Position numbers and translations under genes: made by a program
Notes under the pieces: model-generated
The model's database searches: none
What the model saw: the letters and a program-made list of their open reading frames with translations, nothing else
What the model was told of the DNA's origin: nothing
Part shown: piece after piece, positions 1 through 50,184 of the stretch
Layout: each line of letters begins with the position of its first letter
Position numbering within the stretch: position 1 is the stretch's first letter
Origin: Myxococcaceae bacterium
GTDB lineage: Bacteria > Myxococcota > Myxococcia > Myxococcales > Myxococcaceae
Length of the DNA stretch: 50,184 nt
Assembly (NCBI GenBank): GCA_016926755.1
Contig: JAFGNZ010000243.1
Span: 1-50,184, forward strand
Direction of reading: 5' to 3'

Positions 1-1
1 G

Positions 2-355
2 AAGACCATCGAGCGCCGCTGGCGCGAGATCATGGCCATCCAGAAGCGCATCAACCGCGAGCAGAACAAGAAGCTCGTGGGCCAGCGTATCGAGGTCCTG
101 GTGGAAGGCCCCAGCCCCGAGACGGAGCACCTGCTGATGGGCCGCCACGAAGGACAGGCGCCAGAGATCGACGGGCAGGTCTACATCAACGACGGCCTGG
201 CCTACCCGGGCGAGTTCGTCACCATCGAGGTGACCGAGGCCCACGACTACGATCTCGTCGGCCGCGTGGTGGAGCGCCCGGATCCGAAGCAGCGCACGCA
301 CAAGGCGCGTGACGCGGCCCCGGCGCCGATGGCCACCTGGACCTCGCCGCGCTGA
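2..355 (+). CDS. rimO: RimO, ribosomal protein S12 methylthiotransferase (C-terminal part)
   Basis: Only the last 117 or so codons are inside the window; the reading frame is open to the left edge, so the start lies outside. The visible part is the linker helix and TRAM RNA-binding domain of a radical SAM methylthiotransferase. The stretch [16 protein letters not shown] followed by [20 protein letters not shown] is typical of RimO, which adds a methylthio group to an aspartate of ribosomal protein S12. MiaB, the tRNA paralogue, has a different TRAM signature here. The catalytic Fe-S domains are not visible, so activity cannot be judged. The gene ends 4 bases before the convergent end of the next gene. 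The last 20 residues ([13 protein letters not shown]...) are a short poorly conserved tail. Confidence 0.85.
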
Positions 356-359
356 GCGC

Positions 360-1772
360 CTACTTCGGGTCCTCGGGCTCCAGCTCCCGCTCCTCGCGGG
401 GCGGGGCCCGGGAAGGCGAAGGCTTGCGGAGCGCCGCGCTCACGCCCTCTCCCAGCGGTGTCGGCTGGCACTCGCAGAGCGTGCGCCGGGTGCGCGGCTC
501 GTGGACGAAGGCGCACCTCATGGGACACTCCGGCAGGTACCCCTCCTCGAAGAGGGCGAGCGCATAGCCGCGCACCGCCGAGAGCTCCGCGTGGCACTCC
601 GGCATGGACTGCGTGAGCGCGGGCCACGGGAGGCGATGCTGCGTCGTCGCGCCGCGGCTCGCCGGCGTGAAGGTGAACCCGACGCGACACCCTGTCGGCA
701 GGGGCTTCCCATCCTCGCCCAGCGGCTCGACATAGAGCCTGCCGCCTTCGGGCAGATCGCGGTACATCGCCACGGAGAGGGAGAGCGACCCGTCCGGATC
801 CCTCCGCGTGTGCAGCGCGTAGCAGGACTCCTCATCGAACCCCTCGGCCCCGGGCCGGGCACAGCGTTGGCGAGCCCCCGAGGCAAGTACCCGTGGCCGG
901 CGCAGCAGGAGCACCCCTCCCTGCACATCCACGGTGGCTCGGAACTGCCCCCACACGTCCGGCCCCAGCCGCCCGAGGGAGCTCGGCGAGGCCCACCCAC
1001 CCGTCTCGACGACCAGGTGACGGACGCCTACTCCCTCCGTTACCTCCACCGCGTCCACGGGGATGGCACGTGCGGGCAGGCCGGCGGCGGTCTCCAGCGG
1101 ACGCAGCCCCTGAGCCTCCGCAGGCCCCAGCGCAAGCCGGGAGAACGGATCGCGCGTGGCGAGCACGAAAGGCCCCGTGAGGCGTGCCTCGCCCTGCGTG
1201 ACTCGAGCCGCGAGCAATGGCCAGTCCCCCACAGGCTCGCGGCTCAGCTCCAGCAGGTGCGTCTCCATCGACGCATCCGCGCCGGGTGCGGTGAGCTCGG
1301 CGGTGTACGCCTCGCGAGGACGCGAGGGAGTGAACGTCACCTCGCGGCGCAGCGGATCCACCGTGAGCGCATATGGGCCAAGCACGTCCGCGCCCAGCGT
1401 GACCGCGCAGACCTTCTCTCCGGTGAGGCCCGCGGAGAGGTCCGACAGCGGCACATCCCCGACACGCAACCCCGGCAGCGCCACCATCGCCCACTCCTTC
1501 ATGCCATTGGGGTCGGGGGCACGCACCTTCCCCTCGGGCGGAGGCGGCTTCCCCCCGAAGCAGCCCGTGGCCACCAGTGACAGCGGCCGGGCCACATCGA
1601 GCAGGACAGGCACTGGCATCCCCCCCAGGCTCCCCGGGACGGAGAGGCGCAAGGCGGGGGTGGACAGCAACGGCAGGGTCCGGCCCAGGAGGCTGCCCTC
1701 CTCGGGCATGGGGGCAGCGCTCCGGTGACAGCCGGCAAGCACCCACAGAGCCACGAGGCAGGCGCCGCGCAC
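360..1772 (-). CDS. Lipoprotein with two degenerate retropepsin-like halves
   Basis: 470 residues. A signal peptide with lipobox L12-A13-G14-C15 predicts an outer- or inner-membrane lipoprotein. The rest resembles two tandem retropepsin-like (aspartyl protease) folds. Half one has the VPVLLDVARPLSLV strand, then a LGADVLGPYALTVDP block, the usual closing motif of such domains. Half two repeats this as TGPFVLATRDPFSRL and LGPDVWGQFRATVDV. In both halves the catalytic Asp-Thr/Ser-Gly triplet is not there (DVA and ATR instead), so it is probably a binding or scaffold protein rather than a protease. The C-terminal third is Cys-rich (eight or more Cys) and ends in a charged Pro/Arg/Glu tail. It starts 6 bases after lolA ends, so the two are likely co-transcribed. 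Fold assignment is by eye; function unknown. Confidence 0.7.
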   Translation of the reverse strand: MRGACLVALWVLAGCHRSAAPMPEEGSLLGRTLPLLSTPALRLSVPGSLGGMPVPVLLDVARPLSLVATGCFGGKPPPPEGKVRAPDPNGMKEWAMVALPGLRVGDVPLSDLSAGLTGEKVCAVTLGADVLGPYALTVDPLRREVTFTPSRPREAYTAELTAPGADASMETHLLELSREPVGDWPLLAARVTQGEARLTGPFVLATRDPFSRLALGPAEAQGLRPLETAAGLPARAIPVDAVEVTEGVGVRHLVVETGGWASPSSLGRLGPDVWGQFRATVDVQGGVLLLRRPRVLASGARQRCARPGAEGFDEESCYALHTRRDPDGSLSLSVAMYRDLPEGGRLYVEPLGEDGKPLPTGCRVGFTFTPASRGATTQHRLPWPALTQSMPECHAELSAVRGYALALFEEGYLPECPMRCAFVHEPRTRRTLCECQPTPLGEGVSAALRKPSPSRAPPREERELEPEDPK

Positions 1773-1778
1773 GTCGGG

Positions 1779-2555
1779 TTACTTCTTCTGCTTGGTGAAG
1801 TCGTCGACGCGGGTGCCCTCGGGCGGGTTGATCTTGAAGCTATCCGCCGCGATGCCCACGTTCGTCTTCAGCTCCAGGAAGGCGATGGTGTTCTCGCTGC
1901 CATCCGGATCCACCACGGTGCTCTTGAGGACCTGGGCCGTCTTGGGGTCCACTTCCAGGCGCACCTGCTGGAAGCGCGGATCCGGACGCACCGGATCGAG
2001 CACCAGGAGCGTGCCCTTGCAGTCAGCGCAGGCGCCCTTCTTGATGTTGAACTCGTCCGCCAGCCGCCCCTGTCCGAAGAGGAACGTCACCGACGCCGAG
2101 AGCTTGCTGGTGTCCACACTGGCCACCGTGAGGCTCTGCGCCTCCGGATCGTGCGCGTACACCTTGTTGCCCGCGAGCACGAAGGTGCGCTTCGAGGGCT
2201 TCTCGTACTCCCAGCGCATCAACCCGGGCTTCTTGTAGGTGACCGTGCCCGTCGACGTCTGGGTCCGCCGGAAGGTCTTGTACTTGTAGTCCTGCTTGAA
2301 GGCCGACTTGAAGTCCTCCGTCTTCTCGTAGAAGGCCTGCATCCGCTCGACCAGCGTCTTCACCTCCGGGGCGACGCCGCCCTTCACGGCTTCGGCGGGC
2401 TTGCTGGCCTCGGTGGCGGGCGCGGGAGGGGTGGGCTTCGACTCAGCGGGAGCGGCGGGCTTCGCCTCGGCGGCGACCGCGGGCTTCTGCGCGGGGAGCG
2501 CCTGGGGCGTGGGCTGCGCTGACAGCAGGTACGCGAGCAAGGTCTCGATGAGCAT
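1779..2555 (-). CDS. lolA: LolA-like periplasmic lipoprotein carrier
   Basis: 258 residues. LolA shuttles lipoproteins released by LolCDE across the periplasm to the outer membrane. The conserved LolA core begins near residue 65 with VKTLVERMQAFYEKTEDFKSAF and continues with the QDYKYKTFRRTQTSTGTV and KKPGLMRWEYEKPSKRTFV strands, then the VYAHDPE and PEGTRVDDF parts of the open barrel. The N terminus is odd: a short hydrophobic start (MLIETLLAYLLSA) without the basic residues normal for a signal peptide, followed by a 45-residue Ala/Pro/Lys-rich linker. A Cys pair (CADC, near residue 175) may form a disulfide. Downstream on the same strand is a lipoprotein gene only 6 bases away, a plausible client. 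No strong ribosome binding site is visible; GGAG lies 11 bases upstream of the ATG. Confidence 0.88.
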   Translation of the reverse strand: MLIETLLAYLLSAQPTPQALPAQKPAVAAEAKPAAPAESKPTPPAPATEASKPAEAVKGGVAPEVKTLVERMQAFYEKTEDFKSAFKQDYKYKTFRRTQTSTGTVTYKKPGLMRWEYEKPSKRTFVLAGNKVYAHDPEAQSLTVASVDTSKLSASVTFLFGQGRLADEFNIKKGACADCKGTLLVLDPVRPDPRFQQVRLEVDPKTAQVLKSTVVDPDGSENTIAFLELKTNVGIAADSFKINPPEGTRVDDFTKQKK

Positions 2556-2632
2556 GGCGGTGCGATCTCCGAGCGGGCCCGGAGGCCCGTGTTGGCTTCT
2601 ATCGCTTCAGACGGGGCCGTCGCCCCCCTCAT

Positions 2633-3313
2633 TCACGGCTGTTTTCCCTTGAAAATCCGCTTCCTTTGCTTGACGGCCAGGACATAGAAGCGCTCTCGGA
2701 GCGCCTGGGCCTCCTCTGGAGTCAGGTCTCCCACCCTCCCCAGGTGCTCCTCCCGCCAGGCGATCGCCCGGCTGATGCAGGCCGAGGCCGCCGCGGAGAT
2801 GTTGATGCTCTGGCTGAAGCCCCGCATGGGAATCCAGAAGGTGCCATCCACGCTCGAGAGCACCTCGTCGCTCACCCCGAAGCGCTCGTTGCCGAAGACG
2901 ATCGCCACCTTGGAGTCGAAGCGCAGCGAGTAGAGGCTCGTGGAGCCCTCCCGGATGGCCGAGGCGTACAGCGCGAAGCCGCGCCCCTTGAGGTGCTCGC
3001 GGCACTCGGCGAACGTCTTGTACAGCTTCACGTCCAGCCACTTGTCGCAGCCCTGCGCCACCCGCGAGTTCGGAAGGAAGGGCGCCTCCGGGTTGATGAC
3101 GACATGCACCTCCTGCACGCCCATGGCTTCACAGGTGCGCAGCACCGCGGCCATGTTGAAGCTGTCCTCCAGCCGATCCAACACGACGGTGAAGGTCCGC
3201 GTTCGCTGCTCCACCACGCGGTCGATCTTCTCCTTGCGTACGTCGAGGAGGAACGACTCCGGCTCCACGTGCTTCTTCTCGAAAGGCTCGTAGCGAGGGC
3301 CACCCCCACTCAT
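2633..3313 (-). CDS. trmH: TrmH-type tRNA 2'-O-methyltransferase (SpoU family)
   Basis: 226 residues. SPOUT-fold enzyme expected to methylate the ribose 2'-OH of G18 in tRNA using S-adenosylmethionine. The three SpoU motifs are intact: motif 1 NMAAVLRTCEAMG with catalytic Arg59, motif 2 VAIVFGNERFG (residues 137-146), and motif 3 IPMRGFSQSINISAAASA (161-178) that forms the knot. The C-terminal extension after the knot (EEAQALRERFYVLAVKQRKR) is the one found in TrmH rather than in RlmB or TrmL, which supports the tRNA assignment. It has no N-terminal L30e-like domain. It starts 4 bases after obg ends, so it is the last gene of the rplU-rpmA-obg-trmH cluster. An rRNA target cannot be excluded from sequence alone. 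Confidence 0.88.
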   Translation of the reverse strand: MSGGGPRYEPFEKKHVEPESFLLDVRKEKIDRVVEQRTRTFTVVLDRLEDSFNMAAVLRTCEAMGVQEVHVVINPEAPFLPNSRVAQGCDKWLDVKLYKTFAECREHLKGRGFALYASAIREGSTSLYSLRFDSKVAIVFGNERFGVSDEVLSSVDGTFWIPMRGFSQSINISAAASACISRAIAWREEHLGRVGDLTPEEAQALRERFYVLAVKQRKRIFKGKQP

Positions 3314-3317
3314 CGCG

Positions 3318-4535
3318 TCAGGACCTCCGCCCCTTCGCGCGCCCCACCTTCGCCGCGGCCTTCGTCACACGGCGCGCAGGCGCCTTCTTCGCGGCCCCTG
3401 CCTTCTTCTTCGTGGGCACCTTCTTCTTCGTGGGCACCTTCTTCTTCGTGGGCGCCTTCTTCGCTGGTGCCTTCTTGACCGCGGCCTTCCTCGCCGGCTT
3501 CTCGGGGGGCTCCACGTGGAGCTTGCCCGTCCTGCCGGTGAAGAGCACTTCGGCGGTGACATCCAGCAGGGCCTGGAGGCCCTCACCCGTGGCGCAGGAC
3601 ACCGGGAACACCGCAATGCCGCGCTTGCGCATGGCGGCCGTGAACGCCTCCAGGCGCTCGCGTCCGTGGGTCAGGTCCAGCTTGTTGGGCGCCACCACCT
3701 GCGGCTTCTTCGCCAGCTCCGCGCTGTAGCGCTCCAGCTCGCGGTTGAGGATGTCGAAGTCTCGCAGCGGCTCGCGGCCCTCGCCCTCCGCCCCCATGTC
3801 GAGCAGGTGTATGAGCACCTTGCACCGCTCCACGTGGCGCAGGAACTGGTGCCCCAACCCCACCCCCTCGCTGGCTCCCTCGATCAGCCCGGGGATGTCC
3901 GCCATCACGAACGACAGGCTGTCCTTGTACTGGACCATGCCGAGGTTCGGCACCAGCGTGGTGAACGGGTAGTCCGCGATCTTCGGCCGCGCACGGCTCA
4001 CCCGGGAGATCAGGGTGCTCTTGCCCGCATTCGGAAAGCCCAGCAGCCCCACGTCCGCCAGCAGCTTCAGCTCGAGGATGAGCGTGCACTCCTCGCCCTT
4101 CGTCCCGTCCTGGGCGAAGCGCGGCGTCTGCCGCGTGGAGGTGGCGAAGTTCATGTTGCCCAGCCCCCCACGCCCGCCCTGGGCCGCCACGAAGCGCTGG
4201 CCCGGATCGCTCAGATCCGCCAGCAGCTCGCCCGTGCCCGCGTCGCGGATGAGCGTGCCCGCCGGCACCTTGAGGATCAGATCCTCCGCGGCGCGACCGT
4301 TGCAGTCGCTCCCCATCCCGTTCTCGCCGTTCCTGGCGCGGTGATGCTGCTGGTAGCGGAAGTCCAGGAGCGTGGTGAGCTGCGGATCGGCCACGAAGAC
4401 CACCGAGCCCCCATTTCCCCCATCCCCACCGCTCGGGCCGCCGCGCTCGACGAACTTCTCCCGCCGGAAGGCGACGGCGCCGTTCCCGCCGTCCCCCGCC
4501 TTCACGTAGATGCGGACCTCGTCGACGAATTTCAT
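3318..4535 (-). CDS. obgE: Obg/CgtA GTPase with a lysine-rich histone-like tail
   Basis: 405 residues. Obg is an essential ribosome-associated GTPase linked to 50S assembly and stress signalling. Residues 1-158 form the glycine-rich Obg fold (AGDGGNGAVAFRREKF, GGPSGGDGGNGG). The G domain has G1 GFPNAGKST (167-174), G3 DIPG (213-216), G4 NKLD (284-287) and G5 SCATGEG. After about residue 345 the usual OCT domain is replaced by a roughly 60-residue tail of Lys/Ala/Pro repeats (KKAPAKK, three KKKVPT units) ending in AKGRRS. The tail resembles histone H1-like or nucleic-acid-binding tails and should be disordered and strongly basic. Encoded behind rpmA with 152 bases between them. The ATG is the first codon of the conserved MKFVDEVRIYV start. 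Confidence 0.95.
   Translation of the reverse strand: MKFVDEVRIYVKAGDGGNGAVAFRREKFVERGGPSGGDGGNGGSVVFVADPQLTTLLDFRYQQHHRARNGENGMGSDCNGRAAEDLILKVPAGTLIRDAGTGELLADLSDPGQRFVAAQGGRGGLGNMNFATSTRQTPRFAQDGTKGEECTLILELKLLADVGLLGFPNAGKSTLISRVSRARPKIADYPFTTLVPNLGMVQYKDSLSFVMADIPGLIEGASEGVGLGHQFLRHVERCKVLIHLLDMGAEGEGREPLRDFDILNRELERYSAELAKKPQVVAPNKLDLTHGRERLEAFTAAMRKRGIAVFPVSCATGEGLQALLDVTAEVLFTGRTGKLHVEPPEKPARKAAVKKAPAKKAPTKKKVPTKKKVPTKKKAGAAKKAPARRVTKAAAKVGRAKGRRS
3401..3454. repeat. Three 18-bp tandem units in the obg 3' end
   Basis: Three in-frame copies of ccttcttcttcgtgggca (plus-strand view; the third copy differs in the last base) encode the KKKVPT-like repeats of the Obg tail. The near identity at DNA level suggests recent copy-number change by slippage. 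Confidence 0.85.
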
Positions 4536-4687
4536 GGCAATGACCTCTCCCTGCGCGCTGGGGCCCAGGGTCGGAAAATGCAGAACGGGCCGCCCTCGCG
4601 TCCAGCCGCCATCAGGCGCATGGACCGGGAGCGACCCGCTCGAATGCAGCCAGGCCCGCCAGAGGGCAGGCCCGTGGGAGGCGCCGC

Positions 4688-4954
4688 CTAGGCGCTCGCC
4701 TCGGCCGGGTAGACCGACACCTTCTTCCGGTCACGCCCCAGCCGCTCGTACTTCACCACCCCATCCACCGTGGAGTAGAGGGTGAAGTCACGCCCCAGCT
4801 TCACGTTGGTGCCGGGGTGGATGACCGTGCCGAGCTGCCGCACGAGGATGCTCCCCGCCGAAACCTCTTCGCCTCCGAACACCTTGACGCCGCGGCGCTG
4901 CGAATTCGAGTCGCGCCCGTTGCGAGACGAACCCTGTCCCTTTTTATGAGCCAT
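4688..4954 (-). CDS. rpmA: 50S ribosomal protein L27
   Basis: 88 residues, normal length. L27 sits near the peptidyl transferase centre of the large subunit. The protein starts [20 protein letters not shown] and continues with the conserved [22 protein letters not shown] and [16 protein letters not shown] segments. There is no N-terminal extension ahead of the MAHKKG start, so it is the type that needs no proteolytic processing, unlike the Firmicutes form. It lies between rplU (59 bases upstream) and obg, the gene order common in most bacteria. Confidence 0.97.
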
Positions 4955-5013
4955 GACACCTGTCCTGCGAAGACCGGCGCGCCTGGGGCGCCCCGGGAAG
5001 AGTTTGAGCCGGC

Positions 5014-5322
5014 CTAGCCGGAGATGGAGGTGACCTTGACCTCGGTGTACGGCTGGCGGTGCCCCCGGCGGCGCGTCCAGCCCTCCTTCTCCTTGCGGAA
5101 GTGGAGGACGCGGCGGTGCTTGTCCTGCGCGAGGACCTTGCCCACCACCTTGGCGCCGCTGACCGTCGGCCTGCCCACCTTCGGGGAGTCCGTGCCGCCC
5201 AGCATGAGCACATCGTTGAAGGTCACCTCGGAGCCGACATCGCCCGAGACCTTCTCGATGCGGAGGACGTCGCCCTCGGCCACGCGGTACTGCTTACCGC
5301 CCGTGCGAATGACTGCGTACAT
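5014..5322 (-). CDS. rplU: 50S ribosomal protein L21
   Basis: 102 residues. L21 is an early-assembly large-subunit protein binding 23S rRNA. The start at [14 protein letters not shown] (ATG at 5322) is the universal L21 N terminus; the frame is open further upstream but that stretch is leader, not protein. The sequence shows [22 protein letters not shown] and the C-terminal [30 protein letters not shown] motif lies 7 bases before the ATG. First gene of the rplU-rpmA-obg-trmH cluster; a promoter and a small hairpin can be seen upstream (separate entries). Confidence 0.97.
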
Positions 5323-5344
5323 CGTCGAACCCTCTGTGTTGATC

Positions 5345-5361
5345 CGGGTTGGGTCAACCCG
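5345..5361 (-). promoter_or_regulatory. Hairpin in the rplU leader
   Basis: Perfect inverted repeat CGGGTTG/CAACCCG with a 3-base loop, ending 23 bases before the rplU ATG and inside the predicted 5' leader. It could be an L21 autoregulatory element or an operator-type dyad; the sequence alone does not decide. Confidence 0.4.
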
Positions 5362-5416
5362 TGGAATCTGCCGCGCATTTCGGATGGCTGCCCGCCCGAA
5401 TACGCAAAGGACGGCC

Positions 5417-5445
5417 GATCTACGAGAGATGATCGGGCGAGTCAA
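5417..5445 (-). promoter_or_regulatory. Predicted sigma70 promoter of rplU-rpmA-obg-trmH
   Basis: On the minus strand, a -35 box TTGACT (5445-5440) is followed after exactly 17 bases by TAGATC (5422-5417). Transcription would begin near 5410, leaving a leader of about 90 bases before rplU. Confidence 0.5.
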
Positions 5446-5577
5446 GACGGATGCAGGGGCCTGGCCCACATCCGTGGGGTAGGAGACGCCCCCCTGCCTG
5501 CTCGCCCCCTACTGGCGTTGGGGCCGAGACCGACTAGGATGCGCCCGCTTTACCTCATTTTTCCTTTTAGGAGTTCG

Positions 5578-5976
5578 ATGATGAAGCGGTTGGCCTTTGC
5601 GTTCGCGGTGGTTTCCCTGGCGTTGACGGGCTGCGGTGGTTCCCTGTGCGAGGATATGGCGGATGCCGCCACGGATTTCGCCGTGAAGGCCAAGCCTTGT
5701 TCCTCTGAGGTGACGAGCCCCACGTTCACCGACGAGGAGATCAAGCAGTGCGAGGAGAGCATCGACAAGACCTGCACGGAGCCCGACAAGAAGGCCCTGG
5801 AGGCCTTTGTTGAGTGCATCGACAAGCTGCCGACGTGCAGCACGGACAACCAGAACTCCTTCGGCCTGGCCGCCCTGGCCTGCGTCGCCGAGGTGGAGAA
5901 GGTCAGCGAAGCGTGCGGCACGACCACCTCGCAGTCCGTTACCCGCCAGATCGCCTCCTATAGCTTCTCTCGCTAA
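5578..5976 (+). CDS. Small Cys-rich lipoprotein
   Basis: 132 residues. Signal peptide with lipobox L16-T17-G18-C19; the mature protein carries eight further cysteines (24, 41, 58, 66, 80, 87, 102, 113), enough for four disulfides. Otherwise it is acidic and helical looking, with no catalytic motif I recognise. Such Cys-rich short lipoproteins are frequent in myxobacteria but unassigned. The start is either of two adjacent ATGs (5578 or 5581); AGGAG lies 4 and 7 bases upstream respectively, so 5581 is slightly more likely physically. A TAGGAT -10-like box lies about 40 bases upstream. Much of the frame upstream of the ATG is also open, but there it overlaps rplU on the other strand and is not coding. 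Confidence 0.75.
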   Translation: MMKRLAFAFAVVSLALTGCGGSLCEDMADAATDFAVKAKPCSSEVTSPTFTDEEIKQCEESIDKTCTEPDKKALEAFVECIDKLPTCSTDNQNSFGLAALACVAEVEKVSEACGTTTSQSVTRQIASYSFSR

Positions 5977-5998
5977 GCACCGCCCGGAGTCTTCGCAC

Positions 5999-6030
5999 GA
6001 GGCCCAGACGCGATCGGCGTCTGGGGCCTC
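5999..6030. terminator. Hairpin between convergent genes
   Basis: Left arm gaggcccagacgc (5999-6011) pairs with gcgtctggggcctc (6017-6030): 13 base pairs with one bulged G and a 5-base loop. It lies between the stop of the Cys-rich lipoprotein and the stop of the kinase gene, so it can serve both strands. No T-run follows on either side. Confidence 0.6.
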
Positions 6031-6037
6031 GATGCGA

Positions 6038-7888
6038 TCAAGAGGACGCCCGCTGGGCCAGGGTCCGGCGGAGCGCCCGGTAGCGCTGGAGCAGCTGCAG
6101 ATCGAGCGGATCCACCGTGAGCCCCCGCTCGTACGCCTCGACCGCCCTCTCGAGCTGGCCGTTCCGCTCGTAGGCGTTGCCCGTCAGGATGTGGACGCGC
6201 GCGGTGCCCGCGGCGTTCGGTCTCCGCTGGAGGAAGTCGCGGCGCAGGCCCTCGAGCTGCGTCGCCGTAAGGCCCACCGCCAGGCAGCACTCCACTCCCC
6301 GGAAGTTGCCGAGCAGGGCGTCGTACATCGCCCGGCGAGACAGGTTCGTCAGCGTCTCCCCCGCATCGCGGACCCGGGTGTGCACCGACTCCAGGAGCGA
6401 GCGCTGAGCAGACGAGAGCGGGCGGCCCCGCAGCCCCTCCAGCTCCGCGAGCGCCACGCGCACCCGCCCTCGGACAGCGTCGATGCTCGTGTCCTGCTGG
6501 AGCGAGAGCAGGGAGTAATGGTCCTTCTGGAGGTTCGCGCGATAGCCCTCCAGGAGCGAGGTGGCCTCCATGTCCCCCGGAGGCTCCGCCACCGCGAGCG
6601 GCGTGTTGCCCGTGCCCCCTCGAAGGAGCTGGGCCACGGAGGCCTTGAAGTCCGCCGGAGGCTCCACGAACTGCACCCCGAAGCCGGGCGCCATCCCCCA
6701 GAGCCGGGCCTGCTCGGGCGTCACGAGGCGCACCACCTCGCAGGTGGACGTCAGCGGCCCGCGGGGCAGCTCCAGCGTCACCTGGACCCGCGCGAAGAGC
6801 GGGGGCAGCTCCCCCTGCGTGCGCAGGAACAACCCGCCGCGGGCGATGTCCGAACACACCAGCCGCTCTGGCGCCGCGCCGGGACGCAGCACGACCTTGG
6901 CCGGCAGCTCCACGGGGCGGGCGCGGCGACGAGAGGGGGTTTCGCGCACCGGGCTGGGCACGGCGGGAGGCGGCGGGGGGGCGGGGGCCTGGTGCCCTCG
7001 GAGCTCTTCGGCCAGGGCGGCCTCCAGGGCCGCCTTCAAGGCCAGGGCGTTCTCGTACCGTTCCGCCAGGGACTTGGCGAGGGCGCGCAGGATCACCGCC
7101 TCGATGGGAGCGGACACGCCCGCATAGATGGAGCGAGGGGGCGGCGGCGGCACTGTCTGGTGCGCCACGAGCTGGGCGGCGGTCCCCTCCTCCGTGAAGG
7201 GCAGCTGACCCGCGGCGAGCTGGTAGGCGATCACGCCCAGCGAGTACACGTCCGCGCGTCCATCCAGCCGCTGGCTGCGGGACTGCTCCGGAGACATGTA
7301 CTCGGGGGTGCCGACGATGATGCCCGCCTGCGTCTGCGGCCCGGCTCCGTCGATCAGCTTGGCGATCCCGAAGTCCAGCACCTTCACGAAGGGAGGAGCC
7401 CCCTTCGCCCGCTGGACCAGGAAGATGTTGTCGGGCTTGAGATCCCGGTGGACGATGCCGCGCTGGTGGGCTGCATGGAGCGCCTCGCACGCCTGCGCCA
7501 GGACGGGCACCCATACCTCCGCCCGGACCGGCTCCCCCACCAGCGAGGACAGGGGCACGCCCTCCAGGTACTCCATGATGAGGTAGGGACGCGGGGGGGC
7601 GGCGTTCAGGTCGAAGATGCTGACGATGTTCTCGTGGCCGATGAGGTTCACCGCCCGCGCCTCGGCGTGGAAGCGCTGAACGAGCTCCGGATAGGCGGCC
7701 AGATGCTCGTGGAGCACCTTCACCGCCATGCGGCTGCCAATGGACACATGCTCCCCGAGGTACACCGTCCCCATGCCGCCTCGCCCCAGCCGCCGGACAA
7801 GCCGGAAGCTGCCGAGCTGCGTCCCCAGCAACGGATCCTCCTCCTCGTCCGTCGCGATCATTTCCGCGGGCTTCGGCTCATCCTCCAT
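6038..7888 (-). CDS. Ser/Thr protein kinase with PilZ, J-like and TPR modules
   Basis: 616 residues, no membrane segment, so cytosolic. Hanks-type kinase domain about residues 28-292 with all key parts: glycine loop G35-R-G-G-M-G40, Lys57, Glu76, HRD 147-149 with catalytic Asp149, DFG 172-174 and SPE 199-201. A Pro-rich linker follows, then a PilZ-like domain (about 339-425; motif CSDIARGGLFLRT) of the type abundant in myxobacteria. The consensus Ser of the (D/N)xSxxG motif is Ala, and the RxxxR half is unclear, so c-di-GMP binding is uncertain. Residues 455-530 look like a DnaJ-related helical module without HPD (HYSLLSLQQDTS ... RRAMYDALLGN), and 565-602 contain a TPR. Combining phosphorylation with a PilZ-fold sensor suggests a signalling integrator. 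Substrate unknown. Confidence 0.92.
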   Translation of the reverse strand: MEDEPKPAEMIATDEEEDPLLGTQLGSFRLVRRLGRGGMGTVYLGEHVSIGSRMAVKVLHEHLAAYPELVQRFHAEARAVNLIGHENIVSIFDLNAAPPRPYLIMEYLEGVPLSSLVGEPVRAEVWVPVLAQACEALHAAHQRGIVHRDLKPDNIFLVQRAKGAPPFVKVLDFGIAKLIDGAGPQTQAGIIVGTPEYMSPEQSRSQRLDGRADVYSLGVIAYQLAAGQLPFTEEGTAAQLVAHQTVPPPPPRSIYAGVSAPIEAVILRALAKSLAERYENALALKAALEAALAEELRGHQAPAPPPPPAVPSPVRETPSRRRARPVELPAKVVLRPGAAPERLVCSDIARGGLFLRTQGELPPLFARVQVTLELPRGPLTSTCEVVRLVTPEQARLWGMAPGFGVQFVEPPADFKASVAQLLRGGTGNTPLAVAEPPGDMEATSLLEGYRANLQKDHYSLLSLQQDTSIDAVRGRVRVALAELEGLRGRPLSSAQRSLLESVHTRVRDAGETLTNLSRRAMYDALLGNFRGVECCLAVGLTATQLEGLRRDFLQRRPNAAGTARVHILTGNAYERNGQLERAVEAYERGLTVDPLDLQLLQRYRALRRTLAQRASS

Positions 7889-8176
7889 CGGCTGTACGCC
7901 ATCCTCGCCGGCCTTCAGGGCAGGCCTCCCGCAGGGCTCGTTCTCGGCATAGGCATGCAGGCAGTCTCAACAAACAAACGTATTGGCCGGGCGCCTTCAT
8001 ACCGCCCCCCATGCACATGGGGTTTTAGAGCGACCCGGGGGCCCGGCGCTACCCCCAGAACGAGCGGCTGTCTCGAAGTGGTAGCTCCCCCCCCTGCCAG
8101 GGTAGCGGACGAGGGGGTTCGAATGCACGGACGGTATGGTTCAATGGACCGATCCGGATGGGTAGAGTCGCGCGCC
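7889..8176. other. Divergent intergenic region, 288 bases
   Basis: Separates the kinase gene (minus) from the oxygenase gene (plus) and must carry both promoters. The relatively AT-rich piece around 7965-7985 (ctcaacaaacaaacgtattg) is the most likely core promoter area, but I find no convincing -35/-10 pair. Frames open across it are not supported as coding. Confidence 0.5.
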
Positions 8177-9133
8177 ATGTCCACCTCGGCTCGTCGCATC
8201 CCGCTCGTCAACCTCTCCCACTATCGCTCCGGAACCCCGCAGGAGCGTGCTCGCTTCGTCCAGGTCTTCGGGGACGCCCTCAAGGAGTTCGGCTTCGTCT
8301 CCGTGGAGGGACATGGCGTGGACGACGCGCTGATCCGCCGCGCCTACGCGGATGTGGAGCGCTTCTTCCAGCTCCCCGACGAGCTGAAGCGGCACTACAC
8401 CGTCCCAGGCGGCGCGGGCCAGCGCGGCTACACGGGCTACGGGCAGGAGCACGCGAAGCACCGCACCGTGGGGGACCTCAAGGAGTTCTGGCATGTGGGC
8501 CGTGAGCTGCCCTCCACTCACCCCCACTTCTCCCCCCACTATGGCCCCAACGTCTGGCCCCAGGAGGTGCCCTCCTTCCGGACGAATACGCTCGCGCTCT
8601 TCACGGCGCTCGATCAGGCGGCGGCGACGATGCTCCAGGCGCTCGCGGACTACTTCGGCGTGGCGCGCGCCACCTTCAGCGCCATGGCGCAGGATGGCAA
8701 CTCCATCCTGCGGCTCATCCACTACCCGCCCCTGCGTGAGCGCTTCATCCCCGGAGGAGTGCGCGCCGCCGAGCACGAGGACATCAACCTCATCACCCTG
8801 CTGTGCGAGGGCACCGCCTCCGGGCTGGAGCTGCTCACGCGCGACGGGGAGTGGATCCCCGTGGACACGCTGCGCGGGCAGATCGTGGTGGACTCCGGCG
8901 ACATGCTCAGCCGGGTGACGAACAACGTCATCCCCGCCACGACGCACCGCGTGGTGAACCCGAAGAGCTCCGAGGAGGACACCACGCGCAACTCGATGCC
9001 GTTCTTCGTGCACCCCTACCCGAACTGCGTGCTGGAGACCCTGCCCGTCACCGCCACCGGCGCCAGCCTGCCGCCCATCACCGCGGACGCCTTCCTCCAG
9101 CAGCGCCTGCGGGAGATCGGCCTCATCAAGTAG
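8177..9133 (+). CDS. Isopenicillin N synthase family non-haem iron oxygenase
   Basis: 318 residues. Belongs to the 2-oxoglutarate/Fe(II) and IPNS-like oxygenases: N-terminal DIOX_N-like part (IPLVNLSHYRSG, FGFVSVEGHGVDDALI) and a C-terminal double-stranded beta-helix. The iron triad is intact: His200-x-Asp202 (AAEHEDINLITLL) and His257 (TTHRVVNP). An Arg271-x-Ser273 pair (TTRNSMPFF) is the place where 2-oxoglutarate or the substrate carboxylate is held. No penicillin biosynthetic genes are near, so the name describes fold rather than reaction. It is followed after 26 bases by a nitrilase-like gene and the two probably form an operon. The ATG follows a long upstream open frame that is antisense to the kinase and not coding. 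Substrate unknown. Confidence 0.9.
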   Translation: MSTSARRIPLVNLSHYRSGTPQERARFVQVFGDALKEFGFVSVEGHGVDDALIRRAYADVERFFQLPDELKRHYTVPGGAGQRGYTGYGQEHAKHRTVGDLKEFWHVGRELPSTHPHFSPHYGPNVWPQEVPSFRTNTLALFTALDQAAATMLQALADYFGVARATFSAMAQDGNSILRLIHYPPLRERFIPGGVRAAEHEDINLITLLCEGTASGLELLTRDGEWIPVDTLRGQIVVDSGDMLSRVTNNVIPATTHRVVNPKSSEEDTTRNSMPFFVHPYPNCVLETLPVTATGASLPPITADAFLQQRLREIGLIK

Positions 9134-10225
9134 CCGAAACGGGTAGCATCCTCTCCTCGATGGCCCCCCTCTCCGCCACACACGTCGAGCTCTTCGCCGT
9201 CCAGCCCCGGGTCTCCCTGGAGGACTACGCCTCCCCGGAGGCCTTCGCGGAGCGGCACCGGACCCTCGCCCGCCGGATCGATCAGATGCGGGCGCGGGAT
9301 GCCTCGGGACGTCCCCTGTACCCCGCCCTGGCGGTGTGGCCGGAGGTGGTGGGGGCGCCCCTGGGCGTGATGGGCCATCTGCACCGGGTGAGGCGCGCGC
9401 GGACGACCCAGGCCGCCATGTTCCGCGTGGCGCTGGCCGAGGCGCTCTCGCTCGCCACCGCGGCCTTGCGGCACCGGCCTGCCTCCATGGAGGAGTGCCT
9501 CTATGTCGCCACGGCGGCCCGCGTTCACCGCGCCATGTGGCTCACCTTCTCGGGCATCGCCCGGGACCATGGCCTGTGGGTGGTGGGCGGCAGCGCGCTG
9601 CTGCCGAGCAACCGGCTGGGGGCGGACACTCCGGACTTCGCGCCCGTGAGCGCGCGCACCTACAACACCAGCTACACGTTCTCCCCCGAGGGGCGCTGCG
9701 TCGCCGTCACGCGCAAGGTGAACCTGGTGCCCACCCAGGAGGATGTCGTGCGGCTCAGCCCCGGACGCCCCGAGGAGCTGGAGGCGGTGCCCACGCCCTT
9801 CGGCCGGCTCGGCACGCTCATCTGCTACGACGGCTTCCGGGAGCCTCACACCTCTCGGGAGCCCTCCTTCGTCCCCGCCGCGCAGGTGCTGGATGCGCTC
9901 GGCGTGGACATCATCGCGCAGCCCTCGGCCAACGCCTGGCCCTGGGATGGGCCCTGGGCCTTCAATGATCCGGGTGAGAGCCAGCTCCGGCGCGAGCAGT
10001 GGTTCAACGAGGGCCTCTACTCGCAGCTCGCCGCGCTACGCCACGTGCGCTACGCGGTGAACCCGCAGCTCGTCGGGAGCTTCTTCGATAACGTCTTCGA
10101 GGCCCCCTCGCTCATCCTCGAGCGCGTGCGCCCAGGTGAAGTGCGCGTCCTCGCACAGGCGGCGGATCCGCGGGGAGAGGACATCCTGCACGTCACCGTC
10201 CCCCTGCCCTCGCCCCCGGAGGCGC

Positions 10226-11671
<1,446 letters not shown>

Positions 11672-11692
11672 GGCGGTACCTGGGGCGCTCCT

Positions 11693-13153
11693 CTAGACAG
11701 GGGCGAGGCGGCGGGTGAAGTCGTGCTCGCGCTCGAAGGCCCGGGCGATGCGCAACATCCGCGCCTCGTCGAAGGGCTTGCCGAGGATCTGCAGGCCGAT
11801 GGGCAGGTTCGACTTCGTGAAGCCGCACGGCAGCGACAGGCCGGGGATCCCCGCCAGGTTGCACGGCAGCGTGAACACGTCCATGAGGTACATGGCCAGC
11901 AGATCGTCCGCCTTCTCGCCCAGCTTGAACGCGGGCACCGGCGAGGTGGGCGAGAGGATGGCGTCCACCTGCTCGAAGGCCCGCGAGAAGTCCTGCCGGA
12001 TGAGCGTGCGGACCTTCTGGGCGCGCAGGTAGTAGGCGTCGTAGTACCCGGCCGACAGGGCGTAGGTGCCCAGCATGATGCGGCGCTTCACCTCCGCGCC
12101 GAAGCCGCGCTCCCGCGTCTGGCCGTACATCTCCCGCAGGCCCTTGGCGTCCTTCGCGCGGAGCCCGTAGCGCACGCCGTCATAGCGGGCGAGGTTGCTG
12201 GAGGCCTCCGCCGGGGCGAGGAGGTAGTAGGTGGCCAGCGCGTACTTCGTATGCGGCAGCGACACCTCCACCAGCGTCGCGCCCATGCGCTCGTAGTCCC
12301 TCAAGGCCTCGCGCACCGTGGCCTCCACCTCCGGATCCATCCCGTCGATGAAGTACTCCCGCGGCACGCCCAGCTTCAGGCCTCGCACACCGCCCTCGAG
12401 GTCCTCCCGGTAGTCCGGCGCCTCCACCGGCGCGGAGGTGGAGTCGAGCGGATCGTGCCGGGCGATGAGCTGGAGCAGCGCCGCCGTGTCCGCCACCGTG
12501 CGCGCCATGGGCCCCACCTGGTCCAGCGACGAGGCGAAGGCGATGACGCCGTAGCGGGACACGCGCCCGTAGGTGGGCTTGAGCCCCACGAGGTTGGTGA
12601 GCGCCGCCGGCTGGCGGATGGAGCCGCCCGTGTCCGTGCCCAGGGCCCCGAACACCTCGCGCGCCGCCACCGCCGCCGCCGAGCCACCCGAGGAGCCCCC
12701 CGGTGTCCGGTCCAGCGCCCAGGGGTTGTGGGTGGGGCCGTACGCGCTGCTCTCGGTGGACGAGCCCATGGCGAACTCGTCCATGTTCAGCTTGCCCATG
12801 ATGGGCAGGCCCGCCTGCTTGAGCAGGCTCACCACCGTCGCGTCATAGGGCGGGATGAAGCCCTGCAGGATGCGCGAGGCGCAGGTCGTCTCCACGCCCT
12901 CGGTGAGAAAGATGTCCTTGAGCCCGATGGGCACGCCATCCAGGGGGCTGGCGGGGTTGCCGGCCTTGCGGCGCGCATCGCTGGCCTCGGCGGCGGCCAG
13001 CGCGCCCTTCTCGTCCAGGCGCAGGAAGGCCTTCACCTTCCCGTCCACCTGGGCGGCGCGCGCCAGGCACGCCCGCGTCGCCTCCACGGAGGAGAGCGCT
13101 CCCGCGGCGAGCTTCGCCGCCAGCTCCAGCATCGACAGGTCGGTCAGCGCCAT
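11693..13153 (-). CDS. gatA: Aspartyl/glutamyl-tRNA amidotransferase subunit A
   Basis: 486 residues, full length. GatA is the amidase that releases ammonia from glutamine and channels it to GatB. The amidase-signature Ser-cisSer-Lys triad is complete: Lys79 ([10 protein letters not shown]), cis-Ser154 ([14 protein letters not shown]) and nucleophile Ser178 ([10 protein letters not shown]). Glutamine-site residues are present around [20 protein letters not shown]. Lies 4 bases after gatC and before gatB, so one mRNA is likely. With gatB and gatC present, the organism probably makes Gln-tRNA and/or Asn-tRNA through the indirect route, although dedicated synthetases could exist elsewhere. Confidence 0.97.
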
Positions 13154-13157
13154 GGCT

Positions 13158-13445
13158 TCACTCGATGATCTTCGGAACCGCGAAGCTGGTGCCCATCTTC
13201 ACCGGAGCATTGGCGAGCCCCTTCTCCGGCGGCAGCGAGGGCCGCGTCACGTCCTCGCGCAGCAGCGAGGACGCGAGCGTGGCATGAGAAGTCGGCTCCA
13301 CGCCGCTCACGTCGAGCTCCTGGAGCTGGGCCACCGCGTCGAGGACCGCGGAGAGCTGCGTGGCATACCGCTGCTCCTCCTCGGGCGTCAGCGACAGCCG
13401 GGCCAGGTTGGCCACATGACGGACCTGCTCGATCGTGAGCTTCAT
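13158..13445 (-). CDS. gatC: Aspartyl/glutamyl-tRNA amidotransferase subunit C
   Basis: 95 residues, the usual size. GatC wraps around GatA and stabilises the GatAB interface. The conserved start [23 protein letters not shown] and the central [18 protein letters not shown] are clear, as is the C-terminal VPKIIE end that packs on GatA. It sits directly upstream of gatA. The ATG is immediately preceded by CTCCCGG context without a strong Shine-Dalgarno, possibly coupled to the zinc-ribbon gene that ends 16 bases before. Confidence 0.93.
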
Positions 13446-13461
13446 CCGGGAGCGCTCCTGC

Positions 13462-13788
13462 CTACTTGCGCTTGAACAGGTTGAGGACGGCGCCCATCAC
13501 CTTGCCTCCGCCCTCCGCGCCCTGCGAGACGATCTGGTCCAGCTCGCCCGCATCCAGCCAGACGCCCTGGCAGTTGAAGCAGGTGTCGATCTCCACCTTG
13601 CCCTTCGTCAGCGCCTGCAGGTCCATGCCGCACTTGGGACACTTCATGAAGTGGAGCTTCTTGAGGTCCTCCCGCTGCTTGGCGGCCATCTCCTCGGCCT
13701 GCTGGAGAGCGAGCTTGCGCTTCTTCTCGATCTCCTCGCGGGCGAAGTACTCCTCCTCGGTGGACGACGGCTTGTCGAATTCGGCCAT
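13462..13788 (-). CDS. Small TFIIB-type zinc ribbon protein
   Basis: 108 residues from the ATG at 13788; AAGGAG lies 7 bases before it, whereas the upstream ATG at 13803 has the ribosome site inside its own coding sequence, so the shorter form is preferred. N-terminal 45 residues are a charged helix or coiled coil (EEYFAREEIEKKRKLALQQAEE). The zinc ribbon follows with Cys50-x2-Cys53 (CPKC) and Cys70-x2-Cys73 (CFNC) and the flanking GVWLDAGELDQI that defines the zf-TFIIB family. A glycine-rich basic tail ends in NLFKRK. Located between the MJ0042/TPR gene and gatC, all on the minus strand with gaps of 11 and 16 bases. Role unknown. Confidence 0.85.
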   Translation of the reverse strand: MAEFDKPSSTEEEYFAREEIEKKRKLALQQAEEMAAKQREDLKKLHFMKCPKCGMDLQALTKGKVEIDTCFNCQGVWLDAGELDQIVSQGAEGGGKVMGAVLNLFKRK

Positions 13789-13799
13789 GTAGATCTCCT

Positions 13800-15215
13800 T
13801 CACTCCTTCAAACGCTCGATGGCATTGCGCGCTACCGAAGCCTCGGGTCCATTCGGCAGAATCTGAAGGTAGCGCTCGTAATAGCGGATTGCCTCCGCCT
13901 TCTTTCCCCGGGAGCGGTAGGCCTCGGCAAGTCCAATGATGGCTTCCCCGTAATTTGGGTTGATCTTGAGTGCCTGATTGAACTCCGCCTCGGCTTGCCG
14001 GGCGTCCTCCATGTCCAGGAGGGCCATCCCTCGCCCCGAGTACGGCTCCGCCCGCCCCGGCTCCAGCTCCGCCGCTTCCGCGTAGGCATCCAGGGCGGCC
14101 TCGGGGCGCTCACGCTCACGCAGACGGTCTCCCTGGCTCACCCAGTAGTCGAAGTTCCGCACCGGTGCCGGCCGCTTCACCGTGGGTGTACCCGCATCCG
14201 GAGGCATACCTCCATCCATCAGCCCCCCGGCATCCGGGAGGCCTGCATCCGTGCCTGGCTCGGTCCCCGCATCCGCCGTTCCCGCATCTCCCTCTCCCGC
14301 CCCCGCGCCGAGTGCGCCCCCGTCCCGCGAGGCGTCCGCAACGCTCCCGGCGTCCGCTCGGAGCTGGGCTTCGGCCTGCGCTGCCAGGAGCTGCTCCTGC
14401 CGCTCCTTCTCCCTGCGCTCCTCCTCGCGCCGCGCAGCAGCCGCCTGCCGGGCCTCCTCCTGGGGCACGAGCACCCCGAAGTAATACCCAGCGGCTCCCC
14501 CAGCCCCGAGCAGGAGCAGCATGACCAGGATGAGCGGAAGCTTGTTCCCCCGGCGCTCGGGGGGTGGAGGCTGCGGCGGAGGAGCAGCCGGGGGACCAGG
14601 GCTCCGAGGGCCTGTCGCCGCCGGGCCCGAAGTGCCCCCTGGAGGCGCCCCACCAGGGATCATCCCGAGCTGGGCCTGCAGCACGGCCGCCTTCTGTGCC
14701 TCGTCCACCACCTGGAAGAAGGTCGCCAGGTCCGCGATGTCGCCCAGCCGCTTCCAGGTATCCCCGGTCGCGGAGATCTCGTCATCGCGCGACACCTTGC
14801 GCTCGACGATCCACTTCTGGAGCGTGGTGAGATCCTTGAGGGTGAAGACGTTGCCGCTGGCCTGGCGGACGCGCCACTCACGCGCGCCCGGTGATGACGA
14901 GGCGGGAGGCAGGCTGGCGGCAGGCTCCGGGCCAACCGAGGCGGCGGCCATCGGCGGCTGCGTACCGACGGGAGCCCCCAGCGGGCGCAGCCCCGGAGGT
15001 GGAGACATCGTTGGAGCGGGCGGTGTACCCCCGGCCGGCATCGTGGGCGGTTGGGAGTCCGGGCCGGGCTTCACCGGCACCGTGACGACCAGCGCCTTCT
15101 TCTTCACCACGAAGACGTGATGACAGGTGGTGCACTGGACCGTGACTCCGGTCTCGGAGATCCGGGCGTCGTCAATCTCGTATTGCGTCTTGCAGCGCTC
15201 ACATCGGACGTCCAT
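13800..15215 (-). CDS. MJ0042 zinc-ribbon / GYF-like / TM / TPR protein
   Basis: 471 residues. N-terminal MJ0042 zinc ribbon (Cys5, Cys8, Cys28, Cys31) starts right at MDVRCERC, so there is no signal peptide and the N terminus is cytosolic. A Pro-rich linker leads to a GYF_2-like domain about 113-168 (EWRVRQASGNVFTLKDLTTLQKWI ends in DTWKRLGD). One transmembrane helix about 226-248 follows, then a charged coiled coil (252-288), an Asp/Ala/Gly linker of DAG repeats (288-345), and three TPRs (355-470) that would be periplasmic. This cytosolic-sensor/TM/TPR layout is shared with myxobacterial motility and secretion scaffolds such as GltJ-type proteins, but I cannot assign it to one. First gene of the run ending in gatCAB. 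Confidence 0.85.
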   Translation of the reverse strand: MDVRCERCKTQYEIDDARISETGVTVQCTTCHHVFVVKKKALVVTVPVKPGPDSQPPTMPAGGTPPAPTMSPPPGLRPLGAPVGTQPPMAAASVGPEPAASLPPASSSPGAREWRVRQASGNVFTLKDLTTLQKWIVERKVSRDDEISATGDTWKRLGDIADLATFFQVVDEAQKAAVLQAQLGMIPGGAPPGGTSGPAATGPRSPGPPAAPPPQPPPPERRGNKLPLILVMLLLLGAGGAAGYYFGVLVPQEEARQAAAARREEERREKERQEQLLAAQAEAQLRADAGSVADASRDGGALGAGAGEGDAGTADAGTEPGTDAGLPDAGGLMDGGMPPDAGTPTVKRPAPVRNFDYWVSQGDRLRERERPEAALDAYAEAAELEPGRAEPYSGRGMALLDMEDARQAEAEFNQALKINPNYGEAIIGLAEAYRSRGKKAEAIRYYERYLQILPNGPEASVARNAIERLKE

Positions 15216-15314
15216 GCACCCCGCCTACCCGCTTCGGTCCGGTCAACATACTTGCTCCAAAGCGCTATGGCCTCAAATTGGCGCCTGCCGCCTGTCGCCC
15301 GCCCTGCCGGAAAA

Positions 15315-15342
15315 TTGACCTGCCCCCCTCCCTCCCTACACT
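15315..15342 (+). promoter_or_regulatory. Predicted sigma70 promoter of ftsK
   Basis: TTGACC at 15315-15320, 16-base spacer, TACACT at 15337-15342. Start of transcription would be near 15349, about 42 bases before the ATG. Best-matching pair in this divergent region. Confidence 0.55.
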
Positions 15343-15390
15343 CGGCCGAGCAGTCGCTACAGCCTGCTACGGGTGTTACGGGGAACAGAC

Positions 15391-18300
15391 ATGGCGGCCA
15401 GGAAGGCCAGGGCGGAGAAGATGGTCCTGTCGCGGCAGGACATCTCCACGCGCCGCAAGGCGCTGTCGGACAAGAAGATGCAGACAGAAGGTGTGGGACG
15501 GAGGGCCCTGGTGGGCGTCTTCATCCTGTCCCTCTCCCTCATCTCCCTGCTATCGGTGGCGAGCTTTGATGCGCACGATCGCGTAGGGCCCGGGTTCCGG
15601 AACCTGGTGGGCCCCATGGGGCACCTCATCGCCGAGTCCCTGCGAGGCCTGCTCGGCGTGTGTGCCTACCTCATCCCCAGCTGCGGCCTCTATGCAGCCC
15701 TGGTGATCTTCGTGGGCAACCGCGAGCGCCGCCGCCTGCCGCAGATCCTCGCGCTGGCCCTGCTGGCGCTGAGCGCGTCCGTGCTCGCCGAGCTCATGTT
15801 CGCGGGAGATCCCGGCTGGACGCACCCGCCTGGCGGCGCGGTGGGCGCGGGGCTCGGGGGGCTGCTCCAGGGCCTGTTCTCCACCGTGGGCACCGTCATC
15901 CTCGTCACCGCCGTGTCCGTGGCCGCGCTCATCGTCGGCACGCAGTACACGTTCCTGAAGCTGTGCTCCATGCTGTGGGCCGCGCTGTGCGTGCTCGGCC
16001 GCCGCGCCGCCGTGGCCGCCCAGGCCTACTGGGAGGCCCAGAAGGAGGCCTACAAGAAGCGCCAGGAGCGCCTCGCCCAGGAGAAGCTGGAGGAGGCTGC
16101 CTTCCTGGCCCAGCTCGAGGCGGACGAGGAGGATCTGGAGGAGGCCGAGCGCGATGCCGCGGAGGCCGAGGCCGCCGAGGCGGAGGCCATGGCCGAGGAG
16201 GCCGTGCGCCTGGCTCGGGAGGAGGAGAAGGCGCTGCTCCTGGCCGCCAAGAAGGCCGCGAAGGACGCCAAGGAGGCTTCCCGCGAGGCTCGCCTCCGGG
16301 AGAAGGAGAGGCCCGCCGAGGCTGCCCCCGCAGCCGCCATCGTGCCGCTGGCCGAGAAGCGTCCCGCGCCCGGAGCCGACCCGGCCTGGGCCTCGTTCCT
16401 CGCGCCCACCCCCGCCACCACCGCCGCCACGAGCGCGATGGCCTCCGAGCCTCCGCGCAAGCGCGAGCGCAAGCTGCCGAACATCGTCACCGCGCCTCCC
16501 GCGTCCAGCTCCGTGCCGCCCGTGCCTGCCTCGGCCCTGGCCGCGCCGGAGGCCAGCGCGGAGCCTGCGCCCGCCGCTCCGATCGTGGCCCCTGCCCCGG
16601 CCGCGGCGCCCACCGCCGCTCAGGCCGCGCCTTCCGCCATCGTCCCGACGCCCCCCTCCGCGCTGGCACGCATGCCGCTCATCGTGGAGCCCAAGGCGCC
16701 GCCCAAGCCCACCGCCCCCAAGCGGACGGAGGAGTTCGAGTTCGTGGGCGGCCGCAAGAGCTTCTCGCTGCCGCCGCTGGACGTGCTCGAGTGTGACAAG
16801 AAGGAGCGCTCCGCGCTGGACAAGGACGCCTTCCTCATCACCGCCGAGAAGCTGCGCGCCAAGCTGGCCGACTTCGGCATCGTGGGCGAGGTGGTGGAGA
16901 TCCGCCCCGGCCCCGTGGTCACCATGTACGAGTTCCTCCCGGGCCCTGGCATCAAGGTGAGCAAGATCGCCGCGCTCGCGGACGATCTCGCCATGGCCAT
17001 GGAGGCCATGCGCGTGCGCATCGTCGCCCCCATCCCCGGCAAGGGCGTGGTGGGCATCGAGGTGCCCAACAAGGATCGTGAGACGGTCTACCTCAAGGAG
17101 ATCGCCGAGCAGGACACCTTCCACAAGAGCCAGAGCCGGCTCACCATGTGCGTGGGCAAGGATATCGAGGGCATGCCGTACGTGCTCGACCTGGCCAAGG
17201 CACCGCACCTGCTCATCGCGGGCACCACCGGCTCGGGCAAGTCCGTGGCGGTCAACTCGATGATCATGAGCATCCTCCTGAAGTCCACGCCGGAGGAGGT
17301 CCGCTTCATCATGGTGGACCCGAAGATGCTCGAGCTGTCCGTCTACGAGGGCATCCCCCACCTGCTGCTGCCCGTGGTGACCGACCCGAAGAAGGCCGCG
17401 CTCGCGCTGCGCTGGGCGGTGGAGGAGATGGAGCGCCGCTACCAGCTGCTCTCCGAGGCCGGCGTGCGCAACATCGCCGGGTACAACAAGCTGGTGGAGA
17501 GCTCCGCCTCCGAGGTGAAAGCCACGATCGAGAAGCCCGCGAGCGAGAAGAAGCCCGCCAAGGCCAAGAAGGTGCTCATCGTGGACGTGGCTCCGGACGA
17601 GGCCACGCCCGTCTCCGCCTCCGACTCCAGCGGTGGCCCAGGCGTCGCCGCGCCGAAGGACGAGGTGGAGGACATGCGCGAGGCCATCACCTCGGAGCCC
17701 GAGCCCATCGAGGCCCAGGCCGAGGAGGCCGAGGCCCTGGAGGCCCAGTCGGATGACGAGGCCACGCCCGCCGAGGCCGCCGAGCCGGAGAAGAAGGAGC
17801 TCAAGAAGCTGCCCTACATCGTGGTCATCATCGACGAGCTGGCGGACCTGATGATGGTCGCCAGCCGCGAGGTGGAGACGTACGTCGCGCGCCTGGCGCA
17901 GATGGCCCGCGCCGCCGGCATCCACCTGATGGTCGCCACCCAGCGCCCCTCCACGGACGTCGTCACGGGCGTCATCAAGGCCAACTTCCCCACGCGCATC
18001 AGCTTCATGCTGCGCTCCAAGCCGGACTCGATGACCATCCTCGGGACGGTGGGCGCCGAGGCACTGCTCGGCATGGGTGACATGCTCATCATGCCGCCCA
18101 CGAGCGCCCACCTGCAGCGCGTGCACGGCGCCTTCGTCTCCGAGACGGAGATCAAGCGCGCGGTGGACCACCTCAAGGCCCAGGGCAAGCCCGTCTTCGA
18201 CGAGTCCATCCTCAAGCCGCGCGACGAGGACGTGGAGGGCGGCGGCGAGGATGACGAGCTGTCGGACGAGCTGTACGACCAGGCGCTCGCTACCGTGAGC

Positions 18301-18480
18301 GAGATGCGCGCGGTGTCCATCTCCATGCTCCAGCGCAAGATGCGCATCGGCTACAACCGCGCCGCGCGCATGATCGAGCGGATGGAGCGTGATGGCGTGG
18401 TGGGCCCGGCCGACGGCGCCAAGCCTCGCGAGGTGCTCATCCGCCCCGTGGGCGACATGCCCGGCGCGGGCGCGATGTAG
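15391..18480 (+). CDS. ftsK: FtsK/SpoIIIE DNA translocase with an acidic motor insertion
   Basis: 1029 residues from the ATG at 15391; an upstream GTG at 15373 would add six residues. FtsK pumps chromosome DNA through the closing septum and activates dif recombination. About four membrane helices lie in residues 38-205, then a highly charged Ala/Glu/Lys coiled coil (210-310) and a Pro/Ala linker. The RecA-like motor has Walker A GTTGSGKS (611-618) and Walker B IVVIIDELADL with Asp815-Glu816. Residues 704-806 between RNIAGYNKLV and LPYIVVIIDE form an extra acidic Ala/Glu/Pro-rich block; other FtsK proteins have roughly 20-30 residues there. The C-terminal winged-helix gamma domain (960-1020; LQRKMRIGYNRAARMIERMERDGVV) reads KOPS-like DNA sites. 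Confidence 0.96.
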   Translation: MAARKARAEKMVLSRQDISTRRKALSDKKMQTEGVGRRALVGVFILSLSLISLLSVASFDAHDRVGPGFRNLVGPMGHLIAESLRGLLGVCAYLIPSCGLYAALVIFVGNRERRRLPQILALALLALSASVLAELMFAGDPGWTHPPGGAVGAGLGGLLQGLFSTVGTVILVTAVSVAALIVGTQYTFLKLCSMLWAALCVLGRRAAVAAQAYWEAQKEAYKKRQERLAQEKLEEAAFLAQLEADEEDLEEAERDAAEAEAAEAEAMAEEAVRLAREEEKALLLAAKKAAKDAKEASREARLREKERPAEAAPAAAIVPLAEKRPAPGADPAWASFLAPTPATTAATSAMASEPPRKRERKLPNIVTAPPASSSVPPVPASALAAPEASAEPAPAAPIVAPAPAAAPTAAQAAPSAIVPTPPSALARMPLIVEPKAPPKPTAPKRTEEFEFVGGRKSFSLPPLDVLECDKKERSALDKDAFLITAEKLRAKLADFGIVGEVVEIRPGPVVTMYEFLPGPGIKVSKIAALADDLAMAMEAMRVRIVAPIPGKGVVGIEVPNKDRETVYLKEIAEQDTFHKSQSRLTMCVGKDIEGMPYVLDLAKAPHLLIAGTTGSGKSVAVNSMIMSILLKSTPEEVRFIMVDPKMLELSVYEGIPHLLLPVVTDPKKAALALRWAVEEMERRYQLLSEAGVRNIAGYNKLVESSASEVKATIEKPASEKKPAKAKKVLIVDVAPDEATPVSASDSSGGPGVAAPKDEVEDMREAITSEPEPIEAQAEEAEALEAQSDDEATPAEAAEPEKKELKKLPYIVVIIDELADLMMVASREVETYVARLAQMARAAGIHLMVATQRPSTDVVTGVIKANFPTRISFMLRSKPDSMTILGTVGAEALLGMGDMLIMPPTSAHLQRVHGAFVSETEIKRAVDHLKAQGKPVFDESILKPRDEDVEGGGEDDELSDELYDQALATVSEMRAVSISMLQRKMRIGYNRAARMIERMERDGVVGPADGAKPREVLIRPVGDMPGAGAM

Positions 18481-18546
18481 CGGCGGTGAACCTTTGAGCC
18501 TCTTCGTCGTTCCCAACCGCTCCCAGGTCCATTAAGGGCGAGCACC

Positions 18547-19800
18547 ATGGCCGAACGCCTCGCCCTCTTCGCCACCACCGCCCGCGGCACCGAGGACCTC
18601 CTGGCAGAGGAGCTCAAGGAGCTGGGCGCACGCCGCATCCGCCAGGACCGCGGCGGGGTGCGCTTCCTCGCCTCGCTCGACGAGGCCCTCCGGGTGTGCC
18701 TCTGGTCCCGCATCGCCATGCGCGTGCTCTACCCGCTCGGCGAGTTCGAGGCCCATGGCGCGGACGGGCTCTACGAGGCGGCGGCCAGCGTGCCCTGGGA
18801 GGAGCACCTCACCCCGGACCACACCTTCGCCGTGGAGGCCACGCTGCGCGAGAGCGAGCACAGCCACTCGGGCTTCGTGGCCCTCAAGGTGAAGGACGCC
18901 CTGGTGGACCGGATGCGCGGGACGCTGGGCGCCCGGCCGGACGTGCACACGCGAGATCCCGACGTGCGCGTGGTGGCCCACCTGGCCCGTGAGCGGCTGT
19001 CGCTCTCGCTGGACCTGTGCGGCGAGCCCCTGCACCGCCGTGGCTACCGCGTGCGCCCCACCCCGGCCCCCCTCAAGGAGACCCTGGCCGCCGCCCTGCT
19101 GCGCGCCGCGAACTACACCGGCGAAGAGGCGCTGGTGGATCCGATGTGCGGCTCCGGGACGCTGCTCATCGAAGGAGCGCTCATCGCCCGCCGACGAGCC
19201 CCAGGCATCGCGCGCTCCTTCGCGGTGGAGCGCTGGCCACACCTGGGCGCTCGGGCGAAGGAGCTGCTGGCGGAGCTGCGCGCGGATGCTCGCCGCCATG
19301 AGCGCAAGGTGCTCGTGCCGCTCCGCGGCTTCGACAAGGATCCGGAGGCGCTGGAGGCCGCGTCCCGCAACGTGAAGGCGGCGAGGCTCTCGGAGGAGAT
19401 CCAGCTCGCCGAAGGCGATGCCACCAGGCCCTTCCCCGTCCCCGAAGGTGGCGGCCTGCTCATCACCAATCCCCCGTATGGCGAGCGCATCGGCTCGGGC
19501 GGGCAGAAGGGCATGAAGGCCTTCTACTTCAAGCTCGGGGAGAACCTCCGCACCCTGGAGGGGTGGCGCGTCTACGTCCTCGCCGGCAACCCGGCCTTCG
19601 AGAGCGCCTTCCACGCCCGGCCTTCGTTCCGCCGGGACGTGTGGAACGGCCCCATCCCCTGCACCCTGCTGGGCTACCGCTTCGGCTCGACGGCGCCAGC
19701 CCCCGAGAAGACGGGCTCAGAGCCGGCGCTCGGTATGGCGAAGCAGGCGCTGGATGTTGCCCCGGTGCGTCCAGAGCATGAAGGCGAAGAGGAGCCCTGA
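18547..19800 (+). CDS. RlmL-type 23S rRNA (m2G) methyltransferase
   Basis: 417 residues. A THUMP-containing N-terminal part (about 45-160) delivers the RNA and a Rossmann methyltransferase domain follows. The SAM site shows DPMCGSGT (198-205) and the amino-methylating motif IV NPPYGER (308-314), typical of N2-guanine or N6-adenine rRNA methyltransferases. It matches the first half of E. coli RlmL (m2G2445) but lacks the second, RlmK-like half, so it is a single-activity version. The last 28 codons overlap plsY on the other strand by 84 bases, and the final residues after about 385 do not look conserved. An AGGGCGAGCACC leader precedes the ATG, 66 bases after ftsK ends. Confidence 0.85.
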   Translation: MAERLALFATTARGTEDLLAEELKELGARRIRQDRGGVRFLASLDEALRVCLWSRIAMRVLYPLGEFEAHGADGLYEAAASVPWEEHLTPDHTFAVEATLRESEHSHSGFVALKVKDALVDRMRGTLGARPDVHTRDPDVRVVAHLARERLSLSLDLCGEPLHRRGYRVRPTPAPLKETLAAALLRAANYTGEEALVDPMCGSGTLLIEGALIARRRAPGIARSFAVERWPHLGARAKELLAELRADARRHERKVLVPLRGFDKDPEALEAASRNVKAARLSEEIQLAEGDATRPFPVPEGGGLLITNPPYGERIGSGGQKGMKAFYFKLGENLRTLEGWRVYVLAGNPAFESAFHARPSFRRDVWNGPIPCTLLGYRFGSTAPAPEKTGSEPALGMAKQALDVAPVRPEHEGEEEP

Positions 19801-20295
19801 GAGCAGCGCGTACTCGATTGCGGGGGCGGTGAAGGCCGCGGTCGCCACGGCCGCCACGCCCGCCGTCAGCGAGCCCAGGGAGCTCACCCGGGTCGCCACC
19901 AGGACGAGCCCGTAGACGGCGGCCCCAGCGAGCGCCGCGAGGGGCACCAGGACGAGGAGCACCCCCAGCGCCGTGGCCACGCCCTTGCCCCCACGGAACT
20001 TCAGCCACACCGGGTAGCAGTGGCCCAGGACCGCGGCCACCCCCACCGCCACCTGCGCGCGCGGGCTGTCCGGCATCACCCGCAGCACGAGCAACACGGG
20101 GAGGGCGCCCTTGAGCGCATCCAGCGCCAGCACCAGGATGCCCAGCTTCTTGCCCGCCACGCGCGCCACATTGGTGGCGCCGATGTTGCCGCTGCCCTCC
20201 GCCCGGACATCCACCCCGCGCGCCCAGCGCGTCACCAGCACCCCGAAGGGAATGGAGCCCGCCAGGTAGCCAAGCAGGACAAGGGCCGGGAGCAC
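19717..20295 (-). CDS. plsY: Acyl-phosphate:glycerol-3-phosphate acyltransferase PlsY
   Basis: 192 residues. Inner-membrane enzyme that acylates position 1 of glycerol-3-phosphate using acyl-phosphate made by PlsX, the first step of phospholipid synthesis. Five or more membrane helices are expected. The three signature loops are present: AEGSGNIGATNVAR (around residues 32-45), FRGGKGVATALGVLL (around 103-117) and the C-terminal HRGNIQRLLRHTERR. It is preceded by the DUF2752 gene, ending 7 bases before the plsY ATG, and its 3' end overlaps the RlmL-type gene on the plus strand by 84 bases. With plsC and pssA also in the window, the main steps to phosphatidylserine are close together. Confidence 0.95.
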   Translation of the reverse strand: MLPALVLLGYLAGSIPFGVLVTRWARGVDVRAEGSGNIGATNVARVAGKKLGILVLALDALKGALPVLLVLRVMPDSPRAQVAVGVAAVLGHCYPVWLKFRGGKGVATALGVLLVLVPLAALAGAAVYGLVLVATRVSSLGSLTAGVAAVATAAFTAPAIEYALLSGLLFAFMLWTHRGNIQRLLRHTERRL

Positions 20296-20302
20296 GAGGG
20301 GC

Positions 20303-20734
20303 TCACATCAGCAGGTGGGGAAACTTCGTCCTCACCACCACATAGGCGTAGTTGACGATGACGAGGACGGGGATGGCGATGCGCACCCAGCTCACCTCTC
20401 GGGGCGAGAGGACGATCTCGGGGATCGGCATGGCGAACACCATGTGAAGCACCATCACCACGGCCGCGAGCGCGAACAGGATCGCGAAGACGGTGCCCAG
20501 GGGGTTGGCATCCAAGGCGCCCAGGAAGTTGAGGTGCGCTACCCGATCGGCCACCCGCGTCAGCCCGCAGCCGAGGCAGGGCCATCCGGTCTGCTCTCGC
20601 AGCAGACAGCCCCAGAAGGGGATGATCTTCGCCACGGGGATGTACCGGGCGACGAGCAGGCCGATCAGCCCCGCGAGGCCGACGCCATCCATGAAGCCGA
20701 ACTTCCGGTTGGGAGCAGGAGTAAAGACCTTCAC
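20303..20734 (-). CDS. DUF2752 family membrane protein
   Basis: 143 residues with three or so hydrophobic segments (around 18-42, 72-105 and 118-136). It has the DUF2752 signature of a Cys/Gly/Thr/Arg motif: Cys43, then WPCLGCGLTR with Cys53 and Cys56. The family is small integral membrane proteins without an assigned reaction. Located 7 bases upstream of plsY and on the same strand, so co-transcription is likely. No other functional clue. Confidence 0.8.
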   Translation of the reverse strand: MKVFTPAPNRKFGFMDGVGLAGLIGLLVARYIPVAKIIPFWGCLLREQTGWPCLGCGLTRVADRVAHLNFLGALDANPLGTVFAILFALAAVVMVLHMVFAMPIPEIVLSPREVSWVRIAIPVLVIVNYAYVVVRTKFPHLLM

Positions 20735-20825
20735 GGGACCAGTCTAACGCGAGCGAGTGGGCGAGTGGACTGTACGTTCCGCCACCTTGCCCGGGCAAAG
20801 ACTTTTGAGCTATGCGCCAGGGCAT

Positions 20826-21383
20826 ATGAAGACGCTCCGTTCCGCCCTACTCATGCTGGTTGCCGTTCCCCTGGTCGCGCTGGCGGGAGATCCCGCCCCC
20901 GCCGCCGCCAACAAGCAGCCCGCGAAGGCCGCCGAGCCGGACTGCCACCACCCGCCCCCGCCGCCGCAGGCCGCCGCGCCCCAGGGCGGCTGGACGCTGA
21001 CCCGCGGTGAGGCGCTCAAGGGGGCCGCGGCCGTGAAGCTCGCGGACCTGCTCGCCAAGCCTCAGGCGCACGACGGCAAGACCGTCCTGATCGAGGGCCA
21101 GGTGCGCAAGGCGTGCGAGAAGAAGGGCTGCTGGATGGAGCTCGCCACCGCCACGGACGCCAAGGGCCCGGGCGTGCGGGTGACCTTCAAGGACTATGGC
21201 TTCTTCGTCCCCCTGGACTCGGCCGGCTCCATGGCCCGCGTGGAGGGCGTGGTGAAGGTGGCCGAGCTGAGCGAGTCCCGCGCCAAGCACTATGAGGAGG
21301 AGGGCGCGATCGTGCCCCGCGGCAGCGACGGCAAGCCGCGCGAGGTGCAGCTCGTGGCCTCCGGCGTGGAGCTGCGCCGCTAG
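20826..21383 (+). CDS. DUF4920-like periplasmic protein
   Basis: 185 residues from the ATG at 20826; the 23 residues that could be added upstream have no signal-peptide character. Signal peptide with cleavage near ALA/GDP (residue 20/21), then a Pro/His-rich linker (CHHPPPPPQAAAP). The conserved part shows VLIEGQVRKACEKKGCWMEL with Cys97 and Cys102, then VRVTFKDYGFFVPLDSAGS, the hallmark of DUF4920, an OB-fold-like family. It may bind metal through the Cys pair and His stretch, but this is inference. The next gene starts 3 bases after its stop and may be translationally coupled. Confidence 0.78.
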   Translation: MKTLRSALLMLVAVPLVALAGDPAPAAANKQPAKAAEPDCHHPPPPPQAAAPQGGWTLTRGEALKGAAAVKLADLLAKPQAHDGKTVLIEGQVRKACEKKGCWMELATATDAKGPGVRVTFKDYGFFVPLDSAGSMARVEGVVKVAELSESRAKHYEEEGAIVPRGSDGKPREVQLVASGVELRR

Positions 21384-21386
21384 GCA

Positions 21387-21950
21387 ATGCCGCGCAGCTT
21401 CAGCATGAGGGGCGTGCAGGGCGCGGCAGACCGTGCCGTCCAGCACGCCCGCACCTGGATGCTGGAGACCGCCCCTGGCTCGCGCGTCCACGACGTGCAG
21501 CTGGACCCGCGCTTCCAGCACCGAGGCGTGGATCTGCTGTGGGAGTTGACCTCGGGCGAGGTCCGCGGCATCGAGGTGAAGGGCGACCGCCAGACCCGGC
21601 GGCGCTACTGGTTCGAGCTGGTGTCCAACGTGGAGAAGGACACCCCGGGCTGCTTCCTCTACAGCGGCGCGGATCTGATGGTGTACGTGTTCCTGACGCA
21701 GGCGGAGCTCCACGTCCTCCCGCTGAAGGAAGTGCGCGAGTGGTTCCTGCCGCGCGCGAAGGCGTACGCCCTCAAGCACACGTCCACGAAGACCGGGGCC
21801 ATCCGCTACACGACAGTGGGCGCGGTGGTGCCCTGCCACGAGGTGCTCGAGGCAGTGCCCAGCGTGCTCTATGTCCCCCTGAAGCGGCGTGCCGCCAAGG
21901 AGGCCTCCGAGGCCGCGCCGCTCGCCTCCACCGGGACCGACACCGAGTAG
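21387..21950 (+). CDS. Solitary PD-(D/E)xK-like protein
   Basis: 187 residues. The pattern Asp49 (HRGVDLLWEL), about 14 residues, then Glu63-x-Lys65 (RGIEVKGDRQT) followed by RRRYWFELVSNVEKDTPGCFLYSGADLMVYVFL looks like the PD-(D/E)xK nuclease core (beta-hairpin, catalytic Asp, ExK, then helix and beta-strand). No methyltransferase, no helicase and no restriction partner is next to it, so a restriction system is not suggested. The N terminus MPRSFSMRGVQGAADRAVQHA is basic. It lies 3 bases after the DUF4920 gene. A nuclease role is an inference from motif spacing; a repair or RNA role is equally open. Confidence 0.55.
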   Translation: MPRSFSMRGVQGAADRAVQHARTWMLETAPGSRVHDVQLDPRFQHRGVDLLWELTSGEVRGIEVKGDRQTRRRYWFELVSNVEKDTPGCFLYSGADLMVYVFLTQAELHVLPLKEVREWFLPRAKAYALKHTSTKTGAIRYTTVGAVVPCHEVLEAVPSVLYVPLKRRAAKEASEAAPLASTGTDTE

Positions 21951-21986
21951 CCCGCCCCCTCGCTTCGAGCGCGGGGCCGCCGCGCC

Positions 21987-22898
21987 TCAGCGGTGGCGGT
22001 GCCTGTGCCCGGGGTGCATGCGGTCGTGCATCTCCGCGAGGCGGTCCGAGTCGCGGGAGAGCTCCTGCAGCGCCGCGCGATCTCCCGTGGCCTTGTAGAC
22101 GTGCTCCAGCCGGGAGCAGAGATCGATCGCCAGGTGGATGTCCCCATCCTTCTCGGCCTGCACCATCATGGGGCGAGCCCGCGCAATCGCCTGGGGCCAT
22201 GCCCCCAGGTGGATCAGCCCGTCCACCGCGAGCAGGTGGGCCAGCGGCGACCGGGCGGGATCCGCGGACACGTTCTCCAGGTCCGTGAGGGCCGCATCCC
22301 GCTCGCCCTTGGCGGCCCGGACCATGGCGGTGGCGATGCCTCGGCGGTCGGGCAGGAGGAACTCCTCGAACTCGGCGAAGGCCTCCGCGTGGCCGACGTG
22401 CCCCGCCCTCGCGAGCGTCTCGGCCATCGAGTCGAACATCTCGGCCACCTTCTCGTCGAAGCCGCCGAGCGCGCGCTCGATGAAGGCGAGCATGGGCTGC
22501 CCCTTGTCATCCATCGGCACGCGCTGGCGGACGGCCTTCATCCGCTCGAAGGCGGCACCCGCCGGAGTGTCCTGCAGGCCCTCGAGGACCGACGTCAGCG
22601 CGCCCATCAGCTCGGCGAGGGCCTCGGCGAACTCGTGCGGCGCGAGGCGCTCCGGCACCCACCGCCGCCACAGCTCCTCGGCGGCGACATAGGGGAAGGG
22701 CTTGAAGGGGCCAGTGCCCTTCCACTTCTTCCCCCACTCCAGGGCAATGTCCTGAGGCCAGGACGTCTCGGCCAGCTTCCGGAAGTCGGCCTCGACCACC
22801 GGGACGCCATAGTGCCCCAGGGTCCCGAGGATGGCCTCCGTCGAGTACCCCTCGAGCCCCTTGTTCTGCCACGCCTTGTCCACGCGCTCCGTGCTCAC
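21987..22898 (-). CDS. Uncharacterised helical protein with His/Arg-rich end
   Basis: 303 residues, no signal peptide or membrane segment. I do not recognise the family. The middle is strongly helical and Glu/Ala/Leu-rich (FDEKVAEMFDSMAETLARAGHVG...), and residues after about 190 look like TPR-like or HEAT-like helices (AAKGERDAALTDLENVSADPARSPLAHLLAVDGLIHLGAW). It ends in MHPGHRHRHR, a potential metal-binding tail. Tail to tail with the PD-(D/E)xK-like gene, 36 bases apart. Confidence 0.6.
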   Translation of the reverse strand: MSTERVDKAWQNKGLEGYSTEAILGTLGHYGVPVVEADFRKLAETSWPQDIALEWGKKWKGTGPFKPFPYVAAEELWRRWVPERLAPHEFAEALAELMGALTSVLEGLQDTPAGAAFERMKAVRQRVPMDDKGQPMLAFIERALGGFDEKVAEMFDSMAETLARAGHVGHAEAFAEFEEFLLPDRRGIATAMVRAAKGERDAALTDLENVSADPARSPLAHLLAVDGLIHLGAWPQAIARARPMMVQAEKDGDIHLAIDLCSRLEHVYKATGDRAALQELSRDSDRLAEMHDRMHPGHRHRHR

Positions 22899-23009
22899 CG
22901 GTTGCTTCTCCTCCTCGCGCCAGGCCCGGCGCCAGCGGCCTTCTAGCAGAGCGCGCAGGAGCGCGGCGCAAGACGTTCTTCGCCCGAGGCCATGGATGTG
23001 TGCACCCGC

Positions 23010-24581
23010 TTACGAGGGGCGGGCCGCGGCGACGGGGGTGGGAGCCTCCGCCCCGGGAGGGAGCACCTGGGGCACGGTGGGCCAGACGGTGGGGTTGCGC
23101 CTGCCATCCTCGACACGCCGGGCCAGGTACGGCACGCAGCCCCGCGCCTCGAAGGCGCGCTTGAAGGCCGCGAAGCCCGCCCCGGCCTTCCACGCGTCCA
23201 TGGTGGCCAAACCCGCCTCGGGGCCGCACTGGGCCAGCATGTACTCCACCCAGGCCCAGCGGGCGGAGGTGGGACGTACCTCGGCGCGCCCCTTGAGCCC
23301 GCGCCGGAGCCGCTCCAGCCTCGCCTCCACCTCGCGGATGCCCGCGAAGGGCGCGCCGTCCAGCGGCGTGTTGCGCTTGGCCACGAAGGGGGCGATCCCC
23401 AGCGCCACGGGGATGATGCGAGACAGCTCGATCGTGAAGCGGATGAGCTCGTCGATGTCCGCGTCCTCTTCGTACGGCAGGCCGACGACGTTGTAGACCT
23501 TGAGCTGCCGGAGCCCCGCCGTCCGGGCGAAGTTCGCCGCGCGGAGGATCTGCTCCTCCGAGTGCTTGCGATCCACCAGATCACGCATCCGCTGGGAAGA
23601 GCCGTCCGCGGCCACGGTGAGGTGGGTGGCGCCGCCGCGGCGCAGGGTGTCCACCAGCTCCTGGGTGAGCCGATCCGCGCGCAGCGAGGACACCCCCACC
23701 TCGCGTCCCGAGTCCACGAGGGTGCGCAGCAGCTCCACGATGCGCGGGTGGTCCGTCACCGCCGCCCCCACCAGCCCCACCCGCCGGGCATTCTCCGGGA
23801 TGAGCGACAGCACCCGCTCGGGCGGCACCGTCCGCATGCCCCCGTTGGTGGTCCTCCGCATGACGCAGTAGTGACACCCACGGGAGCAGCCGCGCTCCGG
23901 CTCGATGAGGAACATCGAGCGCAGCTCGGTGTTTGGCGTGATGATCTGCGAGCGGGCGGGCAGCCGCCCGTCCGAGGCCTTGGAGACGAAGTAGCGCGCC
24001 CCACCTCGCCCGGGGACCCGGAAGCCGGGCGTGCGCGCCAGGTACGTCAGCAGCGCCTCGCGCTCCATGCTGGCGGCGGCCTCCAGCAGGGTGTGGATGA
24101 GCTCGTCCGACTCGCCCTGGACGAGCACGTCCACGAAGGGCTCCAGCGGGTCCGGATTCGAGAAGGTCAGCGGCCCTCCGGCCACGATGAGCGGCTGCCG
24201 CTCGGTCCGCTCCTCCCTCAGCAGGGGCAGCCCCGCCAGCTCCAGCATCGTGAAGAGCCCGGTCAGCTCCAGCTCATAGGCCACCGAGAAGGCCACCATG
24301 GGAAAGCCGGAGACAGGGGCCTCGGACTCGTAGGTGAGGAGCGGCGTCCGCGTGAGGCGCCAGGCCTCCACGTCATCCGGGAGGAAGGCCCGCTCGGCGG
24401 TAGCGCCGGGGTGGAGGTGGATCTCCCGGTAGATGGTCTGGTAGCCGAGCGAGCTCATCCCCACGTGGTAGGGACTTGGGTAGCAGAGGGCCACGCGGTA
24501 GGGCGCCTCCTTGCGGAGCGTGCCCTGCTCCTGGGCGAGCCGCGCGCGCATACCTTCGACGAGTGAGTACCTGCCCTCCAT
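23010..24581 (-). CDS. B12-binding-type radical SAM protein
   Basis: 523 residues from the ATG at 24581, which is preceded by GGAGGAG. The N-terminal 190 residues form a Rossmann-like B12-binding-type domain (RVALCYPSPYHVGMSSLGYQ, then LIVAGGPLTFSNPDPLEPF). The radical SAM core has Cys232-x3-Cys236-x2-Cys239 (CSRGCHYC) for the 4Fe-4S cluster, then GLVGAAVTDHPRI and the LKVYNVVGLPYE strand. Family close to the uncharacterised TIGR03960-type proteins that in many bacteria sit beside rplU and rpmA and may modify RNA; here the gene is about 18 kb from rplU. No carrier or maturation partner is adjacent. Modification target unknown. Confidence 0.85.
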   Translation of the reverse strand: MEGRYSLVEGMRARLAQEQGTLRKEAPYRVALCYPSPYHVGMSSLGYQTIYREIHLHPGATAERAFLPDDVEAWRLTRTPLLTYESEAPVSGFPMVAFSVAYELELTGLFTMLELAGLPLLREERTERQPLIVAGGPLTFSNPDPLEPFVDVLVQGESDELIHTLLEAAASMEREALLTYLARTPGFRVPGRGGARYFVSKASDGRLPARSQIITPNTELRSMFLIEPERGCSRGCHYCVMRRTTNGGMRTVPPERVLSLIPENARRVGLVGAAVTDHPRIVELLRTLVDSGREVGVSSLRADRLTQELVDTLRRGGATHLTVAADGSSQRMRDLVDRKHSEEQILRAANFARTAGLRQLKVYNVVGLPYEEDADIDELIRFTIELSRIIPVALGIAPFVAKRNTPLDGAPFAGIREVEARLERLRRGLKGRAEVRPTSARWAWVEYMLAQCGPEAGLATMDAWKAGAGFAAFKRAFEARGCVPYLARRVEDGRRNPTVWPTVPQVLPPGAEAPTPVAAARPS

Positions 24582-24617
24582 GCTCCTCCAGCGGCGATCC
24601 AATCCTCTTTAAACACC

Positions 24618-24663
24618 GCGGCCCCGAGCGGCCACTCCCGAGGGGGAGGGCAGCCGGGGCCGC
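24618..24663 (-). terminator. Terminator-like hairpin after the receptor-lipoprotein operon
   Basis: Perfect 9-base arms GCGGCCCCG (24618-24626) and CGGGGCCGC (24655-24663), with a smaller CTCCC/GGGAG hairpin in the loop. On the minus strand the stem is followed by GGTGTTTAAAG. It lies between the stop of the lipoprotein gene (24690) and the radical SAM start. Confidence 0.65.
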
Positions 24664-24689
24664 AGGAACGACGTCAGCCGTGGCTCAGC

Positions 24690-25394
24690 CTACTCCACGC
24701 CATCCTTGAAGGACGGGACGGGCTTTTCGAGCACGCAGAAGCCCAGGTCCTCATTGCACACCACCGCGAAGTCCGGGCTGATGCCGGAGCCCTCGCCGCA
24801 GGTCTCAAGGGGGTTTTTGTTATTCGGATCGGGATCGCAGCCCACCGCCGGCCACAGGGCCCGGACGGTGTACTGGAGCGAGCAGCCATCGCGGGTGATC
24901 GTCACGTCACCCGTGAGCTGCGTGCCAGGGGCCTTGGGAGACGCGAACACCTTCACGTTCGCGAACTGGTACGTGATGGAGGTCGCGTCCTCGGAGGCGC
25001 TCGCCGCGGCGTTCACCGTCGCCGGGGAGAAGTCCGTGGCGCCGCAGAACTCCTGGGCGTCCGGCTCCTCTGCCAGCGTTCCCACGGCCGTCTGCAGGTA
25101 CGGATCGCCCGGATCACGCGCGGCGCGCGAGGCCAGAGTCGCCGGACGCAGCGTCAGCCTGGACTGCCCCGCCGCATCCGGGTTGGTGTACTTGAAGACG
25201 CCGAGCAGCTCACCCACCATCTCGGCCTTGCAGCCGTCGGGGATGGTCTGCCCCTCCTTCAGGTCATACTTCGCCGCCCAGGAAGGCGAGTCCTGGGTGA
25301 TGCACCCTGCGCTGGGCTGGTCGAAGTTGCAGCCCGTCAGCAGCGCACCTGCGCCGAGAAGAACAGCAGCGCCAGAAACGATGTTCTTGATCAT
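24690..25394 (-). CDS. Lipoprotein downstream of the Oar-like receptor
   Basis: 234 residues. Signal peptide with lipobox L19-T20-G21-C22. The mature part has several Cys (for example CITQDSPSW, DGCKAEMVGELLG, FCGATDFSP, GCSLQ, GCDPDPNN, TCGEGSG, VCNEDLGFC), consistent with disulfides in the periplasm or at the surface. No catalytic motif recognised. It starts 34 bases after the TonB-dependent receptor ends and shares its strand and terminator, so it is probably a partner of the receptor, by analogy with surface lipoproteins of TonB transport operons. Homology not recognised. Confidence 0.7.
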   Translation of the reverse strand: MIKNIVSGAAVLLGAGALLTGCNFDQPSAGCITQDSPSWAAKYDLKEGQTIPDGCKAEMVGELLGVFKYTNPDAAGQSRLTLRPATLASRAARDPGDPYLQTAVGTLAEEPDAQEFCGATDFSPATVNAAASASEDATSITYQFANVKVFASPKAPGTQLTGDVTITRDGCSLQYTVRALWPAVGCDPDPNNKNPLETCGEGSGISPDFAVVCNEDLGFCVLEKPVPSFKDGVE

Positions 25395-25428
25395 GATTCT
25401 CTAGGTTCCTGTCGTTCGTGGCTGAGGC

Positions 25429-28400
25429 TTAGAAGGTGTACCGGACGCCGATGCGGAACTGCCGCGGCGCCTGGTACTGCGTCGGCTGCTTGAAGTTCGG
25501 GTTCACCTGGTCCTCCGTCAGGAAGACCTGATTCGCCCGGTCAAACTCCAGATCCCCGGTGTTGATCTGCACCTTGCCCGGCAGGTCCGCCGGCGTGCCG
25601 CCCTCGAGCGGGTAGATGGACTCGAAGGTGTAGGACTCGTCCACGCCCGTCGCGGTCTGGAAGTTGAACAGGTTGAACACGTCCAGGGTGAGCGACACCA
25701 CCTGATCCTTGCCGATACGGTAGTTCACACCCACGTTGGAGTCGATCACGTTGACCCACGGGGTGCGGCCGCCCGTACCACGCTGGAGGACGAACGCCTC
25801 ATCCTGCAGGTAGAGCGGGTGAGCGCCGTAGAAGTTGATCGGGTTACCCGAGTTGCCGCGGTAGGACACGCCCAGGCTGGCAGACAGCGCGTTGGTGATG
25901 TTGAACTCCTTGGCGCCGAACACCTTGACGGAGTGCGTCCGGTCATAGGGCAGCAGACCGGTGCGGTTGGGCAGCAGGCTGATCAGGTCGAAGTCCGAGA
26001 GGATGTTCGGATCGAGCTGGCCCGTCTCCGGACGGAACAGACCGGGGTAGTTACCGTACAGCCGCGACCAGGTGTAGCTCGCCTGGGCCAGCCAGCCGTC
26101 GGCGAAGGTGCGGTTCAGGTACAGGGTGACCGCGTTGTAGTTGCGCTCCGGCTTGGGGAAGTCCTTGGCGAAGCCCTCGTTCGGGTTGCCGAGGAAGTAG
26201 GTGTTGCCGTCGTCGCGGCTCATGTCCTCGATGACCGAGCCCATGTTGCGGAACGTGTAGGACGCACCGAAGCGGGTGTTGGCCAGCACCTCGTACTCGC
26301 CGCCCACCACCACTTCGTTGGAGGACTGGGGCTTGAGGTTCGGGTCAACCGGCTCGCTCTCCACCTTGCCGCCCAGGAAGAGGCGGTTCGGGTTGCGGCT
26401 GCCCTCCGACACGCGGGCCACGTACTGGTTGTCCGCGCAGCCGGTGCGCTGCCCCTCACGCGTGGAGGGATCGCAGCCATCGGTCCCCCCATCGGTGGAG
26501 GGGGCCACGCGGCGGGCCGCGTAGCGGCGCTCTGGCGGGAACGCGCGGTCCAGCATGTTGAGCGGCACCTGCTCATAGTACTTGGCGAAGTTGACGAAGA
26601 ACTTCATCCGGCCGTTGGCCAGCGGGTCGACGATGGCGCCCACGCGCGGCGACAGCTGGTTGCCGAGCACGAGGGCCAGCTGCCCGTCACCGCCGTACAT
26701 CGCCTGCACGTCGTAGCGCAGGCCCGCGTTCACCGTCACGCGGTTGGCGATGGACCAGCTGTCCTGCAGGAAGCCACCCACCGTGGTGCTCTTCGAGGTG
26801 GACTCCTGGACCAGCTGCACGGTCGGAGAGTCCGGAGCCGTCTGGTAGCCATAGCGGCGGGCGTCGAGCCAGCCGGAGGTGCCGCTGGGGATGCCCGTGT
26901 TGGTGCGCGGGTCGAAGAAACCACCCAGGTTGGTCTCCGAGAAGAACACGCCGCCGCCGTAGGCCTTGCGCTGCCCGTAGGAGAGGAACTCGGCGTCCAC
27001 ACCGGCCTTGAGCACGTGGGTGCCCAGCGCGTTGAGCAGGTAGGTGGCCTTGGCGTTGACCTGGTAGCGGTCCAGGTTGCCGTCGGTCAGCAGACCCGGG
27101 CCACCCAGGGCGTAGTTGCTCACCGGGCAGGCCTGCGCGATCTCACGCTCGCCGGTCACCGGATCCGGATCGCCGTACGGGATCTCGCAGTACTGCGCGG
27201 CGTTCGGGACATCCTCGAAGTAGGTGATCGGGCGCTCATTCACATAGAGCACGCGCGAGTAGCCGGCCAGGCCATCACCCAAGATGTCGCCCGGCTCGCT
27301 GCCGTCGACCGGCAGGGTAGAGGCCACCTGGTGGAAGTAGCCCGCGTTCACGTCGATGAGGACCTTCTTGTCCATGAAGGCGCCGGCGTACTTCAGGCCC
27401 ACCGCGGTGGTGCTCGCCAGGGTCTCCGTGATCCCGAAGTCACCCGGACGCGTCGTGACGGCCGCCGGGAGGCCGCCGCTGCGCGGATCGATGTTCAGCT
27501 TGCCCTCGCCGCCCGTGCTGGACGGGGTGCCGGTGATGGACAGCGACACGTTGTGATCCTGGTTGATCAGGTAGGTCAGCTTGCCCATGTACTGGAAGCT
27601 GCGCGAGTCCGCGAAGTAGGTGCGCTCGGCGCCGGGGATCGGCGTGAACTGCGCGCGGTCCTGCTCGTCGCGGACGACGTCGCCCGTGGCCGGGTCGATC
27701 TGGAAGGCGTTGATCCCGCGGGTGTGCGTGTAGCGGGTGAAGGACGGCGCGAAGCCGGCGAAGAACCACAGCTTGTCCTGGAGGATCGGACCGCCGAGGG
27801 TGGCACCGAAGTCACCCAGGTTCTTCAGCTGGTTGGTGCCGGAGATGACCGAGCCCTCGTTGATGACGAGCTTGCGGTCACCCTCTAAGGTGCCCGGGGT
27901 GATGTTGCCGAAGACCGAGCCGTGGAACTCGTTGGAGCCCGAGCGCGTCACCGCGTTGATGACGCCACCGGTGGAGCGACCGAACTCCGGCAGGTAGCCG
28001 CCCGTGACGACGTTCACGTCCTGGACGAACTCGATGGAGAGCGGGCTGGCGTTGATGCCGAAGGCCGGATCGTTGGTGGACAGGCCGTCCACCACGTAGC
28101 CGTTCTCGGGCGACGTCGCGCCGTTGATGGACACGCCGTACTGATCGTTCTGGGCGCCCGGAGCCAGCTCCGCGAGGCTCTCGAAGGAGCGAGCCGCGCC
28201 ACCCTTGCCGCCAGGGCGGTTCACGGCGATGCGGCGGATGAACTCCTGATCCACGTTCACGCCCGTGGTGGTGGAGCCCACGTCGATCGTCGGCGGGGTG
28301 GCGACGACCGCGATCTCCTCCGTGAAGGCCTCAGGCAGCAGCTCCACGTTCACGCGGATGGTGCGGTTGAGCCGCAGCTGGATGTCCGAGCGAGCGAAGG

Positions 28401-28686
28401 GCTTGAAGCCCTGGCTGTCGAACCGCAGGGTGTACACGCCCGGCGGCAGCTGGGGAATACGGTACTGGCCGCTGGCGTCTGATACCACCGTCTGCTCACC
28501 CTGTAGGTTGGGCGAGGTCGCGGTGACGACCACATCTGCTATCGGCGCCTTGTTGGCGCCAGGATCGGCATTGACGACCGTGCCGATGATGACGCTGCTT
28601 GATGACTGAGCCAAGGCCACTGACCCGAACAAAAGGCCAACAGCCAGCACAACTCCGGTTTCCCGGAGCACACGGGTTACTCTCAT
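25429..28686 (-). CDS. Oar-like TonB-dependent receptor
   Basis: 1085 residues from the ATG at 28686 (GGAGGGG 8 bases upstream). The open frame continues 5' to about 29664, but that part is antisense to tonB and not coding. Signal peptide cleaved after A26 (VALA/QSSSS). Residues about 30-125 form a carboxypeptidase-like regulatory beta-sandwich (VIIGTVVNAD, GQYRIPQLPPGVYTLRFDSQG), then a plug (about 140-300) and a 22-strand type barrel ending in the aromatic RQFRIGVRYTF. The layout matches M. xanthus Oar, which is needed for secretion of protease PopC. The typical plug TonB box is not obvious to me. Divergent from tonB-exbB-exbD-exbD, with promoters in the shared intergenic region. Ligand unknown. 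Confidence 0.88.
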   Translation of the reverse strand: MRVTRVLRETGVVLAVGLLFGSVALAQSSSSVIIGTVVNADPGANKAPIADVVVTATSPNLQGEQTVVSDASGQYRIPQLPPGVYTLRFDSQGFKPFARSDIQLRLNRTIRVNVELLPEAFTEEIAVVATPPTIDVGSTTTGVNVDQEFIRRIAVNRPGGKGGAARSFESLAELAPGAQNDQYGVSINGATSPENGYVVDGLSTNDPAFGINASPLSIEFVQDVNVVTGGYLPEFGRSTGGVINAVTRSGSNEFHGSVFGNITPGTLEGDRKLVINEGSVISGTNQLKNLGDFGATLGGPILQDKLWFFAGFAPSFTRYTHTRGINAFQIDPATGDVVRDEQDRAQFTPIPGAERTYFADSRSFQYMGKLTYLINQDHNVSLSITGTPSSTGGEGKLNIDPRSGGLPAAVTTRPGDFGITETLASTTAVGLKYAGAFMDKKVLIDVNAGYFHQVASTLPVDGSEPGDILGDGLAGYSRVLYVNERPITYFEDVPNAAQYCEIPYGDPDPVTGEREIAQACPVSNYALGGPGLLTDGNLDRYQVNAKATYLLNALGTHVLKAGVDAEFLSYGQRKAYGGGVFFSETNLGGFFDPRTNTGIPSGTSGWLDARRYGYQTAPDSPTVQLVQESTSKSTTVGGFLQDSWSIANRVTVNAGLRYDVQAMYGGDGQLALVLGNQLSPRVGAIVDPLANGRMKFFVNFAKYYEQVPLNMLDRAFPPERRYAARRVAPSTDGGTDGCDPSTREGQRTGCADNQYVARVSEGSRNPNRLFLGGKVESEPVDPNLKPQSSNEVVVGGEYEVLANTRFGASYTFRNMGSVIEDMSRDDGNTYFLGNPNEGFAKDFPKPERNYNAVTLYLNRTFADGWLAQASYTWSRLYGNYPGLFRPETGQLDPNILSDFDLISLLPNRTGLLPYDRTHSVKVFGAKEFNITNALSASLGVSYRGNSGNPINFYGAHPLYLQDEAFVLQRGTGGRTPWVNVIDSNVGVNYRIGKDQVVSLTLDVFNLFNFQTATGVDESYTFESIYPLEGGTPADLPGKVQINTGDLEFDRANQVFLTEDQVNPNFKQPTQYQAPRQFRIGVRYTF

Positions 28687-28732
28687 GCCTGACCCCTCCA
28701 AGGTGGGCGTATGCAACCAAAAATGGCTGGGG

Positions 28733-28760
28733 AAAATATCTGAGGTCAGCAAGTTGTCAA
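28733..28760 (-). promoter_or_regulatory. Predicted strong promoter of the Oar-like receptor
   Basis: Minus strand: perfect -35 TTGACA (28760-28755), 16-base spacer, -10 TATTTT (28738-28733). Transcription would start near 28726, some 40 bases before the ATG. Confidence 0.6.
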
Positions 28761-28766
28761 TAGACC

Positions 28767-28782
28767 GTTGCTTTTTGGCAAC
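28767..28782. promoter_or_regulatory. Small dyad just upstream of the receptor promoter
   Basis: GTTGC-6 bases-GCAAC; GCAACCA also occurs on the plus strand near 28714. Located beside the -35 box of the receptor and within the divergent region, so it could be a regulator binding site. Only 5 bases per arm, so chance is possible. Confidence 0.25.
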
Positions 28783-28830
28783 CAGTGGGGCATTGGCCGG
28801 TCCCGTCCGTTGACTCTGCCCCCCCCTCGC

Positions 28831-28858
28831 TTGAACCCGGACTGCATTTCTGTATTGT
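28831..28858 (+). promoter_or_regulatory. Predicted promoter of tonB-exbB-exbD-exbD
   Basis: TTGAAC (28831-28836), 16-base spacer, TATTGT (28853-28858), about 62 bases before the tonB ATG. Weaker than the receptor promoter but in the right place. Confidence 0.45.
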
Positions 28859-28920
28859 GGCACGCCTTTGATCCGGCAGGGCGTGACGGGTTGCCCACTG
28901 GTGTAGAGGAGTAATCGCGC

Positions 28921-29637
28921 ATGTTCGACTCTGTTCTTGACCGCGGAGCGGCTCCCAGGTCCCGGTTCGGCACCGGGACGGTGATCTCGGTGCTGCTGCA
29001 CGTGGGCCTCTTCGGTCTGGCGGTGTGGCTGTCCACGCGGCCGCCCCCCGTGGAGGAGAAGGAGATCGAGGTCACCTTCAAGGCCGCCATGGCGCCTCCG
29101 CCGCCGCCTCCACCTCCTCCGCCTCCTCCGGCCGCCAAGCCGAAGCCCAAGAAGGTCAAGAAGGAGTTCGTGGCGCCCAAGGAGATCCCCCAGGTCAAGC
29201 CTCCCGAGCAGGAGCCCACCCCCGAGCCCGAGCCCACCGAAGAGGAAGTGGAGACCGGCGAGGGCGTCGAAGGCGGCGTGGTGGGGGGCGTGGTGGGTGG
29301 CGTGCTCGGCGGAGTGCTCGGCGGCCAGGTGGGCAGCACCGGTACGGACGTGCTCCCGTTCGGCGCGGGCATGACGCGCCCGGAGAAGCTCTCCGGCCCC
29401 GCTCCCCAATATAGTCGCGAGGCGCTCGAGGCCCGCGTCCAGGGCCTGATGATCGTGAAGTGCGTCATCACCACCGAGGGCAACGTGGAGAAGTGCCGCA
29501 TCATCAAGCCCCTGCCCCACATGGAGCAGGCAGTGCTGGACGCGCTGTACGCGCAGCGGTACAAGCCGGTCACCTTCCAGGGACGGCCGGTCCAGGTGGA
29601 CTACACCTTCAACGTCAGGCTGAGCCTGCCGCGGTAG
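28921..29637 (+). CDS. tonB: TonB energy-transducing protein
   Basis: 238 residues. One N-terminal transmembrane helix (about 18-37) with the S23-x3-H27 motif that contacts ExbB/ExbD. Then an uninterrupted poly-Pro run (59-70), a Lys/Pro/Glu linker (AKPKPKKVKKEF, PEQEPTPEPEPT), a Gly/Val segment of GGV and GGVL units (117-135) and the TonB C-terminal domain (about 155-238; LEARVQGLMIVKCVITTEG, MEQAVLDALYAQRYKPVTFQG). It spans the periplasm to the receptor TonB box. First gene of the operon and divergent from the Oar-like receptor, suggesting it serves that receptor in particular. Confidence 0.93.
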   Translation: MFDSVLDRGAAPRSRFGTGTVISVLLHVGLFGLAVWLSTRPPPVEEKEIEVTFKAAMAPPPPPPPPPPPPAAKPKPKKVKKEFVAPKEIPQVKPPEQEPTPEPEPTEEEVETGEGVEGGVVGGVVGGVLGGVLGGQVGSTGTDVLPFGAGMTRPEKLSGPAPQYSREALEARVQGLMIVKCVITTEGNVEKCRIIKPLPHMEQAVLDALYAQRYKPVTFQGRPVQVDYTFNVRLSLPR

Positions 29638-29710
29638 TACGCGGACGGCCTCGGCCCTTGTCATAACCTGCCGTTACCCCCCGCGCTCGAGGAGGAGCGC
29701 TCATAATACC

Positions 29711-30394
29711 ATGCAATTCACACTGGCGGATATCTGGGCGCACACGGGCCTCTTCGCCCGCTTCATCATCTTCACCCTGGGCTTCATGTCGGTCGCCTCG
29801 CTGGTCGTCATGGCGGAGCGGATGGTGGTCTTCCGTAAGACGCGAGCCGACTCGAGGACCTTCGCGTCGAAGATGGGGGCCATCCTCGCCAAGGGGGACC
29901 TGACCACCGCGGCCAACACGAACCTGGGCAAGGACGTGGGTCACCTGGGGCGCGTGATCAACTCGGGTCTGACGGCGTACCGCATCAGCCCCAGCAACAA
30001 GGAAGTCGCTGTGGAGTCCGTGGCGCGCGCGCTGGAGCGTCAGGCCCAGCGTGAGGTCCAGAGCCTCAAGCGCGGCCTGGGCGTGCTGGCCACGGTGGGC
30101 TCGACGGCGCCGTTCGTCGGTCTGCTCGGCACCACGATGGGTATCGTGAACGCCTTCCAGCAGATGGCCGTGGCGGGCTCGGGTGGTCTGGCCACCATCT
30201 CCGCCGGTATCGCCGAGGCGCTCATCACCACGGCGTTCGGTCTGCTCGTGGCGATCCCCGCGGTGATGGCCTACAACTTCTTCCAGGGCTGGGTGGATGC
30301 GCGCTCGGTGGACATCTCCGAGTCGTCCAACGAGTTCCTGGACGTAGTGGCCCGGCACCTGGGCGGTGGCGCGTCCCACTCCCAGGTGGGCTGA
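29711..30394 (+). CDS. exbB: ExbB/TolQ-type proton-channel protein
   Basis: 227 residues, three membrane helices (about 12-35, 120-145, 160-190). Couples the proton motive force to TonB movement, with ExbD. The conserved MotA/TolQ/ExbB core reads KRGLGVLATVGSTAPFVGLLGTTMGIVNAFQQMA and EALITTAFGLLVAIPAVMAYNFF. Tol-specific features (a long cytosolic loop) are not evident, so ExbB is preferred because of the context with tonB. 73 bases separate it from tonB; a GAGGAG motif is 13 bases upstream of the ATG, farther than usual. Confidence 0.93.
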   Translation: MQFTLADIWAHTGLFARFIIFTLGFMSVASLVVMAERMVVFRKTRADSRTFASKMGAILAKGDLTTAANTNLGKDVGHLGRVINSGLTAYRISPSNKEVAVESVARALERQAQREVQSLKRGLGVLATVGSTAPFVGLLGTTMGIVNAFQQMAVAGSGGLATISAGIAEALITTAFGLLVAIPAVMAYNFFQGWVDARSVDISESSNEFLDVVARHLGGGASHSQVG

Positions 30395-30415
30395 GCACAG
30401 CCTTCCTAGCCAGCC

Positions 30416-30469
30416 AGTAGCCCGTCTCGGCGTTGGCGGGGATCTCCCCTTCACCCGAGGCGGGCTGCT
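30416..30469 (+). promoter_or_regulatory. Long RNA hairpin between exbB and the first exbD
   Basis: Fifteen consecutive base pairs (two of them G-U) between 30416-30430 and 30455-30469, enclosing a nested GGGGATCTCCCC dyad at 30438-30449. It begins about 20 bases after exbB stops and ends about 34 bases before the exbD ATG. Not followed by a U-run, so not a classical terminator; an RNA stabiliser, processing site or stoichiometry control is suggested. Confidence 0.55.
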
Positions 30470-30502
30470 TCACTCAAGTCACCTCGAGCTCCAGGTACAG
30501 CG

Positions 30503-30922
30503 ATGGGAATGGCAACAGGTCCCAGTGGTGGGATCAAGAACGAGATCAACGTCACGCCGCTGGTGGACGTGGTGCTGGTGCTGCTCATCATCTTCATGGT
30601 GATCACGCCCATGCTCCAGCGCGGCAAGTCGGTGACGCTGCCCAAGGCGCAGAACATCGAGAAGGAGAAGAAGGGCGCTGACCAGGACCCGCTGATCCTC
30701 TCGGTCACTCCGGACAAGAAGATGTTCCTGGAGAATGACGAGTTCGACGCCGCGGGCCTGGAGAACAAGATCCGCGAGGAGCTCGAGGCCAAGCCGGGGC
30801 GGCGGATCCTCCTCAAGGGCGACATGTCGCTGAACGTCATCGACGTGCGCAAGGCGATGGACATCGCCCGCAAGGGCAAGGCCAAGAGCATCGCGCTCGG
30901 CGTCGAGGAGCTGAAGGAATAG
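30503..30922 (+). CDS. exbD: ExbD/TolR-type protein 1
   Basis: 139 residues. One membrane helix near residues 22-42 (VDVVLVLLIIFMV), with the conserved Asp in NVTPLVDVV that takes part in proton transfer; a Met/Pro segment (ITPMLQRGKSVTLP) leads to the periplasmic domain. C terminus IALGVEEL. Two bases separate its stop from the second exbD. It shares with that gene a block of 54 identical bases out of 56 covering the membrane helix. ExbD forms a dimer in the ExbB pentamer; two different ExbD proteins could form a heterodimer. Confidence 0.92.
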   Translation: MGMATGPSGGIKNEINVTPLVDVVLVLLIIFMVITPMLQRGKSVTLPKAQNIEKEKKGADQDPLILSVTPDKKMFLENDEFDAAGLENKIREELEAKPGRRILLKGDMSLNVIDVRKAMDIARKGKAKSIALGVEELKE

Positions 30923-31034
30923 CCATGGCTTACAAGAAACGTCAGTGGGTCAAGCCCCAGACTCCGCCCAACTCGGACATCAACGTCACGCCGCTGGTGG
31001 ACGTGGTGCTCGTGCTCCTCATCATCTTCATGGT
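30545..31034 (+). repeat. Near-identical 56-base blocks in the two exbD genes
   Basis: 30545-30600 and 30979-31034 are identical at 54 of 56 positions (differences are two third-position changes in Val/Leu codons). They encode the INVTPLVDVVLVLLIIFMV core of both ExbD copies; the genes are much more divergent on either side. Confidence 0.85.
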
Positions 31035-31419
31035 GCTCACGCCGCTGCTCGAGAAGGACATCGAGGTGCGCGTGCCGGAGACGGAGGTGGAGGCCACGCC
31101 TCCCGACACGAACGATCAGCTGGTGGTGCAGCTGTCCGAGAACGGCGACATCAAGATCAACGCCGAGGAGATGCCCAACCTGGAGGAGTTCATCAACCGG
31201 CTGAAGCGGATGCTGGCGGCGAAGGCCCGGGAAGAGCGGGTCGTCTTCTTCATGGCTGACGACAAGGCGAACTACGGCAAGCTCATTGGCGTGATGGACG
31301 GCGCCAAGTCGGCCGGCGCCGTCGTGCTCGGCATGACGACCGAGGAGCTGCCGCAGGGCGCGGTGCTCCCGGGTACCGAGGGCGCAGCGCCGGTTCCCGA
31401 GGCCCCTCCGGCCCCGTAG
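30925..31419 (+). CDS. exbD: ExbD/TolR-type protein 2
   Basis: 164 residues. Same membrane core as the first ExbD (INVTPLVDVVLVLLIIFMV, then LTPLLEKDIEVRVPET) and the conserved Asp; the periplasmic domain differs and ends in a Pro/Ala-rich tail (EGAAPVPEAPPAP). The start MAYKKRQWVKPQTPPN is a cytosolic basic segment. Gene order tonB-exbB-exbD-exbD with two ExbD paralogues is known from other Proteobacteria-type and myxobacterial TonB systems. Ends 20 bases before the terminator arm. Confidence 0.92.
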   Translation: MAYKKRQWVKPQTPPNSDINVTPLVDVVLVLLIIFMVLTPLLEKDIEVRVPETEVEATPPDTNDQLVVQLSENGDIKINAEEMPNLEEFINRLKRMLAAKAREERVVFFMADDKANYGKLIGVMDGAKSAGAVVLGMTTEELPQGAVLPGTEGAAPVPEAPPAP

Positions 31420-31439
31420 CGCCACCTCGGCGTCCCCCC

Positions 31440-31485
31440 AGGAGCTCGTCTGGCCCCACGTGGCCGGCGAGCTCCTTGTTTTTTG
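31440..31485 (+). terminator. Rho-independent terminator of tonB-exbB-exbD-exbD
   Basis: Nine-base stem aggagctcg (31440-31448) / cgagctcct (31468-31476) with an inner GGCC/GGCC pair, followed by TTGTTTTTTG. Textbook terminator in a GC-rich genome, placed 20 bases after the second exbD. The frame open upstream of comM runs through it, so that extension is not coding. Confidence 0.85.
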
Positions 31486-31603
31486 TCCCGCCGCGTGGAC
31501 GGGACCATCTCGCGTGCGGGACGGTGCCGCCGCTCCTCCCTCTGGCGCAAGCCCTGGTACGGCCATTGCTTTCCCAGCCCCGGAGACAACCGGGAGGGTG
31601 GGC

Positions 31604-33229
31604 ATGCTGGCGAGGGTGAGGTCGGGCGCGCTGATGGGCATCGACGCGGTGGTGGTGGAGTGCGAGGTGGACATGGCCCTGGGGCTGCCCTACTTCAACG
31701 TCGTGGGGTTGCCCGACGGGGCGGTGCGCGAGTCGAAGGTGCGGGTCGTCTCGGCGCTGAAGAACACGGGCTTCGAGCTGCCCCAGAAGCGCATCACGGT
31801 GAACCTGGCCCCGGCGGACATCCGCAAGGAGGGGGCCGCCTTCGAGCTCCCCATCGCGCTGGGCGTGCTGGCGGCGGCGCGCTTGATGGAGGAGGAGCCG
31901 CTGGGGCGCTACCTCTTCGGAGGGGAGCTGTCGCTGGATGGGTGGATCAAGCCCATCAAGGGCGTCCTGCCGCTGGCCGTGGCCGCCAGGAATGGCGGCT
32001 TCCAGGGCGTCATGGTGCCCTCGGCGAACGCGGCCGAGGCGGCCCTGGTGGAGGGCATCCAGGTGCTCCCGGTGAGCCACCTGCGCGCCGCCGTCGATCA
32101 CCTCACCGGCGTCCAGCTCATCCCCCCCTTCCAGCGCGCACCTGGGGCGGCCGTGGCGATGCGGGGCCCGCCGTCGCTCGACATGGCGGACGTGCGCGGG
32201 CAGCCCGAGCTCAAGCTGGCCCTGGAGTTGGCGGCCGCTGGTGGCCACAACGTGCTCATGTGCGGCCCTCCTGGCTCGGGCAAGACGATGCTGGCCCAGA
32301 GGCTGCCGGGGATCCTGCCGGCCATGACGTTCACCGAGGCGCTGGAGGTGACGAAGATCTACTCGGTGCTCGGGCTGCTGGGAGAGGACCAGGCGCTGAT
32401 GCGCGAGCGCCCGTTCCGCTCGCCGCACCACACCATCTCGGACGCGGGGCTCGTGGGAGGAGGCCCGGCGGCGCGCCCCGGGGAGCTGTCCATGGCCCAC
32501 CACGGGGTGCTGTTCCTGGATGAGCTGCCGGAGTTCCGCAAGAACGTCCTGGAGGTGCTGCGCCAGCCCATGGAGGAAGGCCTCATCCACCTGGCGCGCG
32601 CCAACCAGAACGTCACCTACCCCTGCCGGGTGATGCTGGTGGCGGCGATGAACCCCTGCCCTTGCGGCTACTTCAACGTCCCCGGCCACACCTGCAAGTG
32701 CCAGGAGCACCGCATCTTCGACTACCACGCGCGGGTGAGCGGCCCGCTGCTGGATCGCATCGACATCACGCTGCAGACGCGCCCGGTGGAGTACCACCAG
32801 ATCGCCCGGGGCAGCGCCGAAGAGCCGCCCAGCAGCTACTACCGGGACCGGGTGGAGGCCGCGCGCGAGCGCCAGCGGGCCCGCTTCCGCGACGAGCCAG
32901 GAGTGCACTGCAATGCCCAGATGCCGCCCCGGCTCCTGCATCGCTATTGCGCGCTGAGCGCTCGGGCCGAGCAGATGCTGGAGCGTGCCGTGCGCCACCA
33001 TGGCCTGTCCGCCCGCGCGCACGACCGCATCCTCAAGCTCGCCCTCACCCGCGCGGACCTGGAGGCGCACCCCCGTATCGAGGACACGGACATGCACATC
33101 GCCATCGACTGCCGCATTCTCGACCGCCGAGGGTGGCTCCACGCGAACACCTACGGCACCTCGCGGCCCGATGCCTTCTCCCGGCTGCTGCGGCCCGACG
33201 CGCGCTCACGAGCTCCCGAGGAGCCTTGA
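31604..33229 (+). CDS. comM: YifB/ComM family Mg-chelatase-like AAA+ protein
   Basis: 541 residues from the ATG at 31604 (GGGAGGG 5 bases before). ComM-like helicases promote branch migration in natural transformation and recombination. N-terminal Lon-protease-like domain about 1-170 (ALMGIDAVVVECEVDMALGLPYFNVVGLPDGAVRES), then the AAA+ module with Walker A GPPGSGKT (221-228), Walker B LFLDELPEF and an arginine-rich sensor region (RPFRSPHHTISDAGLVGGG). A Cys cluster (MNPCPCGYF, HTCKCQEH) in the AAA+ part may bind zinc. C-terminal helices include ARAHDRILKLALTRADLE. The final stretch after about residue 505 (WLHANTYG...) has no family match that I know. Lies after the tonB operon terminator, so it is transcribed separately. 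Confidence 0.92.
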   Translation: MLARVRSGALMGIDAVVVECEVDMALGLPYFNVVGLPDGAVRESKVRVVSALKNTGFELPQKRITVNLAPADIRKEGAAFELPIALGVLAAARLMEEEPLGRYLFGGELSLDGWIKPIKGVLPLAVAARNGGFQGVMVPSANAAEAALVEGIQVLPVSHLRAAVDHLTGVQLIPPFQRAPGAAVAMRGPPSLDMADVRGQPELKLALELAAAGGHNVLMCGPPGSGKTMLAQRLPGILPAMTFTEALEVTKIYSVLGLLGEDQALMRERPFRSPHHTISDAGLVGGGPAARPGELSMAHHGVLFLDELPEFRKNVLEVLRQPMEEGLIHLARANQNVTYPCRVMLVAAMNPCPCGYFNVPGHTCKCQEHRIFDYHARVSGPLLDRIDITLQTRPVEYHQIARGSAEEPPSSYYRDRVEAARERQRARFRDEPGVHCNAQMPPRLLHRYCALSARAEQMLERAVRHHGLSARAHDRILKLALTRADLEAHPRIEDTDMHIAIDCRILDRRGWLHANTYGTSRPDAFSRLLRPDARSRAPEEP

Positions 33230-33249
33230 GCGTGGCGAGCCCCCGGCGC

Positions 33250-34614
33250 TCAGGAGGCGCCAGCCTGGGAGGCGGGCTGTGGCTCGCGAGCGCCTCCCGG
33301 CTCGCCAGCGTGTCCTCCGGGCGCAGGGAGGCCGGTAGGGCCCGGCGAGCGCCCCAGCAGGGGCACCCCGCCCGTGATGATGCGAGCCGAGCGCCGAAAC
33401 GCCAGGTACGAGTAGGCCCAGTTCACGAGCACCGCCACCTTGCTGCGGAAGCCGATGAGGAACAGGACGTGAACGAAGAGCCAGGCGAACCAAGCGAGGT
33501 AGCCCGACATCCGGAAGCGCTCCAGGGCGATCCCCACCGCGGAGCCTCGACCGATCACGGAGAACATGCCGCGGTCCCAGTAGCTGAAGGGCTCCATGGG
33601 CCGGCCCTCGAGCTGGAGCAGGATGTTTCGCGCGGCGTGCTTCCCCTCCTGCATGGCCGCGGGCGCCACGCCCGGAACAGGCTGGTCCTTCTCCTTGAAG
33701 AGCGCCAGGTCCCCGACGACGAAGACGTCCTTCCGGCCGGGCAGGGTGAGCTCTGGTGTCACCGGCACGCGCCCCGCCCGGTCCAGCTCCACCCCCAGCG
33801 AGCGCGCCAGGGGAGAGGCCGCCACCCCCGCGGCCCACAACTTCGTGCGCGCCGGGATGTGCTCTTCGCCGATGTACACCCCCTTCTCGTCGATGCGGGT
33901 GACTCGGACGCCCGTGCGCACCTCCACCCCGAGCTTCTCCAGCGACTTGCGGGCCGCGATGGACAGCTTCTCCGGGTACGTGGGCAGCACGTGGCCGGCC
34001 CCCTCCACCAGGATGATGCGCGCCTGGGACGGGTCGATGTTCTGGAAGTCCCGCACCAGCGCGTGATGGCTGATCTCCGAGAGCGCGCCCGCCAGCTCCA
34101 CGCCCGTGGCTCCTCCGCCAACGATGACGAAGGTCAACAGCTCGCGGCGGCGCGCCGGGTCCGGCTCGCGCTCGGCCAGCTCGAAGGCGAGCAGCAGCTG
34201 CCGGCGGATCTCCACCGCGTCCTCGATGGTCTTCAGGCCCGGCGCGTACCGTGCCCACTCGTCGCGCCCGAAGTAGGAGTGGGTCGCGCCGGTGGCGAGG
34301 ATGAGGAAGTCGTACGCAAGCGCTCCGTCCGCGAGCAGCAGGCGCTTGCCCGGCACGTCCACCCCCGTCGCCTCGGCCAGGAGCACGGAGATGCCGTACC
34401 TGCCGAGGATGCCCCGCAGCGGCGAGGCGATGTCGCTGGGGCTCAGCGTCGCCGTCGCCACCTGGTACAGGAGCGGCTGGAAGAGGTGGTGGTTATGTCG
34501 ATCCACCAGCGTCACGCGGACCGGGGCGCGCTTCAGCTTCAGCGCCGCGTACAGGCCGCCAAAGCCTCCGCCGAGGATGACCACATGGGGACGGGAGTCA
34601 GGGTTCGCGCTCAC
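33250..34614 (-). CDS. Type II NADH dehydrogenase-like FAD oxidoreductase
   Basis: 454 residues. Two nucleotide-binding Rossmann folds: FAD site ILGGGFGGLYAAL (Gly15-Gly20) and NAD(P)H site IVGGGATGVELAGAL (around 165-178), plus VFVVGDLA near residue 317. The C-terminal segment (SGYLAWFAWLFVHVLFLIGFRSKVAVLVNWAYSYL) is an amphipathic and hydrophobic membrane anchor, normal for NDH-2, which passes electrons to quinone without pumping protons. The end is a Pro/Gly-rich tail (LLGRSPGPTGLPAPGG). Start MSANPDSRP, 136 bases from the divergent plsC. Substrate (NADH or NADPH) is not decided by sequence. Confidence 0.9.
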   Translation of the reverse strand: MSANPDSRPHVVILGGGFGGLYAALKLKRAPVRVTLVDRHNHHLFQPLLYQVATATLSPSDIASPLRGILGRYGISVLLAEATGVDVPGKRLLLADGALAYDFLILATGATHSYFGRDEWARYAPGLKTIEDAVEIRRQLLLAFELAEREPDPARRRELLTFVIVGGGATGVELAGALSEISHHALVRDFQNIDPSQARIILVEGAGHVLPTYPEKLSIAARKSLEKLGVEVRTGVRVTRIDEKGVYIGEEHIPARTKLWAAGVAASPLARSLGVELDRAGRVPVTPELTLPGRKDVFVVGDLALFKEKDQPVPGVAPAAMQEGKHAARNILLQLEGRPMEPFSYWDRGMFSVIGRGSAVGIALERFRMSGYLAWFAWLFVHVLFLIGFRSKVAVLVNWAYSYLAFRRSARIITGGVPLLGRSPGPTGLPAPGGHAGEPGGAREPQPASQAGAS

Positions 34615-34750
34615 AGGGTGAACTTCCTGCCTCCCCGGGCAAAGTCAACGCCTCCCTGCTCGCCTTGTTCGAGGGGATGTCCCACATGTGACTCAGGCAT
34701 GGTAAGGGGGCCCCTGGCAGGGCGCGCCACCGCCCGAGAGGCCCCTGGTG

Positions 34751-35545
34751 ATGAAGTCTCTCTACCCGCTCATCAACGTCCTCCAGCTCCTCTTCCTGTC
34801 GCTCTGGGGCGCCTTCTGGATCACCCTGGCCGGGGTGATGGCGCTGCTGACCCTCAATGGCAATGTCCCGCTGATGATGGCCCGGCGCTTCTGGGCGCCC
34901 ATGCACTGGCGCATCGGCGGAGCGCGGATGTTGGTGGAGCCGCTGCCGGACAACGACTGGAACAGGCCCTACATCTTCCTGATGAACCACCAGTCGGCGA
35001 TGGACATCCCCTGCGCGTTCGCGGCGCTGCCGGTGAACGTCCGGTTCGTCGCCAAGCACATCCTCAAGTACGTGCCATTCCTGGGCTGGTACATGGCGAT
35101 GACGGGGATGATCTTCATCAACCGCTCCAACCACCGGGAGGCGGTGAAGAGCCTGGCGCTCGCCGGAGAGCGAATCCGCTCGGGCAAGTCCGTGCTCGCC
35201 TTCCCCGAGGGCACGCGCTCGCGTGACGGGCTCATCCTCCCCTTCAAGAAGGGCCCGTTCGCGCTCGCCATCGAGGCCCAGGTGCCCATCATCCCCGTGG
35301 CCATCCACGGCTCGCTGCAGGCGCTGCCCACCGGAGGCATCTCGCTGCGCAAGCACGACATCCGCGTGAAGGTGGGCCACCCCATCGAGACGCAGGGCCT
35401 CAAGAGCGCGGATCGCGACGCCCTGCTGCGCCGGGTACGTGACGCCATCATCCAGCTCCACCAGGAGATTGGCGGCCCGGGCGGAGTGTCCGAGGCCATT
35501 GTCGAGCGAGGCCAGGAGGGCCGCCCTCCTCCCCCGGCCAGCTGA
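34751..35545 (+). CDS. plsC: 1-acyl-sn-glycerol-3-phosphate acyltransferase
   Basis: 264 residues from the ATG at 34751 (GTG two codons earlier is possible only as an artefact of the frame). N-terminal membrane helices, then the acyltransferase motifs NHQSAMD (His80-x4-Asp85, catalytic), the [13 protein letters not shown] stretch and FPEGTR (151-156) that binds the glycerol phosphate, followed by [11 protein letters not shown]. It acylates lysophosphatidate to phosphatidate, the step after PlsY. The C-terminal end is a Pro-rich tail. 189 bases lie before recA. Confidence 0.93.
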
Positions 35546-35733
35546 CTGCGCGCATCGGCCCCGCAGACTCCACCGCCGTGGACGGTGCGTTCATTTCCTG
35601 GACGCCCCTTGCCCCCGCTCCCAGAGGGAGCACGCTCGGCACGCTCATTGCTTATGACTCGCCGCGATGCGCTCGAAGGCTCCGGCCCCGGGCGCAGCAC
35701 TCGAGTCCCATGAAGGGCGGCGTTGGAGGAGCA
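35546..35733 (+). promoter_or_regulatory. Upstream region of recA
   Basis: 188 bases with a perfect short hairpin GCTCCC-AGA-GGGAGC (35617-35631), possibly part of plsC termination, then the relatively AT-containing TCATTGCTTATGAC. I see no match to a LexA operator of the kind described for myxobacteria; only GTTCA at 35590-35594 resembles half of it, so SOS control of this copy is not supported. Confidence 0.35.
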
Positions 35734-36764
<1,031 letters not shown>

Positions 36765-36768
<4 letters not shown>

Positions 36769-37268
36769 GCCTGGGGCTGCTCGAGCGACACGGGCAGCGC
36801 TTCGCGGCGCTGTCCGGCGCGGAGGAAGAGACGGCCTCCCTCGCCCTCCTCCAGCAGCTCACCGAGCTGGTAGTGGGCATCCCGGGAGAAGCGCGCCTTG
36901 GCTCGGCCGCGCTTCACCCGGCAGGAGAAGACGCCGTCCGGCTCCACCACGAGCGTGGCCGGCTCGAGCGCCTCGGCGGTGCGGTCGCTCAGGCGAATGG
37001 ACACGCGTTCGTCTGGGGTGACATCCACCGTGCGAACCTCATAGGCGGCGTCCTCCACCTGGACGTAGCACCAGTCCTTGCCGATGCGGAGCTGGTAGCG
37101 CCCGTCGTCTTCGAGCACCAGGGAGGTGTTGAAGAGCTCGATGATCTTCGGGTGCTCGATGGGCTCCTCGTCGTGCCACCAGCGCAGGGCCTTGTCGAGG
37201 CGGATGCCGCTGTCCTCGCGCGTGTGCCAGCGCTTGCCGAAGGGGGGCTGACCGGTGGGCGGTTGCAT
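36765..37268 (-). CDS. DUF1285-like protein
   Basis: 167 residues, soluble. Matches the DUF1285 style: [32 protein letters not shown], then [37 protein letters not shown]1285 is a conserved domain of unknown function. The C-terminal part adds [26 protein letters not shown]. Ends at the recA stop (4-base convergent overlap). No partner gene on its strand nearby: the membrane protein gene follows 54 bases downstream of its start side. Confidence 0.65.
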
Positions 37269-37322
37269 GACACTCCTTATGTGCGCGCACCGGCCGGCGG
37301 AATCAAGCCCACTGGCCGGCGG

Positions 37323-38843
37323 CTACCAGTTCCGGACGTACTCCGTGTAGCCGCGGAAGGCCACCGCGCCCCAGACGTTCACCAGCACGCCGAGCGCCAC
37401 GGCGGACAGCACGAGCCGGCTGCGCAGCGACCAGCCACCGATGGCGAAGAGCAGCAGCAGGTAGGGCGTGTAGTCCAGGCTGAAGCGGAAGCCGAACTGC
37501 ATGTAGCCGGTGTTCTGGTAGAAGAGCCCCGGCAGCGCGCACACCGCCACGGTGAGCCACAGCGGCCAGTGCAGCCGCGGGCGCGTCTTCGGGATGAGGA
37601 GGAAGACGAGCAGCGGCAGTGTCAGCAGCAGCGTCAGCCCATGCGGGTCGTACCCCAGCTCCAGCGGGTTCAGGGACACGCGGGGCAGCTTGAGGAAGGC
37701 CGCCTCCAGGTTGCGCTGGAGGTAGGAGAAGTCGAACAGCCCGTACCGGTCGATGTCCGCGTTGACGCGGTTGTTGAAGAGGAACGCGTGGCCGAACTCG
37801 CCGGGCTTGCCGAAGCGGTAGAGGTTGTAGGCCGCGGCGAGCAGGCCGAGCGGCGCGGCGCCCAGGGCGAAGAGGCCCAGCTTGCGCGCCGCCGGCTTCC
37901 AGCTCGTCACCAGGGCGCGGAGCTGCTCGCGCCGGTTCGGGCCCGGACATAGCGCCTCCATCACGAAGAAGAGGCCCGCGAAGAGCAGCGGCGTCCGCGT
38001 GAGCGTGGCCATGGAGAAGAAGACTCCCGCGAGCACCGGGCGGTGCGCTCGGACGGCGTTGCGCACGTAGAGGAAGGTGAGCGCCACGCCCATCACCTCC
38101 GCGCTGAACCACACCTCTCCGCGGATGGCGCAGTAGAAGAAGAGCGTGCCGAAGGCGAGGATGAGCGAGAGCGCGATGTTCTCGTTGCGCTCCCGCGCCG
38201 TCTCTCCCTCCTTCGCCAGGGAGCGCAGCAGCGAGTAGAAGAGCGCCACCGCCAGCGCGCCGATGATCACCCCGAACGAGGTGTCATTGAACTGGTAGCC
38301 GTGCAGCGCCACGAAGGGCAGCATCACCACCGCGGGGAATGACGGGAAGCTCACGTACCAGCGATCGCCCGGCAGCGGCCGACCCTCGCAGCGGACCTTC
38401 TCGCCCCCCACCCTGCGCACGCAGGCCCAGTCCTCCAGGTTGGGCAGCACCTCGGGGTCCACGTCCAGCCGCCCCTCCAGCCACGACTGGGCTTGATAGA
38501 TGAAGTGCGGGGCCGCGCTCTGGCGCAGGAAGCGCTGGGAGCTGAAGCTCGCCAGCACCACGAAGCTCACCAGGAAGAGCACCACCTCCACCCGGTACGC
38601 GGAGAGCCAGATGCGCACGGCTGCCCACGCCCCTTGCCCCGATGATGCCGGGGCGGGCACGGGTTGGCTCAACCTGTCTGGCAGCTCGACAGGCTGCGTG
38701 GGCCGCGGGGCCTCCGTCGTCTGGGGCGTGGCCTCGGCGGAAGCCGCGGGCGACGCGGGCTCGGCGGGTGGCGCCGCGGGAGCCGCCGAAGGAGCCTCGG
38801 TGGAGGAAGGGGCCTTCTTGGAGCGCTTGGACTTGCGGCTCAT
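37323..38843 (-). CDS. Polytopic membrane protein, glycosyltransferase-C-like
   Basis: 506 residues. A 70-residue Ser/Pro/Ala/Lys N-terminal tail (MSRKSKRSKKAPSSTEAPS) precedes about ten membrane helices starting at VEVVLFLVSFVVLAS. A hydrophilic segment with RWYVSFPSFP and RRVGGEKVRCEGRPLP lies after the first helix, and a region NNRVNADIDRYGLFDFSYLQ lies late, as in lipid-linked sugar transferases of the GT-C fold. I cannot see a clear catalytic motif, so this is only a likeness of topology. The ATG overlaps the cinA stop by 4 bases, so the two may be translated in coupling. Confidence 0.6.
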   Translation of the reverse strand: MSRKSKRSKKAPSSTEAPSAAPAAPPAEPASPAASAEATPQTTEAPRPTQPVELPDRLSQPVPAPASSGQGAWAAVRIWLSAYRVEVVLFLVSFVVLASFSSQRFLRQSAAPHFIYQAQSWLEGRLDVDPEVLPNLEDWACVRRVGGEKVRCEGRPLPGDRWYVSFPSFPAVVMLPFVALHGYQFNDTSFGVIIGALAVALFYSLLRSLAKEGETARERNENIALSLILAFGTLFFYCAIRGEVWFSAEVMGVALTFLYVRNAVRAHRPVLAGVFFSMATLTRTPLLFAGLFFVMEALCPGPNRREQLRALVTSWKPAARKLGLFALGAAPLGLLAAAYNLYRFGKPGEFGHAFLFNNRVNADIDRYGLFDFSYLQRNLEAAFLKLPRVSLNPLELGYDPHGLTLLLTLPLLVFLLIPKTRPRLHWPLWLTVAVCALPGLFYQNTGYMQFGFRFSLDYTPYLLLLFAIGGWSLRSRLVLSAVALGVLVNVWGAVAFRGYTEYVRNW

Positions 38844-40105
38844 GGACTGGAGGGCTCCGCGAGCAGGCGCTGGCGCAGCAGCTCGAGCGCGTAGGAGGCG
38901 GCGAACAGGCGCACGCGATCACGATCACCAGAGATGGAGTAGCGCCCGCAGACGGTGGAACGCCCCTCCGACGCGAGCGCGCAGTAGACGGTGCCCACCG
39001 GATCCTCCGCCGTGCCGCCGGTGGGCCCCGCATAGCCGGTCACCGAGATGCCATGGGTGGTGCCGACGGCGACGCGCACGCCCTCGGCCATCGCGATGGC
39101 CGTCTCGCGTGACACGGCGGTGTGGCGGGCAAGCAGCTCGGGGGACACTCCCGCCCAGGCCATCTTCATCTTCTCCGAATAGGTCACCGCCCCCCCGATG
39201 AAGAAGTTGCTCGCCCCCGACACGGCGGTGAGCTGCTGGGCGATGAGTCCTCCCGTACAGCTCTCCGCGGTGGACAGCGTGCCCCCTGTCCGTGTCAGCA
39301 GCTTCGCGAGCGCTGGTGCGTACTCCTCGTCATCGGCACCGAAGATGGCCGTGCCCAGCACCTCCCGGCTGGCGGCCTCGGCGGCGGCCAGGGCTGAATC
39401 GGCCTCGGCCTGCGTGGGAGCGGTCGCCATCAGCTTGAGGTGGTTCTCCGGGGCATGGGTGCGGAAGCCGAACACCACCCGGGGGTGCCGCGCCACCAGC
39501 CCGGACACCTTCGCGTCGAGCTGCGACTCGGGGATGCCCACCGTGCGCAGCAGCCGGAAGGCCCGGTACACGCGCTCCGGATCGCGCTCCAGGGCCGCAC
39601 GGATGCGCGGCAGCACCTCGCCCTCCGCCAGGGCTCTGTACTCGCGCGGCACGCCCGGGACGAAGAAGAGCTGGCAGCGCCCCAGCCGGAGGAGGACCAT
39701 GGGCGCGGAGCCCATCGGGTTCTGGACCACCTCGGCGCCCTGGGGGACCCTCGCCATGCGGAAGACCGCCGGCGTCAGGGGGATGGTGAGCTTCGCGTAG
39801 CGCGCGCGTAGCCACTCCACCACCTGGGGGTGCTCCACCAGGGGGACGCCCGCCGCGGCGGCGGCACACTCCAGCGTGAAGTCATCACTCGTGGGGCCCA
39901 GCCCACCCGAGACGAGCACCACATCCGCGCGGGAGGCCACCTCCAACAGGGCATGGGTGATGTCCGGGCGGACGTCCCCGACGAGCAGGATACGCTCCAC
40001 CTTCACGCCCAGCTCGAAGAGCCGAGCCTCGAACCAGGGGCTGTTGGTGTCCGTGATGAGGCCGGTGACGAGCTCGTCACCGGTGCACAGCAGCTCGACG
40101 CGCAT
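38840..40105 (-). CDS. cinA: CinA, competence/damage-inducible protein with NMN amidohydrolase domain
   Basis: 421 residues. N-terminal molybdopterin-binding-like domain (COG1058; MRVELLCTGDELVTGLITDTN, VLVSGGLGPTSDDFT) that has ADP-ribose pyrophosphatase activity in family members, and C-terminal nicotinamide-nucleotide amidase domain (COG1546; GGTLSTAESCTGGLIAQQLTAVSGAS, TYSEKMKMAWAGVSPELL). CinA recycles pyridine nucleotides and is linked to recA in many bacteria. Here recA lies about 2.1 kb away with two other genes between, not in one operon. Upstream gap to pssA is 74 bases. Complete protein, no frameshift. Confidence 0.93.
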   Translation of the reverse strand: MRVELLCTGDELVTGLITDTNSPWFEARLFELGVKVERILLVGDVRPDITHALLEVASRADVVLVSGGLGPTSDDFTLECAAAAAGVPLVEHPQVVEWLRARYAKLTIPLTPAVFRMARVPQGAEVVQNPMGSAPMVLLRLGRCQLFFVPGVPREYRALAEGEVLPRIRAALERDPERVYRAFRLLRTVGIPESQLDAKVSGLVARHPRVVFGFRTHAPENHLKLMATAPTQAEADSALAAAEAASREVLGTAIFGADDEEYAPALAKLLTRTGGTLSTAESCTGGLIAQQLTAVSGASNFFIGGAVTYSEKMKMAWAGVSPELLARHTAVSRETAIAMAEGVRVAVGTTHGISVTGYAGPTGGTAEDPVGTVYCALASEGRSTVCGRYSISGDRDRVRLFAASYALELLRQRLLAEPSSP

Positions 40106-40179
40106 GGGCGCAGCATCCTAGCGGCACTGCCCTGCCCCGGCACGTCCTGAGGAGAAGCGCCGCGGCGCCCCGGCCCGAC

Positions 40180-41034
40180 TCAGGAGCCAGAGGCCTCCTG
40201 CTCCACGTCCTCCGAGTCATCCTCGTCGTCGTCCTCCTCGGCGAGCACGACGGCGGCGGCCGCCACCCCGGCGCTGGCTCCCACCTTCCGCGCGACCAGC
40301 CGCTTGCGCACCAGGAACGCGGACTCGATGAGCCCCATGGCCAGGTATGCGGCGGAGTACGCCACCAGCACATAGGCCGGGCGGAGCTGGATGGCGATGG
40401 CCAGGCCGCTCATCACCACCAGCATGAAGGCGAGCGCGGACTTCTTCGAGAGGCGCAGGTCCTTGAAGGTGCGGTAGCGCACCGTGGACACCATCAGCAG
40501 CGACAGCAGCACCACCATCGCCGCGACGGGCCCCTGCACCGAGTGCACCGGCGGCGCCTCGAAGAGCGCGTGGTGGGTGATGATCATCGACACCAGCACG
40601 CCCGCGGCCAGGGGGATGGGCAGGCCGACGAAGAAGTTCCCGCCGCCGCCATGGGGGTTGCGCATGGCCAGCACGTTGAACCGCGCCAGCCGCAGCGCGC
40701 CGCACGCCGCGAAGGCAAAGGAGATCAGCAGGCCCAGGAAGCCCAGGGGCGCCAGCGCCCACTTGTAGACCAGGAGGGCAGGCGCCGCGCCGAAGGACAC
40801 CACGTCCGCCAGGCTGTCGAGCTGCATCCCGAAGTCGCTCTGCGTCTTGGTCAGCCGGGCGACGCGACCGTCAAACCCGTCGAAGAACATGGCGAAGAGG
40901 ATGGCCAGCGCCGCCTGATAGAGGTGGACAGGCGTTGCCTCTCCGGCGCACAGCGTTATGGCGTAGAAGCCACAGAAGATGGAGGTGACCGTGAAGAGGT
41001 TGGGCAGCACGAACATCAGTTTCCGCAGCTTCAT
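40180..41034 (-). CDS. pssA: CDP-diacylglycerol-serine O-phosphatidyltransferase
   Basis: 284 residues from the ATG at 41034. Membrane enzyme that makes phosphatidylserine from CDP-diacylglycerol and serine, precursor of phosphatidylethanolamine. The CDP-alcohol phosphotransferase motif is intact: Asp55-Gly56-x2-Ala59-Arg60-x8-Gly69-x3-Asp73-x3-Asp77. The start MKLRKLMFVLPNLFTVTSIFCGFYAIT and SLADVVSFGAAPALL region are typical of type II PssA. The C-terminal end is unusually acidic (EEDDDEDDSEDVEQEASGS). A longer frame upstream overlaps the hydrolase on the opposite strand and is not coding. Confidence 0.93.
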   Translation of the reverse strand: MKLRKLMFVLPNLFTVTSIFCGFYAITLCAGEATPVHLYQAALAILFAMFFDGFDGRVARLTKTQSDFGMQLDSLADVVSFGAAPALLVYKWALAPLGFLGLLISFAFAACGALRLARFNVLAMRNPHGGGGNFFVGLPIPLAAGVLVSMIITHHALFEAPPVHSVQGPVAAMVVLLSLLMVSTVRYRTFKDLRLSKKSALAFMLVVMSGLAIAIQLRPAYVLVAYSAAYLAMGLIESAFLVRKRLVARKVGASAGVAAAAVVLAEEDDDEDDSEDVEQEASGS

Positions 41035-41124
41035 CGGGTGCCTCTCTCTCCTGATGCCCGTTCGCGCTTGCACGGCGGGGTGAACGGACCATAGCAAGGT
41101 TTTATTGCTGCCAAGGAGGGCTGG

Positions 41125-42282
41125 ATGGATCTGGACCCATGGATGCTCTGGGGGCTGCTGCTCCTCCTGGCCTTCGTTCTTGGAAATGTCCTCTGGGTCC
41201 TGGGGGTTCGCCGCCTCTACCGTCCGCGTACAGCCCCACCGCAACTGCTGCGCGCGCGCTGCCAGGATGGGTGGGAGCTTGCCGTTCATGCTCGCCGGGC
41301 CCCCCAGCGGCGCTTCGAGGAGCCCGTGCTGCTGTGCCATGGGCTGGCCGCCAACCGCTTCACCTTCGACTTCGCGCCTCCGTACTCCGTGGCCCACTAC
41401 CTGGCCGAGGCGGGCTTCGACTGCTTCAGCGTGGAGTGGCGCGGCACGGGGCACTCGCGCCGCCCACCCAAGGACCGGCGGTTCACGGACTTCACGGTGG
41501 ATGATCACATCCTCCAGGACGCGCCCGCCCTGCTGGAGCTGGCGCTGAAGGAGACGGGGGCGAAGCGGGCCTTCTGGCTGGGGCACTCGCTGGGCGCGCT
41601 GGTGGGGTACGCCACGGCGCAGGGTCCCCACGGACACCAGCTCGCGGGGCTGCTCGCGCTGGGCGCGCCCGTCTTCCTCAAGTCCGAGCCGCTCCTGCGC
41701 TCGCTGGTGGGCCTGGGGGTACGCGCCGCGTGGCCAGCGCGCCTGCGGCAGGAGTGGATGAGCGCCACCTTCGCGCCCCTGCTCGGCTACGTCACCCTGC
41801 CCCTGTCCGATCTGCTGGTGAACCCCGAGCACATTCCCCCCGCCATCCAGCGGCAGGTGTTCGCCAACATGTTGTCCTCCATGAGCCGCAAGGTGCTCCT
41901 CCAGTTCCGCGACTGGATCGAGAACGACACGTTCCGCTCCTACGACGGCAAGGTGGACTGGCGCGCCGGCATGTCCCGCCTCACCCTCCCCATGCTCGTG
42001 ATGGGCGGCAGCAGCGACCGGCTGGCCACCGCGGAGAACGTCCGCAAGCAGTACGAGCTGCTCACCTCCTCCTCGGACCGCACGCTCCACGTCTTCGGCC
42101 GCGACCGCGGGGACAAGATGGACTACGGCCACGGGGATCTCATGTTCGGCACGGGAGCGCCGCTGGAGGTCTACCCGCTCATCCGCACCTGGCTGGAGGC
42201 TCGCGCGACGCCACGGCGCCACCCCACGGCCGCGCACGGGGAGCGCGTAGAGTCAGGGGGACTTCTCGACGCAGGGAGCTGA
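41125..42282 (+). CDS. Alpha/beta-hydrolase (lipase/PhaC-like)
   Basis: 385 residues. N-terminal hydrophobic helix (about 7-28; WGLLLLLAFVLGNVLWVLG) likely anchors it in the membrane. The hydrolase fold has an HG oxyanion site (CHGLAANRF, His72), nucleophile elbow GHSLG with Ser155, Asp298 (GGSSDRLAT) and His336 (DYGHGDLMFG), so the catalytic triad is complete. AAGGAGG precedes the ATG at good spacing. It is divergent from pssA, 90 bases apart. Substrate (lipid ester or thioester) unknown. Its last 30 bases overlap the convergent beta-helix gene. Confidence 0.85.
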   Translation: MDLDPWMLWGLLLLLAFVLGNVLWVLGVRRLYRPRTAPPQLLRARCQDGWELAVHARRAPQRRFEEPVLLCHGLAANRFTFDFAPPYSVAHYLAEAGFDCFSVEWRGTGHSRRPPKDRRFTDFTVDDHILQDAPALLELALKETGAKRAFWLGHSLGALVGYATAQGPHGHQLAGLLALGAPVFLKSEPLLRSLVGLGVRAAWPARLRQEWMSATFAPLLGYVTLPLSDLLVNPEHIPPAIQRQVFANMLSSMSRKVLLQFRDWIENDTFRSYDGKVDWRAGMSRLTLPMLVMGGSSDRLATAENVRKQYELLTSSSDRTLHVFGRDRGDKMDYGHGDLMFGTGAPLEVYPLIRTWLEARATPRRHPTAAHGERVESGGLLDAGS

Positions 42283-43683
42283 CAGGCCCCGGAGATCCTC
42301 CGCCTTCAAGCGCCCCAGGCGCACCCGCGTCGCGCCCTCGCACTCCGCCCAGACGAGGCCCTCCGACAGCCCGCTCGCGGTGAGCACGTCCGCTGACACC
42401 TCCCCGTCCCTCAGCACCGCCAGCGCGGCGCCCCCCGTGTCACGCACCTCCAGCCCCACGGCCTTCACCCGCGCGAGCGTCTCCACCGCCAGCCCCGCCT
42501 GCTGGCACTTGATGAGCGTCACGTCGCGCAGCTCCACCTCCGCGCCTTGCGCCGCCAGCACCCCCGCACCTGGAGCCTCGCGCACCTCCACCGCCTCGAT
42601 GTCCGCCTTCACCCCGCGCAGATGCAGGCCATCCCCCGTGAAGCGCTCCGACGAGCGCATCCGCGTGATGCTCCCGTTGCGCGCGCGCAGCCGCCCGTTG
42701 GTGGCCACCACCCCATAGCCGTCCGCGCTGTCCACCCGGAAGCCCCACACCTCCAGATCCGAGCCCACGAGCTGCAGCGCCCCGAAGCTCCCGCTCTCGC
42801 GCACCTGGAGCTCCTCGAGCCGCCCTGTGGAGCGGGTGAGCCCCAGCCCCGCCCGCTCCGCGCGCACGGAGGTGAACCCCCGCACCCGCAGCTTCGCGCC
42901 GCTGCTCGCCAGCCCGTACTCGTGGCCGTGGACGGACACCTCTTCGAGCTCCAGCGCCCCATCACGCACCAGCAGCCCCGCCCCCCGCCCCCCCGCTACC
43001 GTCACCCGCCGCAGCCGCACCCGCCCGCCCTCCTGGTCCAGCCCCATCACCGCCCCCTCGAAGCGAACCCCCTCCAGCTCCGCCTCCGCGCCACCGCTCA
43101 CGCGCAGCCCCCTGCGCCACGGCCCCGTGAAGGTGCTCTCCTTCACCTCCGCGGTGGCCCGCCCCTCCAGGGAGACCCCCACCGTCTCCGAGAGGCTCGC
43201 CTCGCAGCGAACCCCCTTCGCCACCAGCCGCCCCCCCGTCAGCCGTGCCGCGCCCTCTCGCTGCCCACTGAACGCCACCCCCTCGAGCCTCAGCCCGCCA
43301 GACGCCTCCACTCCCCAGCCCCCGCCCTGGAGCGCCAGCTGCTCGAGCGTGGCTCCCGCCTCCGTCCGCACCACCGGCTCCCGCCCCTCCACGTACAGCA
43401 CCGTGCTCGCCCCCACCCCCACCAGGCGGGCCCCCTTGGGCAGCACGAAGGGCCCCGGGTACAGCCCGGGGGCGATGTGCACGGTGGGCAGAGGACGCAC
43501 GGCCAGCCCCTCCCCCAGGGTCCGGAACGGCCGCTCCCGCGTGCCGTCCCCGGACTCCCACCGTGCTCCATCCACCCACACCTCGGCGCCCGGAGGGGAA
43601 CGCACCGGTGGGGTCGGCGAGGAGGCGGGTACTCGGTAGGCGCCGATCAGCAGCAGCACGAAGAGGAGGGGGCGCGGGCTCAT
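42253..43683 (-). CDS. Exported right-handed beta-helix protein
   Basis: 476 residues. A signal peptide-like start (MSPRPLLFVLLLIGAYRV) without lipobox; then repeats of about 22-24 residues of the parallel beta-helix type running through residues 60-450. Visible rungs include LVGVGASTVLYVEGREPVVR, LRLEGVAFSGQREGAARLTG and LRVRGFTSVRAERAGLGLTR. The folding pattern is that of pectate-lyase-like or NosD-like proteins, but I see no catalytic cluster. A polymer-binding or surface role is possible. It ends in an overlap of 30 bases with the alpha/beta-hydrolase. Confidence 0.7.
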   Translation of the reverse strand: MSPRPLLFVLLLIGAYRVPASSPTPPVRSPPGAEVWVDGARWESGDGTRERPFRTLGEGLAVRPLPTVHIAPGLYPGPFVLPKGARLVGVGASTVLYVEGREPVVRTEAGATLEQLALQGGGWGVEASGGLRLEGVAFSGQREGAARLTGGRLVAKGVRCEASLSETVGVSLEGRATAEVKESTFTGPWRRGLRVSGGAEAELEGVRFEGAVMGLDQEGGRVRLRRVTVAGGRGAGLLVRDGALELEEVSVHGHEYGLASSGAKLRVRGFTSVRAERAGLGLTRSTGRLEELQVRESGSFGALQLVGSDLEVWGFRVDSADGYGVVATNGRLRARNGSITRMRSSERFTGDGLHLRGVKADIEAVEVREAPGAGVLAAQGAEVELRDVTLIKCQQAGLAVETLARVKAVGLEVRDTGGAALAVLRDGEVSADVLTASGLSEGLVWAECEGATRVRLGRLKAEDLRGLSAPCVEKSP

Positions 43684-43996
43684 GGGGCCCCCACTCTAGC
43701 CCCACGTCCGCCGTGCCAACGGATCAGCCCTGGCGCGCAAGCGATCGAAACCACACAACAAATCCAGCCCACGCGATCACAATCCCTCTCAATGAATGGC
43801 ACAGGCCGCGTGTGACGCTGTATCGGATTTCGCGATCATTTCTCCTCTACGCCAGATGTCTCAGTCGTCAATTTTCCGATCAGGGGCCGATTTTCAGCCG
43901 CGCGCTCGAGGTCTATCATTGACAGGGAAAAGAGCGATTTGTTACCAACCACAACCAGATTCCGGTTCAAGCCAGACAACCCGGACGGAGGGGCGA
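43684..43996. other. Intergenic region upstream of the HU/IHF gene (313 bases)
   Basis: Noticeably AT-richer than its surroundings (for example AATTTTCCGATC, ATTTCTCC, GAAAAGAGCGATTTGTTACC). Divergent promoter region for the beta-helix gene and the HU-like gene. Apart from the predicted HU promoter I find nothing; frames open across it have no coding support. Confidence 0.6.
43919..43948 (+). promoter_or_regulatory. Predicted promoter of the HU/IHF gene
   Basis: Perfect TTGACA at 43919-43924, then TACCAA at 43943-43948 after 18 bases. The -10 is weak (3 of 6) but the -35 is ideal and the setting is AT-rich. About 49 bases before the ATG. Confidence 0.45.
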
Positions 43997-44266
43997 ATGA
44001 CCAAGGCAGAGCTCGTGGAGGCGGTGGCTGCGCAGTCCAGGCTGACGAAGAAATCCGCAGCCGAGATCATCGACATCGTCTTCAGCAACATCGGCAAGGC
44101 GGTGAAGAAGGACTCGCGCTTCAGCTATCCCGGCTTCGGGACCTGGTCGGTCCGCTCGCGCAAGGCGCGGAAGATCCGCAACCCCCAGACCAACGAGATG
44201 ATGAAGCTGAAGGCCTCGAAGACCATCGGCTTCCGCCCGGCCAAGGAGCTGAAGGGCTCGCTGTAA
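43997..44266 (+). CDS. HU/IHF-family DNA-bending protein
   Basis: 89 residues, normal length. The ATG at 43997 follows GGAGGGG. Nucleoid protein: MTKAELVEAVAAQSRLTKKSAAEIIDIVFSNI (dimer helices), then SRFSYPGFGTWSVRSRKARKIRNPQTNEMMKLKASKTIGFRPAKELKGSL. The Arg/Lys-rich beta-arm with RNPQTNE and the Pro at the arm tip (NPQT) match HU/IHF binding to the minor groove. It is one of several HU-like paralogues that myxobacteria have; which role it fills is undecided. Nothing else on its strand is near. Confidence 0.93.
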   Translation: MTKAELVEAVAAQSRLTKKSAAEIIDIVFSNIGKAVKKDSRFSYPGFGTWSVRSRKARKIRNPQTNEMMKLKASKTIGFRPAKELKGSL

Positions 44267-44276
44267 CCCGAAGCCC

Positions 44277-44309
44277 GCCCCTGGAGCGGCGGTCAGCACC
44301 CTCAGGGGC
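44277..44309. terminator. Hairpin between the HU and M23 genes
   Basis: GCCCCTG (44277-44283) pairs with CAGGGGC (44303-44309) around a 19-base loop, between two convergent stops and overlapping the M23 stop codon. Can act on both strands; no U-run. Confidence 0.45.
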
Positions 44310-45333
44310 GTCGTCCTACCGGGCGGCGCCCCTTGGCGTTTCCGGCCCGCGGCGCTTCCTGAGCGGACACGGGGCCGAGCTCCACCACCCCATCATCCTC
44401 TCTCACCTCGTCGAGCGGATCCTTCGGCCTGCCGTCCTTCCACAGCTCGAAGTGCAGGTGCACCCCGGTGGCCAATCCGGTGTCACCGGCGAGCCCCACC
44501 ACATCCCCTCGCTCGACGATCTCGCCCGGCGCCACCAGCACCCGCGAGAGGTGGCTGTAGCGGGTGAAGACCCGCGGCGCGTGCTGGATCTCCACCTGGT
44601 AGCCATGGTTGCCGTTCCACCCGGCGTTCAGCACCACGCCCGCCGCCGAGGCGGCCACGGCCTGCCCCCGCCTCGCGGCGAGATCCACGCCCAGGTGATC
44701 CCTGGCCTCTCCCAGGATCGGGTGCTCCCGCGCCCCGAAGTGGCTCGTCACGGAGACGGGGGCGATGGGCCAGGTGAAGCGCGGCACCTGGCGGATCGTC
44801 TGCACCATCAGGCGCCGGACATCCGACATCCGCGCCGTGAGCTCGCCCACCTGCGTCATCACCGTCTCGGCGAGAGCCTGAGGAATGTCACCGTAGAGCC
44901 GCGCGTCCTCCTCCAGCTCCGCCTCCAGCGTCACCCGGGCGCGGACGATGTCCAGCGCGGAGGTCTTCTCCGCCGGGCGGCTCAGGAAGGCCTCCAGGGA
45001 GCCATTCACCCCTTCCCAGTTCTTCACCTGCTCGGCAGGCATGGGGCTGCCCCGCTCCACCTGCCGGCGGTACGCCCGGGCCCGGTTGACGAACGCGGTG
45101 AGCGCGGCCTGCAGCTCCGGAGAGGTGCGCGCGGTGGGCAGCTCCTTGCCTGGCGCGGTGATGGTGCGCGGCTTGCGCTTCAACCGGACGGGCGCGGGGG
45201 CAGCCGCCGCTTCAGGCGCGGGCGCCTCCGAGCGAGGCGCGAACGCTTCTTCGAAGCTCACCTTGCCCTCCGAGCGCGGCGTGGCGCACGCGGCGAGCAG
45301 GGCGAGCACTGAGAGGGAGGCAAGGCGAAGCAA
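44302..45333 (-). CDS. M23 family metallopeptidase lipoprotein (LytM-like)
   Basis: 343 residues. Lipobox L13-A14-A15-C16 predicts a lipoprotein. An Ala/Pro linker and a helical, coiled-coil-like stretch (about 70-180) precede the LytM domain (about 190-310). Zinc site: His213-x3-Asp217 (DHLGVD), His292-x-His294 (VHLHFE) and the catalytic His261 (YSHLS). All ligands are intact, so it should be an active peptidoglycan endopeptidase rather than a degenerate NlpD/EnvC. The C-terminal tail is basic (RAGNAKGRRPVGRRP). Located convergent with the HU gene. Target bond unknown. Confidence 0.9.
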   Translation of the reverse strand: MLRLASLSVLALLAACATPRSEGKVSFEEAFAPRSEAPAPEAAAAPAPVRLKRKPRTITAPGKELPTARTSPELQAALTAFVNRARAYRRQVERGSPMPAEQVKNWEGVNGSLEAFLSRPAEKTSALDIVRARVTLEAELEEDARLYGDIPQALAETVMTQVGELTARMSDVRRLMVQTIRQVPRFTWPIAPVSVTSHFGAREHPILGEARDHLGVDLAARRGQAVAASAAGVVLNAGWNGNHGYQVEIQHAPRVFTRYSHLSRVLVAPGEIVERGDVVGLAGDTGLATGVHLHFELWKDGRPKDPLDEVREDDGVVELGPVSAQEAPRAGNAKGRRPVGRRP

Positions 45334-45365
45334 GGCCCCTGGAGCCTACCACGCCCGCCCCCGCG

Positions 45366-46391
45366 TCAAGATTCCAGGGCCCGGCGGATCCGGGTGAGCG
45401 CCTCGGTGACATCGGCGGCCGAGATGTCCAGGTGGCACACGAGCCGCACGGTGTGCGTCCCCGTGGCATTGAGGAGAACGCCCAGGGCCGTCAGCCGAGA
45501 GACCATCTCGCTCGCCGGGCGCGCAAACTCGACCAGGAGGATGTTGGTCTCCACCCGCGCGGGCTCCACCTTCACCCCCGTCATCTCCGCGAGCCCCGCC
45601 GCCAGCCGGCGCGTGTGGGCGTGGTCCTCGGCCAGCCGCTCCACGTGGTGCTCCAGCGCGTGCAGCGCCGCGGCCGCGAGCACTCCCGCCTGGCGCATCC
45701 CGCCCCCGAGCCGCTTGCGCAGCCGCCGCGCCTCGAGGATGAGCGCCTTGGAGCCCGCCAGCGCCGAGCCCACCGGCGCGCCCAGCCCCTTCGAGAAGCA
45801 GACGGAGGTGGTGTCCGTCAGCCTCGCCCAGGAGGCGGCCGGGGTGCCCGCGGCCACCTGGGCGTTGAAGAGGCGCGCCCCATCCAGGTGCACGGCCAGC
45901 CCGGCCTTACGGGCCGCCTCCACCACCTCCCGGAAGCGCTCCAGCGGCCACACCGTGCCGCCCCCGCGGTTGTGGGTGTTCTCCAGCGACAGGAGCCGCG
46001 AGCGCGGGGCGTGGATGTTCTCCGCGCGCACCGCCTCCGCCACCTGCTCCGGCGTCAACAGGCCGCGATCCCCTGGCAGCGGGTGAGGCTGGATGCCCCA
46101 GAGGGCCGACACCGCGCCCCCCTCGTACTGGATGATGTGGCTGCCCGCCTCGGTGAGGACCTCGTCCCCCGGGCGGCAGTGCAGCCCCATGGCGATCTGG
46201 TTCGCCTGCGTGCCCGAGGGGACGAAGAGCGCGGCCTCGAGCCCCAACCGCTCGGCCACCCGCTCCTCGAGCCGGTTCACCGTGGGGTCCTCTCCATAGA
46301 CGTCATCCCCCACCTCGGCCTCGGCCATGGCGCGGCGCATGGCGGGGGTGGGCCTGGTGACGGTATCGGAGCGGAAGTCGATGGGCTTCAT
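45366..46391 (-). CDS. L-threonine aldolase (low-specificity type)
   Basis: 341 residues, full length. PLP enzyme cleaving threonine or allo-threonine to glycine and acetaldehyde. The internal aldimine Lys201 lies in [13 protein letters not shown]; Asp170 (VHLDGAR) holds the pyridine nitrogen and His85 ([10 protein letters not shown]) stacks on the ring. Starts [22 protein letters not shown], the family's typical N terminus. C-terminal part [22 protein letters not shown]. Divergent from nth with 50 bases between start codons. Single gene without partners on its strand. Confidence 0.9.
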
Positions 46392-46441
46392 GGTGGTTCC
46401 TACCTGCCGGGTGGGTTCCCTCTTTGAGGATGAGGGCGGTT

Positions 46442-47152
46442 ATGTCATACAACCGAGGCGTGGGACGCGAGACAATCGAGGCGAAGCGCAAGCGGGCGAT
46501 CGAGGTGCTGGACCGGCTGGAGACCGAGATGCCGCAGGTGCGGATCCAGCTCGATTATCACACTCCCCTGCAGCTGCTGGTGGCCGTCATCCTCTCCGCG
46601 CAGTGCACGGACAAGCGGGTGAACCTGGTCACCCCCGCCCTCTTCCAGCGCTTCCCCGACGCGCGGGCGTATGCCGCGGTGAAGCCCGAGGAGGTGGAGC
46701 CCTACATCCAGACGTGCGGCCTGTACCGCGCCAAGGCGAAGAACCTGGTCGCGGCGGCCAAGGCGCTGGTGGCCGAGCATGGCGGCGAGGTGCCCCGCTC
46801 CCGGGAGGCGCTGGAGAAGCTGCCGGGCGTGGGGCGCAAGACGGCGGGCGTGGTGTGCATCCACCTGGGAGGAGATGCGGCCTTCCCGGTGGACACGCAC
46901 GTGAAGCGACTGGCTGGCAGGCTGGGCTTCACGACGCAGAGCCACCCCGACAAGGTGGAGCGGGAGCTCCAGGCGCTGGTGCCCCAGGAGCGGTGGATGA
47001 AGGGCCACCAGCTGCTCGTCTGGCATGGGCGCAGGACGTGCTTCGCCCGCTCCCCGGCCTGTCAGCGCTGCGTCGTGGCCGACCTGTGCCCCAAGCGCGG
47101 CGTGCGCGCCCCGCGGGCTAGGCCGACGGATGCTCCTCGCGCTCGGCCTTGA
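46442..47152 (+). CDS. nth: Endonuclease III
   Basis: 236 residues from the ATG at 46442; two possible starts further upstream (46424, 46430) have poorer ribosome-site spacing. DNA glycosylase/AP lyase that removes oxidised pyrimidines. Helix-hairpin-helix LPGVGRKTAG with catalytic Lys133, Asp151 (FPVDTHVKRL) and the 4Fe-4S motif Cys200-x6-Cys207-x2-Cys210-x5-Cys216. The basic C-terminal tail (PKRGVRAPRARPTDAPRARP) extends past the cluster and its last 35 bases overlap the convergent def gene. Confidence 0.95.
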   Translation: MSYNRGVGRETIEAKRKRAIEVLDRLETEMPQVRIQLDYHTPLQLLVAVILSAQCTDKRVNLVTPALFQRFPDARAYAAVKPEEVEPYIQTCGLYRAKAKNLVAAAKALVAEHGGEVPRSREALEKLPGVGRKTAGVVCIHLGGDAAFPVDTHVKRLAGRLGFTTQSHPDKVERELQALVPQERWMKGHQLLVWHGRRTCFARSPACQRCVVADLCPKRGVRAPRARPTDAPRARP

Positions 47153-47639
47153 GGCGCTTCATCCGCTTGCGGATGATCTCGCGCTTGAGCGTGGAGATGT
47201 GGTCCACGAAGACGGTGCCGTTCAGGTGGTCCGTCTCGTGCTGCACCGCGATGGCCAGCAGCTCGTCACACTTCAGCGTCTGCTCCTGGCCCTCCACGTC
47301 GAGGAACTTCACGGTGATGACCGCGGCGCGGTCCACGTCCTCGGCCTCGCCGGGGATGGAGAGGCAGCCCTCGGTGTACGTCGTCTCCCCCTCCATGACG
47401 ATGATCTCCGGGTTGATCATCGCGATGGGCTTGGACTCCGGCTGGCGAGGCGTGGTGTCCAGGACGATGACGCGCTGCAGGATGCCGACCTGCGGCGCCG
47501 CGAGGCCCACGCCGTCGGCGGCGTACATCGTCTCGAACATGTCCTTCACCAGGGCGCGGATGGAGTCGTCCACCTGGGTGACGGGCTTTGCCTTCTGCTT
47601 CAGGATGGGATCAGGCCAGATCAGGATCTCGCGAACCAT
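47118..47639 (-). CDS. def: Peptide deformylase
   Basis: 173 residues from the ATG at 47639; the longer open frame upstream overlaps the pyrophosphatase gene and is not needed. Removes the N-terminal formyl group of new proteins. Three motifs present: GVGLAAPQ (43-50), EGCLS with metal ligand Cys92 (90-94), and HETDH with His134/Glu135/His138. The C-terminal part KREIIRKRMKRLKAEREEHPSA is longer and more basic than the shortest type 1 forms. Its 3' end overlaps nth by 35 bases. Confidence 0.95.
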   Translation of the reverse strand: MVREILIWPDPILKQKAKPVTQVDDSIRALVKDMFETMYAADGVGLAAPQVGILQRVIVLDTTPRQPESKPIAMINPEIIVMEGETTYTEGCLSIPGEAEDVDRAAVITVKFLDVEGQEQTLKCDELLAIAVQHETDHLNGTVFVDHISTLKREIIRKRMKRLKAEREEHPSA

Positions 47640-47695
47640 GGGTCCCGTCTTAACCCTCCCGGAGCGGGCGGGCAACCCGCGCCGGAGCCCGGGTG

Positions 47696-48157
47696 TCACC
47701 CGCCCCGCAGGTCCTCCGGCGGGCCAGCGAGCCACCCCCGGAAGCGGGTGTCCGGTACCTGACCGCGCACCCGGTGGAGCACCTGCTTGAAGCGGGCGTA
47801 GACGCGGAAGAACAGCTCCACGCCCGCCCGCTCCCGCTCCCCCAGCGGCCGGGCGCTGCAGATGACCTTGGGATCGCCCCGGCCCGCGTCGATGAAGTCT
47901 ACCACCCCCACCACCGGGACGCGCAGGCGCTCGCCGCGGCGCAGGCGGGGGCCCAGCACCACCACATCCAGCGGATCCCCGTCCTCCGACTGGAAGCCCG
48001 GGATGCAGCCGTAGTTGTAGGGGCACGGCAGCGGGGAGATGAAGTCGATGCTCCCGTCCCCCCGCCGCTTCACCAGGGACCAGCGCGGGGACTCGATGAG
48101 GACCTCGGGCTCTGGCGGGAGCCCCGGGAGCGCGGAGGAGGGAGCGGGGGCGCGCAT
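47696..48157 (-). CDS. Divergent inorganic pyrophosphatase-like protein
   Basis: 153 residues, shorter than the about 175 of E. coli PPase. Family I features: YNYGCIPG (47-54), DGDPLDVVVL with Asp59, Asp61 and Asp64, and DAGRGDPKVI with Asp90 and Asp95, so the metal-binding aspartates are kept. Several residues that contact phosphate in E. coli PPase are not in their usual form: Arg32 where E. coli has Glu31, and no Arg near the YNYG motif (E. coli Arg43). Lys30 (equivalent of Lys29) is present. It could hydrolyse PPi less well or act on another phosphoanhydride. Its ATG overlaps the upstream coiled-coil gene's stop by one base. Confidence 0.75.
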   Translation of the reverse strand: MRAPAPSSALPGLPPEPEVLIESPRWSLVKRRGDGSIDFISPLPCPYNYGCIPGFQSEDGDPLDVVVLGPRLRRGERLRVPVVGVVDFIDAGRGDPKVICSARPLGERERAGVELFFRVYARFKQVLHRVRGQVPDTRFRGWLAGPPEDLRGG

Positions 48158-50184
48158 CAGTCCAGCAGGTTGCGGGCGTAGTCCGCCCGGAGCTTGTCGT
48201 CAGCGAGCGCGCGCGCCGCCTCGGCCAGCACGTCGCGGATCTGCTGGGCGCGGTACTGGAGCGAGACATCCGGGTGCCCCGCGAAGCGCAGCGGGTGGAA
48301 CTCCGTGGAGAGCCGCTCGAAGGCGCGCTTCACCTCCTCGCCCCCCGCCGTGCGCGCCAGCCCCAGCACCGTGAAGTAGTCCGCGTCCTGGATCTCCTCG
48401 AACTTGGCCTCGAGCCGGCGGATGTCCAGCTCCGGCGGCAGCTCGCCGGGCTCCTCCTCGGCCACGGGCTGCAGCGCCACGAGCCCCAGCGCTCGCGCCA
48501 CGGCGAATGTCTTGAGCGTCGTCTCCTGTGGCAGCCCCGCCCCCAGCAGCAGCGCCTCCAGCGTCCGCTCCCCGTCCACCCCCGCCAGCAGCTGGAGCTC
48601 GCGCGTGGAGAGCCCGAACGCCCCAGGCTCGAGCCCCGCGCTGCCCCGCGCCACGACGGCGCGCAGCCCCCCGGCCTGTACCAGGAAGGACTCCACGGAG
48701 AGGGAGTTGCGCAGCGCCTCGGCCAGCAGGTGCAGCGGCGGGCGCGTGGCGGCCGCGAGCGCCACCTCGTGCGGCGGAGGCTCCTCGGTGACGCGGTAGA
48801 GAGAGGAGGCCTCGGAGAAGGCCTCCAGGAAGATCTGCTCGGTGTAGCGCTGCACCAGGGGCACGGCCTCGGCCTCGCGCAGGTAGCCCCGGCGGCGCAG
48901 CGAGTCGAGCAGCGCGCCCGTGGAGGCCGCGCGCACCAGGCGCAGCTCGTTCTCCTGGCGCGCGTCGATGAGCCCGTCCCGCCGCGCGCGATCGACGAGC
49001 GTCTCCCCCTCCGCCGAGGAGAGCGCCCCCACGAGGCGCCCCGCTCGCAGCCAGAGGATGCGCAGCGCATCGGGCGCCTTGAGCTCCAGGCGCACCTCGG
49101 CCCGGCCCTCGCAGAGCCGGAGGAGGAGGTGCGCGAGCCCCTCCTGCGTCACGCTGCCGCTCCGAGGCACGGACACCCGAGGCTGCCCCGGCGCCTCGAG
49201 CTGGAGGACCGCGGACTGCATGCGAGCCGCCAGTGCCTCGGTCTCCGCCCGGGCCTGCGCGACGGCCTCGGCCTCTCGGCGCGCCGCTGCCTCGGCCTCG
49301 AGGCGCGTACGCTCGGCGGCGGCGAGCCGTTCGGCGGCCTCGGCCTCCATCCGCGTCCGCTCCGCGCTCAGCCGCTCCAGCTCCTGGGCCAGCCGCTCGC
49401 GCTCCTCTCGCGCCTGGGCGAGCTCCGTCTCCAGCCGCGCGAGCTGCTCCCGGAGCTGCTGCTCTCTCCCAGCCGCCTCTTGCGCCTCCTGGAGCGCCGC
49501 CGCCGCCGCCTGCCGCGCCTGGGCCTTCCAGCGGACGAGCTCCTCGGACGCGCGGGTCGCCTCCACCTCCGCCTCCGCATTCAGGCGCTCCAGCTCCTCC
49601 CGGGCCTGGGCCTCGACCTCGGAGCGAGCCTGGAGCTCGGCCTCGAGGCGGGACTCCGCGACCAGGCGCTTCTGCCGCTCCTGCGTGGCACGCGCCTCGG
49701 CCTCGCTCCGCGCCTTCACCTCGGCGGAGAGGCGCGCTTGCAGCTCCTCCCGCGCCATCGCCTCGGTCCCTGCCCGGCCCTCGACCTCGGCCTGGGACTG
49801 CAGGACCGCCCGCAGCCTCTCCTCCGCCTCGGCATGGGCACGCGCCGCTTCCTCCGCGCGCGCCTCCGCCGCCGCGCGAGCATGCGCCTCGGCCTCCGCA
49901 CGTGCCTCCGCCTCGGCGAGCTCCAGCGCCGCTGCCTTGCTCCGTGTCTCCAGCTCGGCCCGAGCCAGGGACTCCATCTCAGCCTGCGCCTCCGCCTCCG
50001 CGCGCGCGAGGATCTCCGTCTCGACCCGCGCCTCCGCTTCGGCACGCCCCTGGGCCTCCGCCTCCGCGCGCGCCTCCGCCTCCTGGCGCGCTCGCGCCTC
50101 CTCCTCCGCCCGCGCCTCCGCCTCCTGGCGCGCTCGCGCCTCCTCCTCCGCCCGCGCCTCCGCCTCCGCCCGCGCCTGCTGCTC
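48157..50184 (-). CDS. Coiled-coil / DUF4388 / J-like protein (5' part outside window)
   Basis: At least 675 codons; the frame is open to the right edge, so the N terminus is missing. The visible N-terminal 325 or so residues are an Ala/Glu/Arg coiled coil with almost no other residues ([20 protein letters not shown] repeats), continuing off the window. A DUF4388-like domain (about 345-515 counted from the window edge; [27 protein letters not shown]) follows, then a J-like helical module (about 600-675; [24 protein letters not shown]) in which the DnaJ HPD triplet is HPL. DUF4388 is common in myxobacterial signalling proteins. The stop overlaps the pyrophosphatase ATG by one base (TGATG), so they are probably co-translated. 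Confidence 0.8.
50070..50153. repeat. Two tandem 42-bp units in the coiled-coil gene
   Basis: 50070-50111 and 50112-50153 are identical 42-base units (14 codons), followed by a partial third copy from 50154. They encode coiled-coil heptads of the minus-strand gene (Ala/Arg/Glu repeats), so they are protein-coding repeats and not a CRISPR-like array. Confidence 0.8.

Follow-up and report, generated by a model that had tools for sequence, protein, structure and literature searches.

The window, the whole 50,184-nucleotide stretch of Myxococcaceae bacterium DNA that was analyzed, carries at positions 24690 to 31419 a lipoprotein gene and an Oar-type receptor gene, divergent from a tonB-exbB-exbD-exbD cluster. 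All genes claimed here by the first-pass annotation, which was made from the DNA letters alone, were confirmed in place. On the minus strand, the gene for a TonB-dependent receptor of 1,085 amino acids (25429 to 28686) is followed after 34 bp by the gene for an MlpA-type lipoprotein of 234 amino acids (24690 to 25394), which has a lipobox (LLTG-C), a lipid-bearing Cys22, and eight further cysteines. On the plus strand, across a divergent gap of 234 bp, lie tonB, a TonB1 orthologue by synteny (28921 to 29637; PF03544), exbB (29711 to 30394; PF01618), and two consecutive exbD genes (30503 to 30922 and 30925 to 31419; both PF02472). Conserved flanks outside the system, assigned by domain search and synteny, are a radical SAM protein on the minus strand (23010 to 24602) and a ComM/YifB-type Mg-chelatase ATPase on the plus strand (31607 to 33229, start approximate). 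The first-pass annotation had called the energy module private, which is too strong, as the source genome contains 15 TonB_C matches; its description of the unit as self-contained is not established. Three additional receptor-lipoprotein pairs lie elsewhere in this genome on short contigs (10 to 17 kb), with no ton or exb match on those contigs.

The receptor has the features of the Oar type: a CarboxypepD_reg N-terminal extension (NTE), a plug, and a TonB-receptor barrel. The NTE spans residues 33 to 116 (28339 to 28590, minus strand; PF13620 at 5.5e-17), and PF00593 and PF25183 also scored above the cutoff. The plug family PF07715 matched weakly, at an E value of 0.0036 that is below the cutoff alone and at 24.6 bits with frame neighbors included. 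Between the NTE and the plug, alignment places a TonB box, EEIAVVA (residues 123 to 129; 28300 to 28320, minus strand), at the position of the box in Myxococcus xanthus Oar. That box is reported at E118-I122 (PMC6434023), and both residues fall at exactly those numbers in the Oar of M. xanthus strain AM003.

Each side of the locus had been credited with its own promoter and terminator-like hairpin. The receptor-lipoprotein operon is preceded by TTGACA-N16-TATTTT (28733 to 28760, minus strand), found by scan, and the ton operon by TTGAAC-N16-TATTGT (28831 to 28858, plus strand), found by eye under the scan threshold. Since the promoter scan returned one site against 0.5 in shuffled sequences, a count no better than chance, support for the two sites comes instead from their conservation, which is largely maintained across eight aligned orthologues. 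Downstream of the ton operon lies a hairpin with a T-rich tail (31440 to 31485, plus strand; z of -3.4 for 31440 to 31476, with 1 of 200 shuffles folding as well), and downstream of the lipoprotein gene a strong hairpin that has no T run (24616 to 24665, minus strand; z of -2.3, 4 of 200 shuffles). A terminator scan gave three sites against a shuffle mean of 3.2, hence no excess, and neither hairpin was among them.

By synteny, this locus is orthologous to oar-mlpA of M. xanthus and its divergent tonB1-exbB1-exbD1-exbD2 genes (Ton-oar). Of the 20 named full-length loci, 17 have the entire order comM, exbD, exbD, exbB, tonB, oar, mlpA, radical SAM, including that of M. xanthus AM003; in the other three (L168, L170, and L174), the contig ends before the series is complete. 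AM003 shares the flanks, the position of the TonB box, the downstream MlpA gene, and the published NTE-plug-barrel architecture with the window; its receptor is 69% identical and its lipoprotein about 45%. Identity of the receptor to orthologues in near relatives is 67 to 75%. The gap between oar and tonB is 234 bp in AM003 as well, which fits the 249 bp published as the distance to the point of the tonB1 deletion (PMC6434023). Three M. xanthus receptors, MXAN_0272, MXAN_0821, and MXAN_1450, are reported to have complete Ton genes, and the published TonB fragments end at residue 250 for TonB1 and at 269 and 266 for the other two (PMC6434023). The window TonB has 251 amino acids. Orthology to MXAN_0272 or MXAN_0821 was rejected because gap length, TonB size, and TonB-box numbering all fit MXAN_1450. 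The source genome differs from three genomes of genus g6, each with a single receptor match (E of 1e-60), by its three extra receptor-lipoprotein pairs. It also encodes a PopC-like protease at 80% identity. This gene and the synteny with oar/Ton-oar of M. xanthus support the proposed Oar type, the association with neighboring Ton genes, and a connection to PopC secretion.

The lipoprotein, previously left unassigned, is an orthologue of MXAN_1451 (MlpA); a paper from 1993 reportedly dealt with MlpA in connection with development. MXAN_1451 is an outer membrane lipoprotein, detected there by mass spectrometry (PMC3222651, Table 4). The window protein had no Pfam or NCBIfam match, 28 members of its family had no Pfam match under an E value of 0.03, and the family profile had no match among PDB sequences. 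An AF2 model of MlpA (pLDDT of 88) consists mostly of antiparallel strands. A Foldseek search with this model returned nothing with an E value below 1e-3. The best VIA-align rows were Cap15, avidins, and designed barrels (Z of 8 to 9; best, 9.0), followed by fHbp (Z of about 7.5), BF2706, and BT2261 (Z of about 7). We set aside assignment to a known fold and take these matches as a common barrel arrangement only.

What is new here is, first, that the lipoprotein is a companion of the Oar receptor. Absence of the lipoprotein beside Oar orthologues in most relatives had been named beforehand as one half of a condition that would refute the unit's joint function; instead, among the matches listed for 18 family genomes, 35 of the 36 full-length receptors have it directly downstream. 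This count rests on the best 12 or fewer candidates in each genome, and the family may contain additional receptors. The one family receptor with no adjoining lipoprotein is G031:C10. Four matches covering only residues ~15 to 239 (G051, G040, G059, and G046) do not count toward the 36, being VWA fusion proteins as judged by Pfam for G051 and by place for the others. All four receptors in the source genome are paired, as are all 80 lipoprotein loci examined, which represent 67 distinct places. The MlpA profile was found in 92 of 96 family genomes (E of 1e-5). Trees of receptor and lipoprotein for 28 pairs gave a distance correlation of r = 0.84, reached in none of 2,000 permutations, with shared species history uncorrected; 13 of 25 splits were common to both trees and 12 differed. 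Such co-inheritance of adjoining genes does not prove interaction between Oar and MlpA.

A second new finding is that the slot behind the receptor is also occupied elsewhere in the order. In its other families, 15 of 20 receptors are followed by a lipoprotein, which in most cases is unrelated to MlpA; L100, L101, L102, and L249 have none beside the receptor, and L250 has a doubtful candidate only. As a control in the same loci, a lipoprotein stood behind 2 of 425 ORF ends, many of which are not real genes, and behind none of the 137 likely genes left after a third-position GC filter. A lipoprotein riding in the operon with an unrelated function would be in keeping with the comM and radical SAM flanks, which are likewise conserved with no known functional link. 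However, the paralogous pairs elsewhere in the genomes keep receptor and lipoprotein and lack these flanks, and this, together with the contrast between 15 of 20 and 0 of 137, makes a mere passenger very improbable. The lipoprotein of the second lineage gave a middling model (pLDDT of 72) with fibronectin/Ig-like matches (Z of about 8 to 9), and Pfam Big_5 was found in one of five tested second-lineage lipoproteins and in both f7 lipoproteins. Distant kinship between this protein and MlpA was considered and dropped, as the profile comparison aligned signal peptides only.

Protein secretion has been reported for Oar, a TonB-dependent transporter, and addition of Oar and PopC alone gave Ton-dependent PopC secretion in E. 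coli, with the Ton proteins of that host (PMC6434023). The lipoprotein is thus inessential for export. That reconstitution is weak, with a supernatant that held about 0.2% of the PopC (PMC6434023, Fig. 7 legend), compared with a 24-h signal unit of about 3% in M. xanthus, measured in a different assay (PMC6434023, Fig. 4 legend); MlpA may therefore still help by raising efficiency. A PopC-like protease, the query for which was named from its size, domain, and lack of a signal peptide, occurs in 64 of 96 family genomes (E of 1e-60). Because the lipoprotein is found in 92, PopC export is probably a later use of Oar, the third new point. MlpA occurs with no PopC match in 28 of the 96, at thresholds that differ between the two proteins (E of 1e-5 for MlpA and 1e-60 for PopC), which makes PopC export unlikely as the general function of the lipoprotein; the unit is also retained in the 2.7-Mb genome L099, where PopC had no match. 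Neither the paralogous nor the distant pairs have a protein client that is known to us. In view of these points, it is unlikely that the receptor and lipoprotein act with the Ton proteins as a single device for protein export, with MlpA as, e.g., an exit gate or a PopC efficiency factor, even though the MlpA gene lies directly behind that for Oar in a genome with a PopC-like gene.

Beta-barrel proteins often have lipoprotein partners that assist them. MlpA could likewise face the periplasm and aid Oar in its biogenesis, stability, or polar placement, or tune the contact between plug and TonB, as would suit the constant adjacency of the two genes and the reported requirement of the Ton-oar genes for polar placement of Oar (PMC6434023). 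In E. coli, however, Oar is enriched in the outer membrane when MlpA is absent (PMC6434023). Moreover, unrelated lipoproteins occupy the slot in other lineages, so a substrate-facing role fits better than that of a chaperone. MlpA orthologues are 42 to 52% identical to the window protein, against 66 to 70% for the receptor barrel, as expected for surface parts, which argues weakly in the same direction. We regard a periplasmic helper as unlikely.

The data show that receptor and lipoprotein are encoded together, conserved, and co-inherited; contact between Oar and MlpA, exposure of MlpA at the surface, and a substrate are inferred. The reading we favor, at a probability of about 0.5, is a transporter-lipoprotein pair that works like SusCD and is not a member of it. 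Oar would be a TonB-dependent outer membrane transporter driven by TonB-ExbB-ExbD via its TonB box, with MlpA as its standing partner in that membrane, where it most likely lies on the outer face. There, MlpA may capture, cap, or dock the substrate of Oar as SusD does for SusC. The original client would be a substrate other than PopC, probably imported, and PopC secretion may have been added in part of the family, through Oar and the Ton proteins and with no strict need for MlpA.

An Oar locus with energy proteins was already known to serve protein secretion in a relative; the lipoprotein that nearly always lies right behind the transporter appears to be a partner that has been overlooked, with a function that may predate the secretion role. 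In the main text of PMC6434023, 'lipoprotein' occurs twice, both times in reference titles, so the neighbor of Oar was apparently not examined there, and a search of the open-license literature listed no paper on Oar and MlpA acting together. A conserved partner with a distribution wider than that of PopC bears on how the direction of Oar is set and on what else it carries. A bolder idea, which we consider quite improbable, is that Oar-type transporters of Myxococcota form a separate receptor-lipoprotein class in which the slot is constant and the occupant is exchanged between unrelated folds, nine-Cys barrel-like in one family and Ig/fibronectin-like in others. The lipoprotein would then set client and direction, with the same TonB-driven barrel importing one substrate and, where a species has PopC, exporting PopC when MlpA lets go. 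If true, the exchangeable slot would place another lineage of receptor-lipoprotein transporters alongside SusCD.

In Bacteroides, a SusC gene is followed by an outer membrane lipoprotein gene, and the window receptor, like SusC of these glycan importers, has an NTE and then a lipoprotein gene directly downstream. SusC is itself named as having the Oar architecture (PMC6434023, discussion). Sequence families separate the two systems: SusC/RagA was absent from the six NCBIfam matches of the receptor up to an E value of 0.01, in a library that includes SusC models, and no SusD model was among the five Pfam families to which any of the 28 MlpA members had a match up to an E value of 1. Unlike SusC-SusD, the window pair has a small nine-Cys lipoprotein with a barrel-like model and its own adjoining Ton genes, and no glycan-degradation gene was seen among the neighbors read. 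In receptors of the TbpA-TbpB type, known from Neisseria, the lipoprotein partner has beta-barrel domains, again a receptor with a lipoprotein of this general build. MlpA members had no Pfam match to the TbpB family, their profile had no such PDB sequence match, and neither SusD nor TbpB was among the matches listed in the fold search; that search gave only generic barrels, fHbp among them, not above the range of common arrangements. A further comparison is with BT2261, an accessory lipoprotein solved within the SusCD complex BT2261-2264 (5fq6 and 3h3i), with which MlpA shares a weak fold similarity (Z of 7.1, rmsd of 4.0 to 4.4 over 121 to 129 residues, 8 to 9% identity) at a Z in the range of chance arrangements.

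All six genes proposed by the first-pass annotation were found in the window in the expected orientations: the lipoprotein gene (24690-25394, minus strand) and the receptor gene (25429-28686, minus strand) lie divergent from an operon encoding TonB, ExbB, and two ExbD proteins. The receptor has an N-terminal CarboxypepD_reg domain followed by a TonB-receptor barrel; across nine orthologues, the N-terminal extension (NTE) and plug (27937-28599) are far better conserved (75-91%) than the barrel (25432-27936; 66-70%). The lipobox of the lipoprotein is clean; Pfam and NCBIfam searches with the protein gave no match, and its family profile matches none of the PDB sequences. The annotation had also given each side its own promoter and terminator-like hairpin. 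Promoter-like sites in each direction occur within the 234-bp intergenic gap and are largely conserved in eight aligned orthologues, although the scan by itself is at chance level. Of the terminator-like hairpins, the one behind exbD is convincing and the one behind the lipoprotein gene only partly so. As published, deletion of tonB1 abolishes oar expression (PMC6434023), despite the conserved promoter-like site about 47 to 74 bp upstream of the receptor start in the window.

A scan of named genomes gave 40 loci, and in 20 of them (L155-L174) the match spans the full receptor, at 67-71% identity. Seventeen of these have the whole order comM, exbD, exbD, exbB, tonB, oar, lipoprotein, radical SAM, and the other three are interrupted by contig ends. 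Myxococcus xanthus AM003 encodes a receptor of 1,062 amino acids and a TonB of 251 amino acids, with 234 bp between oar and tonB; the 249 bp published between the start of oar and the point of the tonB1 deletion (PMC6434023) is 15 bp more than this gap. The AM003 receptor's box, EVVEIVG, contains residues E118 and I122, which were mutated in the TonB-box experiment (PMC6434023). Because gene order, gap length, and TonB-box residues agree with M. xanthus, the window locus is the oar/Ton-oar locus. Its lipoprotein is the orthologue of MXAN_1451, the putative lipoprotein MlpA, which appears among the outer membrane lipoproteins detected by mass spectrometry, with four peptides, in Table 4 of PMC3222651. 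In the record titled Comamonas sp. KCTC 72670 (BNCN01000002.1, L166), which is probably mislabelled, the myxobacterial oar locus is likewise complete.

The unit is a receptor-lipoprotein pair. The window genome has four full-length Oar-type receptors, and directly behind each lies one of its four lipoprotein homologues. Energy genes were seen beside the window locus only; the contigs of the other three pairs (10-17 kb) gave no ton or exb matches. In the 18 family genomes within a 60-genome sample of the order, the lipoprotein adjoins 35 of 36 full-length receptors; the exception, G031:C10:77229-80429, has no ton/exb matches nearby. From the lipoprotein side, a receptor ends just upstream in 80/80 loci (67 distinct places), a subset of all matches comprising loci returned by lipoprotein searches plus 18 picked from phylum-wide profile matches. 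For 28 pairs, the receptor tree and the lipoprotein tree show matching main groups and share 13 of 25 splits, with a distance correlation (r = 0.84) reached in 0 of 2,000 permutations.

Among 28 MlpA members, eight Cys columns are invariant, including the lipid Cys; 22 members have nine Cys in total and the other six more. The model is confident (pLDDT 88) and mostly of antiparallel strands, and its fold matches are generic barrels only. The lipid Cys is often followed by D/N-x-E/D-Q-P (P27 in at least 90% of the 28), which could be a sorting signal or a fold element.

The MlpA profile is present in 95 of 195 phylum genomes, of which 92 are among the 96 family genomes and three (G001, G025, G183) lie outside the family. 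We compared 20 receptor loci from the order's other families, with about 35-41% identity to the window receptor (two matched in pieces score higher). Divergent exb genes occur at 16, and a lipoprotein lies within 90 bp behind 15, compared with 2/425 ORF ends and 0/137 likely genes at the same loci. A single one of the fifteen lipoproteins, at L118 (also listed as L195), is MlpA-like. Twelve, from family f5, all start with CDPY, CDPF, or CNPF, show no detectable relatedness to MlpA, and gave an Ig/fibronectin-like model of middling quality; two, from family f7, are long Big_5 lipoproteins. Lipoproteins mostly unrelated to MlpA thus occupy this slot in other families, and the lipoprotein's place is more conserved than its sequence.

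As putative PopC, we took an S8 protease from genome G034 (472 residues, near 0.26 Mb, with a small ORF after it); its size and missing signal peptide fit PMC6434023. Of the 96 family genomes, 64 have an orthologue (E 1e-60), the window genome among them (80% identity), and all 64 have MlpA. Another 28 family genomes have MlpA (E 1e-5) and no PopC match at E 1e-60; the unit's synteny was read in four (L094, L096, L098, L099). One of these, L099 in the 2.7-Mb family genome G022, keeps the whole unit and its flanks, with only six plug-domain matches and no PopC match at that threshold. In a reconstitution, E. coli given Oar and PopC secreted PopC by means of its own Ton proteins, and Oar was enriched in the E. 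coli outer membrane (PMC6434023). Because E. coli secretes PopC with Oar and Ton, MlpA is not essential for export; it may still help, since only about 0.2% of PopC reached the E. coli supernatant (PMC6434023).

A VWA/YfbK-type protein in Corallococcus, Myxococcus, and Pyxidicoccus (L119:6123-8618, minus strand; L120, L175-L177, L179, L180; G051:C6:145122-147617) has an Oar front end of signal peptide, NTE, TonB-box stretch, and first half of the plug, at 60-73% identity to the window receptor. Pfam found no barrel match in the L119 protein, the one run. Such proteins could be soluble TonB competitors or regulators. The three listed of four VWA/YfbK matches in the window genome span the VWA part only. 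On three contigs of genome G000 (C273, C321, C145), TonB C-terminal and receptor plug matches fall in equal-length frames on the same contig and strand, which suggests TonB-receptor fusions, possibly of the MxcH (myxochelin receptor) kind.

Most likely, Oar would be powered by TonB through its TonB box and have as its partner a surface lipoprotein, which would capture or cap the substrate in the way SusD serves SusC; we infer the lipoprotein's surface exposure, its contact with Oar, and the substrate. Although Pfam and NCBIfam searches gave no SusD or SusC family match, the two would work similarly to SusCD in this mechanism, and the discussion of PMC6434023 describes the Oar domain architecture as common to SusC.
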